Source: Diphasiastrum complanatum (Eukaryota; Streptophyta; Lycopodiopsida; Lycopodiales; Lycopodiaceae). From it: a DNA stretch of 64,000 nt. The stretch lies in the NCBI GenBank assembly GCA_029204225.1, contig CM055092.1, positions 61,644,779 to 61,708,778 on the forward strand, given 5' to 3'. Position 1 is the stretch's first letter. Each line of letters starts with the position of its first letter. Positions 1 to 64,000 of this stretch are shown here, piece after piece. A model generated the notes under the pieces. It was not told the origin of the DNA. It made no database searches and saw only the letters and a list, made by a program, of their open reading frames with translations. The position numbers and the translations under genes are program-made.

Positions 1-200
1 TTTCTACAAGCATATTAATGACATTTCTAAGTCTATAATCTATATGCAAGCTGTATCTTACCAACTAGACTTGAGAAACCCATATAACTCGAGTTTCTTC
101 TAGGCCAAATTTGGCATTTACAATATGAAACAACAAACTTACATAGAAAAAATTTCATGACAAGCCTAAAGTCAAGATAGATGATTTTTCATTTTCAACA
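1..200 (-). repeat. Copia 3' LTR fragment, cut by the window edge
   Basis: Read on the minus strand, a purine tract (201-211) is followed by TGTTGAAAATG, the usual PPT then LTR start (TG) of a Copia element. The LTR begins at 200 and runs leftward out of the window. No coding sequence is seen in it. The boundary rests on the PPT/TG arrangement and on the RNase H fragment just upstream. Confidence 0.55.
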
Positions 201-466
201 CTCCTCCTAAAAGTAATCTATGTTGACTTGAACATGGATCTTGGAATTATTCCAAGATTGGCTCTATGCTTGATGAAAGGATTCTTGCTCAAAGGTTTGG
301 TGAGCAAATCTGCAATACAAGATGATGTGTCGATGTGCTCCAAGTAGATTTCCCCTGCAATGAGCTTCTCTCTCACGAAGTGATGTGCAACCTCGACGTG
401 TTTACTCCTTGCATGGAATATGGGATTGTTGGCAAGAACTTGTGCTGAAATATTGTCACACATGAT
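201..466 (-). pseudogene. Copia RNase H C-terminal fragment
   Basis: An 81-codon open stretch starts MCDNISAQVLANNP and continues through FHARSKHVEV and HFVREKL to ADLLTKPLS. These are the standard C-terminal RNase H motifs of Ty1/Copia Pol. The reading ends near the PPT, as expected for the 3' end of pol. The RNase H sequence stops abruptly at about 466, where unrelated LTR-like DNA begins, so the rest of pol is missing. It is a relic, probably cut by insertion or recombination with the neighbouring Copia-A LTR. Confidence 0.8.
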
Positions 467-1496
467 TATACACAGATAGAAAAACTGCTGCTGCTATATT
501 ACATTGAATCACAATACAAACAACAATTACAACAAAAAATTGATGGCTCAAATAAATATGTCTCATGGACAGAGCAACCACTAATTTGTGCTTGAATGAT
601 CTATTTATAGATCACATTCGTGTATTAATTACATTGAATGTTTGTCACCTAATCAAAAAAGTCGTTGTACTTGAAAGTATATGGCTTTTGTGACAATTGT
701 ACATAGCATATATACGGTCAACAAATCAATATCATTGACGTGGACGGGGACGTCACAAAATCTCTCACTTCGCATTTTACGTGAAGTAGTTTTCTCTCAC
801 TTCGCAAATTACGGGAAGTGGCTGGGAACGTTCCTCGTTCAAAACAGATAACCTTCAGCATTTTTCTCTCCTTTCGGGATTTCTGCAAAAAAGCCGAAGG
901 TGTCTTTAAACAAATTTTAAGGTGCCCTTAAAAAGGCGAAGATTTCTTTAACAGTTCAACTCTCTCGCTCCTTTCGGGAAAGCCGAAAGTGCCCTTTAGA
1001 AAAAGTTGAAGGTGCCCTTAAAAGTTGGAGAAGGTGTCTTTAGCAGTTTAACCCTTAAAAATTGAGGACCTTTTGGAATTTTTCTCTCTCTTCACATTTT
1101 TCGAGAAAAATGCAAAGGTGTTGAAAATATTTAAACTGTTGAACTGTGAGCAAGTTGACTTCTTAAGAAATAATTGAATGGAAGAAGTCAAAGGTAAGTG
1201 TCGCAGTTTTTGAAAAGTGCAAAAAATGCGAACTGCGACACTTAGTGTATTTCTACAGACTATTCAAAAATGATGTAAATCTGCAGCTTGTTCTAAATGC
1301 AAGTTTTGTGGAAGCCCTTGAAGATGGCCAAGTCTTCAATGACTTCAAGTTATTAAACTTAACATTGAAACTTAAAATTATGATGGGATTGGTTACCCTT
1401 TGCTGGAGATCAACCGAAAGTCCGTTGTAGGCATCCTTCAAATAAATTGGCTAAGTTATGATTCTAAGGAGGCAACTATGGGCTTAATTTCCAATA
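467..1496 (-). repeat. Copia-A 3' LTR (left copy)
   Basis: This stretch aligns in the same orientation with 16,594-17,304, from the block starting ACACAGATAGAAAA to the block ending GGGCTTAATTT. On the minus strand the LTR starts TATTGGAAATTAAGCCC (right copy TGTTGAAAATTAAGCCC) directly after a purine tract at 1497-1509, a typical PPT/LTR junction. The right copy lacks about 330 bp present here (roughly 525-850). The LTR contains a run of degenerate GAAGGTGCCCTTAAA subrepeats at about 890-1050. Short ORFs at 1245-1441 are fortuitous. Confidence 0.7.
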
Positions 1497-3129
1497 GTCT
1501 CCCTTAAGGCCACGGTTGGTGCCTTGGTATCTTTGTCAGGTTCAACATGTTGAAGAACTTCTAGTGCTTGATCTTGGGAAGCACTTTGGTGAAGATGTCT
1601 ACGACCATTTTTGTTGTGGAGTAGTATTGAAGGATCACTTGCCCTGAGAAGACTTTCTCTTGAATGAAATGATACTGGATTTCTATGTGCTTGAATTTGC
1701 CATGAAATCTAGGATTCAGTGACAGTGAAATACAGCTCAAGTTGTCACACATAATGTTATTAACATTGAACTAAGTGTGATGTAAGTTGTGAAGTAATAA
1801 CCTGATCTATACAGCCTTTTTTAAAGCTTGGTATGCTGCGATGTACTCTGTCTCTGTCGAAGAAAGCGCAACTGATTTTTGCTTCCTTGAGTTCCACGAA
1901 ATCGGTCCCCCTTCCAAATAGAAATAGAACCCAGGGGTAGATTTTTTGATAAAGACTGTTCCTCCCCAATCTGAGTTGGAAGAGCCTCACAGGTTGAGTG
2001 GGTTGATAACATTTCCCTCATAACATAAGATGTGATCTAAACTTCCATGAATATATCTCATCACTCTCTTTAATGCTTTCCAATGAGAGATTCTAGGATT
2101 CGACATGAATTGACTTAACGTGTTGACAGTGTACGCTAAATCTAGTCTAGTACACAACATTGCATACATTAAAGATCCCATTAGTGAATGATAAGGGTAC
2201 TTCGCTATGTCGAGTACTTCACTATCAGAATCAGCACAAGTAGATTTAGTCAATACTATACTTGGATCCATTGGAGTATCAATGGGTTTGCAATCAAACA
2301 TATGAAATTTTTCTAGAATGCCTTTTAGATATGCCTACTGGCTAAGATAGATCTTCTTCTGAAGCCTATTTCTAGTAATGTGAATTCCTAGCAAAGAATT
2401 GACAGCTCCTAAATCAATCATGTCAAATTTCTTTGACAGATCACTCTTAGTAGTGTGTAGTAGAGAAGTGTCATTAGACAGAATAAATACATCATCTACG
2501 TAAAGAGCTATGTGAACTGAATTGGTGCCTATATGTCTTGGATAAACATTACAGTTAGTTGAATTGTTTGCAAATCCCAATTGAATGAAATAAGAGTTGA
2601 TTCTATTGAACCATGCTCTTGCGGCCTGTTTCAGATCGTAGATTGCTTTATGCAGCTTGCACACTTTGTGCTCTTTCCTTTGACTTCGAATCCTTCCGAT
2701 TGGAAGGTGTACAGCTCCTCTTCGACATTGTGATTGAGAAATGCTATCTTGACATCCATTTGGTGCATTTCGAGGTCTTCCACGACTGCTAATGCAATCA
2801 GAGACCTGATTGACTGCATCTTGATGACAGGACTGAAAATTTCTTGATAATCCACTCCTTGGACTTAAGTGAATCCTTTAGCCACCAACCGTGCTTTCCA
2901 TTTAGCAATGGAACCATCAAAATTGATCTTCTTCTTGAAGATCCACTTGTTGTCGATAACTCTCTTGTGAGTGAGAAAGTCGACCAGTGTCCAGGTCTGA
3001 TTTGTCAAAAGTGAGTTGTACTCGCTTTCCATAGCTTGTTGCCATTTCACAACATCCTTGGAGTTAATTGCTTTGGCTAGGCTCTCTGGTTCTTTTGATG
3101 AAGTCCAGAATGATTGAGGTGTACGCCTC
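1497..3129 (-). pseudogene. Copia-A pol 3' half: reverse transcriptase and RNase H
   Basis: From 3129 down, the minus strand encodes in broken frames the post-integrase linker (RRTPQSFWTSS), the RT start (WQQAMESEYNSLL, NKWIFKKK), the RT core (ARLVAKGF, QMDVKIAFLN, LHKAIYDLKQAARAWFNR, ALYVDDVFIL with the catalytic YVDD intact), DTPMDPS, PYHSLMGSLMYAM and RNase H (MCDNLSCISLSLNP, FHGKFKHIEI, DIFTKVL). Frameshifts near 2650 and between 1760 and 2020, plus several stops, inactivate it. The integrase core expected at the right end is missing at the junction with the Gypsy LTR. It is the 3' part of the element whose gag lies at 14.7-16.0 kb. Confidence 0.88.
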
Positions 3130-3659
3130 TTCCCACACTTTTGTAAGTTTGAATAAAAAGAGAGGCAAGATTGGACCAATAGGATTCAGAGGCCTCCTCT
3201 CTACTATAAAAAAGGACCAACTCGAGTTGCTCCTGATGTTCATTTCCTCATTTCAATAAAGCAGATTGGTTCTCTTTAGAAATGGATTGATGAATGTCCT
3301 TGCTCTTCCTTTCTTTTCCTCCATTTCTCATGCTTTCTTTGGATTTTGCTAATTGTTGGATCTGATCATTATTGGGATTGCTATTTCTTATGCTTTTTGT
3401 GAGAGAGAAAGGGAGAGAGAGAAGAGTAAGTTTTCATCATTGTTGTGGATCTGGAGTTAATGGAAGTAGGGTTAATGGATGTAGTGTTAATGCTTAGTGT
3501 TAATGGATGTTAGTGTTAGATCCTCCATTCATGTTGAAATCTGAACTATACTATCGCTCTCATGGGAACGAACCTACGCATGACAACTAACTCCATCTCT
3601 TTGATGCTAGATTGACTAGATCTTGGACTCAAGTTAGGCAAGGAAAGAAACCCACTACA
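3130..3659 (+). repeat. Gypsy-1 5' LTR, 5'-truncated
   Basis: It aligns with 14,143-14,675 along its whole length, starting at TTCCCACACTTTT and ending CCCACTACA. The 3' LTR extends a further ~223 bp upstream (from 13,920, TGTTGGAGGG), so the left copy has lost its beginning. A TATA-like CTACTATAAAAAA lies at about 3202-3214 (CTACTATAAAAAG near 14,217 in the other copy), followed by AATAAAG near 3256. Confidence 0.85.
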
Positions 3660-3663
3660 ATTT

Positions 3664-3681
3664 TGGCACCATTGCCGGGGA
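3664..3681 (+). other. Gypsy-1 primer-binding site (tRNA-Asp type)
   Basis: TGGCACCATTGCCGGGGA lies 4 bases after the LTR end. It differs by only a couple of bases from the TGGCGCCGTTGCCGGGGA primer site typical of plant Athila/Tat Gypsy elements. It fixes the 5' LTR boundary and the element orientation. Confidence 0.85.
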
Positions 3682-4875
3682 GCTACGCCAATTTTTCAGT
3701 TTGCAGCATGTTTGGTTGATGGTTAGCTTGCATTAGGCATCTTGTCGTGGCATGAATAGTTTTAAATATGCATTTTAGGGTTAGTTTGGGATTGATTTTG
3801 CTTGATTTGAGTGGATTTGCTTGTTTGAAATCTAATCTGATTATTTCACAGGGAAAGCTATTTAGATCACCAATCTTAAGATCCATTTGGATCTGAGATA
3901 TCAGAGAAAATAACAAAAATCGGTCAAATTTGTCAAATTTGATCAAAAAGAGGCAAAAACCGTCATCAGAGCTCATAACTTTTTACCCTCTTTCAAGAAA
4001 CCTTCGTCGAGTTGCAGACACCTTTGGTTTTGTTTACAAAACCTTCAGTTTGAAGGGCGAAGATTAATTCCCAGCAGATATCTAGAAACATCAGAAAAAC
4101 CACCAAAAACCACCAAAAATTATCAAAACCCTAAAAAATACAAAAAAAGAACCTTCGCCCGATTCACTGTGCTTAGATGTGATTCAGATCTATCTACTGC
4201 CAGGTTGACGAAGAATAATACCAAAAATAGAAAGGGTCTCAGAGGATAAGTTGTCACATTGTCATATTTTTGTCAAAAAAATCACTTTTTTGCAAAATTA
4301 CCAATATTACTCTTGATCCTTCGCCAAAACCTTCGACGAGAAACATTCTATTTATAGAAAAATACTATTTTTGAGTTCAACAAAGATTCTTCTTGATCAG
4401 ATCACAAAAAATCTTGATTTTTACCCTCGCCAGATTACAAAAACTGTATTTTCTTGTGTCAGAAACCTTCGTCCGATTTTCCATAGTTTTATCTGTGTCA
4501 GATCTTCCATCTGAGGAGTCGGCGAAGGTTATTTCCCAAGAAATTGCCAGAAAAGTGTTCAGAGAGTTTTTTTTTTCCCCCAAAATAGCACTGTTGAACC
4601 TTCGCCGAGCCAACCTTCGGCAGTCCTATTTTTAGTTTCTGATTTTCCAGATCAAGTCTCTGTCAAAATTTGGATCAAATCTGATATATTCTGAATTGGA
4701 TTCTGAGAGATTTATCATTTTTGAGAAGTATCGATTGATCGAATTTCGGAAAGTTTTTTATTATATAGAATCAGATTCTTGAAAAGTGGAATAAAGCTAG
4801 CAGATCTAATCTGAGATAGTTTTTTGGAAAAATCTATATCCAATCTCATTATCAATTTGATCTAAATTTGTAAAG
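3682..4875 (+). other. Gypsy-1 untranslated leader with clustered CCTTCG/CGAAGG motifs
   Basis: No convincing coding sequence is present in these 1.2 kb. Between about 3990 and 4625 the motif AACCTTCGYCGA, or its complement, occurs about ten times in both orientations (for example near 4000, 4150, 4317, 4329, 4463, 4520, 4598, 4611). The same motif recurs at 10.4-10.7 kb in this element. Confidence 0.6.
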
Positions 4876-6315
4876 ATGGCTGCCCTTGGAGCTTCTCATG
4901 GAGGTGCTCCACAGGAGGTCAATCCAATTATTGTTAGAAGAGCATCCCGATTGGATCTACCCAAATATAATGGATTAACAGATCCAGTTAGATTTTTTCA
5001 GATCTATGCTGAATCCTGTGAGGTCTATGGTGAGATTTATCGTCAAGATAAACTTAAGCTGTTTCCTATGGCCTTAATAGGTGGAGCACAAGATTGGTAT
5101 TATAACCAAGATGAAACTGAATGTGCAGATTGGGAGGTTGTTAAACGAGCCCTTATCACACGGTTCAAACCGCGAAAGTTTATGGAAGACCCTTTTCTAC
5201 TTCTAAGTAAAATTAAAATGGGAAAGCGGGAAATGGTTATGGATTACATCGAAAGGGTAAAACGTCTTAGATCTAAATGTGAACCTGAGCTGATTAATGA
5301 AAATGCCATGATTATGTAGTTTTTGTCAGGTCTACCTAAACGGATCAGACGTGAGCTGAAGCACCATAATGAGTACGCACTTTTGAAAAATGCTATGGAC
5401 GATGCAATTCGAGAGGAGAATGAAGATTCAGATGATGAGCCGAATGTCAGTATGTTGCTTTATACAGCAGGGCAGACTACTACGACATCCACCACTATTG
5501 CATCAACGAATGCCAATGCTACTGCAGAAATGATGCTCAATGAGTTCGAGAAACTTGGGAAGACCCAGCAGAAACAAATGGAAAAGTTGCAGTTGCAATT
5601 TGATGAAAAGATCAAAGCATTGGAAAATTTCCACGGAGAAGCAAACAAGGAACCTAAGAAGTTTGCAAAGACTTTTTCTACCAGGGAAAATGTCTGGTGT
5701 TCTATTTGTACAGGAAATCACACAGTGAACGAGTGTCCTCAATTGAAAAAACGAATGGAAATCAGTGTTTGCCATCTGTGTAATTCACCTGACCATGAGA
5801 CTGCTTTTTGCAACTTCAACCCTCGATTAATTCAGCAATGGTATGCCCATATGGGATATCGAGAACCATAGTATGGAGAAAATCCAACAGCAAGACTGCG
5901 ACAATCTACTCTTGGATATCCAGAACATCTAGCTTTGCATGTCCCACCAAAGCACTCTGCTCCTCCTGCCAGTTTGATGGAACCAGAACCTTACAGAAGT
6001 GCTGAGCAATGGAGCTATGGTAATGATCAAGAAGGTGGATCTTCAGAACCTTATGTCATTTATGTTGCCGCTCAACAACAAGCCTTGAGAAATTGGGCCA
6101 GAGCACCACTTGGACGCTTTGCATGTGGAGAAAATCACAGAGTTGCAGAATTCCCAAATAAAGAAAAATTTGTAACATTATGTCGTGATTGTGGATATAG
6201 GCATTGCTATAAAGACTGTCCAGCAAGATCGAAGCCACCACCAGCTGCAGCATCTGTAAATTTGATAACAATCAGCAAGGATCAAGAGCTCAGAATAAAC
6301 CAAGTGCACCCTTGA
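4876..6315 (+). pseudogene. Gypsy-1 gag (capsid and zinc-knuckle domains)
   Basis: One reading frame of about 480 codons runs from ATG 4876 to 6315, interrupted only by two TAG codons (5317-5319 and 5869-5871). The first ~150 residues resemble the Gypsy capsid/gag domain (LPKYNGLTDPVRFF, DWYYNQDE, RALITRFKPRKF). Next come an acidic stretch, a Q/K-rich probable coiled segment, and Cys/His clusters (CSICTGNHTVNEC, CHLCNSPDHETAFC) that look like zinc knuckles. A further CGENHRVAEF...CRDCGYRHCYKDC cluster lies near 6120-6225. Gag packages element RNA. The two ambers in an otherwise open frame suggest recent decay or readthrough; decay is more likely given the stops in pol. Confidence 0.85.
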
Positions 6316-7510
6316 TGGTGGTCACCAGAGCACAAAAGCAAAAAGAACCAAGAGTGGATCCAATATCTGCTGATTCTATACCATTGAACGATACATCAAC
6401 AACATCGGGAGTCTATCCAAATTTTAATGCAGAAAAATGAAGATATCAGGATATGAGATTAAGCTAGCTGATCAAACGACAGTTCGTCCACGAGGAATGG
6501 TAGAAGATATACCTATCAGGATTGGAGGAGTACAGTTTGTCATTACTTTCGTCGGGATGGACTTACCAGAAGCACCAAATGTCTACCGAGTTCTCTTAGG
6601 ACGTCCATGGTTACGAGTTGCGCAAGTAATTCATAACTGGGGTACCAGAAAAATCACTTTTGAAAATCATGAACGTGCAGTTAAAGTTGATCCTACGACT
6701 TGGACTATCAAACTAGTGGTTCAAAAAGTGGATGACGATTCATCAACAACGGATCACACTTGTGATCGACCAGAGAAAAAATTGGGAGTTCACTACGATT
6801 CTCAAACGGATACCGTCAATTGGAATGAAGCTCTTGCAACAATTGATTGTATAGCAAGATATATGTGTCAACAAGATATTCAATCAGAGTTGAGTGAGAT
6901 TTCCTCTTAGATTGAACATTGGATACGCCAATCACGTTTCCACTAAATGTGCTGAATGTAGCCTGATATCAACGGACCCTATCCCAGATCGAATTGAGGA
7001 TGATCTCATACCAATGAGCCATGCCTTAATTTATGATGGCCTTGCAGGACTTATGGATGAAAAGATTCTACATCATATGGATCCAACTAGATTTGGAGTG
7101 CGTAATGTTCCTGATGAATCAACAATCAAATCGCCCAAAGCAGTTATATTGAAGAGAGACAAGATCACATGTTCGATGACGAAGAAACAAGCTAAGCAAC
7201 ATTATAATACGGTCCTGAAATGGGAAAATCTCTCTCAAAAGATCGATTCAAAGGAAGTGCCACCTCTATTGGATAAAGGCAAAGGCAAAGGAAAAGCCAA
7301 GAATGATTCTTCAAGTCAGATTTCCAGCAAGACATCATTGTCTAGGAAGTCTTCACCTATGAAGAAAGATTTATCATCCCAAAAGTCATCACCTCCACAA
7401 TCAATTCCTGCTAAGAAGGCTAAATGAAGATCCAAGACAAGTCCTTTCGAAAAAGAACAAGCAAATGTAGTCCAGCATGATATGCCAGAGCATTTTAGAC
7501 GTTATACACA
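6316..7510 (+). pseudogene. Gypsy-1 protease remnant and Lys/Ser-rich linker
   Basis: The frame at 6437-6910 contains sequence typical of the C-terminal half of a plant Gypsy retropepsin domain (VYRVLLGRPWLRVAQ, FENHERAVKV). The catalytic D-S/T-G loop expected before it is not visible, so the protease is truncated or diverged. A second frame at 6894-7427 encodes a linker ending in a Lys/Ser-rich tract (KGKGKGKAKND, SRKSSPMKK). It is unlike any enzyme and probably joins protease to RT. The frame change near 6900 is a frameshift. Confidence 0.65.
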
Positions 7511-10097
7511 GTGATTGAACATACCATACCTTTAGTACCTAATGCAGTTCCAAAGGTTACAAAGTTCTATCGCTGTAGTCCTAATGTGGTAGATCTGATA
7601 AAGAAAGAACTTCAGAGATTGCTTGATGCCGATTTCATTTATGAGATCGAGCATACAGAATGGATTTCACCGATTGTCATTGTTCCTAAGAAAAATGGAA
7701 AATTGCGAATCTGTGTGAATCTCAAAGCATTGAATAAAGTGACATGGAAGGATCACTTTCCGTTACCTTTTACTGAAAGCATTTTGGATCGGCTTGCTAG
7801 AGCGGAAGCTTATAGTTTCCTAGATGGATTTAGTGGTTACAACTAGGCTAAAATTGCACCTGCCGATCACCACAAAATTGCTTTTGCAACAGAATGGGAC
7901 ACCTATGCTTACAAAGTAATGCCGTTTGGACTTTGTAATGCACCAAGTTCATTCCAAAGAGTAATGCAATTTGCCTTTAAAGATTATCTGCAGAAATTTC
8001 TTGAAATTTACTTGGACGACTTGGGAGTTCATAGTACAGATACAGACCACCTGGATCGATTGGAGAAAGTATTTGAAAGATGACACAAATATCAGATTTC
8101 TCTAAATCCAGAAAAATGCCAGATATGGGTTTCGCACGGAGTTGTGCTTGGACATGTGATATCAAGACATGGTATTGCCACCGATTATTCTAATATCAAA
8201 GTTATTGTGGAATTGCCACCGCCAGCAACAATTCGAGGAGTTTACGTGTTTATGGGTCATGCGAACTACTATCGAATTTTCATTATCTTCTTTGCGGATT
8301 TAGCTCGATCTATATACAAATTAACTACTGTTCTCATTTGGACAGTAGAGGCGTTAGAAGCCTTTGAAAAGTTAAAAAAAGCATTAACTTCAGCACCAAT
8401 ACTACATTCTCCAAATTGGACATTAGAGTTTCATGTTCATACGGATGCCTCAGAATATGCCATTGGATCAGTTTTGATGCAGCCAGGTGACTATAAGAAG
8501 GATTATCCTATACGATTTGCAAGCAGACAACTTACAGATCCAGAGAAGAATTATTCAACAACAGAACGTGAAACGCTAGCCATGATTTTTTCTGTTCGAA
8601 AATTTCGTCACTACCTCATGGAAATGCACTTTGTATTTTATACGGATCATCAACTGTTACTTTACTTGGTAAACAAGACATGTAATACTGGACGTATTGC
8701 AAGATGATTATTATTATTGACTGAAATTGACTTTTGAATTGTGGTTCGAAAGGGAAAGCAACATTATCTAGCCGATCACATTTCGCGAATTGAATCCGCA
8801 CCAGTTAATACTGAAGTGGATGATGAACTGGCAGATGTCGCGTTGTTCTATGTTGAAGTAGTACCTGAGTGGGCGGCATATATTGTTGAGTACCTGATGC
8901 TAGGACAACCGAATGACTCTTTGACAAAAGTACAGAAAAGATTATTGATCCATAAGGCTCAATCTTATCAATTAATTGTAGGACAATTGTATCTTCGTGG
9001 AGCAGATAATAGTTTACAAAGATGTGTTTTACCGCATGAAGTACCAGATTTAATCATGTTTTCACATGATGGCATGGGTGGAGGACATTTCTCTACAGAT
9101 ATAACTGTTCGCAAACTTTTGCAATCCGGTTGTTGGTGGCCTACGCTTCATAAGGACACAAAAATTTTTATTCAGACATGTGATGTCTGCCAGCGAGCAT
9201 GACGGCCTACACGACAGAATTATGAACCCTTACATCTGGTTTTATAGCAAGCACCATTTGAAAAATGGGGACTAGATTATGTTGGTCCTATTCATCCTGC
9301 TGCGCAAGGATCTCAGGCCCGATACATTATCTTCGCAATCGATTATATGACCAAGTGGGTTGAAGCCAAAGCTATCAAAGTGGCTGATGCGAAATCTACG
9401 GCCAAGTTTCTATATGAAAATATTATAATCAGATTTGGATGTCCGATCGAAATTGTCAGTGATCGGGGTACACACTTTGTTAATCAAACCATAAAGTGTT
9501 TACTGGAAGATTTTTTTGTTATACACAGATTTAGTACTCCCTCTTATCCCAGAGGGGATGGCCAAGCTGTATCTTCCAATAAGATTCTCTGCACCATTAT
9601 GACAAAGACAGTTGAAGCGAGTCGGTCTGATTGGGAAGATAAATTATATGCAGCATTATAGACATTCAGAACCGCTTACAAAAATAGTACAAATCGAACA
9701 CCTTTTCAACTGGTTTATGGTCAAGATGTTGTTATGCCAATTGAATTTTTAATCCCATCTTTACGCATAGCAGCAACCGAACGATTCAATGATGATATGT
9801 CTTTACAACTCCGTCATGAAGCGTTGCACAAATTATGTGAAATCTGATTAATGGCAGTTTATGCTTTAGCAACAAAGAAAGCCCGCCGATCGTCGATTGC
9901 ACAAAAAAGATCTGAAAGCAGGAGATCTTGCATTGATGTACACAACCAAACTGATCAAGGGTAAGTTGAAGTTTACTGGTGAAGGCCCATATAAAGTGAA
10001 GGAAATCTTGAACTATGGTGCAGTAATTCTTGAGCACTTGGATGGAAAACGATTTGATACTCCGGTAAATGGCAGTCGATTACGCAAGTTTTGGTAG
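7511..10097 (+). pseudogene. Gypsy-1 pol: RT, RNase H and integrase
   Basis: One frame covers 7511-9661 with stops near 7846, 8081, 8707, 8737, 9202 and 9246. RT motifs: WISPIVIVPKKNGKLR, YSFLDGFSGYN, MPFGLCNAPSSFQRVM and YLDDLGVH (the YxDD box, catalytic Asp pair present). RNase H: HTDASEYAIGSVL, TERETLAM, YTDHQLL. Integrase: an HHCC zinc finger (HDGMGGGHFSTD, CDVCQRA), then LDYVGPIHP and IVSDRGTHFVNQ with the first two catalytic Asp. At the third site the usual GQAEASNK reads GQAVSSNK, so the catalytic Glu is Val. A frame change near 9850 leads into the integrase C-terminal domain (KAGDLALMYTTKL), ending SRLRKFW at 10,097. This copy cannot encode active enzymes. Confidence 0.92.
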
Positions 10098-10937
10098 TTT
10101 GCTCTGCCAGTTCAGCAAGCCTGATCTCAATGGGTTTTTTAATTTATTTGTTTTTCAATTTTTGTTTTCAGTATTTAATTTGCTGACTTTTTTGGAAAAA
10201 GACAGTTACAAAAAAAATAAATAAATAAGGAAAGACTGATGAGCAAAAGTCAGGGAAGTCATCAACATAGGAGAAGACAGCACAGAATGTTTGATGGAAA
10301 ATGCCTTAGAAAACCACTGTTTTGGGCAGATTTGGCCAATACAGTATCAAAAGCCTTTGCTGAGCTCTCAGACTGTACATCCACCCTTGATTTATCTAAA
10401 TTAAGGTGGGCGAAGGTTTCTGACAAGAGAAAATTCAATTTTTGAGTTAGGCGAATGTTCAGTGATATGCCATTTTGGGAACCTTCGCCGAGCATCATAA
10501 CCTCATTATGAACCTTCGTCGACCTACTAGATGATCTTAAAATGTCAAAATTAGTTGTCCATAGGTTCAGATTGTGAAAAAATGCATTTATGACAGTACC
10601 TGGGCGAAGGACCCTCTTGGGCGAAGGTTCATCCTTCACCAGCCCTCGAAAACATTCGCCCGATAGGTTCAGATCCCTAGAAACCTTCGTCGAGATTTTT
10701 ATAGCCTATTTTTACAGTACTGCATATGCCTACAAATTTTTGTTCAGAACTGATCAGCCAAACTACTATTCAGTGTAATGGACCCACCAAATTCACCTAT
10801 AAGTTGGCTGAATTCGATTCATTCCTCACTTGTGCTAGCGAAGCTCTTGCAAATTTTTCTTGCGACCAAAGCCTTCCAAATTTTCTACATTGCCTTCTGA
10901 TACACTTTCACGCGTTTATAATTCCTTTCTGATCATC
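10098..10937 (+). other. Gypsy-1 post-pol spacer with CCTTCG/GCGAAGG motif cluster
   Basis: This is noncoding by inspection; short ORFs lack family resemblance. Between 10,405 and 10,700 about eight copies of GGCGAAGGTT or AACCTTCGYCGA occur in both orientations. They mirror the cluster in the 5' leader of the same element. Confidence 0.55.
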
Positions 10938-11885
10938 ATGTCTTCTACCAATACTTCCCAATCTCTGCGCTATACTATCCATCGTGATGTCCCATCTGCA
11001 ATGGACATCATGATTCTTCCTAGCAAAGCATGGTCACTCAGTGGATGACCCTTGCGGAGCCTCTACTCACTATAATGGATATTTATGAGAGAGTTTTTTT
11101 GGGTCGCATCAATATGGATTTCATCACTCTTGCCTTTAGTACGTGGAAGGAAGAGAAATCCAAGTTTTATATCACCTTCCAGGGAGCCACACACAAAGTG
11201 CGTGTCACTGAGGCCGCACTTGCAGCTATAGGAATCTCATCCGGTACGCAAGCCTCACCCAATCACAAGCACGTCAAACAGGACATCAAGCAATACATTG
11301 ACCTCACCAACGATCTGTGACTGGATCAATGATGGCTACCTTCTGAAGGCCATCACTGAGCCTTCCATCCATGCAGCTGCCTAGCTGTTGAATAATTTCC
11401 TGATGGTTGGCAACCTCAGGAAAGACCGCATCACATCTCAAATCCTTCACAGGATAGTGGAGTCCCACACCAAGTTGGCCAAAGCCCCTCTTGAACCATA
11501 TAACTGGTTCAAAACTATTTTTGGTGAGCTCAAGCGAGCTATTAAGGCCAATACTAAGCAGCAGTTTGCCGCTAACTCTCTATTATCCCTCTTAGCCGCT
11601 TCTCATCTAGAAAATAGAATCCATGGCTTCCAACTGGATTCTGTGCTTTCAGTTTACGAAGAAGCACCGACCGAGTCATCTCATCAGGCCTCAAGTTCTC
11701 ATAGTCATCGTCGTCCACACAGCGAGATCGTAATTCCTGACTCGCCTTCCAAGTCACGATGTCGCACTAGGCATACCTCGTCAGCTGTGCTTCCACTCCC
11801 TGCTGCTGTTCACACTGAACTTCCCATTCCTCTCACCTCTGATGCTTCCCTCGCCTCCGGAAATCCACTTGGAAGTTGTCCATGA
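10938..11885 (+). pseudogene. Gypsy-1 extra sense ORF of unknown function
   Basis: An ATG at 10,938 (MSSTNTSQSL) starts a coding-like region continued through frame changes at about 11,030 and between 11,320 and 11,390 to 11,885. Visible segments include FITLAFSTWKEEKSKFYITF, RVTEAALAAIGIS, YNWFKTIFGELKRAI and a Ser/His/Arg-rich C-terminus (SSHSHRRPHSE, SPSKSRCRTRH). I recognise no family. Extra ORFs after pol are known in Tat-lineage plant Gypsy elements, which fits the position. The frame breaks suggest a dead copy, though an unrecognised intron could explain the second. Confidence 0.5.
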
Positions 11886-13771
11886 GGTGAAGCGGGATTC
11901 CCAAAAGCCTCCCATCATAGCTGCGCAAAAATACAGCTGAGCAATCAGCAGCTGATCTTTGATTTGCTCTGAGGCCATCGGCTTATTTGGATCGAATGCC
12001 AAGGTAGGAAGGCAATCGTCCCATTTGGTTCACTGATGCCAACAGAGTTAGATCTTTAGCAAACATTGCCGATTGTCGCATCGTTGGATCCGGAGAGTGG
12101 ACATACTCTCTCTGATATGCTTGTATGGCACGGTGGAAGTCCACTAAAATGTTCCAGCTGTAAGGCTGATGGATGATTGGCCAATTGGACGTATGGATGG
12201 TGATTTTGTCCATAGCCACTCCCAAATCTTTCCATTTATGTCTTCGCGGCATTGGCACGTAATAAGGATCTATCCGCAACTGGCGAGAGCTGGCGACATA
12301 ACTCCTAATTGATTCCGAAGTTTTCTCAAAAATCGTGATTCTCCATGCCGGCTGCTCTCCCAGTGCAGGTATTTTGTCCAATTCTTTGCCGGCCTCGATC
12401 TCGGAGGTCTTAAATTTCAGAACCCATTTACCACGCGAGGACTCATGCGGATGTTGATTTAAGAAGGTCTAGATCTGGTCCTCGACGCTGATGGGCCTTC
12501 TGAATAAATGTCTTGTCCTTGATGAGGAGGGACCCGCTTGTACTGCCGGTATGGTTGGCGGTTGATCTGCTAGATCTAGAGCTCCCCCCCTGGTCCATGC
12601 TCGAATCAATCCATGTATCCAATTGTATAGCTTCTTGGCGTGAAGGAGAGAATTGCGGCATGACCGGAACGGGGATTTGTGGTCCAGCTTCCAACACTTA
12701 AGCGGCTGCTTTTTTTATAGGTGGTGATGGTCTCTTTTGCCTTTTCCAACTCGGTTGAAGCTATTCCTTTGAACCTATCAAAGCGGCCTTGGAATCCCTG
12801 AATGACCACTTTGTATGTTTCTACTTTCTTGAATAAATACGCAATCTCCGTCGGTGTGACCGGATGATCGGGTATTTGCGTTTGCAGATAGGCATCACGC
12901 TCAAGGGTGGTCGCATCCAATTCACCTTGAAGCCGTGTGCAATCTTGTTCGGCCATCTGTAATTGCCCCTTCAGCAGCTGCATCTGTTGCTTGGCATCTT
13001 GCACTGCCTTATCTACTTGATCTTGTGCGGTTGTCAGGGCATTTTGCAGGGAGCTGATGTAGGTTTCCAAACGATCAGCTTGTTGCTGGGCCAATTTATT
13101 TTCGCTTTTAGCCTTATCTTCATGTTGTTTGGCTATCTTTAACTCTCGATCCAGCTGGACAATTTTCTGGCCGATCAGAGTGTTTTCGGATCCTAGATCA
13201 GAGATCCTCTACTCCATTTCCTTCTTCTTATCCAGCATAGACTGGATCACTTGCCCAAGGCTTGAAACTAACCCTAGAGCATCACCAAAATCGATGGTCG
13301 TGGAGGTGGCAGCAACAGGAAAATCTGATGGTCCTGTCCTTGGTAGGTGTGGAATATGTGCCAAGGTCTCTTCTTCTTCAAAAGTATCCTCTTCTTCAAA
13401 CCCTTCAGGCACCATGGCGTCGAACTGCTTTGGTGACTTTACAGCTGTGTCGACCCGAAGTGTGGCTGGGCTACCTTGTGTGTGTGGTTGCTGACTGGCA
13501 TCTTCGACACCAACAGTAGATTCATGGATATGTCCGAATCCTCTTCCAGGGGATTGGGTTCAAAGGGCGCTAGGCTCTGGGACATTTCAAAGATTTCGGT
13601 GGCCCCAAGGAGGTCAGAATCATCGAACATATCCATGAAGAACTGTGTGTTGGGTGAGGTTGCTTCGGTGTGTAGGGGTGAGGCGGCCTGGGCAGCTGCG
13701 ATGAAAATGGTAGGCCCAATGGTCACAGATTGTCCTTGTATGGGAGCAAGCCCACCGTTGTTTCCTGCCAC
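11781..13771 (-). pseudogene. Gypsy-1 antisense ORF block with coiled-coil protein
   Basis: Opposite to pol, the minus strand between pol and the 3' LTR carries successive open segments in shifting frames: 13,771-13,439, 13,415-13,209, 13,094-12,606, 12,697-12,443, 12,381-11,983 and 12,002-11,781. In order they give an acidic N-terminus (EEDTFEEEETLAH), a strongly heptad-like Gln/Leu-rich segment (ADRLETYISSLQNALTTAQ, LLKGQLQMAEQDC), a Ser/Arg-rich linker, and a Trp/Tyr-rich C-terminal part (PMPRRHKWKDLGVAM). Tat-lineage elements (Grande, RIRE2 types) are known to carry antisense ORFs here. No function is known to me. The shifts imply decay or unrecognised introns. Confidence 0.55.
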
Positions 13772-13919
13772 ACAACTTGGATCTCAATACTACACGCCTT
13801 GACTTTATGGAGAAGGTGCAGTATCATTTAATTAAGATTCGACGCGAAGCCAATAAAACTTCCCAATAACTGCATATTGCAGGTGTCGTGGGACCGCCAC
13901 CAGTTTTGGTGGGGCATAC

Positions 13920-14675
13920 TGTTGGAGGGTTTGCGGAGCCCAAGGCAACCCTAACCCTAGTTAATAAGTGAGAGGGATTTGGCACCCTGCATGTGTAAGT
14001 CCAACCCGATGACCACATAGTTGTTTGATTGATTAGTTAAAAGTTAATAAAGGGCTTTAGGCCTTTTTGCGGGACTTTTAATGTTGCAGGGCCTAAATGT
14101 CAAGTTAGTGAATAAAGTTGGGTCTCCCTCCAATTTTGATGGTTCCCACACTTTTTTAAATTTGAATAAAAAGAGAGGCAAGACTAGACCAATAGGATTG
14201 GCCAGGGTCCTCTTCTCTACTATAAAAAGGGACCAACTCGAGTTGCTCCTGATGTTCATTTTCTCATTTCAATAAAACAGATTGGTTCTCTTCAGAAATG
14301 GATTGATGAATGTCCTTGCTCTTCCTTTCTTTTCTTCCATTCCTCATGCTTTCTTTGGATTTTGCTAATTGTTGGATCTGATCATTATTGGGATTGCTAT
14401 TTCTTATGCTTTTTGTGAGAGAGAAAGGGAGAGAGAGAAGAGTAAGTTTCTATCATTGTTGTGGATTTAGGGTTAATGGAAGTAGGGTCAATGGATGTAG
14501 TGTTAATGCTTAGTGTTGATGAATGTTAGTGTTAGATCCTCCATTCATGTTGAAATCTGAACTATACTATCGCTCTCATGGGAACGAACCTACGCGTGAC
14601 AACTAACTCCGTCTCTTTGATGCTAGATTGACTAGATCTTGGATTCAGGTTAGGCAAGGAAAGAAACCCACTACA
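13920..14675 (+). repeat. Gypsy-1 3' LTR (full length, ~756 bp)
   Basis: It begins TGTTGGAGGGTTTGCGG after a G-rich tract (GGTGGGGCA, likely PPT, about 13,909-13,917) and ends CCCACTACA. Positions 14,143-14,675 match the 5' LTR. Directly after 14,675 Copia-A coding sequence resumes in mid-integrase (HSDLCG on the minus strand), which fixes the right insertion boundary. Confidence 0.75.
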
Positions 14676-15983
14676 AACCACAAAGATCGCTATGTACAAA
14701 ATCCAATACATGCTTTGTTTTGATGAAATGTGATTTTGAGAACTTGCTTCTAGAGTGCTTCCCATAGATGCATGATTCACAAAAGAAAGATTTCCTATCT
14801 AATGAAGAAGGGAAATTCAGTCCATCAACTAAATTATTACAACGCATATAAGAAAGTGAACTTGTATTCATGTGTCCAAATCGACTACGCCACAGAACAA
14901 CACTGTCGTTTACATTTTCATTAGAGATACTAGCTAATGCAACTGAATTAGAGAGCACGTAAAGATTTTTGACTCTAGTGGATGTAGTCAGAGTAGTATC
15001 TTCCTTGAGTATTGTACACTGCTTAGATGAGAATGTAACAGTGTAGCCCTCATAAGTAGATAGATGGTTGTTGAAGGTGATCTTCACTGTTCATTTGCCT
15101 TCCGCGCATATGGTGCCTGAATCTCCAAGGTAGATGAATTGATCTCTGTTGTAAGCTGTATACTCGGTAAACCATTCCTTGTGAGAGGTCATGTGTTGGG
15201 TAGCACCACTATCCAGGTACCAGCTATCACAGTCTTTGCTGCTGCTGTCTTGAATTCTGCCGTGTTGGAGGGGTCTGGCTACTGCTACTGTTGTTGCTTC
15301 TTTGTCCGGATACAACACTCCTTGATGTCATGATTGGCTCTCTTGAAATATCTGCATAAAAGCTTCTTGCGTGATCCACCATGCTCACCTTGAGTGTGAG
15401 GCTTCTGCTATTGCCGCTGCACTTGATTCTTGCCCTTGGAATAATCTTTCTTCTTGGTGTATAGAGCAGTGGATTTGTCTTTGATGGACAGGCTGCTAGT
15501 CTTTCTCCGTATTTCTTCTTGAAGAAGATGACTGATCACCTTTTGAAGAGTGAGATCGAGTTGTGTGGAGATCATCACCACAGAGTGTTCATACAGCTTT
15601 GGAAGAGAAGAAAGCAAGGTCATAACGACATTATCATCTTGAATAGAACATCCTACAGCTGATAACTGATCCAATAAAGATTTGAAACTGTTGATGTGAG
15701 AAGTGATGGCAGTAGAATCAGACATGCTAAGAGTAAAGAACTTCCTTCTAAGATGTAATCTAGTGGTTACATCATGAGTCTCATAGAGATTTGATAACAA
15801 ATCTAATGCATCCTTAAAGGTTTTGCATGTGATAACATGGGATATTTGAGAGTCGGTCAGATTGAGTGTGATACATGCTAAGGCCTTCTGATCTTTGATC
15901 TTCCATGCCTTTGCTTGGTCACCATCTTCTGGTTTCAAGTTAGCACCTTCTATTACATCCCAAAGATCTCTATCTATCAGCAT
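14676..15983 (-). pseudogene. Copia-A gag, protease and start of integrase
   Basis: From the right: a Copia gag (UBN2-type; WDVIEGANLKPEDGD, ALACITLNLTD, VTTRLHLRRKFFTLSM, MTLLSSLPKLYEH) at 15,983-15,408. A zinc-knuckle remnant lies near 15,330-15,400 (CRYFKRANHDIKEC, one Cys lost). The aspartic protease follows at 15,318-15,091 (DSWYLDSGATQHMTSHKEWF, DSGA site intact). Then come the GAG-pre-integrase domain (LWRSRFGHMN, with LWHRRLGH-like signature) and the integrase start (SCIYGKHSRSKF, VHSDLCG). A stop or frame break lies at about 15,090. The reading stops at 14,676, where Gypsy-1 is inserted. The integrase core is absent from both halves of Copia-A. Confidence 0.88.
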
Positions 15984-16593
15984 AATCCGAGTTTTAACTT
16001 CCAGATGTAGAGGTTAGAACCATTTAACTTGTCAATGACTTTAGCCTCATTGGATGAAGACAAAGAGCAACCAAGATGAGACATGATAACGGTAATATAA
16101 ATGGAACAAACTTAATCTTTCGGTTTATTTGAGCTATGCTCTAATATCAATCTGATGGGGCAAGGGAGATAGAAGAACGCAAATGGAGAAGAGAGCAGGA
16201 ATATTGTGGAACAACACTCCCGTTCTAATCGGCTGCTAGGTGCATAAACAGTCTAATAGACAGCTTATGCTAGAGATAATCACAACTTTATGTGTTCTGA
16301 TTGCCCAACAGGATCTTAAAAATTAATTTATACTCTAAAACGAGAGTACAGTCCATCGAAGAGATTAGAGATGGTTTGTGTGTGGTACTACTGAAATCAG
16401 ATTCAATGTGAAGTATAGTTTTGAAATAAATGGAAGAGCAATATGATATCACGAGTTCCTCAAGCGTCAAAGACCACCATTGTCTGATTAGAAACTGAGG
16501 AGTCATAGACGTCCGTGTTCTGATCAAAGTGATTAAACAAGCACGATCAAACAATGATAGAGTGCATTCACTCACAACAAGCATTCATCTGTG
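15984..16593 (-). other. Copia-A 5' leader and PBS-like site
   Basis: The gag start continues to about 16,035 (DKLNGSNLYIWKLKL on the minus strand, with a stop). At about 16,139-16,150 the minus strand reads TGATATTAGAGC, close to the TGGTATCAGAGC initiator-tRNA-Met primer site of Copia elements. The rest (16,156-16,593) has no coding content that I can support. It may be the inner end of a longer 5' LTR, because the recognisable match to the left LTR starts only at 16,594. Confidence 0.5.
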
Positions 16594-17304
16594 TTGTACA
16601 CAGATAAAAATGTGCTGCTTCTATATTACACTGAAGCACAATACAAATATAACCTTCGGTATTTTTCTCTCCTTTTGCGGTTTTGCAAAAAAGACGAAGA
16701 TGTCTTTAAACAAGTTTTAAGGTGCCCTTAGAAAGTTGAAGGTTCCCTTAAAAAGGAAAAGATCTCTTTAACAATTCGAAGGTGCCCTTTAAAACAAGTT
16801 GAAGGTGCCCGTAAAAGTTGGCGAAGGTGTCTTTAGCAGTTTAACCCTAAAAAATAGAGGACCTTCTGGGATTTTCTCTCTCTTCACATTTTTCGAAAAA
16901 AATGCGAAAAAGGGGCGAAGGTGTTGAAAATAGTTAAACTGTTGAACTGTGAACAAGTTGACTTTTTCAAAATGAATTGAACGGAAGAAGTCGAAAGTAA
17001 GTGTCACAGTTTTCGGAAAGTGCAAAAAATACGAACTACGACACTTAGTGTATTTCTGCAGACTATTCAAAAATGATGTAAATCTGCAAACTTGTTCTAA
17101 ATGCAAGTTTTGTGGAAGTCCTTGAAGATGGCCAAGTCTTTAATGACTTCAAGCTATTAAACTTAACATTTGAATTTAAAATTATGTTGGGATTGGTTAC
17201 CCTTTGCTGGAGATCAGTCGTAAGTCCATTGTAGACGTCCTTCAAATAAATTGGTTGTCTAAGTTATGAATCCAAGGAGAAAATTGTGGGCTTAATTTTC
17301 AACA
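16594..17304 (-). repeat. Copia-A 5' LTR (right copy)
   Basis: It aligns with 467-1496 except for about 330 bp missing after ACAATACAAA. It starts (minus strand) TGTTGAAAATTAAGCCC at 17,304. It carries 6-7 degenerate GAAGGTGCCCTTAAA subrepeats at about 16,695-16,830. No convincing 5-bp target duplication was found between the outer ends, so the left end may be truncated. Confidence 0.7.
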
Positions 17305-17832
17305 ATAATCAGTCACGAAGAATTACATAAATGCATATATTCTAAGACAAAGCTGAACTCAATAAGAAGATAGTATTGATTCAGTATGAAAACAAAACAG
17401 ATGTAAATGAGTACAACAAGTTTGCGGATCGAAGCCGTGTACTCTAAGCTATCTCTAAGCGGCTAAATATAAGTCTGAATTAAGCGCAATGCTGATAAGC
17501 AGTAAGTGCAATAGCAATCTCTAATCAACTCTAAAGAAGTGAGCTAGAATGCTTTGGAGTGTCCTAGCTCGCAGGCTTGAGAGAGCGCTAACTATTCAAT
17601 ACTTGATAATTGATCTTCATTGTTCAAAAATAGAAATATGGGCAGCTATTTATTCTAAGCAATTAGGTCGCCAAATGCGTTATCCAGTTGGCTAGGATGT
17701 GCTGGCATCCATCCAGTTAGGACTTCTCAAAAATTTGCTGATGAATTAATGCAAGTCGATGGCTTTGGTCGTAAACAGTCTGCTTCTAGATTTAAATGTA
17801 AACAGTCACTTTGCAAAAATGAACGTAAATTG
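17305..17832 (-). other. Unassigned, probably LTR-derived DNA
   Basis: No coding sequence can be supported. A sequence resembling an LTR start (minus strand TGTCGACATTTTCGGG) lies near 17,951, just right of this block. The stretch therefore probably belongs to an old Copia LTR oriented like the integrase fragment beside it. Confidence 0.3.
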
Positions 17833-18150
17833 TCATGCGAAAAATGCAAAGGTCTTCACCAACGTCATTTTCTTAACATTTGAGGCATCTAACATTTTGT
17901 GAGAAAGCCGAAGTGAGAGAAAATCCCAAAAGACAAAAATCCCGAAAATGTCGACACTGTGAGCCATTTCCGAATAGTAATGTAGACTGTGTAAACTTTG
18001 AGTCTCAATAAACTGTTTAACATCTTTGAAATAGTTGAATGCCTCAGATTTGTTCTTGATGAACATAATTCTAGTGAATCTGGAGAGGTCTTCAATAAAG
18101 GTGATGAAATATAAAGTCTGACCCAAAGAGGGCACACCTCATAAATCACG
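17833..18150 (-). pseudogene. Copia integrase core fragment joined to LTR-like DNA
   Basis: The minus strand at about 18,135-17,990 reads MPSLGQTLYFITFIEDLSRF and then FIKNKSEAFNYFKDVKQFIE, the N-terminal part of a Copia integrase core (usual form FITFIDDYSRF). The first catalytic region is present with D replaced by E in the FIDD motif. Downstream the frame passes into non-integrase sequence resembling an LTR start, so most of the core is deleted. It is a relic that does not obviously belong to Copia-A. Confidence 0.7.
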
Positions 18151-18236
18151 CAATTTCAAAGGTGGAAAACAAGGTAATATGGCTCAAGATGATGTTGGAA
18201 GCAATTGGCGAATAGCACAGAAACCCTTCTATCATG

Positions 18237-18345
18237 AAGATGGATTCTCAGAGTGCAATATACTTGGGCCATAATCCAGTTTTCCATTCAAAAACCAAAC
18301 ATATACCTCTAGAGTTACGTAATGATGAATTAAGATGTCCTTGCC
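18237..18345 (+). pseudogene. Copia RNase H fragment
   Basis: The plus strand reads DSQSAIYLGHNPVFHSKTKH, the conserved C-terminal RNase H signature of Copia Pol (usual CDSQSAIYLAKNPVFHSRTKH). Only about 35 codons are recognisable. It is opposite in strand to the integrase fragment immediately left, so the region is a mosaic. Confidence 0.75.
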
Positions 18346-18489
18346 AAACCTTTCCGATATCGCAGACATGGGAGTAGATGGTTGATGAATTAAACGTATA
18401 CAAATTCTCACGTAGCTCCAATATCAGACAGAGATTCCGATATCGCAGGGACGAAGCCTCGAAGAAAGAACCTAAACTGTCGCGCCGCT
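18346..18489 (+). other. Short unassigned stretch with a direct repeat
   Basis: TTCCGATATCGCAG occurs twice (near 18,352 and 18,436). No coding sequence is seen. Confidence 0.3.
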
Positions 18490-19284
18490 CCGATAGTCTT
18501 GCAAGGTGGAGGTGAAGAGGCTTTCTTCACAAAAGGCAAAGGGAAATGGTCCAAAGGTGGTAACTCGTATCATGATGATCACTCTTCCTCCTCCTCTTCT
18601 ACTTCTTTTAGAAAGAAAGATAAGTCAAAGTTCAAGTGCTTTTATTGTGGGATAAAAGGTCATTTTGCAAATGAATGTCATAAGAAGCAAAGTAATGAAG
18701 GTAGCAAGCAAAACAACTTTTGTACTTCTAATGAGGATCTAGATTCTTGTGATTCTCTCACGATGTGTTCTTGAAGTCTAATGTCAAGTGGAAGTGACAA
18801 GGATTCATGGTGGATAGATAGTGGGTCTAGTTCACACATGACTAGTCACAAGGAGTTCTTTACTTCTTTGATCTCTTATGTTGGAACCAAGAAAGTGGTT
18901 CACATGCCAAATGGTGGTGAGTGTATGATCAAAGGTATTGGCTCGATTCCTATTTGTCTTTCTACTAATAGTAATGCAAGGCTTGATGGTGTTCTTTACA
19001 TTCCTTCACTTTCAAGAAATTTGCTAAGTGTTGGTCAAATGTTAAACAAAGAGTACAAGACAAAGTTTGTTGGAGATGTTTGCTTCATTACTAAGGGATA
19101 TGTCTTAAATGCTAGGGGCAATAGACAAGGTAGACTTTACAAGCTTGATGCATTTGTTATGTCCAACAAGAGGAATGAAATGGATGTTGGTGGTTCTCTC
19201 AACTTTCGAAAGTCAATTCCTAGCATCAATAAGATTGGTAGATCTTATGCAAAGTCTAAAAGAGCTTCTTTATGCGAGATCTAG
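18490..19284 (+). pseudogene. E1 element: Copia gag C-terminus and aspartic protease
   Basis: The frame from about 18,499 contains a Ser-rich linker, a CCHC zinc knuckle (CFYCGIKGHFANEC), a TGA at 18,772-18,774, then an aspartic protease (DSWWIDSGSSSHMTSHKEFF with the DSG site intact; LYIPSLSRNLLSVGQM; ARGNRQGRLYKLDAF). The gag N-terminus is absent, so the element is 5'-truncated at about 18,490. Where Copia elements continue with LWHRRLGH pre-integrase sequence, this one runs into an unusual reading frame. It is a close relative of E2 at 56-58 kb. Confidence 0.82.
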
Positions 19285-20855
19285 GTTGAGATATAATGAG
19301 CTTCTTGGAGATAGTTATTGTTGTGCTAACTTGGCAACTTTTGGTGAATCTATGATCAATGTTTTGGATCCATTGGATCTTGAAGATGGACTAGTGCTAC
19401 CTACTAGTCAAATGGAGTCATGGGTGCTAAATTAGTATCATGTCTGAACTCTTCTACCCATAGATTTCCAAGTCTTGTGGCTCTTCAATGGAACTACATG
19501 GCAAGTGCAAAAATGAAAAAGGTAAGAAGAGATCTAACTTCATCAATGGAGGTGATGAAAACTCTTCTTTGGAAATGGTTGTTGCTAATGACTCATTTAC
19601 TCATTTGGAAAAATATGGTGCTTTGAGCATGTTTGAAGAAAAAGTTTCTTTTGCATCTTTATGTGATGAGTCCAAGAAAGTCATTTGTGCAACAAGTGGT
19701 GTCACATGTATTCATAAAGAAAGTAGATCAAAAGGTTATATCATGAGACTTGGTGAGGAAGCTCTCAAGTCAAAAGGGAGAGATGAATGTGAAGTGTTCA
19801 AAGTAGAATGTACTTTGAATGATGATTTTGTGAATGATAGTGAGGGTTCATTATCATTACCTATATCATTGATTAGAAATCCTGGTTTGACAAGAAAAAG
19901 TACTTCAATCATTCTTATGTTGAAGGTACTATGTATTCTTTTCATGGCTTCTAATGTTCGAGATTCTTCCATTTCTTTTGATGCAACTATCAAGAGGGAG
20001 ATTGCTAACTTTTGTGGTGTGATCATTAAGTGGGAGTCTTGTGAAGGAAAGGGCAAAGGAAGAGTGACTCTTGGGAAGATCCAAGTCATGGATCTTACAT
20101 CTATTCATCAACTCAAAGGATGCTATGATTGTGGTGGAGTGTTCATGCATGATCAAGATGACAAAATGTTGGATGAAGAAGACTACATGGAGCAACTCAA
20201 GTGGCAATTTCTTCAAGGCAAGGAAGATCTCATTGGTGAGCTCATTGAGGTTTGGTTTGAGCTCAAATGGGCTGGTTTGATTAGGTTTGATACTCAACTT
20301 CATCTACTCTACTTCATGTTGGATAGAATTGTAGAAATCTATCTTTTGGATTATGATGGTGACATTGTTTTCAGTAACTATAGTGGAAGGTTAAAATCAA
20401 GCAATGATGAGATCTTGTGGGATGTTAATCATGTGTTTGAGAGGGAGTATCTTCAAAGGTTTAGATCTGAAGATGTTTATAAATGCAGAGTCCTTGATGT
20501 TTTATTGGAAGATCAAGATGTTGATCTTGAATTGCTTCATCAACACCAAGAGGCAAGTAGCAATTGGAAGCTAGTCAAAAGCATCAAAGGAGAGCCACAT
20601 GGGCAACGCATTTTGGATCTATTTTTACAGGTTCTTGAAGGTTCAAGTAAGGTTCTTGTATTAGCAAGGAAGTGTCCTTTTACTCTACCTTACTTGTTTA
20701 ATCTCATGTATGAACATTGTCATGTCAATGTGTTGGAATTGTCAAAATTCAATGAAACTAGTTCCATAGTTTTGCATCCTTTGGATCTTGGAGATGGAAT
20801 AGTTATCATTGCTGGTTTTTTTATGATCAAGTACATGAAATCATTCAAATCTTGA
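19285..20855 (+). CDS. E1 pol-position ORF, strongly altered, RT-like remnant
   Basis: After a frameshift near 19,285 a 455-codon open frame runs 19,488-20,855. It shows no recognisable integrase. Around residues 225-295 it resembles Copia RT: EDYMEQ (usual VYMEQPEGF), QGKEDLIGELIEVWFELKWA (usual GKEDLVCKLKKSLYGLKQA), RFDT, LYFMLD and IYLLDYDGDIVF, where the catalytic YVDD box reads YDGD. About 14 residues between RFD and LYFM are missing. E2 shares the YDGD change and most of the surrounding sequence, so this arose before the two copies separated. Activity as an RT is very unlikely. Function, if any, is unknown; it may be carried by a non-autonomous element. Confidence 0.6.
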
Positions 20856-21483
20856 AAGATATTGAAGTGATCAATATGTTTACTTTAGAGCAAAGTTCAA
20901 GATCTAGCATCCTAGTGTTGGCAAATTGGCAAATTGTTGACAATGTAGGATCAAGGGTTGTATGCAAATCTTGTGGAGAAACTTCAAGTATTTCAAGTTC
21001 AGGTTTGGCTCATTCAAATGGATTAGAGAACACATCATTTTGGCATTCATTCACTCAAGACCTTTCATGGATTGGAGATCTTTGAAAGGCAAGGTGGTGA
21101 TGGAGGTTCATTCATGGAAACACATGGTGCGTTCACTATGGGCATAGTGGAATGTGGAGGAGGCATGAGAACACTTGTTGGTTACTTTCAATTATAGCTT
21201 GTTTGCTGCTGTTTTACAGAGAATTCAAAGGTGGATACATGGAGGAATCCTTTCATTATGATTCTATGTTCTTTTACATGTATATTGTTCACCGTTCTAT
21301 GTAAAATTGATGTAAGTGATAGTGAAGCATCCTATATGGACACTATTATCTAAATCAATTATGTTGTAATTCATATTGTACATATTAGAACACTTAAGAA
21401 GAGATCTATTATCATGATGGAGATCATTCTTAGGTTGGAGCAAAGTAGTGTTGTAAAAATAGCAAGTTAAGTTGAAGAGGGAG
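20856..21483 (+). other. E1 3' untranslated region with polypurine tract
   Basis: Short coding-like continuations (to about 21,085) lie after the main ORF. GAAGAGGGAG at 21,474-21,483 directly precedes TGTGAAAATTG and is the expected polypurine tract. Confidence 0.5.
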
Positions 21484-21980
21484 TGTGAAAATTGTCAACA
21501 TTTCCTAGCTAGTTTGAGGCCTAAATTGGCAATTTTCGTACATAGTTTTAGATCTAACCTTTCACACATGTGAAAGAGGCCTAGATACTTTTATTTTAGT
21601 ATATATTTCATATTGAAGAAGTCTCAAACTTCAGGACCTTTGAAATGACACCAATATCATGTTATTTGGACATATAGGCCAAAATTGGCTATTTTAGGCT
21701 ACTGGTGCCCTAAAATTTTGTCCTAAGTTCTAGAGAGAGGAGAGAGAGTCATCTCTCTCACCTATATTAGGCTGAAATTAGTGGAGAATAGGTTGGAAAA
21801 ACTTATTGTATTGTTGAGAGAAATCAATAGATCATTGTCATAGTTTCTTCCTCCATTGAGAGCATTGCTTTGTGTATTGTCTTCAAGCTTTTGTGTATGA
21901 TCTTAAGAGTTTCCAAAAGCGGTAGGCTGCTGTTGTAGGGATGGTATGCTGTTCTTTTGGGCTGCCATCAGTACCTTTTA
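21484..21980 (+). repeat. E1 3' LTR (right boundary uncertain)
   Basis: It starts TGTGAAAATTGTCAACATTT right after the PPT. It contains a run of AG (about 21,732-21,745) and sequence like an LTR R-U5 region. No left LTR partner exists because E1 is 5'-truncated. The end near 21,980 is a guess. Confidence 0.45.
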
Positions 21981-22159
21981 TTAGCTTTTCTGTCTCTTGA
22001 ATGCTTTGTCAAGTTCATGTGTATCAAAGGTAGCACTAGGATGCTTTGACATTTCTAGCTTTTGTAGCTTGTTGTGCAAAGATCTTAGCCAAGTATTTTG
22101 GGAGTTTGGATCCATTCAAGATCCACTTTTTTCACACGATACACTAATGAGTAACTCAC

Positions 22160-22806
22160 TACTCTATTCAGGAGCCAACCACAATTGAGGAAGCTACCTC
22201 ACAGGCCGATTCAGATCTCTATAAAGAAGAAATGGACAAGGAGTACAACTCACTACTGAAGAACAACACATGGACTGTCACCAAGCTGCCAGCAGACAGA
22301 AAGGTAATCGACTACAAATGGATCTTTAAGATCAAATACAAAGCAGACGGTAGTATCGATAGAAGGAAAGCTCGACTCATGGCAAGGAAATTTTCACAAA
22401 TTTCAATATCGACTACTCCGAAACTTTTAGTCTGGTTGTCAAGCATACTTCCATTCGACTGCTATTGTCACATGCTGCTGCAGTAGATCTTGAGGTACAC
22501 TAGATGGATGTACAAATGTCATTCCTCAATGAAGTTATTGAGGAAGACATTTACATGATCCAACCAGAAGGCTATATCCTCAATGGTCAAGAAGATCAGG
22601 TATGCAAACTCCATAAAGCTTTGTACAGTCTAAAACAATCATCCAGACAATGGTTCCATCGTATCAACACATTCTTGATCGATCATGGATTTGAACCAAG
22701 CTCTATAGACTGTAATGTATGTTTCAAAGCTATTAATCAATTCTTTGTCATCATCACACTCTACGTATACAATACGTTGTTGTTCACATCAACAATATCG
22801 AATTGA
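22160..22806 (+). pseudogene. Copia reverse transcriptase fragment
   Basis: The plus strand reads YKEEMDKEYNSLLKNNTWTV, DYKWIFKIKYKADGS, then after a break at about 22,484-22,503 MDVQMSFLNEVIEEDIYM, QPEGYILNGQEDQVCKLHKA, LYSLKQSSRQWFHRI and ITLYVYNTLLF. It is the first half of a Copia RT ending at the catalytic box, where YVDD reads YVYN. It stops at TGA 22,804-22,806. The left end meets the presumed E1 LTR region. Confidence 0.85.
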
Positions 22807-23205
22807 CAAAGGACACTAAGAGGATGCTATCCCAAGATTTATAAGATGACTTCATGAGAAGTCTTAAGTGGCCTGTGACAGGCCGATAGTTGTAAGAAAA
22901 AGAAGTCCTTGTAACAGCTTGTAACAGGCCATAAGACTTCGCATGATTGTTCAATGACATGTTGATTGTTCGATGACCTATCGATTGTGCTGCACCTGAA
23001 TGGATATAGATTAAAGATTAAAGATTGGATTTAGGGAGAGAGAAAAGAGGCATATAAATCTAGCAGCCCTTTTAATCTGGATCCATGAATGCCTTGATCT
23101 TTAGATTTAACATTGCCTAAACTTTGTTGTGTGCATCTATGTCCAACACTTTAATAAATATATATCTACAATCATATATTGTGTTCGATAGTATTACAAG
23201 GTGAC
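22807..23205. other. Unassigned noncoding stretch
   Basis: It contains GGCCTGTGACAGGCC, a near-perfect palindrome (about 22,869-22,883), and a repeated TTGTAACAG. It is probably degenerate pol or LTR DNA of the neighbouring Copia. No gene is seen. Confidence 0.3.
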
Positions 23206-23397
23206 TTATTTGTTGAGAATCTTGTTCATGACCTATGATATTTAATTTCAATCTGCTTACTCCTAGAATGAAATCTAGGGTTGTCCGATAAGGCAATGAC
23301 ACTTTGATTATCACATAAGACGATTGTCAGAGCATGTTGTACTAGATGTATGTTCGATAACAAATTTCTCAACCACATTACTTCTTTAACATACCTC
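23206..23397 (-). pseudogene. Copia RNase H fragment
   Basis: The minus strand reads VKEVMWLRNLLSNIHL, LCDNQSVIALSDNPRFHSRS and KQIEIKYHRS across small frame changes. It is the C-terminal RNase H signature of Copia Pol (WLRxLL, CDNQSAI, NPxFHxRxKHIEIxYH). The similarity ends sharply at about 23,397. Confidence 0.75.
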
Positions 23398-23592
23398 CTT
23401 TGACTCCAATCACAATGTCACCTCTGAGTGATCGAGGTAGAAGAAATGACTACAAAAGCATAGCATCAGCAGAGATGCCTGGCAACGACATAACAAGTAT
23501 GGCAAACCAAGCATTGAGGCACGTTGGGCTGGGCTATGGCATTGCTATTGCAGTGGGCATAATTATGCTAATATCCAATCTGCAACAGTAAC
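23398..23592 (+). other. Possible coding exon with one membrane segment, unassigned
   Basis: A 63-codon stretch from about 23,400 to the stop at 23,589-23,591 has a polar N-terminus (RGRRNDYKSIASAEMPGND) followed by a hydrophobic run (HVGLGYGIAIAVGIIMLIS) that could span a membrane. There is no stop within it and its composition looks protein-like, but I recognise no family. It could be an exon relic or chance. Confidence 0.25.
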
Positions 23593-23760
23593 TTGTACAT
23601 CTAAAAATTTAACATCCAGAAGAACTTTCTTTCCTTCCAAAAGATTCCAAGTTCCAGGGCCAACTATTTCTGTTTTCTGATCTATCAAACCAGTATCAAA
23701 GGCGAAATTTGTGCCATTCTCCCCATCACCTAAGAAGGATGATTGCTTCACTTGATGATG
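23563..23760 (-). other. Possible coding fragment, unassigned
   Basis: The minus strand carries about 62-66 open codons (HHQVKQSSFLGDGENGTNFA, then DTGLIDQKTEIVGPGTWNLL and KKVLLDVKFLDVQVTVADW). The composition is that of a globular protein, but no family is recognised. It overlaps the preceding ORF on the other strand by about 30 bp, so at most one is likely to be ancestral coding sequence there. Confidence 0.25.
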
Positions 23761-23899
23761 CCATGCTACTAAGGATTCGAAAGTGTTCGTCTAACTCTGG
23801 TAGAGGTCTTTAAAAAAATAGCGGGGAATAGTAAAAACATGTAGGAGAACTAACTTTTTGAAAGTTTTAGAGAGGGTAAATTTTTTTAAAGCGTTTTAC

Positions 23900-24017
23900 G
23901 CCAGGGAAGGCCCCGGGCCTTCCCCGATTTAGGGCAGTTGGGCCCTCGGGCTCACGCCCTCAGGCCCATCGGCCTTAAATCTGGGAAGGCCCTCTATGGG
24001 GGCCTTCAGGCTTCCCC
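23900..24017. repeat. GC-rich foldback island
   Basis: This is a block of about 118 bp with GC content far above its flanks. It contains a near-palindrome GGGAAGGCCCCGGGCCTTCC at about 23,904-23,924. A longer inverted repeat pairs GATTTAGGGCAGTTGGGCCC (from about 23,926) with the complement of the segment ending GGCCTTAAATC (about 23,981). It can form a hairpin of ~25 bp arms. A related, larger foldback lies at 35,277-35,393. Confidence 0.7.
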
Positions 24018-24484
24018 TATACTAAAAGCTCCCTCTAATTTAGTTAATCTTCCGACACCCACGTCACTTTGTTCCTAGATTTGTCTCCAATCTATGTTAG
24101 TATACAGGATTCTAGAAGCTGCAACAATGCAACTTACTGCTAAGTGCACTCTTCATGTCTTAGGATTGCTACTTTATCAGAATTGGAAGAATGCATGCAT
24201 GCAGCCAGGGTCACAGTTCTAGGATTATCCTGAATTTTATAAGCTGCAATGATAGCATTAATTGCACTCTTCGTGTTTTAAATTCCTATTTTTCTTTATT
24301 AGATCACTTCATGCATTCGACTTAGATAACCTCATGCAAGATTATAACGACAAAACTACTAATTCATGCAAGGCTGCAAGCAATTTACAAGATTTTGGGT
24401 CCACCATGGGTTATGTGGTTCGGTATATAGATTTCGAGGGAACTGCTTTTCGTCAGCTTTTCATGAATTGCTCATAGGCGGGTA
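24018..24484. other. Unassigned AT-rich sequence
   Basis: There is no supported gene, although a 71-codon open stretch occurs at 24,262-24,477. It lies upstream of the PILS gene. Confidence 0.3.
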
Positions 24485-24766
24485 GATTGTTTCCATTTTT
24501 TCTGCTATATAACAACTAGCTACATGTACAGCGCTACATGCAGCTGCTGATGCTGCAATCAAGCTTGCCAGCCATAGAATATTTCATCATATCATAGTTT
24601 GAGAGAGAATTTGTGGGCTAGATGTGATTGTTTCCATTTTTTTCTGCTATATAACGACTAGCTACATGTACAGCGCTACATGCAGCTGCTGATGCTGCAA
24701 TCAAGCTTGCCAGCCATAGAAGATTTTATCATATCATAGTTTGAGAGAAAATTTGTGGGCTAGATG
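24485..24766. repeat. Two-copy 141-bp tandem duplication upstream of PILS
   Basis: 24,485-24,625 and 24,626-24,766 are near identical (both start GATTGTTTCCATTTTTTCTG and end TTGTGGGCTAGATGT). Only a few differences are seen, so the duplication is recent. It ends about 240 bp before the PILS start codon and each copy carries ACATGCAG. Confidence 0.9.
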
Positions 24767-25008
24767 TGATGCCTCCTGCTCCAACTTCCTGTTCTCAGGC
24801 TGATTCTGTTATTCCGGGTGACTCCAGACCTTGCCAGCTACTTTTCGTTGATGAATCCTTCAAGTTAAGAGTAGTATTGGTGTAGATCCACACCCACATG
24901 ATCAACTGTTGTTGCTCTTGCAAATCAGGTATTGCGTCCTCGAGTCTGCTTTAAAGCACGAGCAGATTTCATATAGAATTTATATGCAGTGTGCGCATGT
25001 ACACAACG

Positions 25009-26573
25009 ATGACGTCGGCAAGGGAGTCAATATCACAGCTGCTGCAATTTGCTATGATGCCGATCGCCAAAGTGATGGTAATGTGCTCACTGGGGGTGGT
25101 GATGGCCACCCAACGCGTCAACATTCTCTCTGACAGCGTCCGTAAGGAGCTTAGCAAGGTATTCTCCTCTTCTTTCTTCCCCCGGAGTTTCGAGCTCGGG
25201 TCCAAACCGATATGTGACAATATGCTCAATATCTAAGACAGCATGACTTGGAGATCACGAGATCATGAACACTAACGTTTATGCTTGGTTTTCTGTTTCA
25301 AATTCTTTGCAGCTGCTTTTCTCTCTCCTTTTGCCGTGTCTGATCTTCTCACAATTGGGTTCAGCTGTGACACTGGGGAAGATAATCAGTTGGTAAGTTT
25401 GGTAACTGTTAATAAAGACATTGCCTATCAAGATTAACAATCTCTTGTCCAAAGCACCCGAGTGTACATCTCTGCTTAGTCTTTTCTTCATGCTCGGAGT
25501 GAACTGAAATGAAAAAGTTGCTGCTAGTATTTGCTTTGTCAGAAACAGCTGTCTGCTTTCGGCCAATTTCATGGTCATGATCTTACCTTAAATCATACTA
25601 CATATCCACCACTCTTTTTTCTAATTAAAATTGAGTGCAGGTGGTTCATTCCAGTAAATGTAGTCATTTCAGCAAGCCTGGGGTGCCTTTTGGGACTGCT
25701 GGTGGCTCTAATTGTCAGGCCTCCACGACAATTTTTCAAACTCACCATCGTCATGGTTGGAATTGGTAGCACGACCGTCTTTTTCCTCAGCAATTTTGGA
25801 TTGTCGCTTCGTAGCTATAGGGCAAATAGTCTCACATTACTACCCCATTCAGAAACAAATCTCCTTTCAATTTCTCGCATTGCTCTTTGCTGATCTGAAT
25901 GTTCAGTGGTGCAGGTAATATTGGCAACATTCCTTTGGTCTTGATTTCTGCTGTTTGTCGAGACAAGAATAACCCCTTTGGAGCTCCTCAACAATGTGAC
26001 ACCAACGGTGTTGCATACATCTCTTATGGACAGTGGGTATGAACTACTTAGCAGCAGATTTTCTGAAATATGTTCACTTGAACGGTTTTTACTATTATAA
26101 ATGGGTGGTTAAGTATCTATCATTTCGAAGTTTTCCCATTGATCTTCATTTTGTCGGCTTGAGAGGAGTTCTGTACCACTGTTATTTTTTATATCTTATC
26201 CGTGCTGTTTTTGGCAGGTGGGTGCTATTATTGCTTACACTTTCGTTTTTCAAATGCTTTCGCCACCCGCCGAAAAACCCAATGAATTAGACAACAACAG
26301 CGATTCGTTCCAGGTGAAGATACAGATAAACGAGACACCCCATGAATTAATTCCACTTCTTTCAAATGCACCTCGAAACCAAAACGGTGCATGTCCAGAG
26401 TACGGACAAGTGTTTTCTGCTGACTATTTTCTTCTGCAATTCCATTCAAACCTGCATCATTCCCCCTTTCCAATTCTGGAAATCACATCCATGCTTTGCA
26501 TTCTTCGTACTTCTCCTGTTCAATTTCCCATCACTGTGAACGAGGGAAGCGCATCACTGTGAACGAGGGAAAC

Positions 26574-26627
<54 letters not shown>

Positions 26628-28583
26628 TGAATGTCAACAGTGATACAGAAAACGCGTTTTATGCGTTTTGATTGGCCACGTAGCCCTAGGACCGGTCACA
26701 TTGCATTAAATGAGTTGATGCAACGTGCTGGAAATTTTTGGAAATGAGTTGATGCCACGTGCTGGAAATGAGTTGATGCGACTAGGTGGAAATTTTTGGA
26801 GGTCGCGAAAAGTTGCTGGAGGAAGCGTGGGTGTAAACGTTGCCATTGGAGCTGCGTGGGTGTAGACGTTGCCATTGTTGTCGCCATCGTTGTCATCTCC
26901 TTAGAGCTTGGAGCTGCGTGGAGGGAAACGTGGTGCTGCCAAGGAAACACGGAGCTGCCTTCGCTGCCAGGGAGACATTGATTTGCTGCCAAGGATACTC
27001 TTGATTTGTGTGTGTGCCAAATGTATATCTGTTTCTGACCACTCTGATCACAACTGTAAAAGCAAAAAGCTTTCTTCACAACGGATAGAGAGGAGTGAGG
27101 CCAGTAGGCATGTGTGTGAGCTGACGTGTGTGTGTGCGTGTGTGAACTGTGTGTATGTGTGTGTGTGAGTGATGGATAGGCTGTTACAGAGATAATCTAA
27201 GTTGTAAGTAAAACAACAGATTCACCTTTCTGATGTGTTTGGCAGATTGACAATGGTTCGAAAGCAGGCAAATGAGGGAGTTCTGGAGTGTGGAATCAAT
27301 GGACAGGCTAATGATGAGTTTAGAATTCCTGCAGGTAGTGAGAAATTGAAGGTAAAAAAGTGTGCTGACTTCAAGCTTGTGAAGCGGTATGAGAAACCCG
27401 AAAAAGTGCATGAACTAAGTGTAACAGTGGGGATTGCTGGTTGTGATGTTGATCCAAAGCTTATAGGTGTGATTGAGAAATTCTTGAGGAATGAATGCAT
27501 TGCTGGTTTATGTGGGCTTGAGAGAGGAGGTATGCTAATGAATCTGCATTTTCAGATGATTTGTAAGTGCTTTGCATCTTCTGTACTAAAGGTCAATCAC
27601 TTGTTGAAGCAATATTTGGGTTGGACAAAAGAAGATCCACCTGGAAACTTGGTGTTGTGTAGGTACCTGAGGCAAAAGGGTATTCATACCTGGCATGGAA
27701 TGATTGGATACTGTTTGAAGGATTTTGGAAAGGGTCATTTTCAGTGCGTTATGTATGGTGTAGATCAGAGTGATATAGATAAAGGTCGTGAAGAGTACAT
27801 TAAGTATGGTGCTTCTGAGATTAAAAGTCGTGTATCTTTAACCCCTGTTAATCTGTTTGAGCGAGCATTTATATTTTCAGTTTATCATATGAAAAGTAGA
27901 GTTAGTTCAACCATTCCTCAGGTTTTATTGGCTATGCTAAGGACATGCAAGTATTATCTAGCAGCCACATGGGTGACACCATTCCAGGGAAAAGGAATGG
28001 ACATGGTGAGAGCTGCTACAGTCTGGAAGGCTATGAAGGCACCAAGCCTTGTGACCATGGATGATGTGATGGCAATCTTTTTTCCAAAAGATGCAGATTT
28101 TCGATATTTTAAAAGTTGTGCTCCGAGGTTTGATAACTTGTATGGTTTGAAGATGCAGGACGAGGCTAGTGGGCTCAAATCCTTTGAGCCTATTCTACAG
28201 AATGATGGTGGAAATGATGGACTTGGTGAAAATGATGTGCAATATGGATATGTTAGCTTGAGTGAGTGCGAATCTGAGGCTTTGTGAGCCATGCGAGCAC
28301 TATGCTGTTTTGAAAGATTGTCAGTACTCTTGTTTTGGAAGACTCTAAGTAGAATTTTGTTGTTTTGTAAACAACTTTCATGAGATATGAATGCGAAACT
28401 ATGTACTTTTGTTTTGGAATAAAAAGGAAGATGCAAAATTACGTTTTGTTGAGATTGTATACAATGTTTTGTTTAGCTTGTATGAAATGCAAAATTTGGG
28501 TTAGATGGATTAGGGTTAGGGTTAGGGTTAGAGTTAGGGTTAATTTTTTAGGGTTTCTATACCAAGAAATAGCAATAATGTGA

Positions 28584-28645
<62 letters not shown>

Positions 28646-31600
28646 AACGTAGAAGAAGAAGTATATTATTAACCGCAATGGTATGTACATATAGTTTTTA
28701 GAAAGAGTGAGAGAGAGAACGCGTCTCTCTGTGAGGGGCACCTGAAAAGGTGCGTCCTTTCAAAACATCTAAGTAACAATAATGAAGTTTTATTTAAACT
28801 AATAAATAAGTTGGGCTGAAAGGTTCCCGTTCCGGTGTCCTTTTTTGACACCCCCCCCTTAAATAACCAAGAATTTGTCTGTATTGACTTGCTTTATAAT
28901 GTTTTATCCATTGTGATGCTTTTGTTGGATTTTTACACTGTTGTCCTGGAGATAAGGGTGTCATATAATAGGACGTATGAGACACTTGAAATTTTTGAAG
29001 TATGCGTTTGGCAAACTTGGATTGAGTGAGATGGAGTGACCGTGACGGTCGATGACAGAGAACTTGCATTCCAAGAAGATATGATTCTTCCCCCCCATCC
29101 GTCATTGAGAACGTTTGAGTAGGAACTTGTTTGGCACTGTGTAACATGGATTTGGAGGATGCCAAAAGAAGAATGTCATCAACATAGAGAGCAAAGATAA
29201 CAAATTGATCATCCTGTTGTTTAAGATAGACTAAAACATCATTCACCAGACGATGATATCCAACAACTTTTGTAAACTCAATAAAGCGAATGTTCCATTG
29301 GCGAGGTGATTGTTTAAGCCCATAAATTGCACGTAAGAGGAGACAAACATAGGTTGGTTGCTCAGTAGAGACAAAATACGGGGGCTGTTCCATGTAAATG
29401 AGTTCGTCAAGAAGACCATTCAGAAATGTTTCTACATCCATTTGGTCCATTTCTAGATCCAGTTCAACTCCCAGAGTGAGCAGTAAACGAAAGGTAACAA
29501 TGCGTAAAGTAGGTGAGAAGGTCTCATTATAATCAATACCTGCTTCTACACAAACCCACGGGCAACTAAGCATGCTTTGTAACATGATAGAGATCCATCA
29601 GGTTTGTATTTGCGGCGCAAAACCCACTTACAAGAGATAGCTTTGTGACCAGGTGGAAGAGGAACCAATTTCCATGTGTTATTAGCATACATGGATTTTA
29701 TTTCTGATTCCATAGCAATTCGTCAAGAATAAGCTTCGTGAGAAGCGATCGGCTTCGTCTTACACATAGAATTGCAAGCAATCACCAAGATAGTGCACCA
29801 ATAAATAGTAGAACCCAAGAGAACCATGTATAAACATGAAATGAGATAGAGAAGAGAGAAGATATCTCTCTCCACGAGTTACATTCTTTTATAGCAGGTC
29901 CAAACCCTATTTGGCCACTTGGCTTTCTCACCAAAATGCTAGAAGAAATCATAAGAAGAGGAGCTTTCTGCAGCCATGTTACCAGAACCAAGGATGTCAC
30001 TTAGAGATCGAAATTTGCGACTTGTTGAGTTGGAAGGAGCTAAAATGTCTGAAAGTGTTGTTGTGGAGCCCTGTTGTTGTGTAGTTTTAGACCGAGTTTG
30101 GACACCTTGAGTAGTGTCTAGTAATGCCGCATCATTGCTCGGATGCATAAAGAATAAATTAGAACGTGGCAATCGAATAGAAGTGCGATGACCACGAACA
30201 GGAATGACCCGGCTTGCTGAATCATTTGGAATATGGGAGTGAGGTGTATCAGATGGTGTTGGAACATGATGTTCTTCATTTGGAGGTGCAGGTGGTGGAT
30301 CAAGTGGATGTGGATCATCTTGAATGACTGGTGAATTAAATGAGGATTTAGTCCACTCTTCAATTTCAGAACTAGGCTGTTCAGCAGGAGAAACAATCAC
30401 TTGAGGTTGAAGAAGTTTGACAGGAGGTTGTAGTTCAGAATAAATACTAGATGGAGGAGTTGATGATGCACCATTAATCAAAACATCTTCATCAAAGAAG
30501 ACATCACGAGCAAAATAGAATTGTTGTAGTCATTTTTCGATAGAGACAAGCCTCACACAATGAGATTGGTGTTAGCTTGCATTGAATACCCTTCGCCATT
30601 TTGTAGTTTTGTATTGTTCTGATCACTTGAACATGAGGATGCCCAAGGCGATAATGCCAGCGTAGCGGAGCTAGGATGGCTAGACCTTTTTCGCATCTGG
30701 TCTTCCTGACGGATTTGGGTGACTAGTTCTGAGACTGTAAGCTCAGAATTTGCAGAATGTGTGGTGATAAAGGAACGCCAAGAGTCAGGTAAGGCAGAGA
30801 GGAGTATGGTGACTTGAATCTCCCGAGGCAGCACAAGTCCTGACAACGTTAAGTTATCTAGTGCAGTCAACAATTCGTCAAGAAATGCTTCAACATTATT
30901 AAAGTCTTTCAGCATGATTCCATTAAGTTGCTTATTTAGCAAGACTCGAGATACTACGTTAGTCTGCTGTTATTGAGATTTAAGGAAGTCCCACATAGCT
31001 TTTGCAGTCCTTTGTTCGCGGACTAGTTGCAGTTGTCGATCTCCAAGATGAAAAATTATCTCTGTTCGGGCTACAAGATCTTTTCGTCGCCATTCAACTA
31101 GTGCTTCAGAAGGAGAGGCAGGTTGTGCTTCTGTCCCGTTCACCACTCCCAGGTTTCCGTCTTTTTCAAGCAGCATGCTTATTCGAAGACTCCAAGGAAG
31201 ATAATTTGCTCCAGTTAGCTTTTCGATGTGGTAAGACTTTGTCATAGAGGCTGTGCCTGGAGAAGTAGCCATGGTTTTCTAATGGCTGTCCGGATCCACC
31301 AAATAGAGAACAAGGCTATTCAGGCAGATGTGCGGTGTCTCAGACGAAAGAAATAGTTTGCTGCAGCATTATGAAGGCATTAAGGAATTTGCAGGCCTGG
31401 CTTCAATTGCATTCGGGTGCAAACACGCAGCTTATAGGTGCGCTTAACCAACTCAGCATAATGTTCTGCATGATAGCAGAAGTTCTAATAGTGTCGGCAA
31501 AGTGATGTGGGCAGTTTGGATGGCCATTGAGTAAGAACAACAGAAAAAAATGAAAACGAACGGAAACAACACATCCTCCATGTGTTGATCAGGCACATGG

Positions 31601-34171
31601 GATAGTATTGAAGTCAAAAACAAATGAAATCCTTTATAGCATTGTAGATGATAGTAGTCTGTTCCGCAGGCAACGGTTCTGCAGGCAACTCGATGGACAG
31701 TTAGGCAACAAGGCTGCGTCGATGTGGGACTCTATTGGTTGATCAGAAGGAAGCGTTCAGCATGTTCACATTCTGCAACAGCGAGAGTAGGCCGTGGAGG
31801 ATCGCGAGGCTTTTTACCATGTGAACGAGGGAAGCGCAGAGAGAGGGAGAGACTTGAAGTAACGTAGAAGAATAAGTATATTATTAACCGCAATGTAGTT
31901 TTTAGAAAGAGTGAGAGAGAGAACGCGTCTCTCTGTGAGGGGAACTTGAAAAGGTGCGTCCTTTCAAAACATCTCCGTAACAATAATGAAGTTTTTATTT
32001 AAACTAATAAATAAGTTGGGCTGAAACGTTCACGTTCCGGTGTCCGTTTCTGACAATCACAAACCCAACAAACATGTAGAGCAAACACATGGTCATTTTA
32101 TGTGTTTATAAGATACGCCTTCCTGAAAATATTCTTTAAACAAAGCACATCTCCATTAAAAGAAACTCTCCTTTTTTAATGCTATGTGTGTTTGCCTTGC
32201 TAATTTTACTGCCTTACTTGTTCAGAAGGCTATCCATCCGATCTGAACCACAAGTAGAGCAGTAACTCTACTGTAACCTGAGGTTTTATGACTCCAGCTA
32301 TAAAAGTGACATATGATTTTCATAGTCTATGAAAGAGCTCTTTTCTCAGCTCCACCTAGAAAATAGCTCGACATCTTTTTCTCTTGAAGTGCTTTGAACC
32401 CATTCTGGGAGCCAAGATTACCTTGTAGCTTCCTGTCCTGATCTCCTACTTCGATTGCTCAAACCTCACTATTTGGATTCTTAAATCTACCTGCACTTTG
32501 AGAAAAAGGTACTGAAGTAACAAAAAAATCTGTATAACGTACGCATCTTGGCCTTTGGCAAACATAGCTGCTGAAAACATGGCTCTTAGTCTTTATTTTT
32601 GCACTCTTTGATAGCAAGTAAGACTAGCAACTGATTCTGACGACTATTTCGTGATTAAAAATAGCAGGTAAAGGTAGTGAAATCATGGCTTGAAAAGTCG
32701 AGACTCCAAACTATATTGCAGCCTCCAGTTGCCGCTTCTGTAAGCATTTCAGAAACCATATTGCTTGATTGTTTTGACAGCTAAGTCCATGTATGATCTA
32801 CCAAACTGCTGCTCGGGCAAAGCACATTTCTTTTGGTGTTTGTTATGCCACTTGTAAGTTCGTTTGTTAAGCATTCTAATGACAATTCCTTGTTTTTAGC
32901 CTGAGGTGCTGTACTTGCATAATATATGATCCATGGAAATGTTTCCAGTGTTTAAGTATCTAGTGATCAGTCACGGGCTTAAAAGTGAAATTTATAGAGC
33001 GTCACTTCAGTAGGCTGACGACTTTGGTGTGATTGCCAGATTCTATCTTTGGTAGTGGGAGCTATTCCTCCTCTGAAAAAGCTATTTTTCAAAGACAAAG
33101 CCATCTTCTTCTTTGTATCTGACGCCTTGAACATAATGGGGTATATCCTTTCCTGAACTAAAATCTTTACTGCATATTTAAATACTGCGTGATATCTCAT
33201 TACAAGCCTGAATGATGGCAATTCATATCAAGGCTTTGACAAGCTATCAAGTAAAAGGTTCAAGGTCCGTCTGACACCGCCAAGTAGTACTTCAGTGAAA
33301 CATTTTCCTTTGTCTAGCTGCCTTTTGCTCACTTGGAGCATTTTATTTGGCATTTTTCAGAGGAGCTATGATACCGTGCATTATGCTGATACTTGGGGGA
33401 AGCCTAGTCAAGGGTATTGAACTTCTAATCATCGATTTGTAATTCTGCTTGGAGCTTTCTTGTCCAGATTTTGTGCTCTGACCAGCATTTCTTAAAAAGT
33501 CATAAAAAAAATGGTCTTATATTTTATTATATTCGCATGGCTTATGTGTTTCAGGCCCAGGAGCATCTGAATTGGGAACAAGAACAACAGTTGCCATCAC
33601 GCTTGCCCGGCTATTGTTGATACCCCCAATAGGCATTGGGGTTGTCATAATGGCAGAGAAGTTGGGACTCCTGCCTCCAGATGACAACATGTTTCGCTTT
33701 GTTGTTCTCTTGCAGCATTCCATGCCAAGTTCTATACTTGCAGGTGAAATATCCGTAGAAACAGAACGTTGTTGCACCTTTTAAGAAGTTTCAGTTATGG
33801 AGACGATTTTCTGGTTACCATAACTACAATGTTTACATAATCCGAACTACAAATACAAAGCTTACAAGAAATATCGATCTCTTTCTCTACACTGTAGTCT
33901 ACATAGCAAAGCGCTTTGCAATCTAAATATCACATGTTGATTCTTATCCTTCTGTTCTTTGAAGTAAAAAATCCTTCGACTAACTGCCAGTCTATACGAC
34001 TGATTTGTAAGTTTGTAACTGACGTCAGTAATTTTTAATCTACCAGGAGCAGTCGCTAGTCTTCGAGGCCACTGTGAGAAAGAAGCATCAGCAATTCTGT
34101 TTTGGCAGCACATATTTGCAATTCCATCAATTGCAGGTTGGCTTGTGCTCTACTTCAAATTCCTTTTCTAA
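25009..34171 (+). CDS. PILS: PIN-LIKES (PILS) auxin transport facilitator, 10 exons
   Basis: Exons: 25009-25158, 25313-25392, 25641-25765, 25915-26036, 26218-26409, 32668-32739, 33040-33140, 33361-33413, 33555-33743 and 34047-34171. All have GT/AG borders, join in one frame and encode about 402 residues, the usual PILS length. Family hallmarks in order: LGVVMATQRVNILS, then KIIS-WWFIPVNV across an exon junction, GNIGNIPLVLISAVC, NPFGAPQQC, ILQPPVAAS, VVGAIPPLKKLFF, GGAMIPCIMLILGG, ARLLLIPPIGIGVVI and a final LFWQHIF segment ending with TAA. N- and C-terminal hydrophobic helix bundles flank a short hydrophilic loop in exon 5. PILS proteins sit in the ER membrane and control intracellular auxin. 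An in-frame ATG four codons upstream (24,997) is an alternative start. Intron 5 (26,410-32,667) is expanded to ~6.26 kb by nested transposons, yet no exon is damaged. Confidence 0.93.
26576..26624. repeat. (GA)n microsatellite, left side of the HUH insert
   Basis: About 49 bp of uninterrupted GA. In the right LTR the equivalent tract is only about 20 bp. Confidence 0.95.
26708..26799 (+). repeat. Iteron-like tandem repeats upstream of the HUH gene
   Basis: AAATGAGTTGATGC occurs three times (from 26,708, 26,742 and 26,766), each followed by ACGTGCTGG or a variant; copies 1 and 3 also share GGAAATTTTTGG. A second pair, GCGTGGGTGTARACGTTGCC, begins at 26,825 and 26,854. Direct repeats beside a Rep gene recall Rep-binding iterons; that role is inference. 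Confidence 0.7.
27253..28287 (+). CDS. Rep-like HUH endonuclease (putative Replitron transposase)
   Basis: An intact 344-residue frame starts at ATG 27,253, preceded by TTTGGCAG that could be a 3' splice site in the leader; an AATAAA lies at 28,418. Motifs in order match single-strand Rep nucleases: a motif I-like strand LSVTVG (Thr58), a motif II-like NLHFQM (residues 97-102, read as H-hydrophobic-Q, the HUQ variant seen in circovirus/nanovirus-type Reps), and motif III YCLKD with the probable nicking Tyr153 and Lys156. The ~180 residues after motif III show no helicase Walker motifs. Such enzymes nick and join single-stranded DNA at transposon ends. The ORF is uninterrupted, unlike every large TE gene around it, suggesting recent insertion. 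Assignment rests on motifs only. Confidence 0.72.
   Translation: MVRKQANEGVLECGINGQANDEFRIPAGSEKLKVKKCADFKLVKRYEKPEKVHELSVTVGIAGCDVDPKLIGVIEKFLRNECIAGLCGLERGGMLMNLHFQMICKCFASSVLKVNHLLKQYLGWTKEDPPGNLVLCRYLRQKGIHTWHGMIGYCLKDFGKGHFQCVMYGVDQSDIDKGREEYIKYGASEIKSRVSLTPVNLFERAFIFSVYHMKSRVSSTIPQVLLAMLRTCKYYLAATWVTPFQGKGMDMVRAATVWKAMKAPSLVTMDDVMAIFFPKDADFRYFKSCAPRFDNLYGLKMQDEASGLKSFEPILQNDGGNDGLGENDVQYGYVSLSECESEAL
28510..28539 (+). repeat. Short TTAGGG hexamer array
   Basis: Five consecutive units, four TTAGGG and one TTAGAG, are followed by TTTTTTAGGGTTT. The hexamer form differs from the usual plant TTTAGGG telomere repeat. It lies 47 bp before the right GA tract, near the presumed 3' end of the HUH element. 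Confidence 0.9.
28587..28642. repeat. (GA)n microsatellite, right side of the HUH insert
   Basis: About 56 bp of GA repeats, continuing into the Copia LTR sequence AGTAACGTAG. Confidence 0.95.
28863..29730 (-). pseudogene. Intronic Copia reverse transcriptase
   Basis: From about 29,720 the minus strand reads NTWKLVPLPPGHKAISCKWV, then a frame change near 29,585, then DYNETFSPTLRIVTFRLLL, MDQMDVETFLNG, IYGLKQSPRQWNIRF and FALYVDDILLLAS with the catalytic YVDD intact. The frame continues through LTQSKFAKRIL but ends abruptly in the PPT/LTR (LGYLRGG), so RNase H is deleted. Confidence 0.88.
29939..30540 (-). pseudogene. Intronic Copia post-integrase linker
   Basis: A 180-codon minus-strand frame is Pro/Ser/Thr-rich (DPPPAPPNEEHHVP, TRSKTTQQQGS) and resembles the variable linker between Copia integrase and RT, preceded by FYFARDVFFDED-like sequence typical of the integrase end. 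The integrase core itself is missing. 29,731-29,938 is noncoding in this copy. Confidence 0.6.
30553..31272 (-). pseudogene. Intronic Copia gag
   Basis: It starts at ATG 31,272 (MATSPGTASMTKSYHIEKL), with NYLPWSLRISMLL typical of the Copia gag N-terminus. A stop near 30,970 is followed by the UBN2 domain (LLNKQLNGIMLKDFNNVEAF, TILLSALPDSW, TVSELVTQIRQEDQMRK). No zinc knuckle or protease is recognisable before the jump to the post-integrase linker, so an internal deletion joined gag to the end of integrase. Confidence 0.82.
31273..31819 (-). other. Intronic Copia 5' leader
   Basis: Noncoding sequence between the gag start and the PBS/LTR at 31,820. No other feature is seen. Confidence 0.5.
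31820..32055 (-). repeat. Right (5') LTR of intronic Copia, intact
   Basis: 236 bp, plus strand TGTGAACGAGGGAAGCGC to TTTCTGACA, followed by the TSD ATCAC. It has only a short GA tract and no insert, so it is the empty-site comparator for the HUH insertion in the other LTR. Confidence 0.92.
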
Positions 34172-35276
34172 GATCCACAGAGTGCGATAAGTTCAGGCAG
34201 ATACAACTTACAAGTTCAATATGCGCGCACATATCCACTTCTAGCTCAATGGAGAGTGGTCGTTTTGGGCATTCAAAAGGATAAGCCGCTCATTCACTCT
34301 CATTATGGACAGGAGCTTATAGTGTCACTGCAGTGCCCATTCATCCACGAATTAACTTAATGTTTGATTCCATTTTTCTGCAAAAATCTGCAGACCTAAT
34401 TCTATATGTCATGTAGACTGCGCTTACGAAATTTTCATATTACATGCTGAACTCATTTTTTCACATCAAGAAATGTGCAGGCTGGATCAGTCCATCTTTG
34501 ATTCTCCCTACTTTGTCATGTATTTTGGTTGCTTGTCACATAAAGCAAGCAGTGAATTATCATTGGGGAAATCCTTTCCTTATTACCATGTGATCGAGCA
34601 ACTCGTTTGATGGGCAAATGTCAAACAGTAAGGAGCAGGATATTGTCAAACAACAATAGTAATACCAAAAAAATTCAGGAAAGTGAGAGTTTGATTGGCA
34701 TTTCATAAGCCCAGTTAGTGATATCACAGTCAGGTGAAAGGAGAGGTAGTTAACAGATAAACGGGCACAAGGGCACTTTCTGTTTCTTGGGACGTAAGGC
34801 ATCTTGGCCTCTGGCCACTTCTTGGCATATGTGCATTTGCTTATATGATTAATGATGAACCCGTAACAGGGCATTGCCCCTTTTTTCAGCGACATCCCTC
34901 TTGCTTGCGTTGTGTGTCATTGACTGTTTATTGTTTGTCTGTCTGTCAGCAATTTGCACTTGCAGGAACGTGATCTCACAGAAAGGTCATGGTTAGATTC
35001 TAAGTCCAAAAAGCACCTTCATGAACGGTGCAAACATCAAAGTTTACTACTCATTTCCAATAAGCAATGATGACCCAAAATCAATATCTGTGGCTCTCTT
35101 GTAAGATTATGATAACGCTAGATCTGTCATCCCTTTACCTGAGCAATATTTCCCATACACCTCCACAGGTGCAATTTGCTTGCATCTGCACTAAGCAGTA
35201 GTTTTGTCCAGAATTCTCCTTGCGATTGTGACAGAATGCATGAGAGAGAAAAATCTCAGACATGCCATTACGCAAG
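34172..35276. other. PILS 3' flank, no further gene seen
   Basis: This presumably contains the PILS 3' UTR. A 111-codon minus-strand ORF (34,560-34,895) lacks family resemblance and is rejected. Confidence 0.4.
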
Positions 35277-35393
35277 GGAAGGCCCGATCCCCTCGGGCCC
35301 TTCCGTGCAGGTTGGGCCCTGCCCTCAGGCTCCCGCCCTCGGGCAAGGGCCCTCCCAGCACGGAAGGTCCTCGGGGCAGGGCCTTCCCCCCCA
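35277..35393. repeat. GC-rich long foldback (hairpin) element
   Basis: A left arm beginning GGGAAGGCCCGATCCCCTCG and including CCTTCCGTGC pairs with a right arm containing GCACGGAAGG and ending GGGCCTTCCC. The arms are roughly 50-55 nt with mismatches and a short loop. GC content is far above the AT-rich surroundings. It resembles the island at 23,900-24,017 in sequence and structure. It could be a foldback transposon remnant or a hairpin RNA source. Confidence 0.75.
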
Positions 35394-36080
35394 CATTAGC
35401 CTGAATGACATGAATGTTTGGTGATCTAAAAAGCAAGTCAGTTACTAGGTCACTTAATTATCACTTTCTTGTAATCTTAAAAGATAACTAATTCATGATA
35501 ATTGTTGAATATATATTAAGATAACAATAGCAAATAAAGCTTCGGATCTATTTATCGGAAGTACTAAGATATTTTGGCTATTATGTACTTAAGCAAATAA
35601 AGCTTCATATGATCTATTTATTGGAATCACTAAAATAGTTTGGCTAATATGTACTTTTGATTAAAGTAACTGGTATGTCGTACAATGAATCTCGCCCAAT
35701 TGAGGAACTTGACCATTATGAATTTAACACAAGTGTGTTCAGTTTCCTAGGATGATGCTTCATAGTCTTTCTTCACCTTCCATATTTCTCTTGGTAATTA
35801 GCTTGACATGTTAAATGTATGTAAAATATTAATGCAAACACCATATGAAACCTACAATACATCATGTTTCACTTTTCAATATCAAATCAACATATTCAAA
35901 CATGATACTACATTTGTATCTTTCACTAGTACTATGTGCTCATTGTAGGTGTCTCACTATCATCTGACATGAATGAATCTAAGAGATTAGCTCAAACATA
36001 TTACAAAGTAATTTTGAATATAAAAAGCTCAAAAACTATTACAACTAAGTCATTTATGTGTAACATAATTTATTAATGTT
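35394..36080. other. Noncoding, with 63-bp two-copy tandem duplication
   Basis: AGCAAATAAAGCTTC begins at 35,529 and again at 35,592; the two ~63-bp units match apart from scattered changes. No gene is seen. Confidence 0.6.
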
Positions 36081-36100
36081 CTGAGAGTGAGTGAGTGAGT

Positions 36101-36138
<38 letters not shown>

Positions 36139-36218
36139 CGTGTGTGTGTGTGTGGTAATCCTTATTCTCTTTTAAGAAATCCATCAGAGACTCATGTGTG
36201 TGTGTGTGTGGTAATCCT

Positions 36219-36303
<85 letters not shown>
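36081..36303. repeat. Compound microsatellite cluster
   Basis: (GAGT)n, (GA)n, (GT)n, a second (GT)n and (CT)n of about 80 bp (36,221-36,303) occur in series. GTGTGTGGTAATCCTWATTC is repeated, so the cluster itself has been duplicated. ORFs here are low-complexity artefacts. Confidence 0.95.
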
Positions 36304-36305
<2 letters not shown>

Positions 36306-39300
36306 ACACCTCACTTTATCACTATTTCTCTCCCATACCAGAAAACCCTAAAAAAACCTAGAAAATGAAAAATTCTCACGCTCTCTTGCCTCTCCTGCCA
36401 TCCCGTTTCTCTCTCCTACATCCAGATTTTATACCTTATTCTCTCTCTAGAAAGTTCTCTTTCCAGAAGTTTCTAGAAAGAGACCGTTCTCTCACTTCAC
36501 CTCTTTTTCAACTCATTTTCAAATGCCCTTCAAAAATATTTTAGGGCAAACGTGGACCAATGAAAACCTCCGAAATGACTTTTCTCCACAACAGCCTACA
36601 TGCATTCTCTCTCAATTTAATACTTCCACTTGATTTCCAAACACTTAAAATATTTTTCAAATGATGTGGCTATTGACTTATGAGCTCTTTGAAACAAAAA
36701 AATGAGCACGTTCTTAGTGGTAATGGCCTTTCTCAAATTTGACTCTTGATGTCGTACGAAGTTATCTTGACCTTTTAAGCTTCTAATTTCAAAGTGTTCA
36801 GGTTTTTAACCATATTCACTTTTTAGTATCTTCTCTATTTTGTAGGTTTGATCCTTACCCAATACTTTATTTTTCTCGTGATTTCCCTCTTCCTTGTCCA
36901 TGCTTTGGTTGTGGTGGCCTTCCCTCCCTTCCCATTACCTCCGATGCACCATTTTCTCTTACCTAGGTTTTTATTCTACATGTTTCTCTTCGAACCTTGT
37001 TTATGTCATTCTACTTGATAATATGGCAAAGATGGGAGTCACTTGATAATATGCTTTGTTCTCTCTTTTTAAAATGCTCTTGGCTTGCATGGTTGCCCTC
37101 TATTTATGCTTTTGATTTGTACATCTCTCCTTTCTTTGTGCTCAATGGTTGTGTCTTGGTGGTGTCATTTTTATTTTTGTGTGCACTTTCCTCCCCTTGC
37201 CAACGACATGATTTTTTCTATTGATATAGCACTTACCATGGTTGGCTCTTGCTAGCATTGGTGGCATTGGACAAGATACATGTGTCTTTCAGTTAGTTGT
37301 TTCTTTAGCCTTGTCTAAGGCTTATTTGTTTCTCTTCACCCTTGATAGGCTTGTCACTTTGGCTCACTTTTGAGTGCTTTTGCTATTTATTTGGGATTCA
37401 TGTCAATATACTATTTCTTTGTGTATTTGATTTTATGGTATTGAGAAAAATATATATATTTTTGTCTTTTTATGTTTATTAATTTGTTGTCTTTTTCTAA
37501 TGATTTAATTCATCAAAAAAGTGTTGAACGTAGTGAAAAAAACACTATATTATTATTTTTGTTCATTCTTGTAAAGAGATTACAAAAAGTAATGATAGTA
37601 TTTAAGATATTACTTTTAAGTAATAATAGATCATAGTATTTAAAATACTACTCTTGCAAATGATACTCTTGAAAAGTGTTGTTTTTAAAGATAGTCAAAT
37701 CATGAAGTCTTATATTTTTTGAATAAAATTTTAAATAAGTTTACCTAGGAGTAAAATTAGTGCAATCATGATAATTGGAATCTTGTAAGAAGCTATTTCT
37801 TAGGTAGAATATCGTAGGAGTTCCTCTAGATCAAAGATAGTGATGCATGGGTTAGTTACATGAAATTACCCAAATGAAATAGATCGTGCAGGTAAACATA
37901 GATAGCTTAAATATAGATTAAATAGAACTAGATTAGATCAAATAGTCTAGATATAATTCTATTAGCTAAATATGTTTTTAGACTAGATAGGATCAATATA
38001 GCCAGAGAAACGATAAAGACTTGTCCATATTTGCAATTGAAGTTGTTAATTTTTCATGATCCACAAAACACAAGGGCTAACTTGTGTGGTTGAATGAGTG
38101 TTAAAATCCACAATGGCTAACTTATTCGACATCATGCTAGGAATAACATCAACTTCCTAAGTTAGTGCGGTTTCCATAAACTTAACATGTCATATATAGT
38201 TGTGAATATGCATTATTCATTTCTTACGTGAATACCCTCCATTTCAAAGGAAAAGAGCTTTATTATCTTGAAGTTGGCCTTAGGTCTTTAGATCTTTGGA
38301 TCTTCAATAATGTGCACCTCTTTTACCTTTGTCTTGTTTAGGTGCTTTAGAAGTTCCTAGAAGATCATATATCACCACTAGCTTTTTAAAAAACTAATTT
38401 TTGGACAAAATGACAATTATCTTAACACTTGTTGGGATATATCCTTATTACTTTTTCCCTTTGTTCTTCTTGAACTCACCTAAGAACTCTTTTACCTTTG
38501 TCTTGTTTAGGTGCTTTAGAAGTTCCTAGAAGATCATATATCACCACTAGCTTTTTAGAAAACTAATTTTTGGACAGAATGACAATTATCTTAACACTTC
38601 TTGGGATATATCCTTATTACTTTTTCCCTTTGTTCTTCTTGAACTCACCTAAGAACTTGCCTCCTTTAGTTCCGAAATAAAAATTCTTACGACCCTTTAG
38701 GGCCTTGCCAATTATAGACTTCCATATTCTTGGGTTTGGCAATATCCACCTTGTACTAAATGTGACATGTAAGACCCAAAATTAATTTCTTTTGTTCTTC
38801 CCACTTTGTATATCAAATATTACGTTCAAAAAGGCTTTCCAAGTGGTTCACATATTGTAAAATAATTGTTATTACCTTTTTCCCAAAGAGATCCCATCAT
38901 ATGAATACATCCCTTTTACAATCTTTCCACATAACATGATTCTTCATTAGTCTTTTGAAGCAGTACTTGTTAACTAATGCATTAAGGGTACCTTAAAGGT
39001 ACCACTAACTAGCAAATCTAGTCAAGTTAGATCTTACAATTTTCAAAGTCGTCCTTAAAACGAACTTGCTAAAAATTTCAATATCATTTTAGATTGATCA
39101 AGTTTAAGTTATATTTTGCCTATGGATGATACACAATTAGTTGTAAAAGTTCTACTTCTCCCAACTTGATATACATTGAAGTAGATGCTTATATACACTA
39201 TGATGAAATTCTTGGAAAAGCTCCAATAAAATTTGGATCCCAATATCATTTTTAGAAGTAAATTAATTAATTTGATATGAAGATATGCAAGATAAGACAC

Positions 39301-41898
39301 AATATACATATGATACGATTGGAGAAGTTGGGATACAATTTTGGCTCAAATATTATAGAAATGTTTTTGAGCATTTTGTATTTCTGTCGCATTTCTTTCT
39401 AGTTGTAGTACAGGTTGAAGATTATGAAAGCCTGCAAGTTGGACCTTGAATTCCATTGGACACACATATATTCATTGTATCATTTGTTTGTGAATGAGTT
39501 TAATTTGTGTTCCATAGCATTGGGATCAATATTATTGAAGATTATATTTGGACTTGTGATTGTAGTCGTCATTGGAATTTGAAGTTTTCCACATCTATGG
39601 ATGAAAATGGAGTGTGTGTAAAGATGAACTCAATTAAACACATACCCCTTCAGATTGTGGAAGTATTGAAAGCAATTATGGCATGCTTTACATTTGAAGA
39701 TGCAATTACAAAATAAAAATATTGAAATACATGATGTGAAAGTATTCTAAATACATGTTTTGCATTGCATTCTTAGACTAGATATGAAAATACATATATT
39801 TTTTAATACCTACTTAGATTAGTTCTACTATTCTTGGTGTTTAGTTCTCCTAGCAAAAAGCCAATTACAGTTGTGGCCGATATACTATTTTTTCAATAAA
39901 ATCATTTTTTTAGTGGCTCTCTCAACAAGACAAGTGCATTAATTTGCTTAAGATATGAATTGTATGTATTATACCCTACATTTCACTTAATCAGCTTTGC
40001 TCATAACACATCTTTTTTTCCTTATTATCACATGTTATTGCTTGATGTTTCAACTCTCTTGCTTGAAAGTTACTTCAAACGAGATAACCAAGTTTGATCA
40101 AGTCAATTATAGAGAATTTAGTGCCCAAGAAAGATACCACATCTCCATCAAAGCTCTTTCTTTCAGAATAATTGGATGTGAAGATCGTAGAGAACGAAGA
40201 GGAGAAAAATAGAGCAAAACAATCTAAAATATATTATTATATAGAAATTTTGAAAACAGGCATCATAGTAATATCTTGATTGACCCTCATAGCATATGAG
40301 AACTCCCGCTGTTGTGTTGCACCTATGATATGAGACATGTTCTACTGCGACGAGATCTATCGTAGACAGCTCAACAAGGTCATCTTATTTCTCTACCTCT
40401 AGCTACCTCTTTTTCTCTAGGAGAAGATTCTAACGGATTTTGGGTGTGTTCCATAAACTTGAGACTTTCCTTAGTTTTAGTTATTCGAATTATCCATAAT
40501 TAGATGGTTAGACAAAGAGGACTAATCATACGATGGAGCATATGTTGAAAGCATATGTCTCGCATAAACAATATCAGTGAAAAGTATGTCTTTCATGGAC
40601 AAAGAGGACTAATCATACGATGGAGCATATGTTGAAAGCATATGTCTTGCATAAACAATATCAGTGAAAAGTATGCCTTCCATGGATTCAGTTTGCTTAT
40701 AATAGGAATAAGCATTCAATGACTTGACATAGTCCATTTGTGCTCATGTGTGGATTTCATCATGTTCATCTGTCAATATTGAATAAGAATATGTTCATGT
40801 TGAAAAAACAATCGATTTTTCTATGTCAAAATTGTTGCAATTACCATGTGAAAATGTCTTGAGTGCTCAGGAAAGATTATGTTGATTTGAAACTAACTTC
40901 GCAAGAATTTAATGTTGGAAAAATGAGTGTATGAGAGTTCCAAAGAATCTAATGTCTTGAGTACATGCAAACATTATACTACTATTGAAACATTATAGTG
41001 GAGACTATAAGATTTATAAGAGAATTGAATCTTGGCCTCTCAGTTGGATTTTTTTGATGGAGTTAAGTGGCATCCCATATTCTATGTAAGTCGATTTAAA
41101 CTCGGTTTACATGAAGGAGACACTTTAGCATTGAAAGATAATCTCCTTGAAAATATTTCTCAAAGAACTCTTTTAGAACTTGAAAGATTTTGATTACTCG
41201 TCAAAAGCAAGTGAGAAATTGCGTGGCAACCCAACTTTTGGTTCACTAAAAAGGACATTCTAGTGATGATGATTCTTAATAGTAGGCTAATTTGTTAAGG
41301 CAATTTTTTTTTTTCATTTTCCATTTTGAGATCAAAATTGAAAGAAGGGAAGAGGAATGATATGTCCTTAAAGCTGTATAGTTGGTATTAGGCTTGGCCT
41401 ATACCGGAATGTAGACCTTGATTGGATGGGAATAGGTCCTTTGTCCTTATTCGGTTAAGGCATTCCCTCATGCAAGAGTGGTCTTGGATAATGTCCATAT
41501 TGAATACTATTGCTATGCATAGAAGGGGGTTATATTGAAAAAGGAGAATCCACATGTTATATGGAGTCTAGGGTTTGGGAGAGTATATCTATACCCTCAT
41601 CCTACTACTTTCAACATATTGTGTGTATCTACAATCGATCAATGCTTCTATGCCCTTGCTACCATAGTTTCTTGTATAGACATCAACTTGGGAGTGTCTA
41701 AATGTTAATTACATAGTTGGTTTTGTGGTTTTTGCCACAACCCAAACTCTTGTGTGCTTTGTTTCCAATCCAAGTGATCTTTGGGGGCAGAAAATATGGG
41801 ACCTCATTGGATGGGTGGAGGGAGGCCTAGGTGAGAAGGAGGCCTTTGTCTTCTACTTGACCCTTATGAGGCTATTAATAGTCATAGTCTCCAAATAA
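36304..41898. other. Long AT-rich intergenic region, no gene recognised
   Basis: Six-frame inspection gives only short ORFs without family resemblance. It contains two recent tandem duplications: 169 bp (38,318-38,486 and 38,487-38,655) and 87 bp (40,511-40,597 and 40,598-40,684). It probably consists of decayed transposons. Confidence 0.45.
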
Positions 41899-41985
41899 TC
41901 CAACGGTGTTGGCTCAGTTGGTTAGCTTGGCATCAAAGTTTCTTTGGTCCCAAGTTCAAGCCCCCCTTGGAAATAAAAATTAATA
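41899..41985 (+). repeat. tRNA-related SINE-like head
   Basis: GTTGGCTCAGTTGGTTAG fits a pol III box A (TRGCNNAGYNGG) and AAGTTCAAGCCCC fits box B (GGTTCRANNCC with one change), about 35 bp apart as in a tRNA. CCAACGG at the start and CCCCTTGG at the end could pair. It is not a canonical tRNA that I can fold, so a SINE head or tRNA pseudogene is likelier. Confidence 0.5.
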
Positions 41986-42091
41986 ATCTCCAAATAAGTT
42001 GAGAGGCTTTGTAGTGGAATTCCTTTAAATAGTCCTTGTTGGAGTTAGATAGTGCACAATTAGAGGATAGATCAACAAACAAGGTGATTGA

Positions 42092-42097
42092 TGCATG
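42092..42097. promoter_or_regulatory. RY-type motif (TGCATG) upstream of OBAP
   Basis: TGCATG is the complement of the CATGCA core bound by B3-domain ABI3/FUS3-type factors. It lies ~520 bp before the OBAP ATG. It is a six-base match only, so chance is possible. Confidence 0.3.
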
Positions 42098-42168
42098 ATG
42101 AGAAGCCTTGTGTTGGAGAGAGAGAGTTATGGAATTTGCTATTTTCCATGAGCATGCCAAATGGCCTC

Positions 42169-42181
42169 CATGCAATATAAT
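42169..42181 (+). promoter_or_regulatory. RY-type CATGCA motif adjoining a TATA-like box
   Basis: CATGCA at 42,169-42,174 is followed at once by ATATAATG, a TATA-like element, about 440 bp before the OBAP start codon. The pairing suits a seed/spore or desiccation-type promoter, but the transcription start is not known. Confidence 0.35.
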
Positions 42182-42456
42182 GGATGATTGTCTAGTCCTC
42201 ATCTGCATTTCCATTACATGGGAGTAGTAATAGGAGTCTGGAGAGGTGAAGTGGGCCTTACAAACAATCAAATGGTGCCACTTTTTCAGTGCTGGGAGCT
42301 GCACATGGTAACATCCAAGCGGGCGGGCATCCTTCCACTCGGCGACATCGGTTTGGCTTGGCAAAATACGCAGCTAAGAGAGAGCGAGAGAGAGAGGATT
42401 TGAGCTGGATCGGATTTGATGAAGCAAGGGGAGGGCTTACTGTTTTTATGAGTGAG

Positions 42457-42584
42457 AATTTTGGTGAATGTTGTAGTGTTGTGGGAAAGGTTTGAGAGAT
42501 CATCAGTTGGGTTGTGGTGGAATTTTGGTGAATTTTGTTGTAGTGTTGTGGGAAAGTTTGAGAGATCATCAGGTGGGTTGTTGT
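42457..42584 (+). repeat. 64-bp tandem duplication in the OBAP leader
   Basis: AATTTTGGTGAATKTTGTAG starts at 42,457 and again at 42,521. Both units contain GAGAGATCATCAGKTGGGTT. It ends just upstream of the OBAP ATG at 42,617. Confidence 0.85.
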
Positions 42585-42616
42585 TGTTGCTCCTGCTCCT
42601 GCTTTGCATAGCCAGG

Positions 42617-44395
42617 ATGACATCTACCACAAGTAGCGCCGAGCCTCCCCAGGGTCCTGTGCCCACCACTCCCGATGATGTGCCTGGCAAGCCTCTCTCC
42701 GCCTCTTCCATGCTTTTGGACAAGGGGAGTGCTGTTATCCAATCGTTGAAGCCAATTAAGCAGATTCAGCAGGTACTCTGCTTTTATAGCAGCAGCAGCT
42801 GCTGCTGTTGCATATGTTTGAAGGTTTTGTAAGGATTTCGTAGCTCATTATTGAGATACTCAAGCTAGAATTCTCTTTCCGAAAGTAAATCCATCTTTGA
42901 TTGTTCTTGATTTATTGTGAAAGGAAAGGGAATAGAGTGTGCGATATAGGTTAAGATTGACTTTGTTGGGCTTGCAGCATGTTTGTACGTTTGCAATGTA
43001 TTCCCATGACATGTCCCGCCAAATCGAGACACACCACTATGTTTCTAGATTGAATGAAGACTTCCTGCAGTGTTTGGTATATGACAACGATGATAAACAT
43101 GCTCGCCTTATAGGTAATTGCTTATCACATTTCTTCTCCGTCTGCCATGTTTCTATATCGATTACAAAAGAATTAATGGTGCGCGTGATAAAAAAAAAAA
43201 TCAAGAATCAATGTCGTAACCAATTGAAGGGTTGAGTTTGTGATTAGGGGTAGAATACATCGTTTCAGAGAGGCTGTTTGTAGCGTTGCCCGAAGAGGAG
43301 AAAAAGCTCTGGCATTCGCATTTTCACGAGGTGAGAAAAAACCACACTGGTGTTAACATGTTTTGTCTTTCTTTATATTTGTTTCACATAGTTGAGGATG
43401 TCCCTGTGAACTATCTTCCATGGGAAGAGATCAAGCTTTATGATTAGCATTTTGCAGATCAGGACAGGGCTGTGGGTGAATCCAGGAGTGCCAGAGATTG
43501 TGCAGAAGCAAGAGCTGAAGAAACTAGCCCCTACCTATGGTAAATTTTGGTGCACGTGGCAATTTGATCGTGGTAAGTACTAAGCATCTTACTAAGCTTC
43601 TACTTAAGCTGGCTGCAGAGGAATCAGCTTTTATTTTCCCTCTGCTTCGTTTTCTCTGAGTAGGAATTGCTTCCACTTTGCTACCTTTCTTATAAATGGA
43701 TGTTGCGTAAGTTTTGTCGTCATTTCATCAAGGCTGTGCGCGCTAGGAATAACCTTCTGATTAAGCCAGAATTGGCTTTCAAAGGGAAGCTGCTTGCACC
43801 CTCCTTGCTGAACAGGGTTTCCTTAATACAAGCATCTGTTACTGTAATGTTCTATCTGTATCAGCTGTTATCAGTCTTATGGTTGTATTTTCTGAATGGA
43901 GTTGATCTATTCACGATTAAAGTCAGATAGTGTGGAATTTAACCGGGAACAATCATTTCAATAATGTCTTTTGGCACCTTGATCCAGAAGGGTGAAAGGT
44001 GCTAATGGCAGAATGATTTTATTCTAGGTGTCAGGGATGATCAGGACGAGAACCTAGAATCAGCAATTTCTTTACATTGATTGTGATGTGAATGCAATTG
44101 TTCCACAGGTGATAGGCTTCCACTAGGGCCACCTGCCTTGATGATGTCTCCACAACCAGAATGTGAAGTCCATCCGGATTTAGTGAAGAAGCGAGATGAA
44201 AAGTACAATATTTCCACTCGAGAAAAATCACAAAGTCATGCAGATGTTGGGGATAACTTTGATCCTCACCCATCTGCAGATAGATGGAAGCAATCCAAGC
44301 AAGGATTTGTTGTTGAATTGAAAGAAGTGGATGTAGTGCTTCCAGGCCCATCTCCTGCTTCCACTTTACAAGTTCCAAGTTCTCACAACATATAG
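42617..44395 (+). CDS. OBAP: Oil body-associated protein (OBAP, DUF1264 family), 5 exons
   Basis: Exons 42617-42772, 42978-43113, 43248-43330, 43458-43572 and 44109-44395 have GT/AG borders, join in frame and encode 258 residues ending in TAG, close to the family's usual ~240-250. Family signatures: SLKPIKQI, the His-rich [77 protein letters not shown] and [11 protein letters not shown]. The Pro/Ser-rich N-terminus and the ~50-residue polar C-terminal tail are more variable. In angiosperms OBAPs localise to oil bodies of seeds and affect oil body size and stability; here a role in lipid-storing spores or gametophytes is inference. No damage is visible, so it is probably functional. Confidence 0.93.
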
Positions 44396-46283
44396 ATGTT
44401 TTTATGTATTCACACTCCCAATTTCACAACTTTATGTTCATATAAGCTTCGTTTTCTTGCTTCTAGGGAATAACTTAGATCTAAAGAGACTCTTCCTATG
44501 ATGTATTGACTCTGATTTTCACAAAACACCTGGAATCTCATATACCCACATCACGATTTTGCTACTTATATAACTACTCATATTCGAGGAATGTAACTAG
44601 ATACATCCATTTGAGTTTTGATGGAAATTATGTTATTGGTAAACAGTTATTGAAGTTCATTAGTTTTAGTTTTTTCCACGTAGTATTGAGAGGATTAAGT
44701 AGAACATGATCCACTATAGTAGGATATGATCATAAGCAACATATCCTTCACTGTATGATTGAAATTTAGTGCTTTTGAATTTTTTAAAGTAAAAGCCTCA
44801 ACTTAGACTAAAGCGATTCTTTTGAAATACCAATAATTCGACTTAGGACCATTTAAGTTGGTCCTAGCTTAGCAAAACTAAGTCAATTAGGCCATAGCGA
44901 ATAAAAGATACTAGATTACAGAGTTAGCTTGGGTGAATCACTTGTGAGCGTTAATTCCTAGCAAGGTTGAAATCAAAATTACAAGATTAGAGTCACAAGG
45001 TACCAAAAGCAATCTACTAGTGGCATGTGTATGAAAAGGATCAAGTAGTACATGATCCACTATAGTAGCGTATGATCATAAGCCACATACCTTTCATTGT
45101 ATGATTGATTTTTTTTTTTGGTATTTTTTAAAGTAAAAGCCTTAACTTAGACTGAAGTGACTTTTTTGAAATACCAATAATTCGACTTAGGACCAATCAA
45201 TTTGGTCCTAGCTTAGCAAAAGTAAGTCAATTAGGCAAAAATACACTATACTAGACTATAGAGTTAGCTTGTAAATATTTCCTAGTGAGGTTGAAACACC
45301 TACTGTTTACAACGCTCGTCGTAGCCAAATGTTCTAATTTGGATGAAATTGTATTCTAGGAGATAATAGAAGACAATATTATAGTTCAAAATATATTTCA
45401 AGAATAGATGCATCTGTCTAAGTCTGCCTTGAAAAATTCCAGTGTGAGGCAAACATATGCTCATTCAACTTCAAAATGGCCATTTTAAAGTGAATAGTGA
45501 GCTTTTGATCAAAGTAACCAATTAATTTGACAAGAAGATTAGAAAATAGCATTAGGTGATTAGTACCACTAGACTATAAATGGGCGAGGAAAACCATTTA
45601 CTTCTATTGGTGCATTCTACTCTTTTTTTGCCCTTTTACTTGCCAATATGCTTTTCCCACTTGTCATTAGCACACAACCACCCATAATCCCCTCTTAAAA
45701 TATCTACTTGCCCAATTAGCTCTAATTTTGATATAGGATTTCATGCCTATTTTCTATCCATTTTACTTGTTGCTTCAGTATTACACTCTTGGCACGTAGT
45801 ACTCTTGAACTATTTACTCATCATTCTACTCGCCCTTTTATTTGCCAATTGTCATTTTGTCCTAGCCCCAAAACTATTATCGGTGCCCTTCCACCATTGC
45901 ACCACACTCAAATAGGATCTTGGTGGTTACAATACCTCCCTCGACCACCATTATTCAGTTGAGTTATGAGATTTGCTCCATGCTAAGCTTGCTTGCCATT
46001 TCTATACCACAACACACCTCTGTCAATCCTCCTGCTCACCACATCCATCCCTTCTGCAACCATTTCTACCATTCTCACGAGTGTTATCATAGTTACCACA
46101 CCCTTACCATCACCATCCACATTCCTAGCCCTACTATCTAATTGGGATGCTCAATTTAGGGGTTGTTGGACCACCTTCAACAACTCCACCAGATGCTCAT
46201 TCAAAGAGCAACTAAACAAACCAATGGAAACCAGTGGGTGCTAAGTCGATATACGTATCCATGCCTCTTGCCAAGTGTATTTA
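44396..46283. other. Intergenic, with ~205-bp direct duplication 346 bp apart
   Basis: 44,691-44,895 and 45,037-45,240 are diverged copies (AGGATYAAGTAGWACATGAT to AAGTCAATTAGGC). No gene is recognised; the ORFs at 45,920-46,244 are low-complexity. Confidence 0.55.
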
Positions 46284-47430
46284 TCATTGATCGGACTGAA
46301 ACTCTACCCTATGACCTAAATGAGTAATTCTACTTGCTAACAAAAGATTTGTAGAAAGTTTAGGTACATGTAAAACATTCGATAGGTTGAATTGATCATG
46401 TTGGACAATCAATCTTACAGTGTGTACTATCGTTGCCAAGATGAACAAATTTCTTTGATTGTAAGGCGTATAGGAATGAAAATGCTCACGATGATTGGTC
46501 ATATGTTGAGTAGCTCTAAAATCTAGAAACCAAGAGTTATTGACTTACACCTTTTGGTCTCTAACCATAAACGCTCCTTCTATGTCGAGTATGGGAAAAT
46601 GAGACGATACTACGATTTCATTCGATGGTTGATCTGGTTTCTTGTTGGCATTCTTTGCTTTCAAATCCTGCAATCCTGGATCTCATGATTAGTGCATTTG
46701 CAATACTTATGGAACATCTTCCTTCTTCAATTATGGATTTGATAATTGTTCTTGACTTTGTGTTGTCTTCTGATTCAATGCGGCTTGTTTAGAGCTTTTT
46801 TTCTTCTGTCATTTCGAGCCTTTGTTGACATATAGAGTGTGAGATGATGAAGTCGAAGAGGTGTCTTGAATTCTTTGATTTTCTTCTTGTAGCAAAATAG
46901 TGATAACTCTGATGAGGGTTAAATCTGAGTGTGTGTCGTCATGATCATCACCCAATTGTCATACGTAGAAGACATGCTCGATAGCAATGTCATAATTGTG
47001 TCTTGATCGTCAATAGTTGATTTGACAACTGCCATCTATTGCAAGATATTCTTGAACTGGTTAACATGATTCTGAAGAGAATCACCATTCGACATCTTGA
47101 GTGAGAAGAATTTCCTTCTGATATGCAACTTGGAAGTCATCTCTCACATCATATAGTGTGCTCATGATGTTTCATACTACTTTCAAAGTTTGAGCTTATG
47201 ATATATGTTTAATTTGATTGTTTGATATATTGAGAATGATGAGCACGAAAGCTTTACCATCCTTCGGTTTTCATTTAGAGTTGAATGTGTCATCTTCAAG
47301 CTTCAATTCAATACTTGTGACAACATCTCACAACTCATTGGCAATCAGCAAGATCGTCATCTTATATTTCCAAAAATAGTAATTGGATCCATTCAGTTTG
47401 TCTGCGATAAAACCAACTTTATTTTGAGAA
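46284..47430 (-). pseudogene. Decayed Copia gag and protease
   Basis: From about 47,430 leftward the minus strand reads, across many stops, DKLNGSNYYFWKYKMTILL, LHIRRKFFSLKM, GDSLQNHVNQFKNILQQM, DTIMTLLSSM, a zinc-knuckle remnant (HKYCKCTNHEIQDC) and a protease (WFLDFRATQHMTNHREHF, where DSGA is DFRA; VLHVPKLSTNLL). It is the same gag type as Copia-A. It is heavily mutated, so old. Confidence 0.75.
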
Positions 47431-47477
47431 TCTATCTAGAGGGTAGTCTATCGATGAATCGATGACTTAAGAATGAA

Positions 47478-47607
47478 TTGATACCATTTGATGTTGTAAT
47501 TGGAAATCAATTATCTGATACTGAAATTTGATACCATATATTAAAGATTATGAGCAAAATTGTTCTGATACCAGATATAGCTCTGATGCTATAGCCCTGA
47601 TACCACG
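47478..47607 (-). repeat. Cluster of PBS-like CTGATACCA motifs
   Basis: Within 130 bp there are about six variants of CTGATACCA (TTGATACCATTT, TCTGATACTG, TTGATACCATAT, TCTGATACCAG, CTGATGCTA, CTGATACCACG). The minus-strand form TGGTATCAG is the start of the Copia tRNA-Met primer site. It lies where the 5' LTR/PBS junction of the decayed Copia (46.3-47.4 kb) should be. Confidence 0.6.
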
Positions 47608-49351
47608 TTGGAAGAAGGAAATTAAAGAGTATACGATAGTAATGAAATCGAAGTCAAAAGACGAACTATCAGGCTCTACGAGGACCTTTTGACACAATCT
47701 ATCCATCTTGCCAAGAACGTATAGATGAGTTGGCAATACATAATATCAAAGTGGCAACAACAAGGGCCACACTCCAACAAGGTCGAGGCATACTTAAAAT
47801 ATATCAAGCAACAAACATTTGAGAGTTTTCCATTGCTTTAGATAGCACCATTTCTCTTACCTTTGCATCTAGAATTAGATTGGTTTTTCTTTATTTTTTT
47901 TGGCATTCTCTGCTCCCCTCATGCATGTAGATGTATTTCATATACATATATAACATCAAAATAAATAAAGATTTTATATTTTATTTTATTTATCCTAAAT
48001 GAATATGTCCAAGTCAATAATTTCATTTATTTTTGCGACGTTCTTGGTTTATTGCCACTTTGTTTTGTAACAAGACTTTGTGGCATTACCAATTGTACTA
48101 TAGATTAAATATCTATGTTAGAATTTATTCACATGCATGAACCGCCTCTTTGTTCCACCACCATTGGTACCTTCGCCTTCACGATTACAAGAAATACAAA
48201 TGCATGCACCAAAGCACCACTCGTCTTAACTTCTGGTTGAGAAATCGTCATACACACTGCTCGGACATATCAAACACTGTAGATTTCCATCAAGCCTATA
48301 TTCCCTCTCAATCCTTGTATACTATAGATCACTAGTAGCACTTTTTACCCTCATTCAGTGTTACAACATTGTATTGAGCCATTGTAATTACGTTCTCCAA
48401 GATCTATCCATTTGTCACTCCTACACTGTTACCGACTTCTCTTTCACTTTGTTCACCACCACCATCAACAAGCTCCAATTCACCTTCTTCCATTCTAACT
48501 TCCAAAATTGATGATGACCACAAAATTTACCTAGATGCCCAATACAACTTCCAAGGTGACTAGTTTGCAAAAATCACTTGCATTTCTCCCTTCATGTTTC
48601 AACGATGGTAACAAGCTCATTCTCAACGTTTTGACATTAGAGCGACCAACATTATTTCTCTAGCAATATGTTGATATCAAAGATTGAGATGACTACAAGC
48701 TCCCAAAAAGAGTAGAGGATTTGAAAAGATTGGAACTTGGATTAGCCTCTCAAAGCCTAGCATTGGCAGTTGTAATTGGCCTAAGATTATCTTAGGCAAC
48801 ATTGTGGATTTCAAACAAGCCCTGAACCGATTTTTCAATGAAGCGACCAACACTCCGGATGACATCATTTTAGAAATATGTTACAATGGAAAATTCATGA
48901 GACATCCTAGTTTTCTCAAGTGGACGTTGGCAGTTACTATTGGCCCAAGATTCTCTCAAAAGATAGTTGGGCCATATTTGTAAATCTTTAAAGTTTTTGA
49001 TCAAGATCGTTTGTGGCTATTCTTAATTTTTTTACAATGAGTAGCACTAGTTTCAAAAATAGCCGATTGATTTGATTTCTATATTTTATAATTGTTGTTG
49101 CTTTTTGCTCAAAATGTAATATCCATCAAAAAAGAAAAATGTTTATTAAGTTTGTAAATATTTGAGTCCAATTATTATCTATTGATTGATTAACGATAAT
49201 CTTTATCTGTATGTGAGAGCAAGGAAGGAAAAACTTTTAAAATGCAAAGATAATGGTACAACCATTGACATAGTAGATCTTTGAAAAGGGTACAAAATTA
49301 TATAACAATTTTGATAATTACAAATATTTTCAACTTTATAAACATTTTTCT

Positions 49352-49357
<6 letters not shown>
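47608..49357. other. Unassigned, probably old LTR and intergenic DNA
   Basis: No gene is supported. A diverged repeat (TTGGCAGTTRYWATTGGCC with GCGACCAACA) occurs at about 48,640-48,790 and 48,840-48,945. Confidence 0.3.

Positions 49358-49427
<70 letters not shown>
49358..49427. repeat. (GA)n microsatellite
   Basis: About 70 bp of GA repeats. There is no LTR or transposon boundary beside it that I can recognise. Confidence 0.95.
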
Positions 49428-49430
<3 letters not shown>

Positions 49431-49779
49431 ATGTCTTTTCCATGCCAAAAGGCATATAAGACTAGTAAATGTACATGTCAAGTATGTGGTAACAGTGGGA
49501 GCATATGAAATGTCTCCAAAACAATAACAAAAACAACATATCTAAATACTCTAAACTGAAATAGATGCAATGAGATAGGTAGGATCATAGATATAACTAA
49601 AAGTCAAAAATGAAATTTAACACTCATCATATCCTGCTGATGCTATAGAAGGGTGTGATGTCGTCTAGGAGGATGAGATCTGTGTCTCCTCATGATAGTC
49701 GGATAGCTTGGGCTGCAACATGACTATGAGTGGTGCACTGTCTCTGATCTCTATGAACGGGTACATCGTCATCATTATC

Positions 49780-50150
49780 ATCATCACCAGACCCAGGGAA
49801 TTTGGATACCCAATCATTTTGAAGGCAAACCATAAACATTGAACAAACATTCCATGAATATTTGGGCAATTGGAAGCTTTCACACAAATGAATATAGATA
49901 ATTTGGTAAGACAATCGATTATTATCCAAATAGCATCATTAACTTTTAATGTCCTAGGAAGACCAACTACAAAACCCATCAAAATATTTTTCCACCTTTT
50001 AAAAAGAATTTCCAATGGAATAATAGTCCTCCAGCTTTTAAGTGATGACTTTAGCCATATAATAGTGTGTACATCTAAAGATATAAAATGTAACAAAATT
50101 ATGTGTACATTTGGGTGACCAACACAAAGTGTGCTATCGCATTCAAACAA
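49780..50150 (-). pseudogene. Gypsy integrase core fragment
   Basis: The minus strand reads WKNILMGFVVGLPRTLKVND, AIWIIIDCLTKLSIFICVKA and a diverged continuation. This is the Ty3/Gypsy integrase core start (usual WKWEHISMDFVVGLP, DAIWVIVDRLTK). The first catalytic Asp (MDFV) reads MGFV. The later DDE residues are not recognisable. It is an isolated relic of a different Gypsy from Gypsy-1. Confidence 0.75.
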
Positions 50151-50674
50151 AAACTTATTCTGATAACATCATCGTTTGGTACACACTTTTCCATCATGGA
50201 ATAACAATTTGTTAGGAATGAAAAATGATTTTCTATGTTTTTATGTTTCCTTCTTATCTGAGCACTCTACAACTCAAATCCAACAACATTACGTACACTG
50301 ACGAGTACCTTTTGCCAAATTAGACCAAAATACAAATCTTTCTTGCAAAGACTCTTTAATGCAAGATAAAAATCCGTAGAGACCTTTCTATATTATAACA
50401 CATTTGCCACAAACACGGCTCAGGTCATATGTAACTAGATTCCTTTCTTGTATATCTTCCCACCATGTTATTGAGAGGAACACAATCTTCACATAATTAT
50501 CAATAAACTCTTAAAAAAATACAATAAACCCCAAGAATGACTTTAATTGATGGACTACTATAGAAACTAGCCATTCCATGGCTATCCTTCTTTTCTTAGT
50601 CAGTTTTCATCCTTTTAGAGGTATAATAGTGGCCCAAAATAAGGAGTTTGTGTCTTATGGATTCATGTTTGGAT
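50151..50674. other. Unassigned, probably degenerate Gypsy and LTR DNA
   Basis: No clear coding sequence. It abuts the E3 element, whose TSD TGGAT occupies 50,670-50,674. Confidence 0.3.
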
Positions 50675-51374
50675 TGTGAAAGTACTATACTTTAGGACCA
50701 TAAATGGATCTACAAAAGATCCATAAGAGTGATTGGATGCTTGCTTAACAATCTATCAAAAAACTAGACACAAAAAAGTTGATCTAGATTGGCAATTTGA
50801 CAAACAACAAGCATTCACAATCAAAAGCATTGATCAACATTGAACTCCGACCCCACACATGTGTACTACAGGCTGTAGTACGGCCTTCAACCTGAGAAAC
50901 AAGTAGAAATTTATTTGGTTTCATTTGGATCACAAAAACTCAATGTACATAGTGAACTAGCTTGAGATTGCCAATGAGCTCCAAAAATTTTCTATCTTCT
51001 CACTATGGAGAGAGGGAATACATAGCAAATTCGACTTCCTTCTTGAAGTTAGGTGGATTTCCAGCATGTAATAAGGAAGTTAACCCACTCTCCTTGACCT
51101 AAATGAAACCCTAGCCTAGATCCTAGAGTTATGCTTGGTAGGTAGCTAGTTGGTCAAATTTTCACCTTAAACTTAGGTGTAGGTCCTATAAAGTAGGAAT
51201 GACCACCAAATAGACATGACCAACTCTCTTGACTTGACCTAATCTGTATTAGGAGTGGGTTGCCATGTGGCATCTTGGCATTACATGTGTGAAACCCAAT
51301 TATGCACAATATTTACAAAGTTCTACATGGTTTTTGATCAAGCTAGATTTGCCAATTTTTGGCAATTCTTCACA
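50675..51374 (-). repeat. E3 3' LTR
   Basis: 700 bp; matches 54,422-55,123 at about 96-97% by eye. It is bounded by the PPT on its right and TSD TGGAT on its left. Confidence 0.93.
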
Positions 51375-51575
51375 CTCCTCAAATTTAGCTTGATCTATCT
51401 ACAACTCTCTTTCTAGATGAATGAATGCTTTTAGAAGTGTCTAAAAAATCTAGCTACAAACAAGGAACATTTGAGACTCCAATAGAGAATGATGTCTATG
51501 AAGGATCTTTCACCACCTCTTAAAGGATCTCTTACAAGATGTTCCATAAATGTATCATGTAGCACACTTCAAAAA

Positions 51576-53616
51576 CTATACATCATGCCAAGCCATGGAT
51601 TCCAAGGCATTTTGTGCACTTGAAGATACATCAATTAAACTATTAAGTGCATACATAGTGTTGCCAAAGACTGTTTGCCTTGCTTGATCCATATGATTGA
51701 GCCTATATGGCTCCATCTTGATACTCAAGATTCTTCTTGGAGTCCTCGGGTCTTGAGCTTGCTCCTCCACTTGACTTGACTCCAAACCATCAATGAACTG
51801 AATAAAGTGTTGATCCAAAGGTGCTTTTTCAAGTTTACAAATCTTCCAAATAGGATAATATTTGGTCCTTACATTGGAATGATCATGCACAGAGCATGTG
51901 GATCCAAAGATTTCCAATACAAATGATGTTTCATCTTTTATGACTCTATTCAAACTATTACAAAAATAGTTATCCAATGAAATTGCTTTATCAACAACAA
52001 GTGTAGATTTCAAAGCATCCCATTTCATTGTCTTGTCATACAAAGTAATAAACACCATGAATCTTAAAGGTAAGAAACAAGTCACCTCATGTCTACTACT
52101 ACTTTCCAAAAAGTATTCAAAGATAGTAGACTCTCCAATGCTCACCACCCTTGCAAGATGCACACTTGAATGGACAATTTGCATGCAATTTGATGACTCG
52201 GCCATTGTCATTGAGGACTCCCTTGGAACTCTCATGCTTTGAGGCTGATCTTCAAGACCTTCCTCCTTTTGATGCTCCTCCTCAATGCAAGCAAGATCAC
52301 ACTTTTCCAAGGTCTCCTCTGGAGTGATCTCCTCCTTTGCCAAGCTCATTCTTTCAAAAGCAACACTAGCTTCCAACTTAAACAATCTTCCATGTTTAAG
52401 TCCCTTTGCAATGCAAACATCATTCTTCAAGATGAAGCAAACACCATGCTTAAAGTGGACATCCAAACCACTTTCTAAGAGTAGACCAACACTAAGCATA
52501 TTCTTGGTGATTGATGGTACATAAAGGACATTTTCTAGATCCATGAATTTTGAGGATTCTAGACACAAAGAGATGGTGCCCACACCATCTATCCTACACT
52601 CTTCATCATTTGCAGTAAAGACAAACTTTTTAACAACATTGAAAGAGTGTAAGGTTGAGAAAAAGTCCTTTTCACAAGACATGTGGGAGCTAGCCCCACT
52701 GTCGATCCACCAATTGTCTCTTGAATTGTTATTGCTTGTTGGTGAGGATGTAGATGCCATCAAGAATACATCTACTTCATCCTCCTCCTCCTTCTTTGCA
52801 AGGTTTCCTTGTTTGTCCTCCTCCACTTGTGCTCTTAGCCTCTTGTAGCATTCAGATGCATAATGCCCCTTCTTTCTACAAAAGAAGTATTTCTGCTTTG
52901 ACTTGTCCTTTGAGCTTGATGCATCATCCTCTTCTTTGGCCTCATTTGGATGCTTCTTCTTTCCATTGGTCTTCTTTTTGCCCTTGAATGAGAAATTGGC
53001 TTTCTCATCACCATCCTGCAATGACAAGGAACTTATCCTAGATTTTGCATGGAGCATCCTACACTCTTCAGCCACTAATACACTGTGAAGTTTTTCTATA
53101 GTTGGCAAAGTGTCTTGGATGGCAAAACTTTGGACCAAATTTGCAAAGTCATCTCCTAGACCATTAAGGACAATTTGTACAAGCTCTCCATCATGAATCT
53201 TCTCTCCAATGGAAGCCAACTCCCTATTTAGAGACTTGATTCTGAGTACATAATCTTGTGCACTCTCCTCACTTTTCCTCATGCTTTGCAAAATTTGATT
53301 TCCAAGCATAAGAACTGTAGGAGTGTTTCTAGACTCATACATTGATTTTAAAGACTCCCAAGCCTCTTTAGCACTAGTACAAGCTGATACTTCTCTCAAC
53401 AAATCATTGCTCACATTCATCTTTACACAATGAAGTGCAAGCCTAGATCTCTTCTTGTATCTAGCTAACTCCTGTGCACCTAGAGGTTCCTTCAATCAAG
53501 AACTCATAAAGGTCTTGGAGCACCAAGAGTGACTCCATCCTGACCTTTCAAATAGCATAATTTGTAGAATTCAACCTCTCACTAGCTTCTAGAAGGTATG
53601 CTCCAATAGATCCCAT
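51576..53616 (-). CDS. E3 gag-protease with unrecognised C-terminal tail
   Basis: Gag begins at ATG 53,616 (MGSIGAYLLEA). Codon 23 is TGA (53,550-53,548), where related gags have Trp (NYxxWKVRMES), and a frameshift near 53,497 leads into a 639-codon open frame down to 51,576. There: UBN2 gag (~1-150), a zinc knuckle KYFFCRKKGHYASEC (203-216; first Cys replaced), aspartic protease NWWIDSGASSHMS (DSGA ~265) continuing to RLFKLEAS (~376), then ~260 residues that match nothing I know (MKWDALKSTLVVDKAISLDN, KICKLEKAPLDQHFIQF, PRTPRRILSIKMEPYRLNHM). No LWHRRLGH, integrase or YVDD follows. The tail being fully open is notable for a TE copy otherwise carrying a stop and a frameshift near its start. 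Confidence 0.7.
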
Positions 53617-54408
53617 CTTACTAGCGACTTCTACAAACAAGAAATAGATTTGATTGAATTGAAACTCACAAAGGTCTCACACTTCCAGTGTTTCACTCAA
53701 ATTTGATTTCTAATCCAACAAATGGACTTATAATCATAGTTCTATCACTCCCTCACAAAGCTAGAATGAAGATAAGATGGAGTGAAAACTACTTTCAAAC
53801 AAATCTTGCCAAGAAATGAATTTGATTGTCTCTAGAATCTCACTAAGGTCTCTCTCTTGTAGTTTTTCACTCAAATTAGATTTCTAATCCAAAAAATGGA
53901 CTTATAATCTCAGTTCTAGCACTCCCTCACAAAATTGGAATGAAGATAAGATGATGTGAAATCTACTTACAATCAAATCTTGTCAATTTTGGCTATTTTT
54001 GGACAATAATATGACTAAATCTCCCTCACACTTTTTGATGTACTTTCAAGACCTGTAAAACAAGTTTAGAGGACCTAATTTCAGCCTAGATTAATTAGAC
54101 TTCATGACCCTATGTCAAATCTAATCAATGGCACTCAATCTTAGTGGCTTATCCTAAGATTTCCACCAAAAACTACATCAAAAGCTCACAAATTGAATTT
54201 CTTTGGATCAAATGAATACCATGCATTAAATGCAGGTTCAGAGGTGCCCACACATGTGGATAGTACGGATTTGGACCCCTACCAAGTTTGGGATCAAATC
54301 TCCTCACCAAAATCAAGATTCTAGCTTGCCCTCTCAATACTAGTTTTTAGCACCAAAACTTGCTAAAAATGGATTTGCATTAGATCAATGGCCTATGCTC
54401 TTGTACTT
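53617..54408 (-). other. E3 5' leader with internal tandem duplication
   Basis: Noncoding. Two diverged ~174-bp units (TTTCTAATCCAAMAAATGGA at 53,707 and 53,881) lie in tandem. Confidence 0.6.
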
Positions 54409-54421
54409 GGCTATGATACCA

Positions 54422-55123
54422 TGTGAAAGTACTGTACTTTAGGACCATAAATGGATCTACAAAAGATCCATAAGAGTGATTGGATGTTTGCTTAACAATC
54501 TATCAAAAAACTAGACACAAAAAAGTTGATCTAGATTGGCAATTTGACAAACAACAAGCATTCACAATCAAAAGCATTGATCAACATTGAAATCCGAGCC
54601 CACACGTGTGTACTACAGGATTTAGTACGGACTTCAACCTGAGAAACAAGTAGAAATTGATTTGGTTTCATTTGGATCACAAAAACTCAATGTACATAGT
54701 GAACTAGCTTGAGATTGCCAATGAGCTCCAAAATTTTTCTATCTTCTCACTATGGAGAGAGGGAATACATAGCAAATTCGACTTCCTTCTTGAAGTTAGG
54801 TGGATTTCCAGCATGCAGTAAGGAAGTTAACTCACTCTCCTTGACCTAAAATGAAACCCTAGCCTAGATCCTAGAGTTATGCTTGGTAGGTTAGCTAGTT
54901 GGTCAAATTTTCACCTTAAACCTAGGTGTAGGTCCTATAAAGTAGGGATGACCACCAAATAGACATGACCAACTCTCTTGACTTGACCTAACCTATATTA
55001 GGAGTGGGTTTCCACATGGCATCTTGGCATTACATGTGTGGAACCCAATTATACACAATATTTACAAAGTTCTACATGGTTTTTGATCAAGCTAGATTTG
55101 CCAATTTTTGGCAATTCTTCACA
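54422..55123 (-). repeat. E3 5' LTR
   Basis: 702 bp, preceded on the plus strand by the PBS and followed by the TSD TGGAT at 55,124. Confidence 0.93.
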
Positions 55124-55593
55124 TGGATTACTTTGCATAGAGCTTTTCCTGACTAGAAATATTTATGGAGCCATGGTAGATTTGTAGTGAATTTCAAAAG
55201 TTGCATGTATCAACAATGTTTCGCATTTTTAAAAGCAATTGCTCTGACAAATCAAATCTATGCAACAATATATTGAGGAAATTTCTCTAAGTTCTTCTTG
55301 TAGGTAATGGATGGATAATTTGTTCACTAAACTTTCAATTTCAAGATATCCTTTGATCGTTCATGATGATTTTTGGTAAGTGAGGTCCTAGGCGCATTAG
55401 GTAATGGTTACTCTATTCACGTTTTGGATAGCAAAACCGTTACCTCTCAATAACAAATCACTGTTATTGAATGTATTTTAAACTAATATAACTTCAAAAA
55501 GTTTATCTCTAAGTCCAAAATGAGTTTTGGCCTCTTATTGACAATTTACCAAAATATGACTAAACTAGACTAAACTAGTTGAAATCTCTCACA
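55124..55593 (-). repeat. Probable E2 3' LTR fragment, interrupted by E3
   Basis: On the minus strand TGTGAGAGATTTCAACTAG starts at 55,593 right after the purine tract CTAGGGAG (55,594-55,601), a PPT/LTR junction like that of E1. E3 appears inserted in this LTR. Its outer part should lie left of 50,670 but is not confirmed. Confidence 0.5.
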
Positions 55594-57900
55594 CTCCCTA
55601 GTTTTGGCATAGTTTTAGAACTTTGATCCAACTTTAGAAATGATCTCCATCCTAAGTATAGAACTCCTTTCCAAGGTTCTAAAGTATCTTTCATAATTGA
55701 TATAGAGAATAGTGTCCAAATTGGAGACTTCACTATTTCTTACATCAATTTTACACATCAAGATATAGCTAGAACTTGAAGAACCAAATAGAATGTGAAT
55801 GAAATGATTCCTCCATGTTTCAAACGTTGAACTCTCTGGAAAATTACAGCAACCAAATAATATATGTGAGTGATGACCATTTGCTTGCTTGTCTCCTCAA
55901 CTTTGTCCTTTCTTGATATGTCTCCACCATAAAACTCCATGAATGAGCCTCCATCTCCATCTTGTCACACGATATCATCAACACTTGATGACTTGGCCAT
56001 GAATGAGTGACATAATGAACCTCCATTAGCTTCATTTCCATCAGCAAAACCAGCCAAGAATGCTAGTACAACTCCAACAATAAGATATTGCAAGACAATG
56101 TAGCTAGTTTGTCCATATCTTGACAATTTGCACACATTCACATGAAATAGCTCAAACATGAGATAGAATGAGTAAAGTAAACTTGAACAACACTTCCTTG
56201 ATGCTCCTTTGACCTTACTTGAGTCTTCAATAAGCTACAAAAATAGATTCAAAACATCTTTGCCAAATAACCTTCCTTTGATGCTCTTGACTACCTCCAA
56301 ATTGCCACCTTTCCTTTTGTGTTGTTGAAGCCCTTTGAGATCAACCTCTTGATCATCAACTTGACCATCAAAGTCATTGAACAAACTTTGTTTTCCAGAT
56401 CCATTACTTGCTTTTCCAGTATGAAAACCATGAGAACCAATATCCACTTGCATAGCATCATCTACACAAGAAGATTCTCCAAAACATGTGAATAAAGCAA
56501 AGTCGCTTCCACTTGCTTACCTTTTTTTTGATCATCAAAGATATCAAAGATATTAATATCTTCAGACTTGAACCTCTGGAAATTTTTCTTCTCAAACATA
56601 TGATCTAGATCCAACAAGATCTCATCAATGCTTGATCTCGAATTCTCACAAAGGTTAGTGAAAACAATGTCACCAATGTCACCATCATAAATCAAAAGAT
56701 AGATTCCAACCTTTCCATCCAGCATGAAGTAGAGTAGGTGAAGATGAGTATCAAACCTAATAGATCTAGCCTTCTTGAGTCCATATAAAACCTCAATAAG
56801 CTCACAAATGAGATCTCCCTTGCCTTGAAAAAATTGCCTCTCGATTTGCTCCATGTAGTCTTCTCCAACCAACCTTTTGCCATCTTGATCATGAGTGATC
56901 AACTCATAATCATAGAATCCTTTGAGTTGATGAAGAAATGTGAAATCCATGCCTTGGATCTTCCCAAGAACCAATCTTCCATTGCTCTTTCCTTCATAAG
57001 ACTCCCTCTTAGTGATTGCATCATAAGAAGTAGAAACCTCAAAGACATTAGAAGCCATGAAAAAAAATGATTAGTACCTTCAACATAAGGATGATTAAAG
57101 TACTCTCTTTTTTCAAACAAGAAATTCTACTCAATGTTTTAGGTAATGACTCATACGATAATAATTCTTCCTCACTATCATTCACAATGACATCATTCAA
57201 AGTACATCCTACTTTGAACACTTCACATACTTCTCTTCTTCTTGACTTGTGACTATCTCCCTCACCAAGTCTCTTGATAGAACCATTTGATCTACTCTCT
57301 TTATAAAGACATGTGTCTCCACTTGCTGCAAAAATGACTTTCTTGGACTCATCACAAAATAATGTAGAAGAACCACTTCCTTCATGAATGCACCTAGCAA
57401 CATCTTTTGACATATGATCAAAGAAATCATTAACAACAATCTTTTCCAAGGAAGAACCTTCACCTCCATTGATGAAATTAGTTCTTTCCTTACCTTTTGC
57501 ATGCTTGCACTTGCCATGAAGAACCATTGAAACACCATCATTATCCTCAAGACTAGCCAAGTTAGCACAAAGATGAACATCTCCAAGAAGCATATTAGAT
57601 CTAGACCTAGATCTAGCATAAGGAAGCTTGTTAGACTTTGCATAAGATCCACCGATCTTATTGATGCTAAAAGGTAACTTTGGAAAGTTGAGACCAATCT
57701 CCTTTTCCATTCCATCTTTTTTGTTAGCCATAACAAAAGCATCAAGCTTGAAAAGTCTACCTTGTCTATTGCCCCTAGCAACCAAGATTTCTTCCTTTGT
57801 AATGAAACAAGCATCACCACCAAAATTTACCATGTATCCTTTCTCTATCATTTGACCAAACAGCTTCAACCACTTCGCAAGTATTGCCTTCAAAGGTGAC
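55594..57900 (-). pseudogene. E2 element: protease end and altered RT-like ORF (relative of E1)
   Basis: From 57,893 the minus strand reads ACFITKEEILVARGNRQGRL and FKLDAFVMANKKDGME, the end of a Copia protease region as in E1, then sequence parallel to the E1 tail (HGKCKHAKGKERTNFINGGE; CDESKKVIFAASGDTC). After a frameshift near 57,050, the frame at 57,058-56,462 holds EDYMEQ, GDLICELIEVLYGLKKAR, RFDTHLHLLYFMLDGK and IYLLIYDGDI, a remnant of Copia RT with YVDD changed to YDGD. A further frame (56,453-56,235) and a last part (56,159-55,965; HVNVCKLSRYGQTSYIVLQ) match the E1 C-terminus. Stops and shifts make this copy more decayed than E1. Confidence 0.7.
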
Positions 57901-58080
57901 TCTTAGTCCTACATCTACCATCTTAGCAACATATAGTAGGTCCTTCTAAAGAGTGGGCACGTATAGAGTGTCGTCGAGCCTTCTATCTCTTCCTTTGGTG
58001 CTTAACCACATCGCTCCAGTTCTGCTGACTTTGTGTTTGAAACCTTCTCCTTACGTGAAATACGGGATGCACTTGAGATC
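57901..58080 (-). pseudogene. Copia protease fragment of a different element
   Basis: The minus strand reads MWLSTKGRDRRLDDTLYVPT, then KDLLYVAKMVDVGLRVTFEG, with one stop. This is the C-terminal half of a Copia aspartic protease domain, distinct from the E2 protease end next to it, so two elements are joined here. Confidence 0.6.
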
Positions 58081-59640
58081 CATCCGGGAGTTCCAATTGG
58101 TAAGCTAAGGATATGATCTTCCTCAAGATCTTATACAGTCCTCTATATCTAGGGGACGATTAGTAATGCTAGCCGGTACGCATTACACTTGAATCCATCG
58201 GGATTCTCAAAAAATACCCAACCCCCCATTTAGAAGTCTCTTGGTGATCCTTTCAGGCTTGCATAATGTCAGTCCCCATCTTGGGTACACTAGACATTCT
58301 CACGTGCAATCCGTAGCATTTCCTGCATATCATGTAGGAAATCCACTACCCTCTGAAACTTGATCATCCGAGTCTCTACCACAATGAGTGATATAGGTTC
58401 AAAAACAATACATAAGCACAAACGGGCTATAACCGGTAGCCAAATGCTTACTATTATTCAATCTCCATCAAGGTGACTACCTCTCCGAGGATATTGCTAT
58501 GAAAATATGAATATATATCTTAACTGATCTTTTGATCATGCAAGTAGTCCTTCTTTTAACCGATCAAGTATAACTAGAATCTAAACTATGATTCGTCAAT
58601 CATAATTCATCGGATTCTTGTCCTATACTCAATAAAAGAACATGATACTCTCACATAGTCAAGAACCAATGATCAGAAGAACTTTTAAACTTAGAGTCAT
58701 CTCTAGTTTAGCAAATATGGTCGACCAAAAAGCGACTAGTGAACTTCAAAATGCGAATGTTTATAATGTCACTTTGGTAATCTGTAAAGCCTAAACAGAC
58801 ACTCTATAACTTTTTGGTCTATACTTGAATAAACATAGTCAAGTTGGTAAGGTGATCAATTATAGCAAATTCCACTAAGCTGTTTATTATGTAGGAAAAA
58901 ATGTTAAGAATTCTTCCTCATAGAATACGATGAAAGTTTGAATAAATCAAACTAATATCAGTGTCTTTAATCGGGTCTGTTTCTAGTCTATGTACTAATA
59001 GAACCGTTTTTACCATGACTGAATAAAGCATGCAGAATTAAGAGATATATTGCGTGAGTGTGATAAATAATTTTGGACATTCTAAATAATTGATAAAATC
59101 ATCTGTTGAAAAACTTTGATCAAAAATGAATTTTTATAATTTTGATTTTGAATCTTCAGTATACATCTCTTGTTGTCTTGTTTCTCTGTTGTGTTTTTAC
59201 AAGGAGTAGTGCACATGTATTTTTAGTGTTACATGATAGGTTTTTTGGCCTTATACTTCTGTAACAGTAGATCTAACCATTAAGACGGTTGATATTCAAA
59301 CAAATGTTTTGTTTCTAGACTCAAATTATTTTTCTTCGCAAACAGTTTGCGACAGTTTCATGTTGCATGATAGTTTCGCGACAGGCGACGGTTTTGCGAT
59401 AGTTTCGAGGTTGAACAAGAATAAAAAAAATTTCGTGACAATTTTTTGTTTGCAAATCTTTTGAGTTTCAACAAGATATTGTTTGCGAATCTTTTGAGTT
59501 TCCAAAAAATATTATTCGCGAATCTTTCAGTCTCAAGAAGAATAAAAATGATTCAAGTTCGAGTTCATTTCTCAGCCTTTGTCTATTAAACTATGCACTT
59601 TGTTAGTAGAACCGAGATTTGTTTGATAAGGTGTTCTACA
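58081..59640 (-). repeat. Noncoding; includes Copia-D 3' LTR ending at 59,640
   Basis: On the minus strand TGTAGAACACCTTATC starts at 59,640 directly after the purine tract TTTGAGAGGGAGC (59,641-59,653). The LTR runs leftward for an unknown length. TTTGCRAATCTTTTGAGTTTC recurs at about 59,450 and 59,487. No gene is seen. Confidence 0.5.
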
Positions 59641-59748
59641 GCTCCCTCTCAAAGTGGGCAGTTGGATTAAACCCAATCTTCTTCGGTGCTTCTCGAACAA
59701 AGAAAGGTATATTTGTTAGATATAGTGAGGTTTCTTTTCGATTAAGTC

Positions 59749-60660
59749 TCAAATAACATGATATTTAATAGCTATATGCTTCGTTTTCAAATGAAACACA
59801 GGATCTTTCGTAAGATAGATTGCTGAAGTGTTATACATTAGTAAGACATAAGGTTCAGAAATAGTTTCATCAAATCCTTCCAACAATTGCTCGTTTTCCA
59901 TCTTAGCTGCTGCTACATATTCGGCCTCACAGGAAGATTGAGCTACTGTTGTTTGTTTTTTGCTTATCCAAAATATGGCTATGCCAGATGCTAGAGTACA
60001 ACCTCTTGAAATACTTTTGCTATCATCCTTCATGGATGCCCAGCTTGCGTCACTATAAGATTCGATCTGAAATCTAGCTTCCTTCGAATAACACAGTCTA
60101 TAGTCTTTCGTTTCCTGGAGATATTGTACTACTCTTTTTGCCAACTTTCAATGCAATGATTCTGGGTTCTGATTAAATTGGCTCAACTTGTATACTGCAA
60201 ATGCTATATCAGGTCTGGTGTTGTCTGCAAAATACAACAATGATCCAATCAACCTCTGATAGGGTGTATTGGCCATTCGCTTCTCTTCTTTGACAGTCTG
60301 CGAACAATCTGCCTTGCTCAATATTGTTCCAGGTATCATGGGAGTATGCACACCTTTGATTTGAGCATGTTGAAGTTTTCAATGGTTTTTTGAGTGTACT
60401 TTTGTTGGTCAAGATACAACTTGCCACCTTCAAAGTATCTTTCGATCTGCAAGCCTAGATATATTTTTGCTTCTCTTAGGTCAACGATCTAAAATATTTG
60501 ATAATTTCACTTTTTGACATATTTGATATAGACATTCGATTCAGCGAATAAAGGTTCAAAGCCTAAAGAATGTAATGGTTCGTCCTTTTTTCTATACCAT
60601 TGTCTGGTTGCTTGTTTCAGACCAATGACCTGGGTAGGGCTTGAAGAAAATACTAAGTAG
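59749..60660 (-). pseudogene. Copia-D reverse transcriptase end and RNase H
   Basis: From about 60,640 the minus strand reads GLKQATRQWYR, then in broken frames IYLGLQIERYF, KYTQKTIENFNM, TPMIPGTILSKADCS, PYQRLIGSLLYFADNTRPDI, AFAVYKLSQFNQNP, VVQYLQETKDYRLCY, ESYSDASWASMKDDSKSISR and EAEYVAAAKMENEQLLEGF, ending NTSAIYLTKDPVFHLKTKH. This is the second half of Copia RT plus RNase H (SYSDASWA and EAEYVA catalytic regions recognisable). Several stops and frameshifts inactivate it. The upstream part of pol is missing at about 60,660. Confidence 0.85.
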
Positions 60661-60859
60661 TTTTTCCTTTGAGATTGCATTTCCCATGCCAGAATTTTTC
60701 AGAGAAATAAACAGATCCTATATCTATCATACGAATGTGCCAAGAAGCCGTCAGTACCCCCAATGTCAGGGCTAGTTTCTAGAAGGTCAGGCCCATTATT
60801 CTGCTAGGCGGTGGTAGAGAGAGGGAAGATGGAAAAATAGAGTAAGTTGGAATGAATGT
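60661..60859. other. Unassigned junction sequence
   Basis: No feature supported between the broken Copia-D pol and the E4 LTR. Confidence 0.3.
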
Positions 60860-61405
60860 TGTGAAAATATGGTAAAATTAAAATAATATTAAACTTAGAG
60901 ATTCAAGTTTTGGGGTTTGTCCAAACTTGAGGTAGACTAGTCTAGTAACTTTCCAAGTTGAGTCAAGGTAGATTTTTAGTCTCCATAGTAATGTGTAGGT
61001 CTAGAACCTATCAAGAAGCATGTGAGGCTACTCTTGCAGGTCAATGATTCTCAAAAAGAAAGATTCTCAAGTCTTATCCATTTCTCTTTTTGTCATCTAG
61101 TAGAGAGGTAGAGGCAATGTGGCATATAGGTTGCTTTCTCTCTCACGAGTTCTAGAAGGCCTCTTGTAATATAAATAAGGTGGATTTGTACCTCAAGATT
61201 ACACTTCTTTAAGTAAAGCTTCCATTTGATCCATTGGAGGTGTAATGATAGTTAGATTGTGATGAATGCTCTTGCCTTCTTGCTAACTAGCTTGCCAATG
61301 TTTTCCATCTCTTTGTTTTTGGAATAGAAGCTAGCTTAGTGTGCAAACATTCATTTCCTTGATCCTTGTACTTGCAGCTGGTTCACACGTGTGAAAAAGT
61401 TCTCA
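60860..61405 (+). repeat. E4 5' LTR (left boundary probable)
   Basis: It starts TGTGAAAATATGG and ends GTTCTCA immediately before the primer site. A TATA-like TAATATAAATAA lies at about 61,167-61,178. There is no 3' LTR partner in the window because E4 is cut at about 63,540. Confidence 0.6.
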
Positions 61406-61417
61406 TGGTATCAGAGC
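61406..61417 (+). other. E4 primer-binding site (initiator tRNA-Met)
   Basis: TGGTATCAGAGC is the canonical Copia primer site, immediately after the LTR end. Confidence 0.92.
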
Positions 61418-62132
61418 TTGATAGGAGAATACACATCTAATCATTGCTTTATCAAATTTTGCCTCTTACTAGCACTCGATTTTGAGATAACTAGATCCAC
61501 TCTTATCATCACTTATTAACATATCTTTGTCTCTGATTTCAGAGCTGTACGACCTACTGTAGCAGCACGTGTGAGGCCTCTAATTGAGATAGAGTGGGGG
61601 CTATGTTACTTCTCATCTCTTCCATCCATGTAGCATATGAATATGAAGCTAATCAAGGCTAGTTTGTGATGCAAGTGACCTCAAGAGGATTTGTGGAACC
61701 TAAGGAGAGTTTTTGACATTCAAGTGAGGCATGTTGAAGAAGAAAAACAGAGTTTTTACATGCTTGAAGGCTGTACTATCTAAGATCCTTTATTGTAGGA
61801 GTCAAAAATGGCAAATTTTGACTAACTTTCAATTTTCTTCAATCCAAGAAGAATTGTTTGGATCTATGATCCTATGAATGGATGAAATTTTCTAAATGAT
61901 AAATCTGATTTTTTTAAGCTATTTCACACGTGTGAACTCAGATTTACTTCATCCACTTTTGCTTTGAAAAATTTAGTGCAAATTTTGTCTAGCACCTAGA
62001 AATTGGAACTTTTGGCCTTCTTTGAGTTCTCAATCATTTGTTACTTGATTCCAAGTAATCAATAGTGTACATTTGATTAGTTTTGAACCTCTGAAAACAT
62101 TCATTTAGAAAGCCAAAATCAATTCTCTAGAT
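61418..62132 (+). other. E4 untranslated leader
   Basis: Noncoding sequence between the PBS and the gag ATG at 62,133. Confidence 0.6.
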
Positions 62133-63540
62133 ATGACTTCAATGGGATCTTATCTATTAGAACAAGGTAAAAGACTCACCTCTACAAATTATAGTACATG
62201 AAAAGTGAGGATAGAATCAATTCTTGTACTTCAAGATCTAATAGATATAGTGAATGGGAATGAGGAGGAACCAAATAATCCTCAAGAAATTTCCAAATTC
62301 AAGAAAAGAGCACGAGTTGCTCTTCATGTTTTAAAGCTAAATGTCTCCAATGAAGTCCTAAGAGAGATTAGTTGTTGTGTCAATGCTCAAGAAGCATGGA
62401 GTACTCTTCAATCTATTTACGAGTCTAAAAACACTTCTGGAATCCTTACTCTAAGAAATACGATCTTTCAAAGTTTTCAAAGAAAGGATAAAAGTGCTTC
62501 ATCCTATGTTTCTAGAGTTAAGGATCTCCATAAAGATCTTTGTTGCATAGATGATTCTATCAAATCCAAGGAAATAGTTCAAGTTATCTTGAATGGACTA
62601 AGTGAAGATTTTGATACCATTGTCCAATCTTATGCAATTAAAGAGGACTTACCCTCTTTAGAAGCCTTGCAAGGAGTCTTGATAGCCGAGGAGTATAGGC
62701 ATCAAACTCGAATTGCAAGATTTGAGAGATTATCTCTCAAAGATGGAGGAAGTGATCAAGCACTCTTCACCAAATCCATGGAGAAGAGAAAAGACAAGAA
62801 GAATGGCAAGAGCTCCAAGGACAATACAAGAGCAATGGAGAAGACATTCGAGGAGGAACCAAGCTCATCCAATGTGAAGAAGAACAAGTACAAGGTTACT
62901 TGTTTCTCATGTGGCAAAAAGGGGCATTTTGCCTCTCAATGCTACAAAAGGAAAAAGCAAGCCAACATCAATTGTGGAGATGAATCTCCTTGTGACAAAG
63001 AAGATTCACTTATGATGTCTAACTTCATCTTCCTCTTTCAAGCATTCTAATGTATGGTGGCTAGATAGTGGTGCCTCATCCCACATGAGTAGTGATAAAA
63101 ACTCTTTTTGTAATCTTGTACCATACAAAGGATCTAGAAGTTGTATCTATACAGCGAATGATGAGGAATGCATGATAGAAGGCATAGGAAGCATATCTCT
63201 AGATAAGCTTGATCTCAATGATGTGCTCTATGTTCCTAGTTTGACTAAAAATCTAATAAGTGTAGGCCAACTCAATGATGATGGTCTACAAGTAGATTTT
63301 AAATATGGTACTTGCTTGATCACAAAAGATGATGATATAATAGCATCATGTTCTCATTTTGAAAGGTTATTCAAGCTTGATGGAAATGAAAATTCTAATC
63401 TTTGCTCGGATATTGTGCTACAAGGAAAGCTCTCAAGTGAAGATCTATGGCATAGGAGGTTGGGCCATCCCAACTCCAAGGGCCATGCAATCTATGTGCA
63501 AGTTGGAGCTAGACTTAGAATTTGCTTTGCACAGGAACAC
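62133..63540 (+). pseudogene. E4 Copia gag and protease, truncated in the pre-integrase domain
   Basis: Gag starts at ATG 62,133 (MTSMGSYLLEQGKRLTSTNY). Codon 23 is TGA (62,199-62,201) in STNYST-stop-KVRIES, where related gags have Trp. The frame then stays open through the UBN2 gag (FKKRARVALHVLKLNVSNEV, VSRVKDLHKDL), an intact CCHC knuckle (CFSCGKKGHFASQC) to a stop at 63,050. A frameshift joins the protease (WWLDSGASSHMSSDK, DSGA intact; DVLYVPSLTKNLISVGQL) and the LWHRRLGHPNSKG pre-integrase motif. Coding stops at about 63,540, where another Copia LTR begins. It is similar to E3 over gag-protease, but unlike E3 it keeps the pre-integrase motif. Confidence 0.88.
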
Positions 63541-63548
63541 AGATCATG

Positions 63549-63880
63549 CTACACAGTAACACAGATAGAAAATCACTCTCTTCAGCAAGCTCACATAGCA
63601 ATTGTATTTCTCAAAATGAAATTACACTGTACATATAGTTGTTCACTCAGGCAACCCATGCATGACCCAGGTTGCCGTTGGTAGGACGCGTGTCCCGTCG
63701 ACTTGCCTCGTGGCGAGGCCAACTGATCCTTATCCACTGATAGGACCCACAGTACAGTAACACAATGATTCTAAATTTAATTCTAACTCTCTCCCTTAAA
63801 GTAGAGTCACTTTTTATACAGTCATATACATAGCTTTAAAGTCAACAAACTTTAAGTACAGACAGTTTTGATCAAAACTT
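63549..63880 (-). repeat. Copia LTR/PPT region of a second element cutting E4
   Basis: GTAACACAGATAG (about 63,556) and CAGTAACACAATG (about 63,751) flank a block with a GC-rich middle. Minus strand TGTTACTGTACTGTGGG could be an LTR start at 63,757, although the purine tract AAGGGAGAGAG lies ~30 bp further in. Exact ends are uncertain. Confidence 0.45.
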
Positions 63881-64000
63881 ATCAAACTTTTCTCCAGTAA
63901 GTGGCTTAGTGAAAATATCAGCTAGTTGTTCTTCTGTGCTACAATGAACAACATGAATTTCACGACTCAGTAGCCTCTCACGTATGAAGTGATATTGAAT
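63881..64000 (-). pseudogene. Copia RNase H C-terminus, running off the window
   Basis: The minus strand reads IQYHFIRERLLSREIHVVHC, then STEEQLADIFTKPLTGEKF, the conserved end of Copia Pol. It is open as far as the window edge, so this may belong to a more complete element beyond 64,000. Confidence 0.85.

Follow-up and report, generated by a model that had tools for sequence, protein, structure and literature searches.

Target choice by HUH enzymes in eukaryotes is, to our knowledge, poorly understood. Replitrons, for which the founding paper is reportedly that of Craig (2023, PNAS e2301424120), are defined by a single catalytic tyrosine (Y1) and the lack of a helicase. According to a review, they measure 900 bp to 4 kb, count lycophytes among their stated hosts, and carry short direct terminal repeats (5-11 bp) with target duplications of 2-8 bp, whereas Helitrons follow an insertion rule that places them between A and T (PMC10741241). 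A separate precedent for transposons at microsatellites is given by the SaTars of guayule and rice, MULE-derived elements that are described as mostly bearing terminal inverted repeats, and for which circle formation and recombination into microsatellites were proposed (PMC5907723). The window analysed here, a stretch of 64,000 nucleotides in all, is part of contig C1 of the 1.74 Gb genome of Diphasiastrum complanatum. It holds a Replitron nested in a Copia element, and a short relative of the Replitron further downstream. The features are as follows.

~26.55-32.05 kb: Copia element, with minus-strand ORFs
26558..28850, minus strand: left LTR of the Copia element, split by the insert
26576..26623, plus strand: (GA)n tract of 48 bp at the 5' end of the Replitron
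26630..28587, plus strand: Replitron copy of 1,958 bp with termini AATGTCAACAG... and ...AATAATGTGAGTTG, delimited by comparison with other copies
26649..26669, plus strand: possible hairpin near the 5' end (AAAACGC...GCGTTTT); two stems, this one included, lie within the first 120 bases
27253..28287, plus strand: Replitron transposase ORF of 344 aa, uninterrupted from ATG to stop
28587..28642, plus strand: (GA)n tract of 56 bp adjoining the Replitron 3' terminus
31820..32055, minus strand: right LTR of the Copia element, intact, the putative empty site (GCAGAGAGAGGGAGAGACTTGAAG)
36304..36608, minus strand: non-autonomous relative of ~305 bp, 5' end GAGAGAATGCATGTAGGCTG, 3' end ...AGTGATAAAGTGAGGTGTCG

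The coding capacity of the insert was examined at the protein level. The initial annotation had described a single uninterrupted gene of 344 codons with Rep-type motifs and no helicase, and had proposed a search against Replitron models; the ORF proved open and was the only long one in the insert, and the search supported the rest. Residues 57-182 matched PF21859 (Replitron_HUH; E 4.3e-15; score 56.6 bits, cut-off 28.5; profile positions 2-127 of 128), and residues 223-277 matched PF21860 (Replitron_C; E 3.4e-10; score 40.6 bits, cut-off 27; profile positions 23-77 of 77), both above the curated thresholds. The Pfam scan of the 344-residue protein returned neither a helicase nor any other domain. 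Because two Replitron domains were found above their cut-offs and no helicase was detected, the insert is, by its domain content, a Replitron. A Helitron was ruled out, since the helicase domain was absent and the Replitron models were the only Pfam matches. A further Pfam scan of six proteins found Replitron_HUH in five (P0001, L004, L049, L054, and L058), the fragment P0002 giving no match. AlphaFold models reached pLDDT values of 31.7 (one sequence) and 33.1 (three sequences), too low to interpret, so the fold assignment rests on the Pfam models. A sequence search of solved structures gave only weak matches, to MHC chains and a single further chain, which were taken as chance. The protein database returned no match to a single-sequence query, and an alignment query retrieved two Diphasiastrum complanatum proteins, one of them O6H91_02G115400. 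In the genome at least 121 protein-level matches were found, with 117 of 471 candidates scored; among the matches listed, two covered residues 1-344 without a stop, namely the window copy and C1:10253425-10254456 (97% identical).

The catalytic motifs were then compared among relatives. In the window protein, motif II reads N97-L-H99-F-Q101, and a single tyrosine, the putative catalytic Tyr153, lies in GYCLKD, so that with no helicase the protein fits the Y1 definition. NLHFQ was found in nine independent copies of the window subfamily (11 rows, two pairs being taken as twin contigs), and DLHFQ in the pair L007/L008. Divergent relatives mostly carry HLHFQ, with the variants HLHMQ (L058), HLHTQ (L060), HLHVQ (L027), and HLHFR (L024) and the exceptions RLHFQ (L050), HLYFQ (L052), and ALHMQ (L056). 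Of the three positions of motif II, that of the first histidine accordingly varies most, and the NLHFQ of the window subfamily departs from a canonical HUH motif. Either H97 was changed to N in the window subfamily, or the metal pair could be H99/Q101, an arrangement of the HUQ type; metal pairs of this type are known from the Reps of some circular-DNA viruses. Tyr153 was kept in 22 of 24 rows (Cys in L027, a stop in L037), and outside those rows it was replaced by Cys in L058 and by Arg in L054 and L055. We infer a catalytic role for Y153. The two Arg-bearing loci, L054 (C15:4249400-4250500) and L055 (C2:61264600-61265700, whose protein is P0001), hold nearly identical open ORFs reading GRCLKD, which may be inactive or may serve another function.

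The insertion site was characterised from the host element. Directly outside the Copia LTRs, before the left and after the right, lie 5-bp target duplications (ATCAC), and pairwise alignment of the LTRs, with the insert and gaps excluded, gave 14 differences at 234 aligned sites (6.0%). The target duplication falls within a 23-bp tandem duplication (26530-26575) at the outer margin of the left LTR. The initial annotation had placed the split of the left LTR inside its GA run, and GA tracts do bound the insert on both sides. It had taken the right LTR as the empty site; the coordinates of that LTR held, and its role as empty site is putative, being a single site where the homologous place carries a 15-bp imperfect GA-rich run, compared with the ~104 bp of GA that flank the insert. 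With one such site and so short a run, a preference for GA targets and the making or growth of GA with the element are not separated, and the tracts may owe their length to growth at or after insertion. The ends of the element had been put at 26,625 and 28,586. Comparison of copies, among which L002, L003, and L004 are 93-96% identical to the window copy over nearly its full length, set the conserved 5' end, AATGTC, at 26630 and, on the other side, the final conserved bases, GTGAGTTG, at 28587, within a few bases of those positions, the exact cut points being beyond fixing inside GA repeats. No direct or inverted repeat pairing both termini was found among the listed 20 of 21 families; GA on both sides would hide direct terminal repeats and target duplications. 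The first 120 bases folded better than shuffled sequences (z about -2.6 on either strand), and the last 131 bases no better. A TTAGGG-like repeat run (28507-28541) lies near the 3' end, with similar GGGTTAGGG runs in other copies.

We further investigated if element ends elsewhere in the genome adjoin simple repeats. A set of 34 independent loci was assembled after twin contigs and re-fetched copies were removed; all were found with the window element as query and are therefore not a blind sample. Scanning for the 3' motif (ATAGCAATAATGTGAGTTG) by mismatch counts yielded 29 rows, from which eight were dropped: six internal look-alikes (ATCTGAGTTG followed by TAAGT), a duplicate register in L024, and L035, taken as chance at four mismatches (shuffled loci yield 0-4 hits, mean 1). 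With a run defined as a dinucleotide repeat of at least 8 bp within 30 bases of the end, 19 of the remaining 21 3' ends bore one, 17 as (GA)n and two as (GT)n (19 of 22 if L035 is kept), and a CT or CA run stood beside none of the 21. A GA or GT run also lay within the 30 bases preceding 9 of 11 5' ends. At random positions such runs occurred in 5.7% of cases within these loci and in 2.1% within the window, and a chance association with GA repeats was ruled out by comparing the 3'-end counts with these values. The initial annotation had proposed collecting copies to see whether their ends always abut GA repeats; the ends lay at such repeats far above chance, with GT as an occasional substitute.

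The exceptions were inspected individually. One 3' end without a run, in L027 (position 2926), is followed by the 5' end of the next element, and the other, in L043, by an imperfect GA-rich stretch. The two 5' ends without a run belong to L005, which has a long GA tract on its 3' side only, and L032. The 5' run of L003 lies 12 bases away from the end, and in L004, which is not among the 11, GA replaces the first bases of the element. At L021 and L028 GT stands in place of GA, and L002 has GT on the left and GA on the right, which shows the repeat to be no constant component of the element. Both the type and the length of the repeat differ from copy to copy, and also between the twin contigs L007/L008.

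Short relatives that lack the gene share this type of terminus and likewise sit on GA/GT tracts. The 3' end of the relative in the window directly adjoins an 82-bp GA tract (36222-36303), and similar DNA occurs in L003, L018, L019, L026, L027, and L036. Among loci picked for matches to the element ends or the short relative, full and short elements, or the ends of such elements, stand in tandem and point the same way in L003, L018, L019, L027, and L036, and neighbours in opposite orientation were seen in L032 and L036. On the minus strand of L018, at ~3970-4150, a flanking block (GTGGGCAAAATAAGC...) recurs after two GA tracts beside a Replitron end, which suggests a local duplication. Among 13 decayed relatives (L061-L073) scanned on the 3' side, an end was located in L063 only, a member of the transposase family at 48% identity, where ...ATAGCCATAAAGTGAG is followed by 122 bp of GA. 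GA runs follow a perhaps end-like sequence in L065, L066, and L070, and the other decayed relatives have no visible end. A more distant clade (L049-L053 and L057; 48-52% identical protein, several open genes) was examined as well. The outcome that the initial annotation had named as a refutation, copies of the ORF in unrelated contexts, was seen, as copies lying away from GA, in this clade only: in L049, L050, L074, L076, and L078 the ~0.6-0.9 kb that follow the gene held no GA run, and the true ends were not located there. The microsatellite habit is thus not shown for Replitrons in general. An 8-bp TG run lies downstream of the gene in L074, and CT runs lie upstream of the gene in L049, L075, and L077. 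L049 (C12:43682900-43685000) also has an inverted repeat downstream of its open Replitron ORF and a second match on the opposite strand (C12:43685192-43685659).

The age of the lineage was estimated from substitutions private to single copies. Seven close copies, spread over several chromosomes, carry 0.6-1.5% each (0.92% in the window copy), and five of them keep both termini (the window copy, L002, L003, L005, and L019), with L004 keeping the 3' one. The nesting, with 0.92% private substitutions versus 6.0% between the LTRs, is in line with the Copia element having inserted first and the Replitron later. Variants common to at least two copies occupy 31 of 1032 coding sites, 40 of 259 sites in the 3' non-coding part, and 15 of 534 in the 5' part, where distant copies do not align; their frequency in the coding part is thus below that of the 3' non-coding part, though not below that of the 5' part. 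Shared nonsynonymous and synonymous variants stood at 18:13 versus a neutral ratio of 2.67 (p 0.07), singletons (79:32) fitted neutrality, and dN/dS was 0.18-0.63 for deeper pairs and 0.62-1.82 for the closest ones. Taken together, these counts suggested selection at the protein level but did not prove it.

Based on these results, we consider it likely that the insert is a Replitron, potentially an autonomous one, whose lineage in this lycophyte enters or adjoins purine-first dinucleotide repeats, mostly (GA)n and in fewer cases (GT)n, the strand of the repeat corresponding to the top strand of the element. The two Replitron domains, the common termini, the strand-specific GA/GT flanks, the arrays joined by tracts, and the nesting in an older Copia element all support this reading. 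Its agent would be the Rep-type (HUH-superfamily) endonuclease with its C-terminal domain, the only recognisable product of the insert. By means of Tyr153, the Rep would nick the element at its junction with GA. One strand would then be copied out and joined into a GA/GT tract on the matching strand, since terminus and target have this short repeat in common. Such a route would leave GA on both sides, hide the target duplication, and allow new copies to enter beside old ones. A wider proposal, which we put forward tentatively, is that of a lycophyte Replitron clade in which the Rep reads the purine-strand repeat as both terminus and target, so that a nuclease of the rolling-circle type would target microsatellites in a strand-specific way, the youngest subfamily having a changed metal motif (NLHFQ, either HUQ-like or NUH) and a protein under selection.

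The same flanks would arise if the GA tracts came with the element, which would enter a short GA-rich or arbitrary target and acquire its long repeats by slippage while the single strand is copied or by later growth, with no preference for existing microsatellites. The 15 bp of imperfect GA in the right LTR versus ~104 bp in the split one, the one-sided tracts of L005 and L032, and the unequal tracts of the twins L007/L008 agree with this account, but the GT swaps and mixed sides of L002, L021, and L028, as well as several element types meeting on one tract, fit pre-existing repeats better; we regard it as possible, though doubtful. It is also rather improbable that the Rep merely makes a circle and has no part in target choice, the circular form, with GA at its junction, recombining by homology into GA/GT microsatellites. 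This model predicts the fixed repeat strand seen at the 3' ends, and the SaTars offer an analogue with microsatellite flanks, uninterrupted arrays, and a frequent lack of target duplications (PMC5907723), but simple GA homology does not explain GT on the left and GA on the right of L002. That the insert is a dead fossil or a domesticated gene instead of a mobile element is very improbable. The number of listed matches that span the whole protein without stops, two, would suit such a view, but the seven close copies, with few private substitutions each, lie on several chromosomes and mostly keep their termini.

The proposed insertion of a Replitron lineage at microsatellites would matter in two respects. 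A lineage that combines young copies and two intact genes with clear ends and a simple-repeat target would be tractable, since the target is a plain oligonucleotide. It would also offer a way, dependent on a Rep, for microsatellites to seed transposon arrays, an outcome already known for MULE-derived elements (PMC5907723). The presence of Replitrons in lycophytes is itself already published (PMC10741241). Our literature search found no report linking Replitrons with microsatellites in the texts it covered; the founding paper lay outside it, and the result is no proof of novelty.

Compared with the systems described, the window element resembles the Replitrons of the review in its Pfam HUH and C-terminal domains, its lack of a helicase, its size of ~2 kb, and its lycophyte host, but differs from them in ending at GA/GT microsatellites with terminal repeats and target duplications unrecognisable, and in the NLHFQ form of motif II. 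With Helitrons it shares the status of a eukaryotic transposon with a Rep-type HUH nuclease, but it has no helicase domain, and the A-T insertion rule, as the review words it, was not seen. Like SaTar/Micron elements, the Replitron lineage has microsatellite flanks and arrays joined by microsatellites; unlike them, it has a Rep enzyme, no inverted repeat pairing its termini, and a fixed strand with respect to the repeat.
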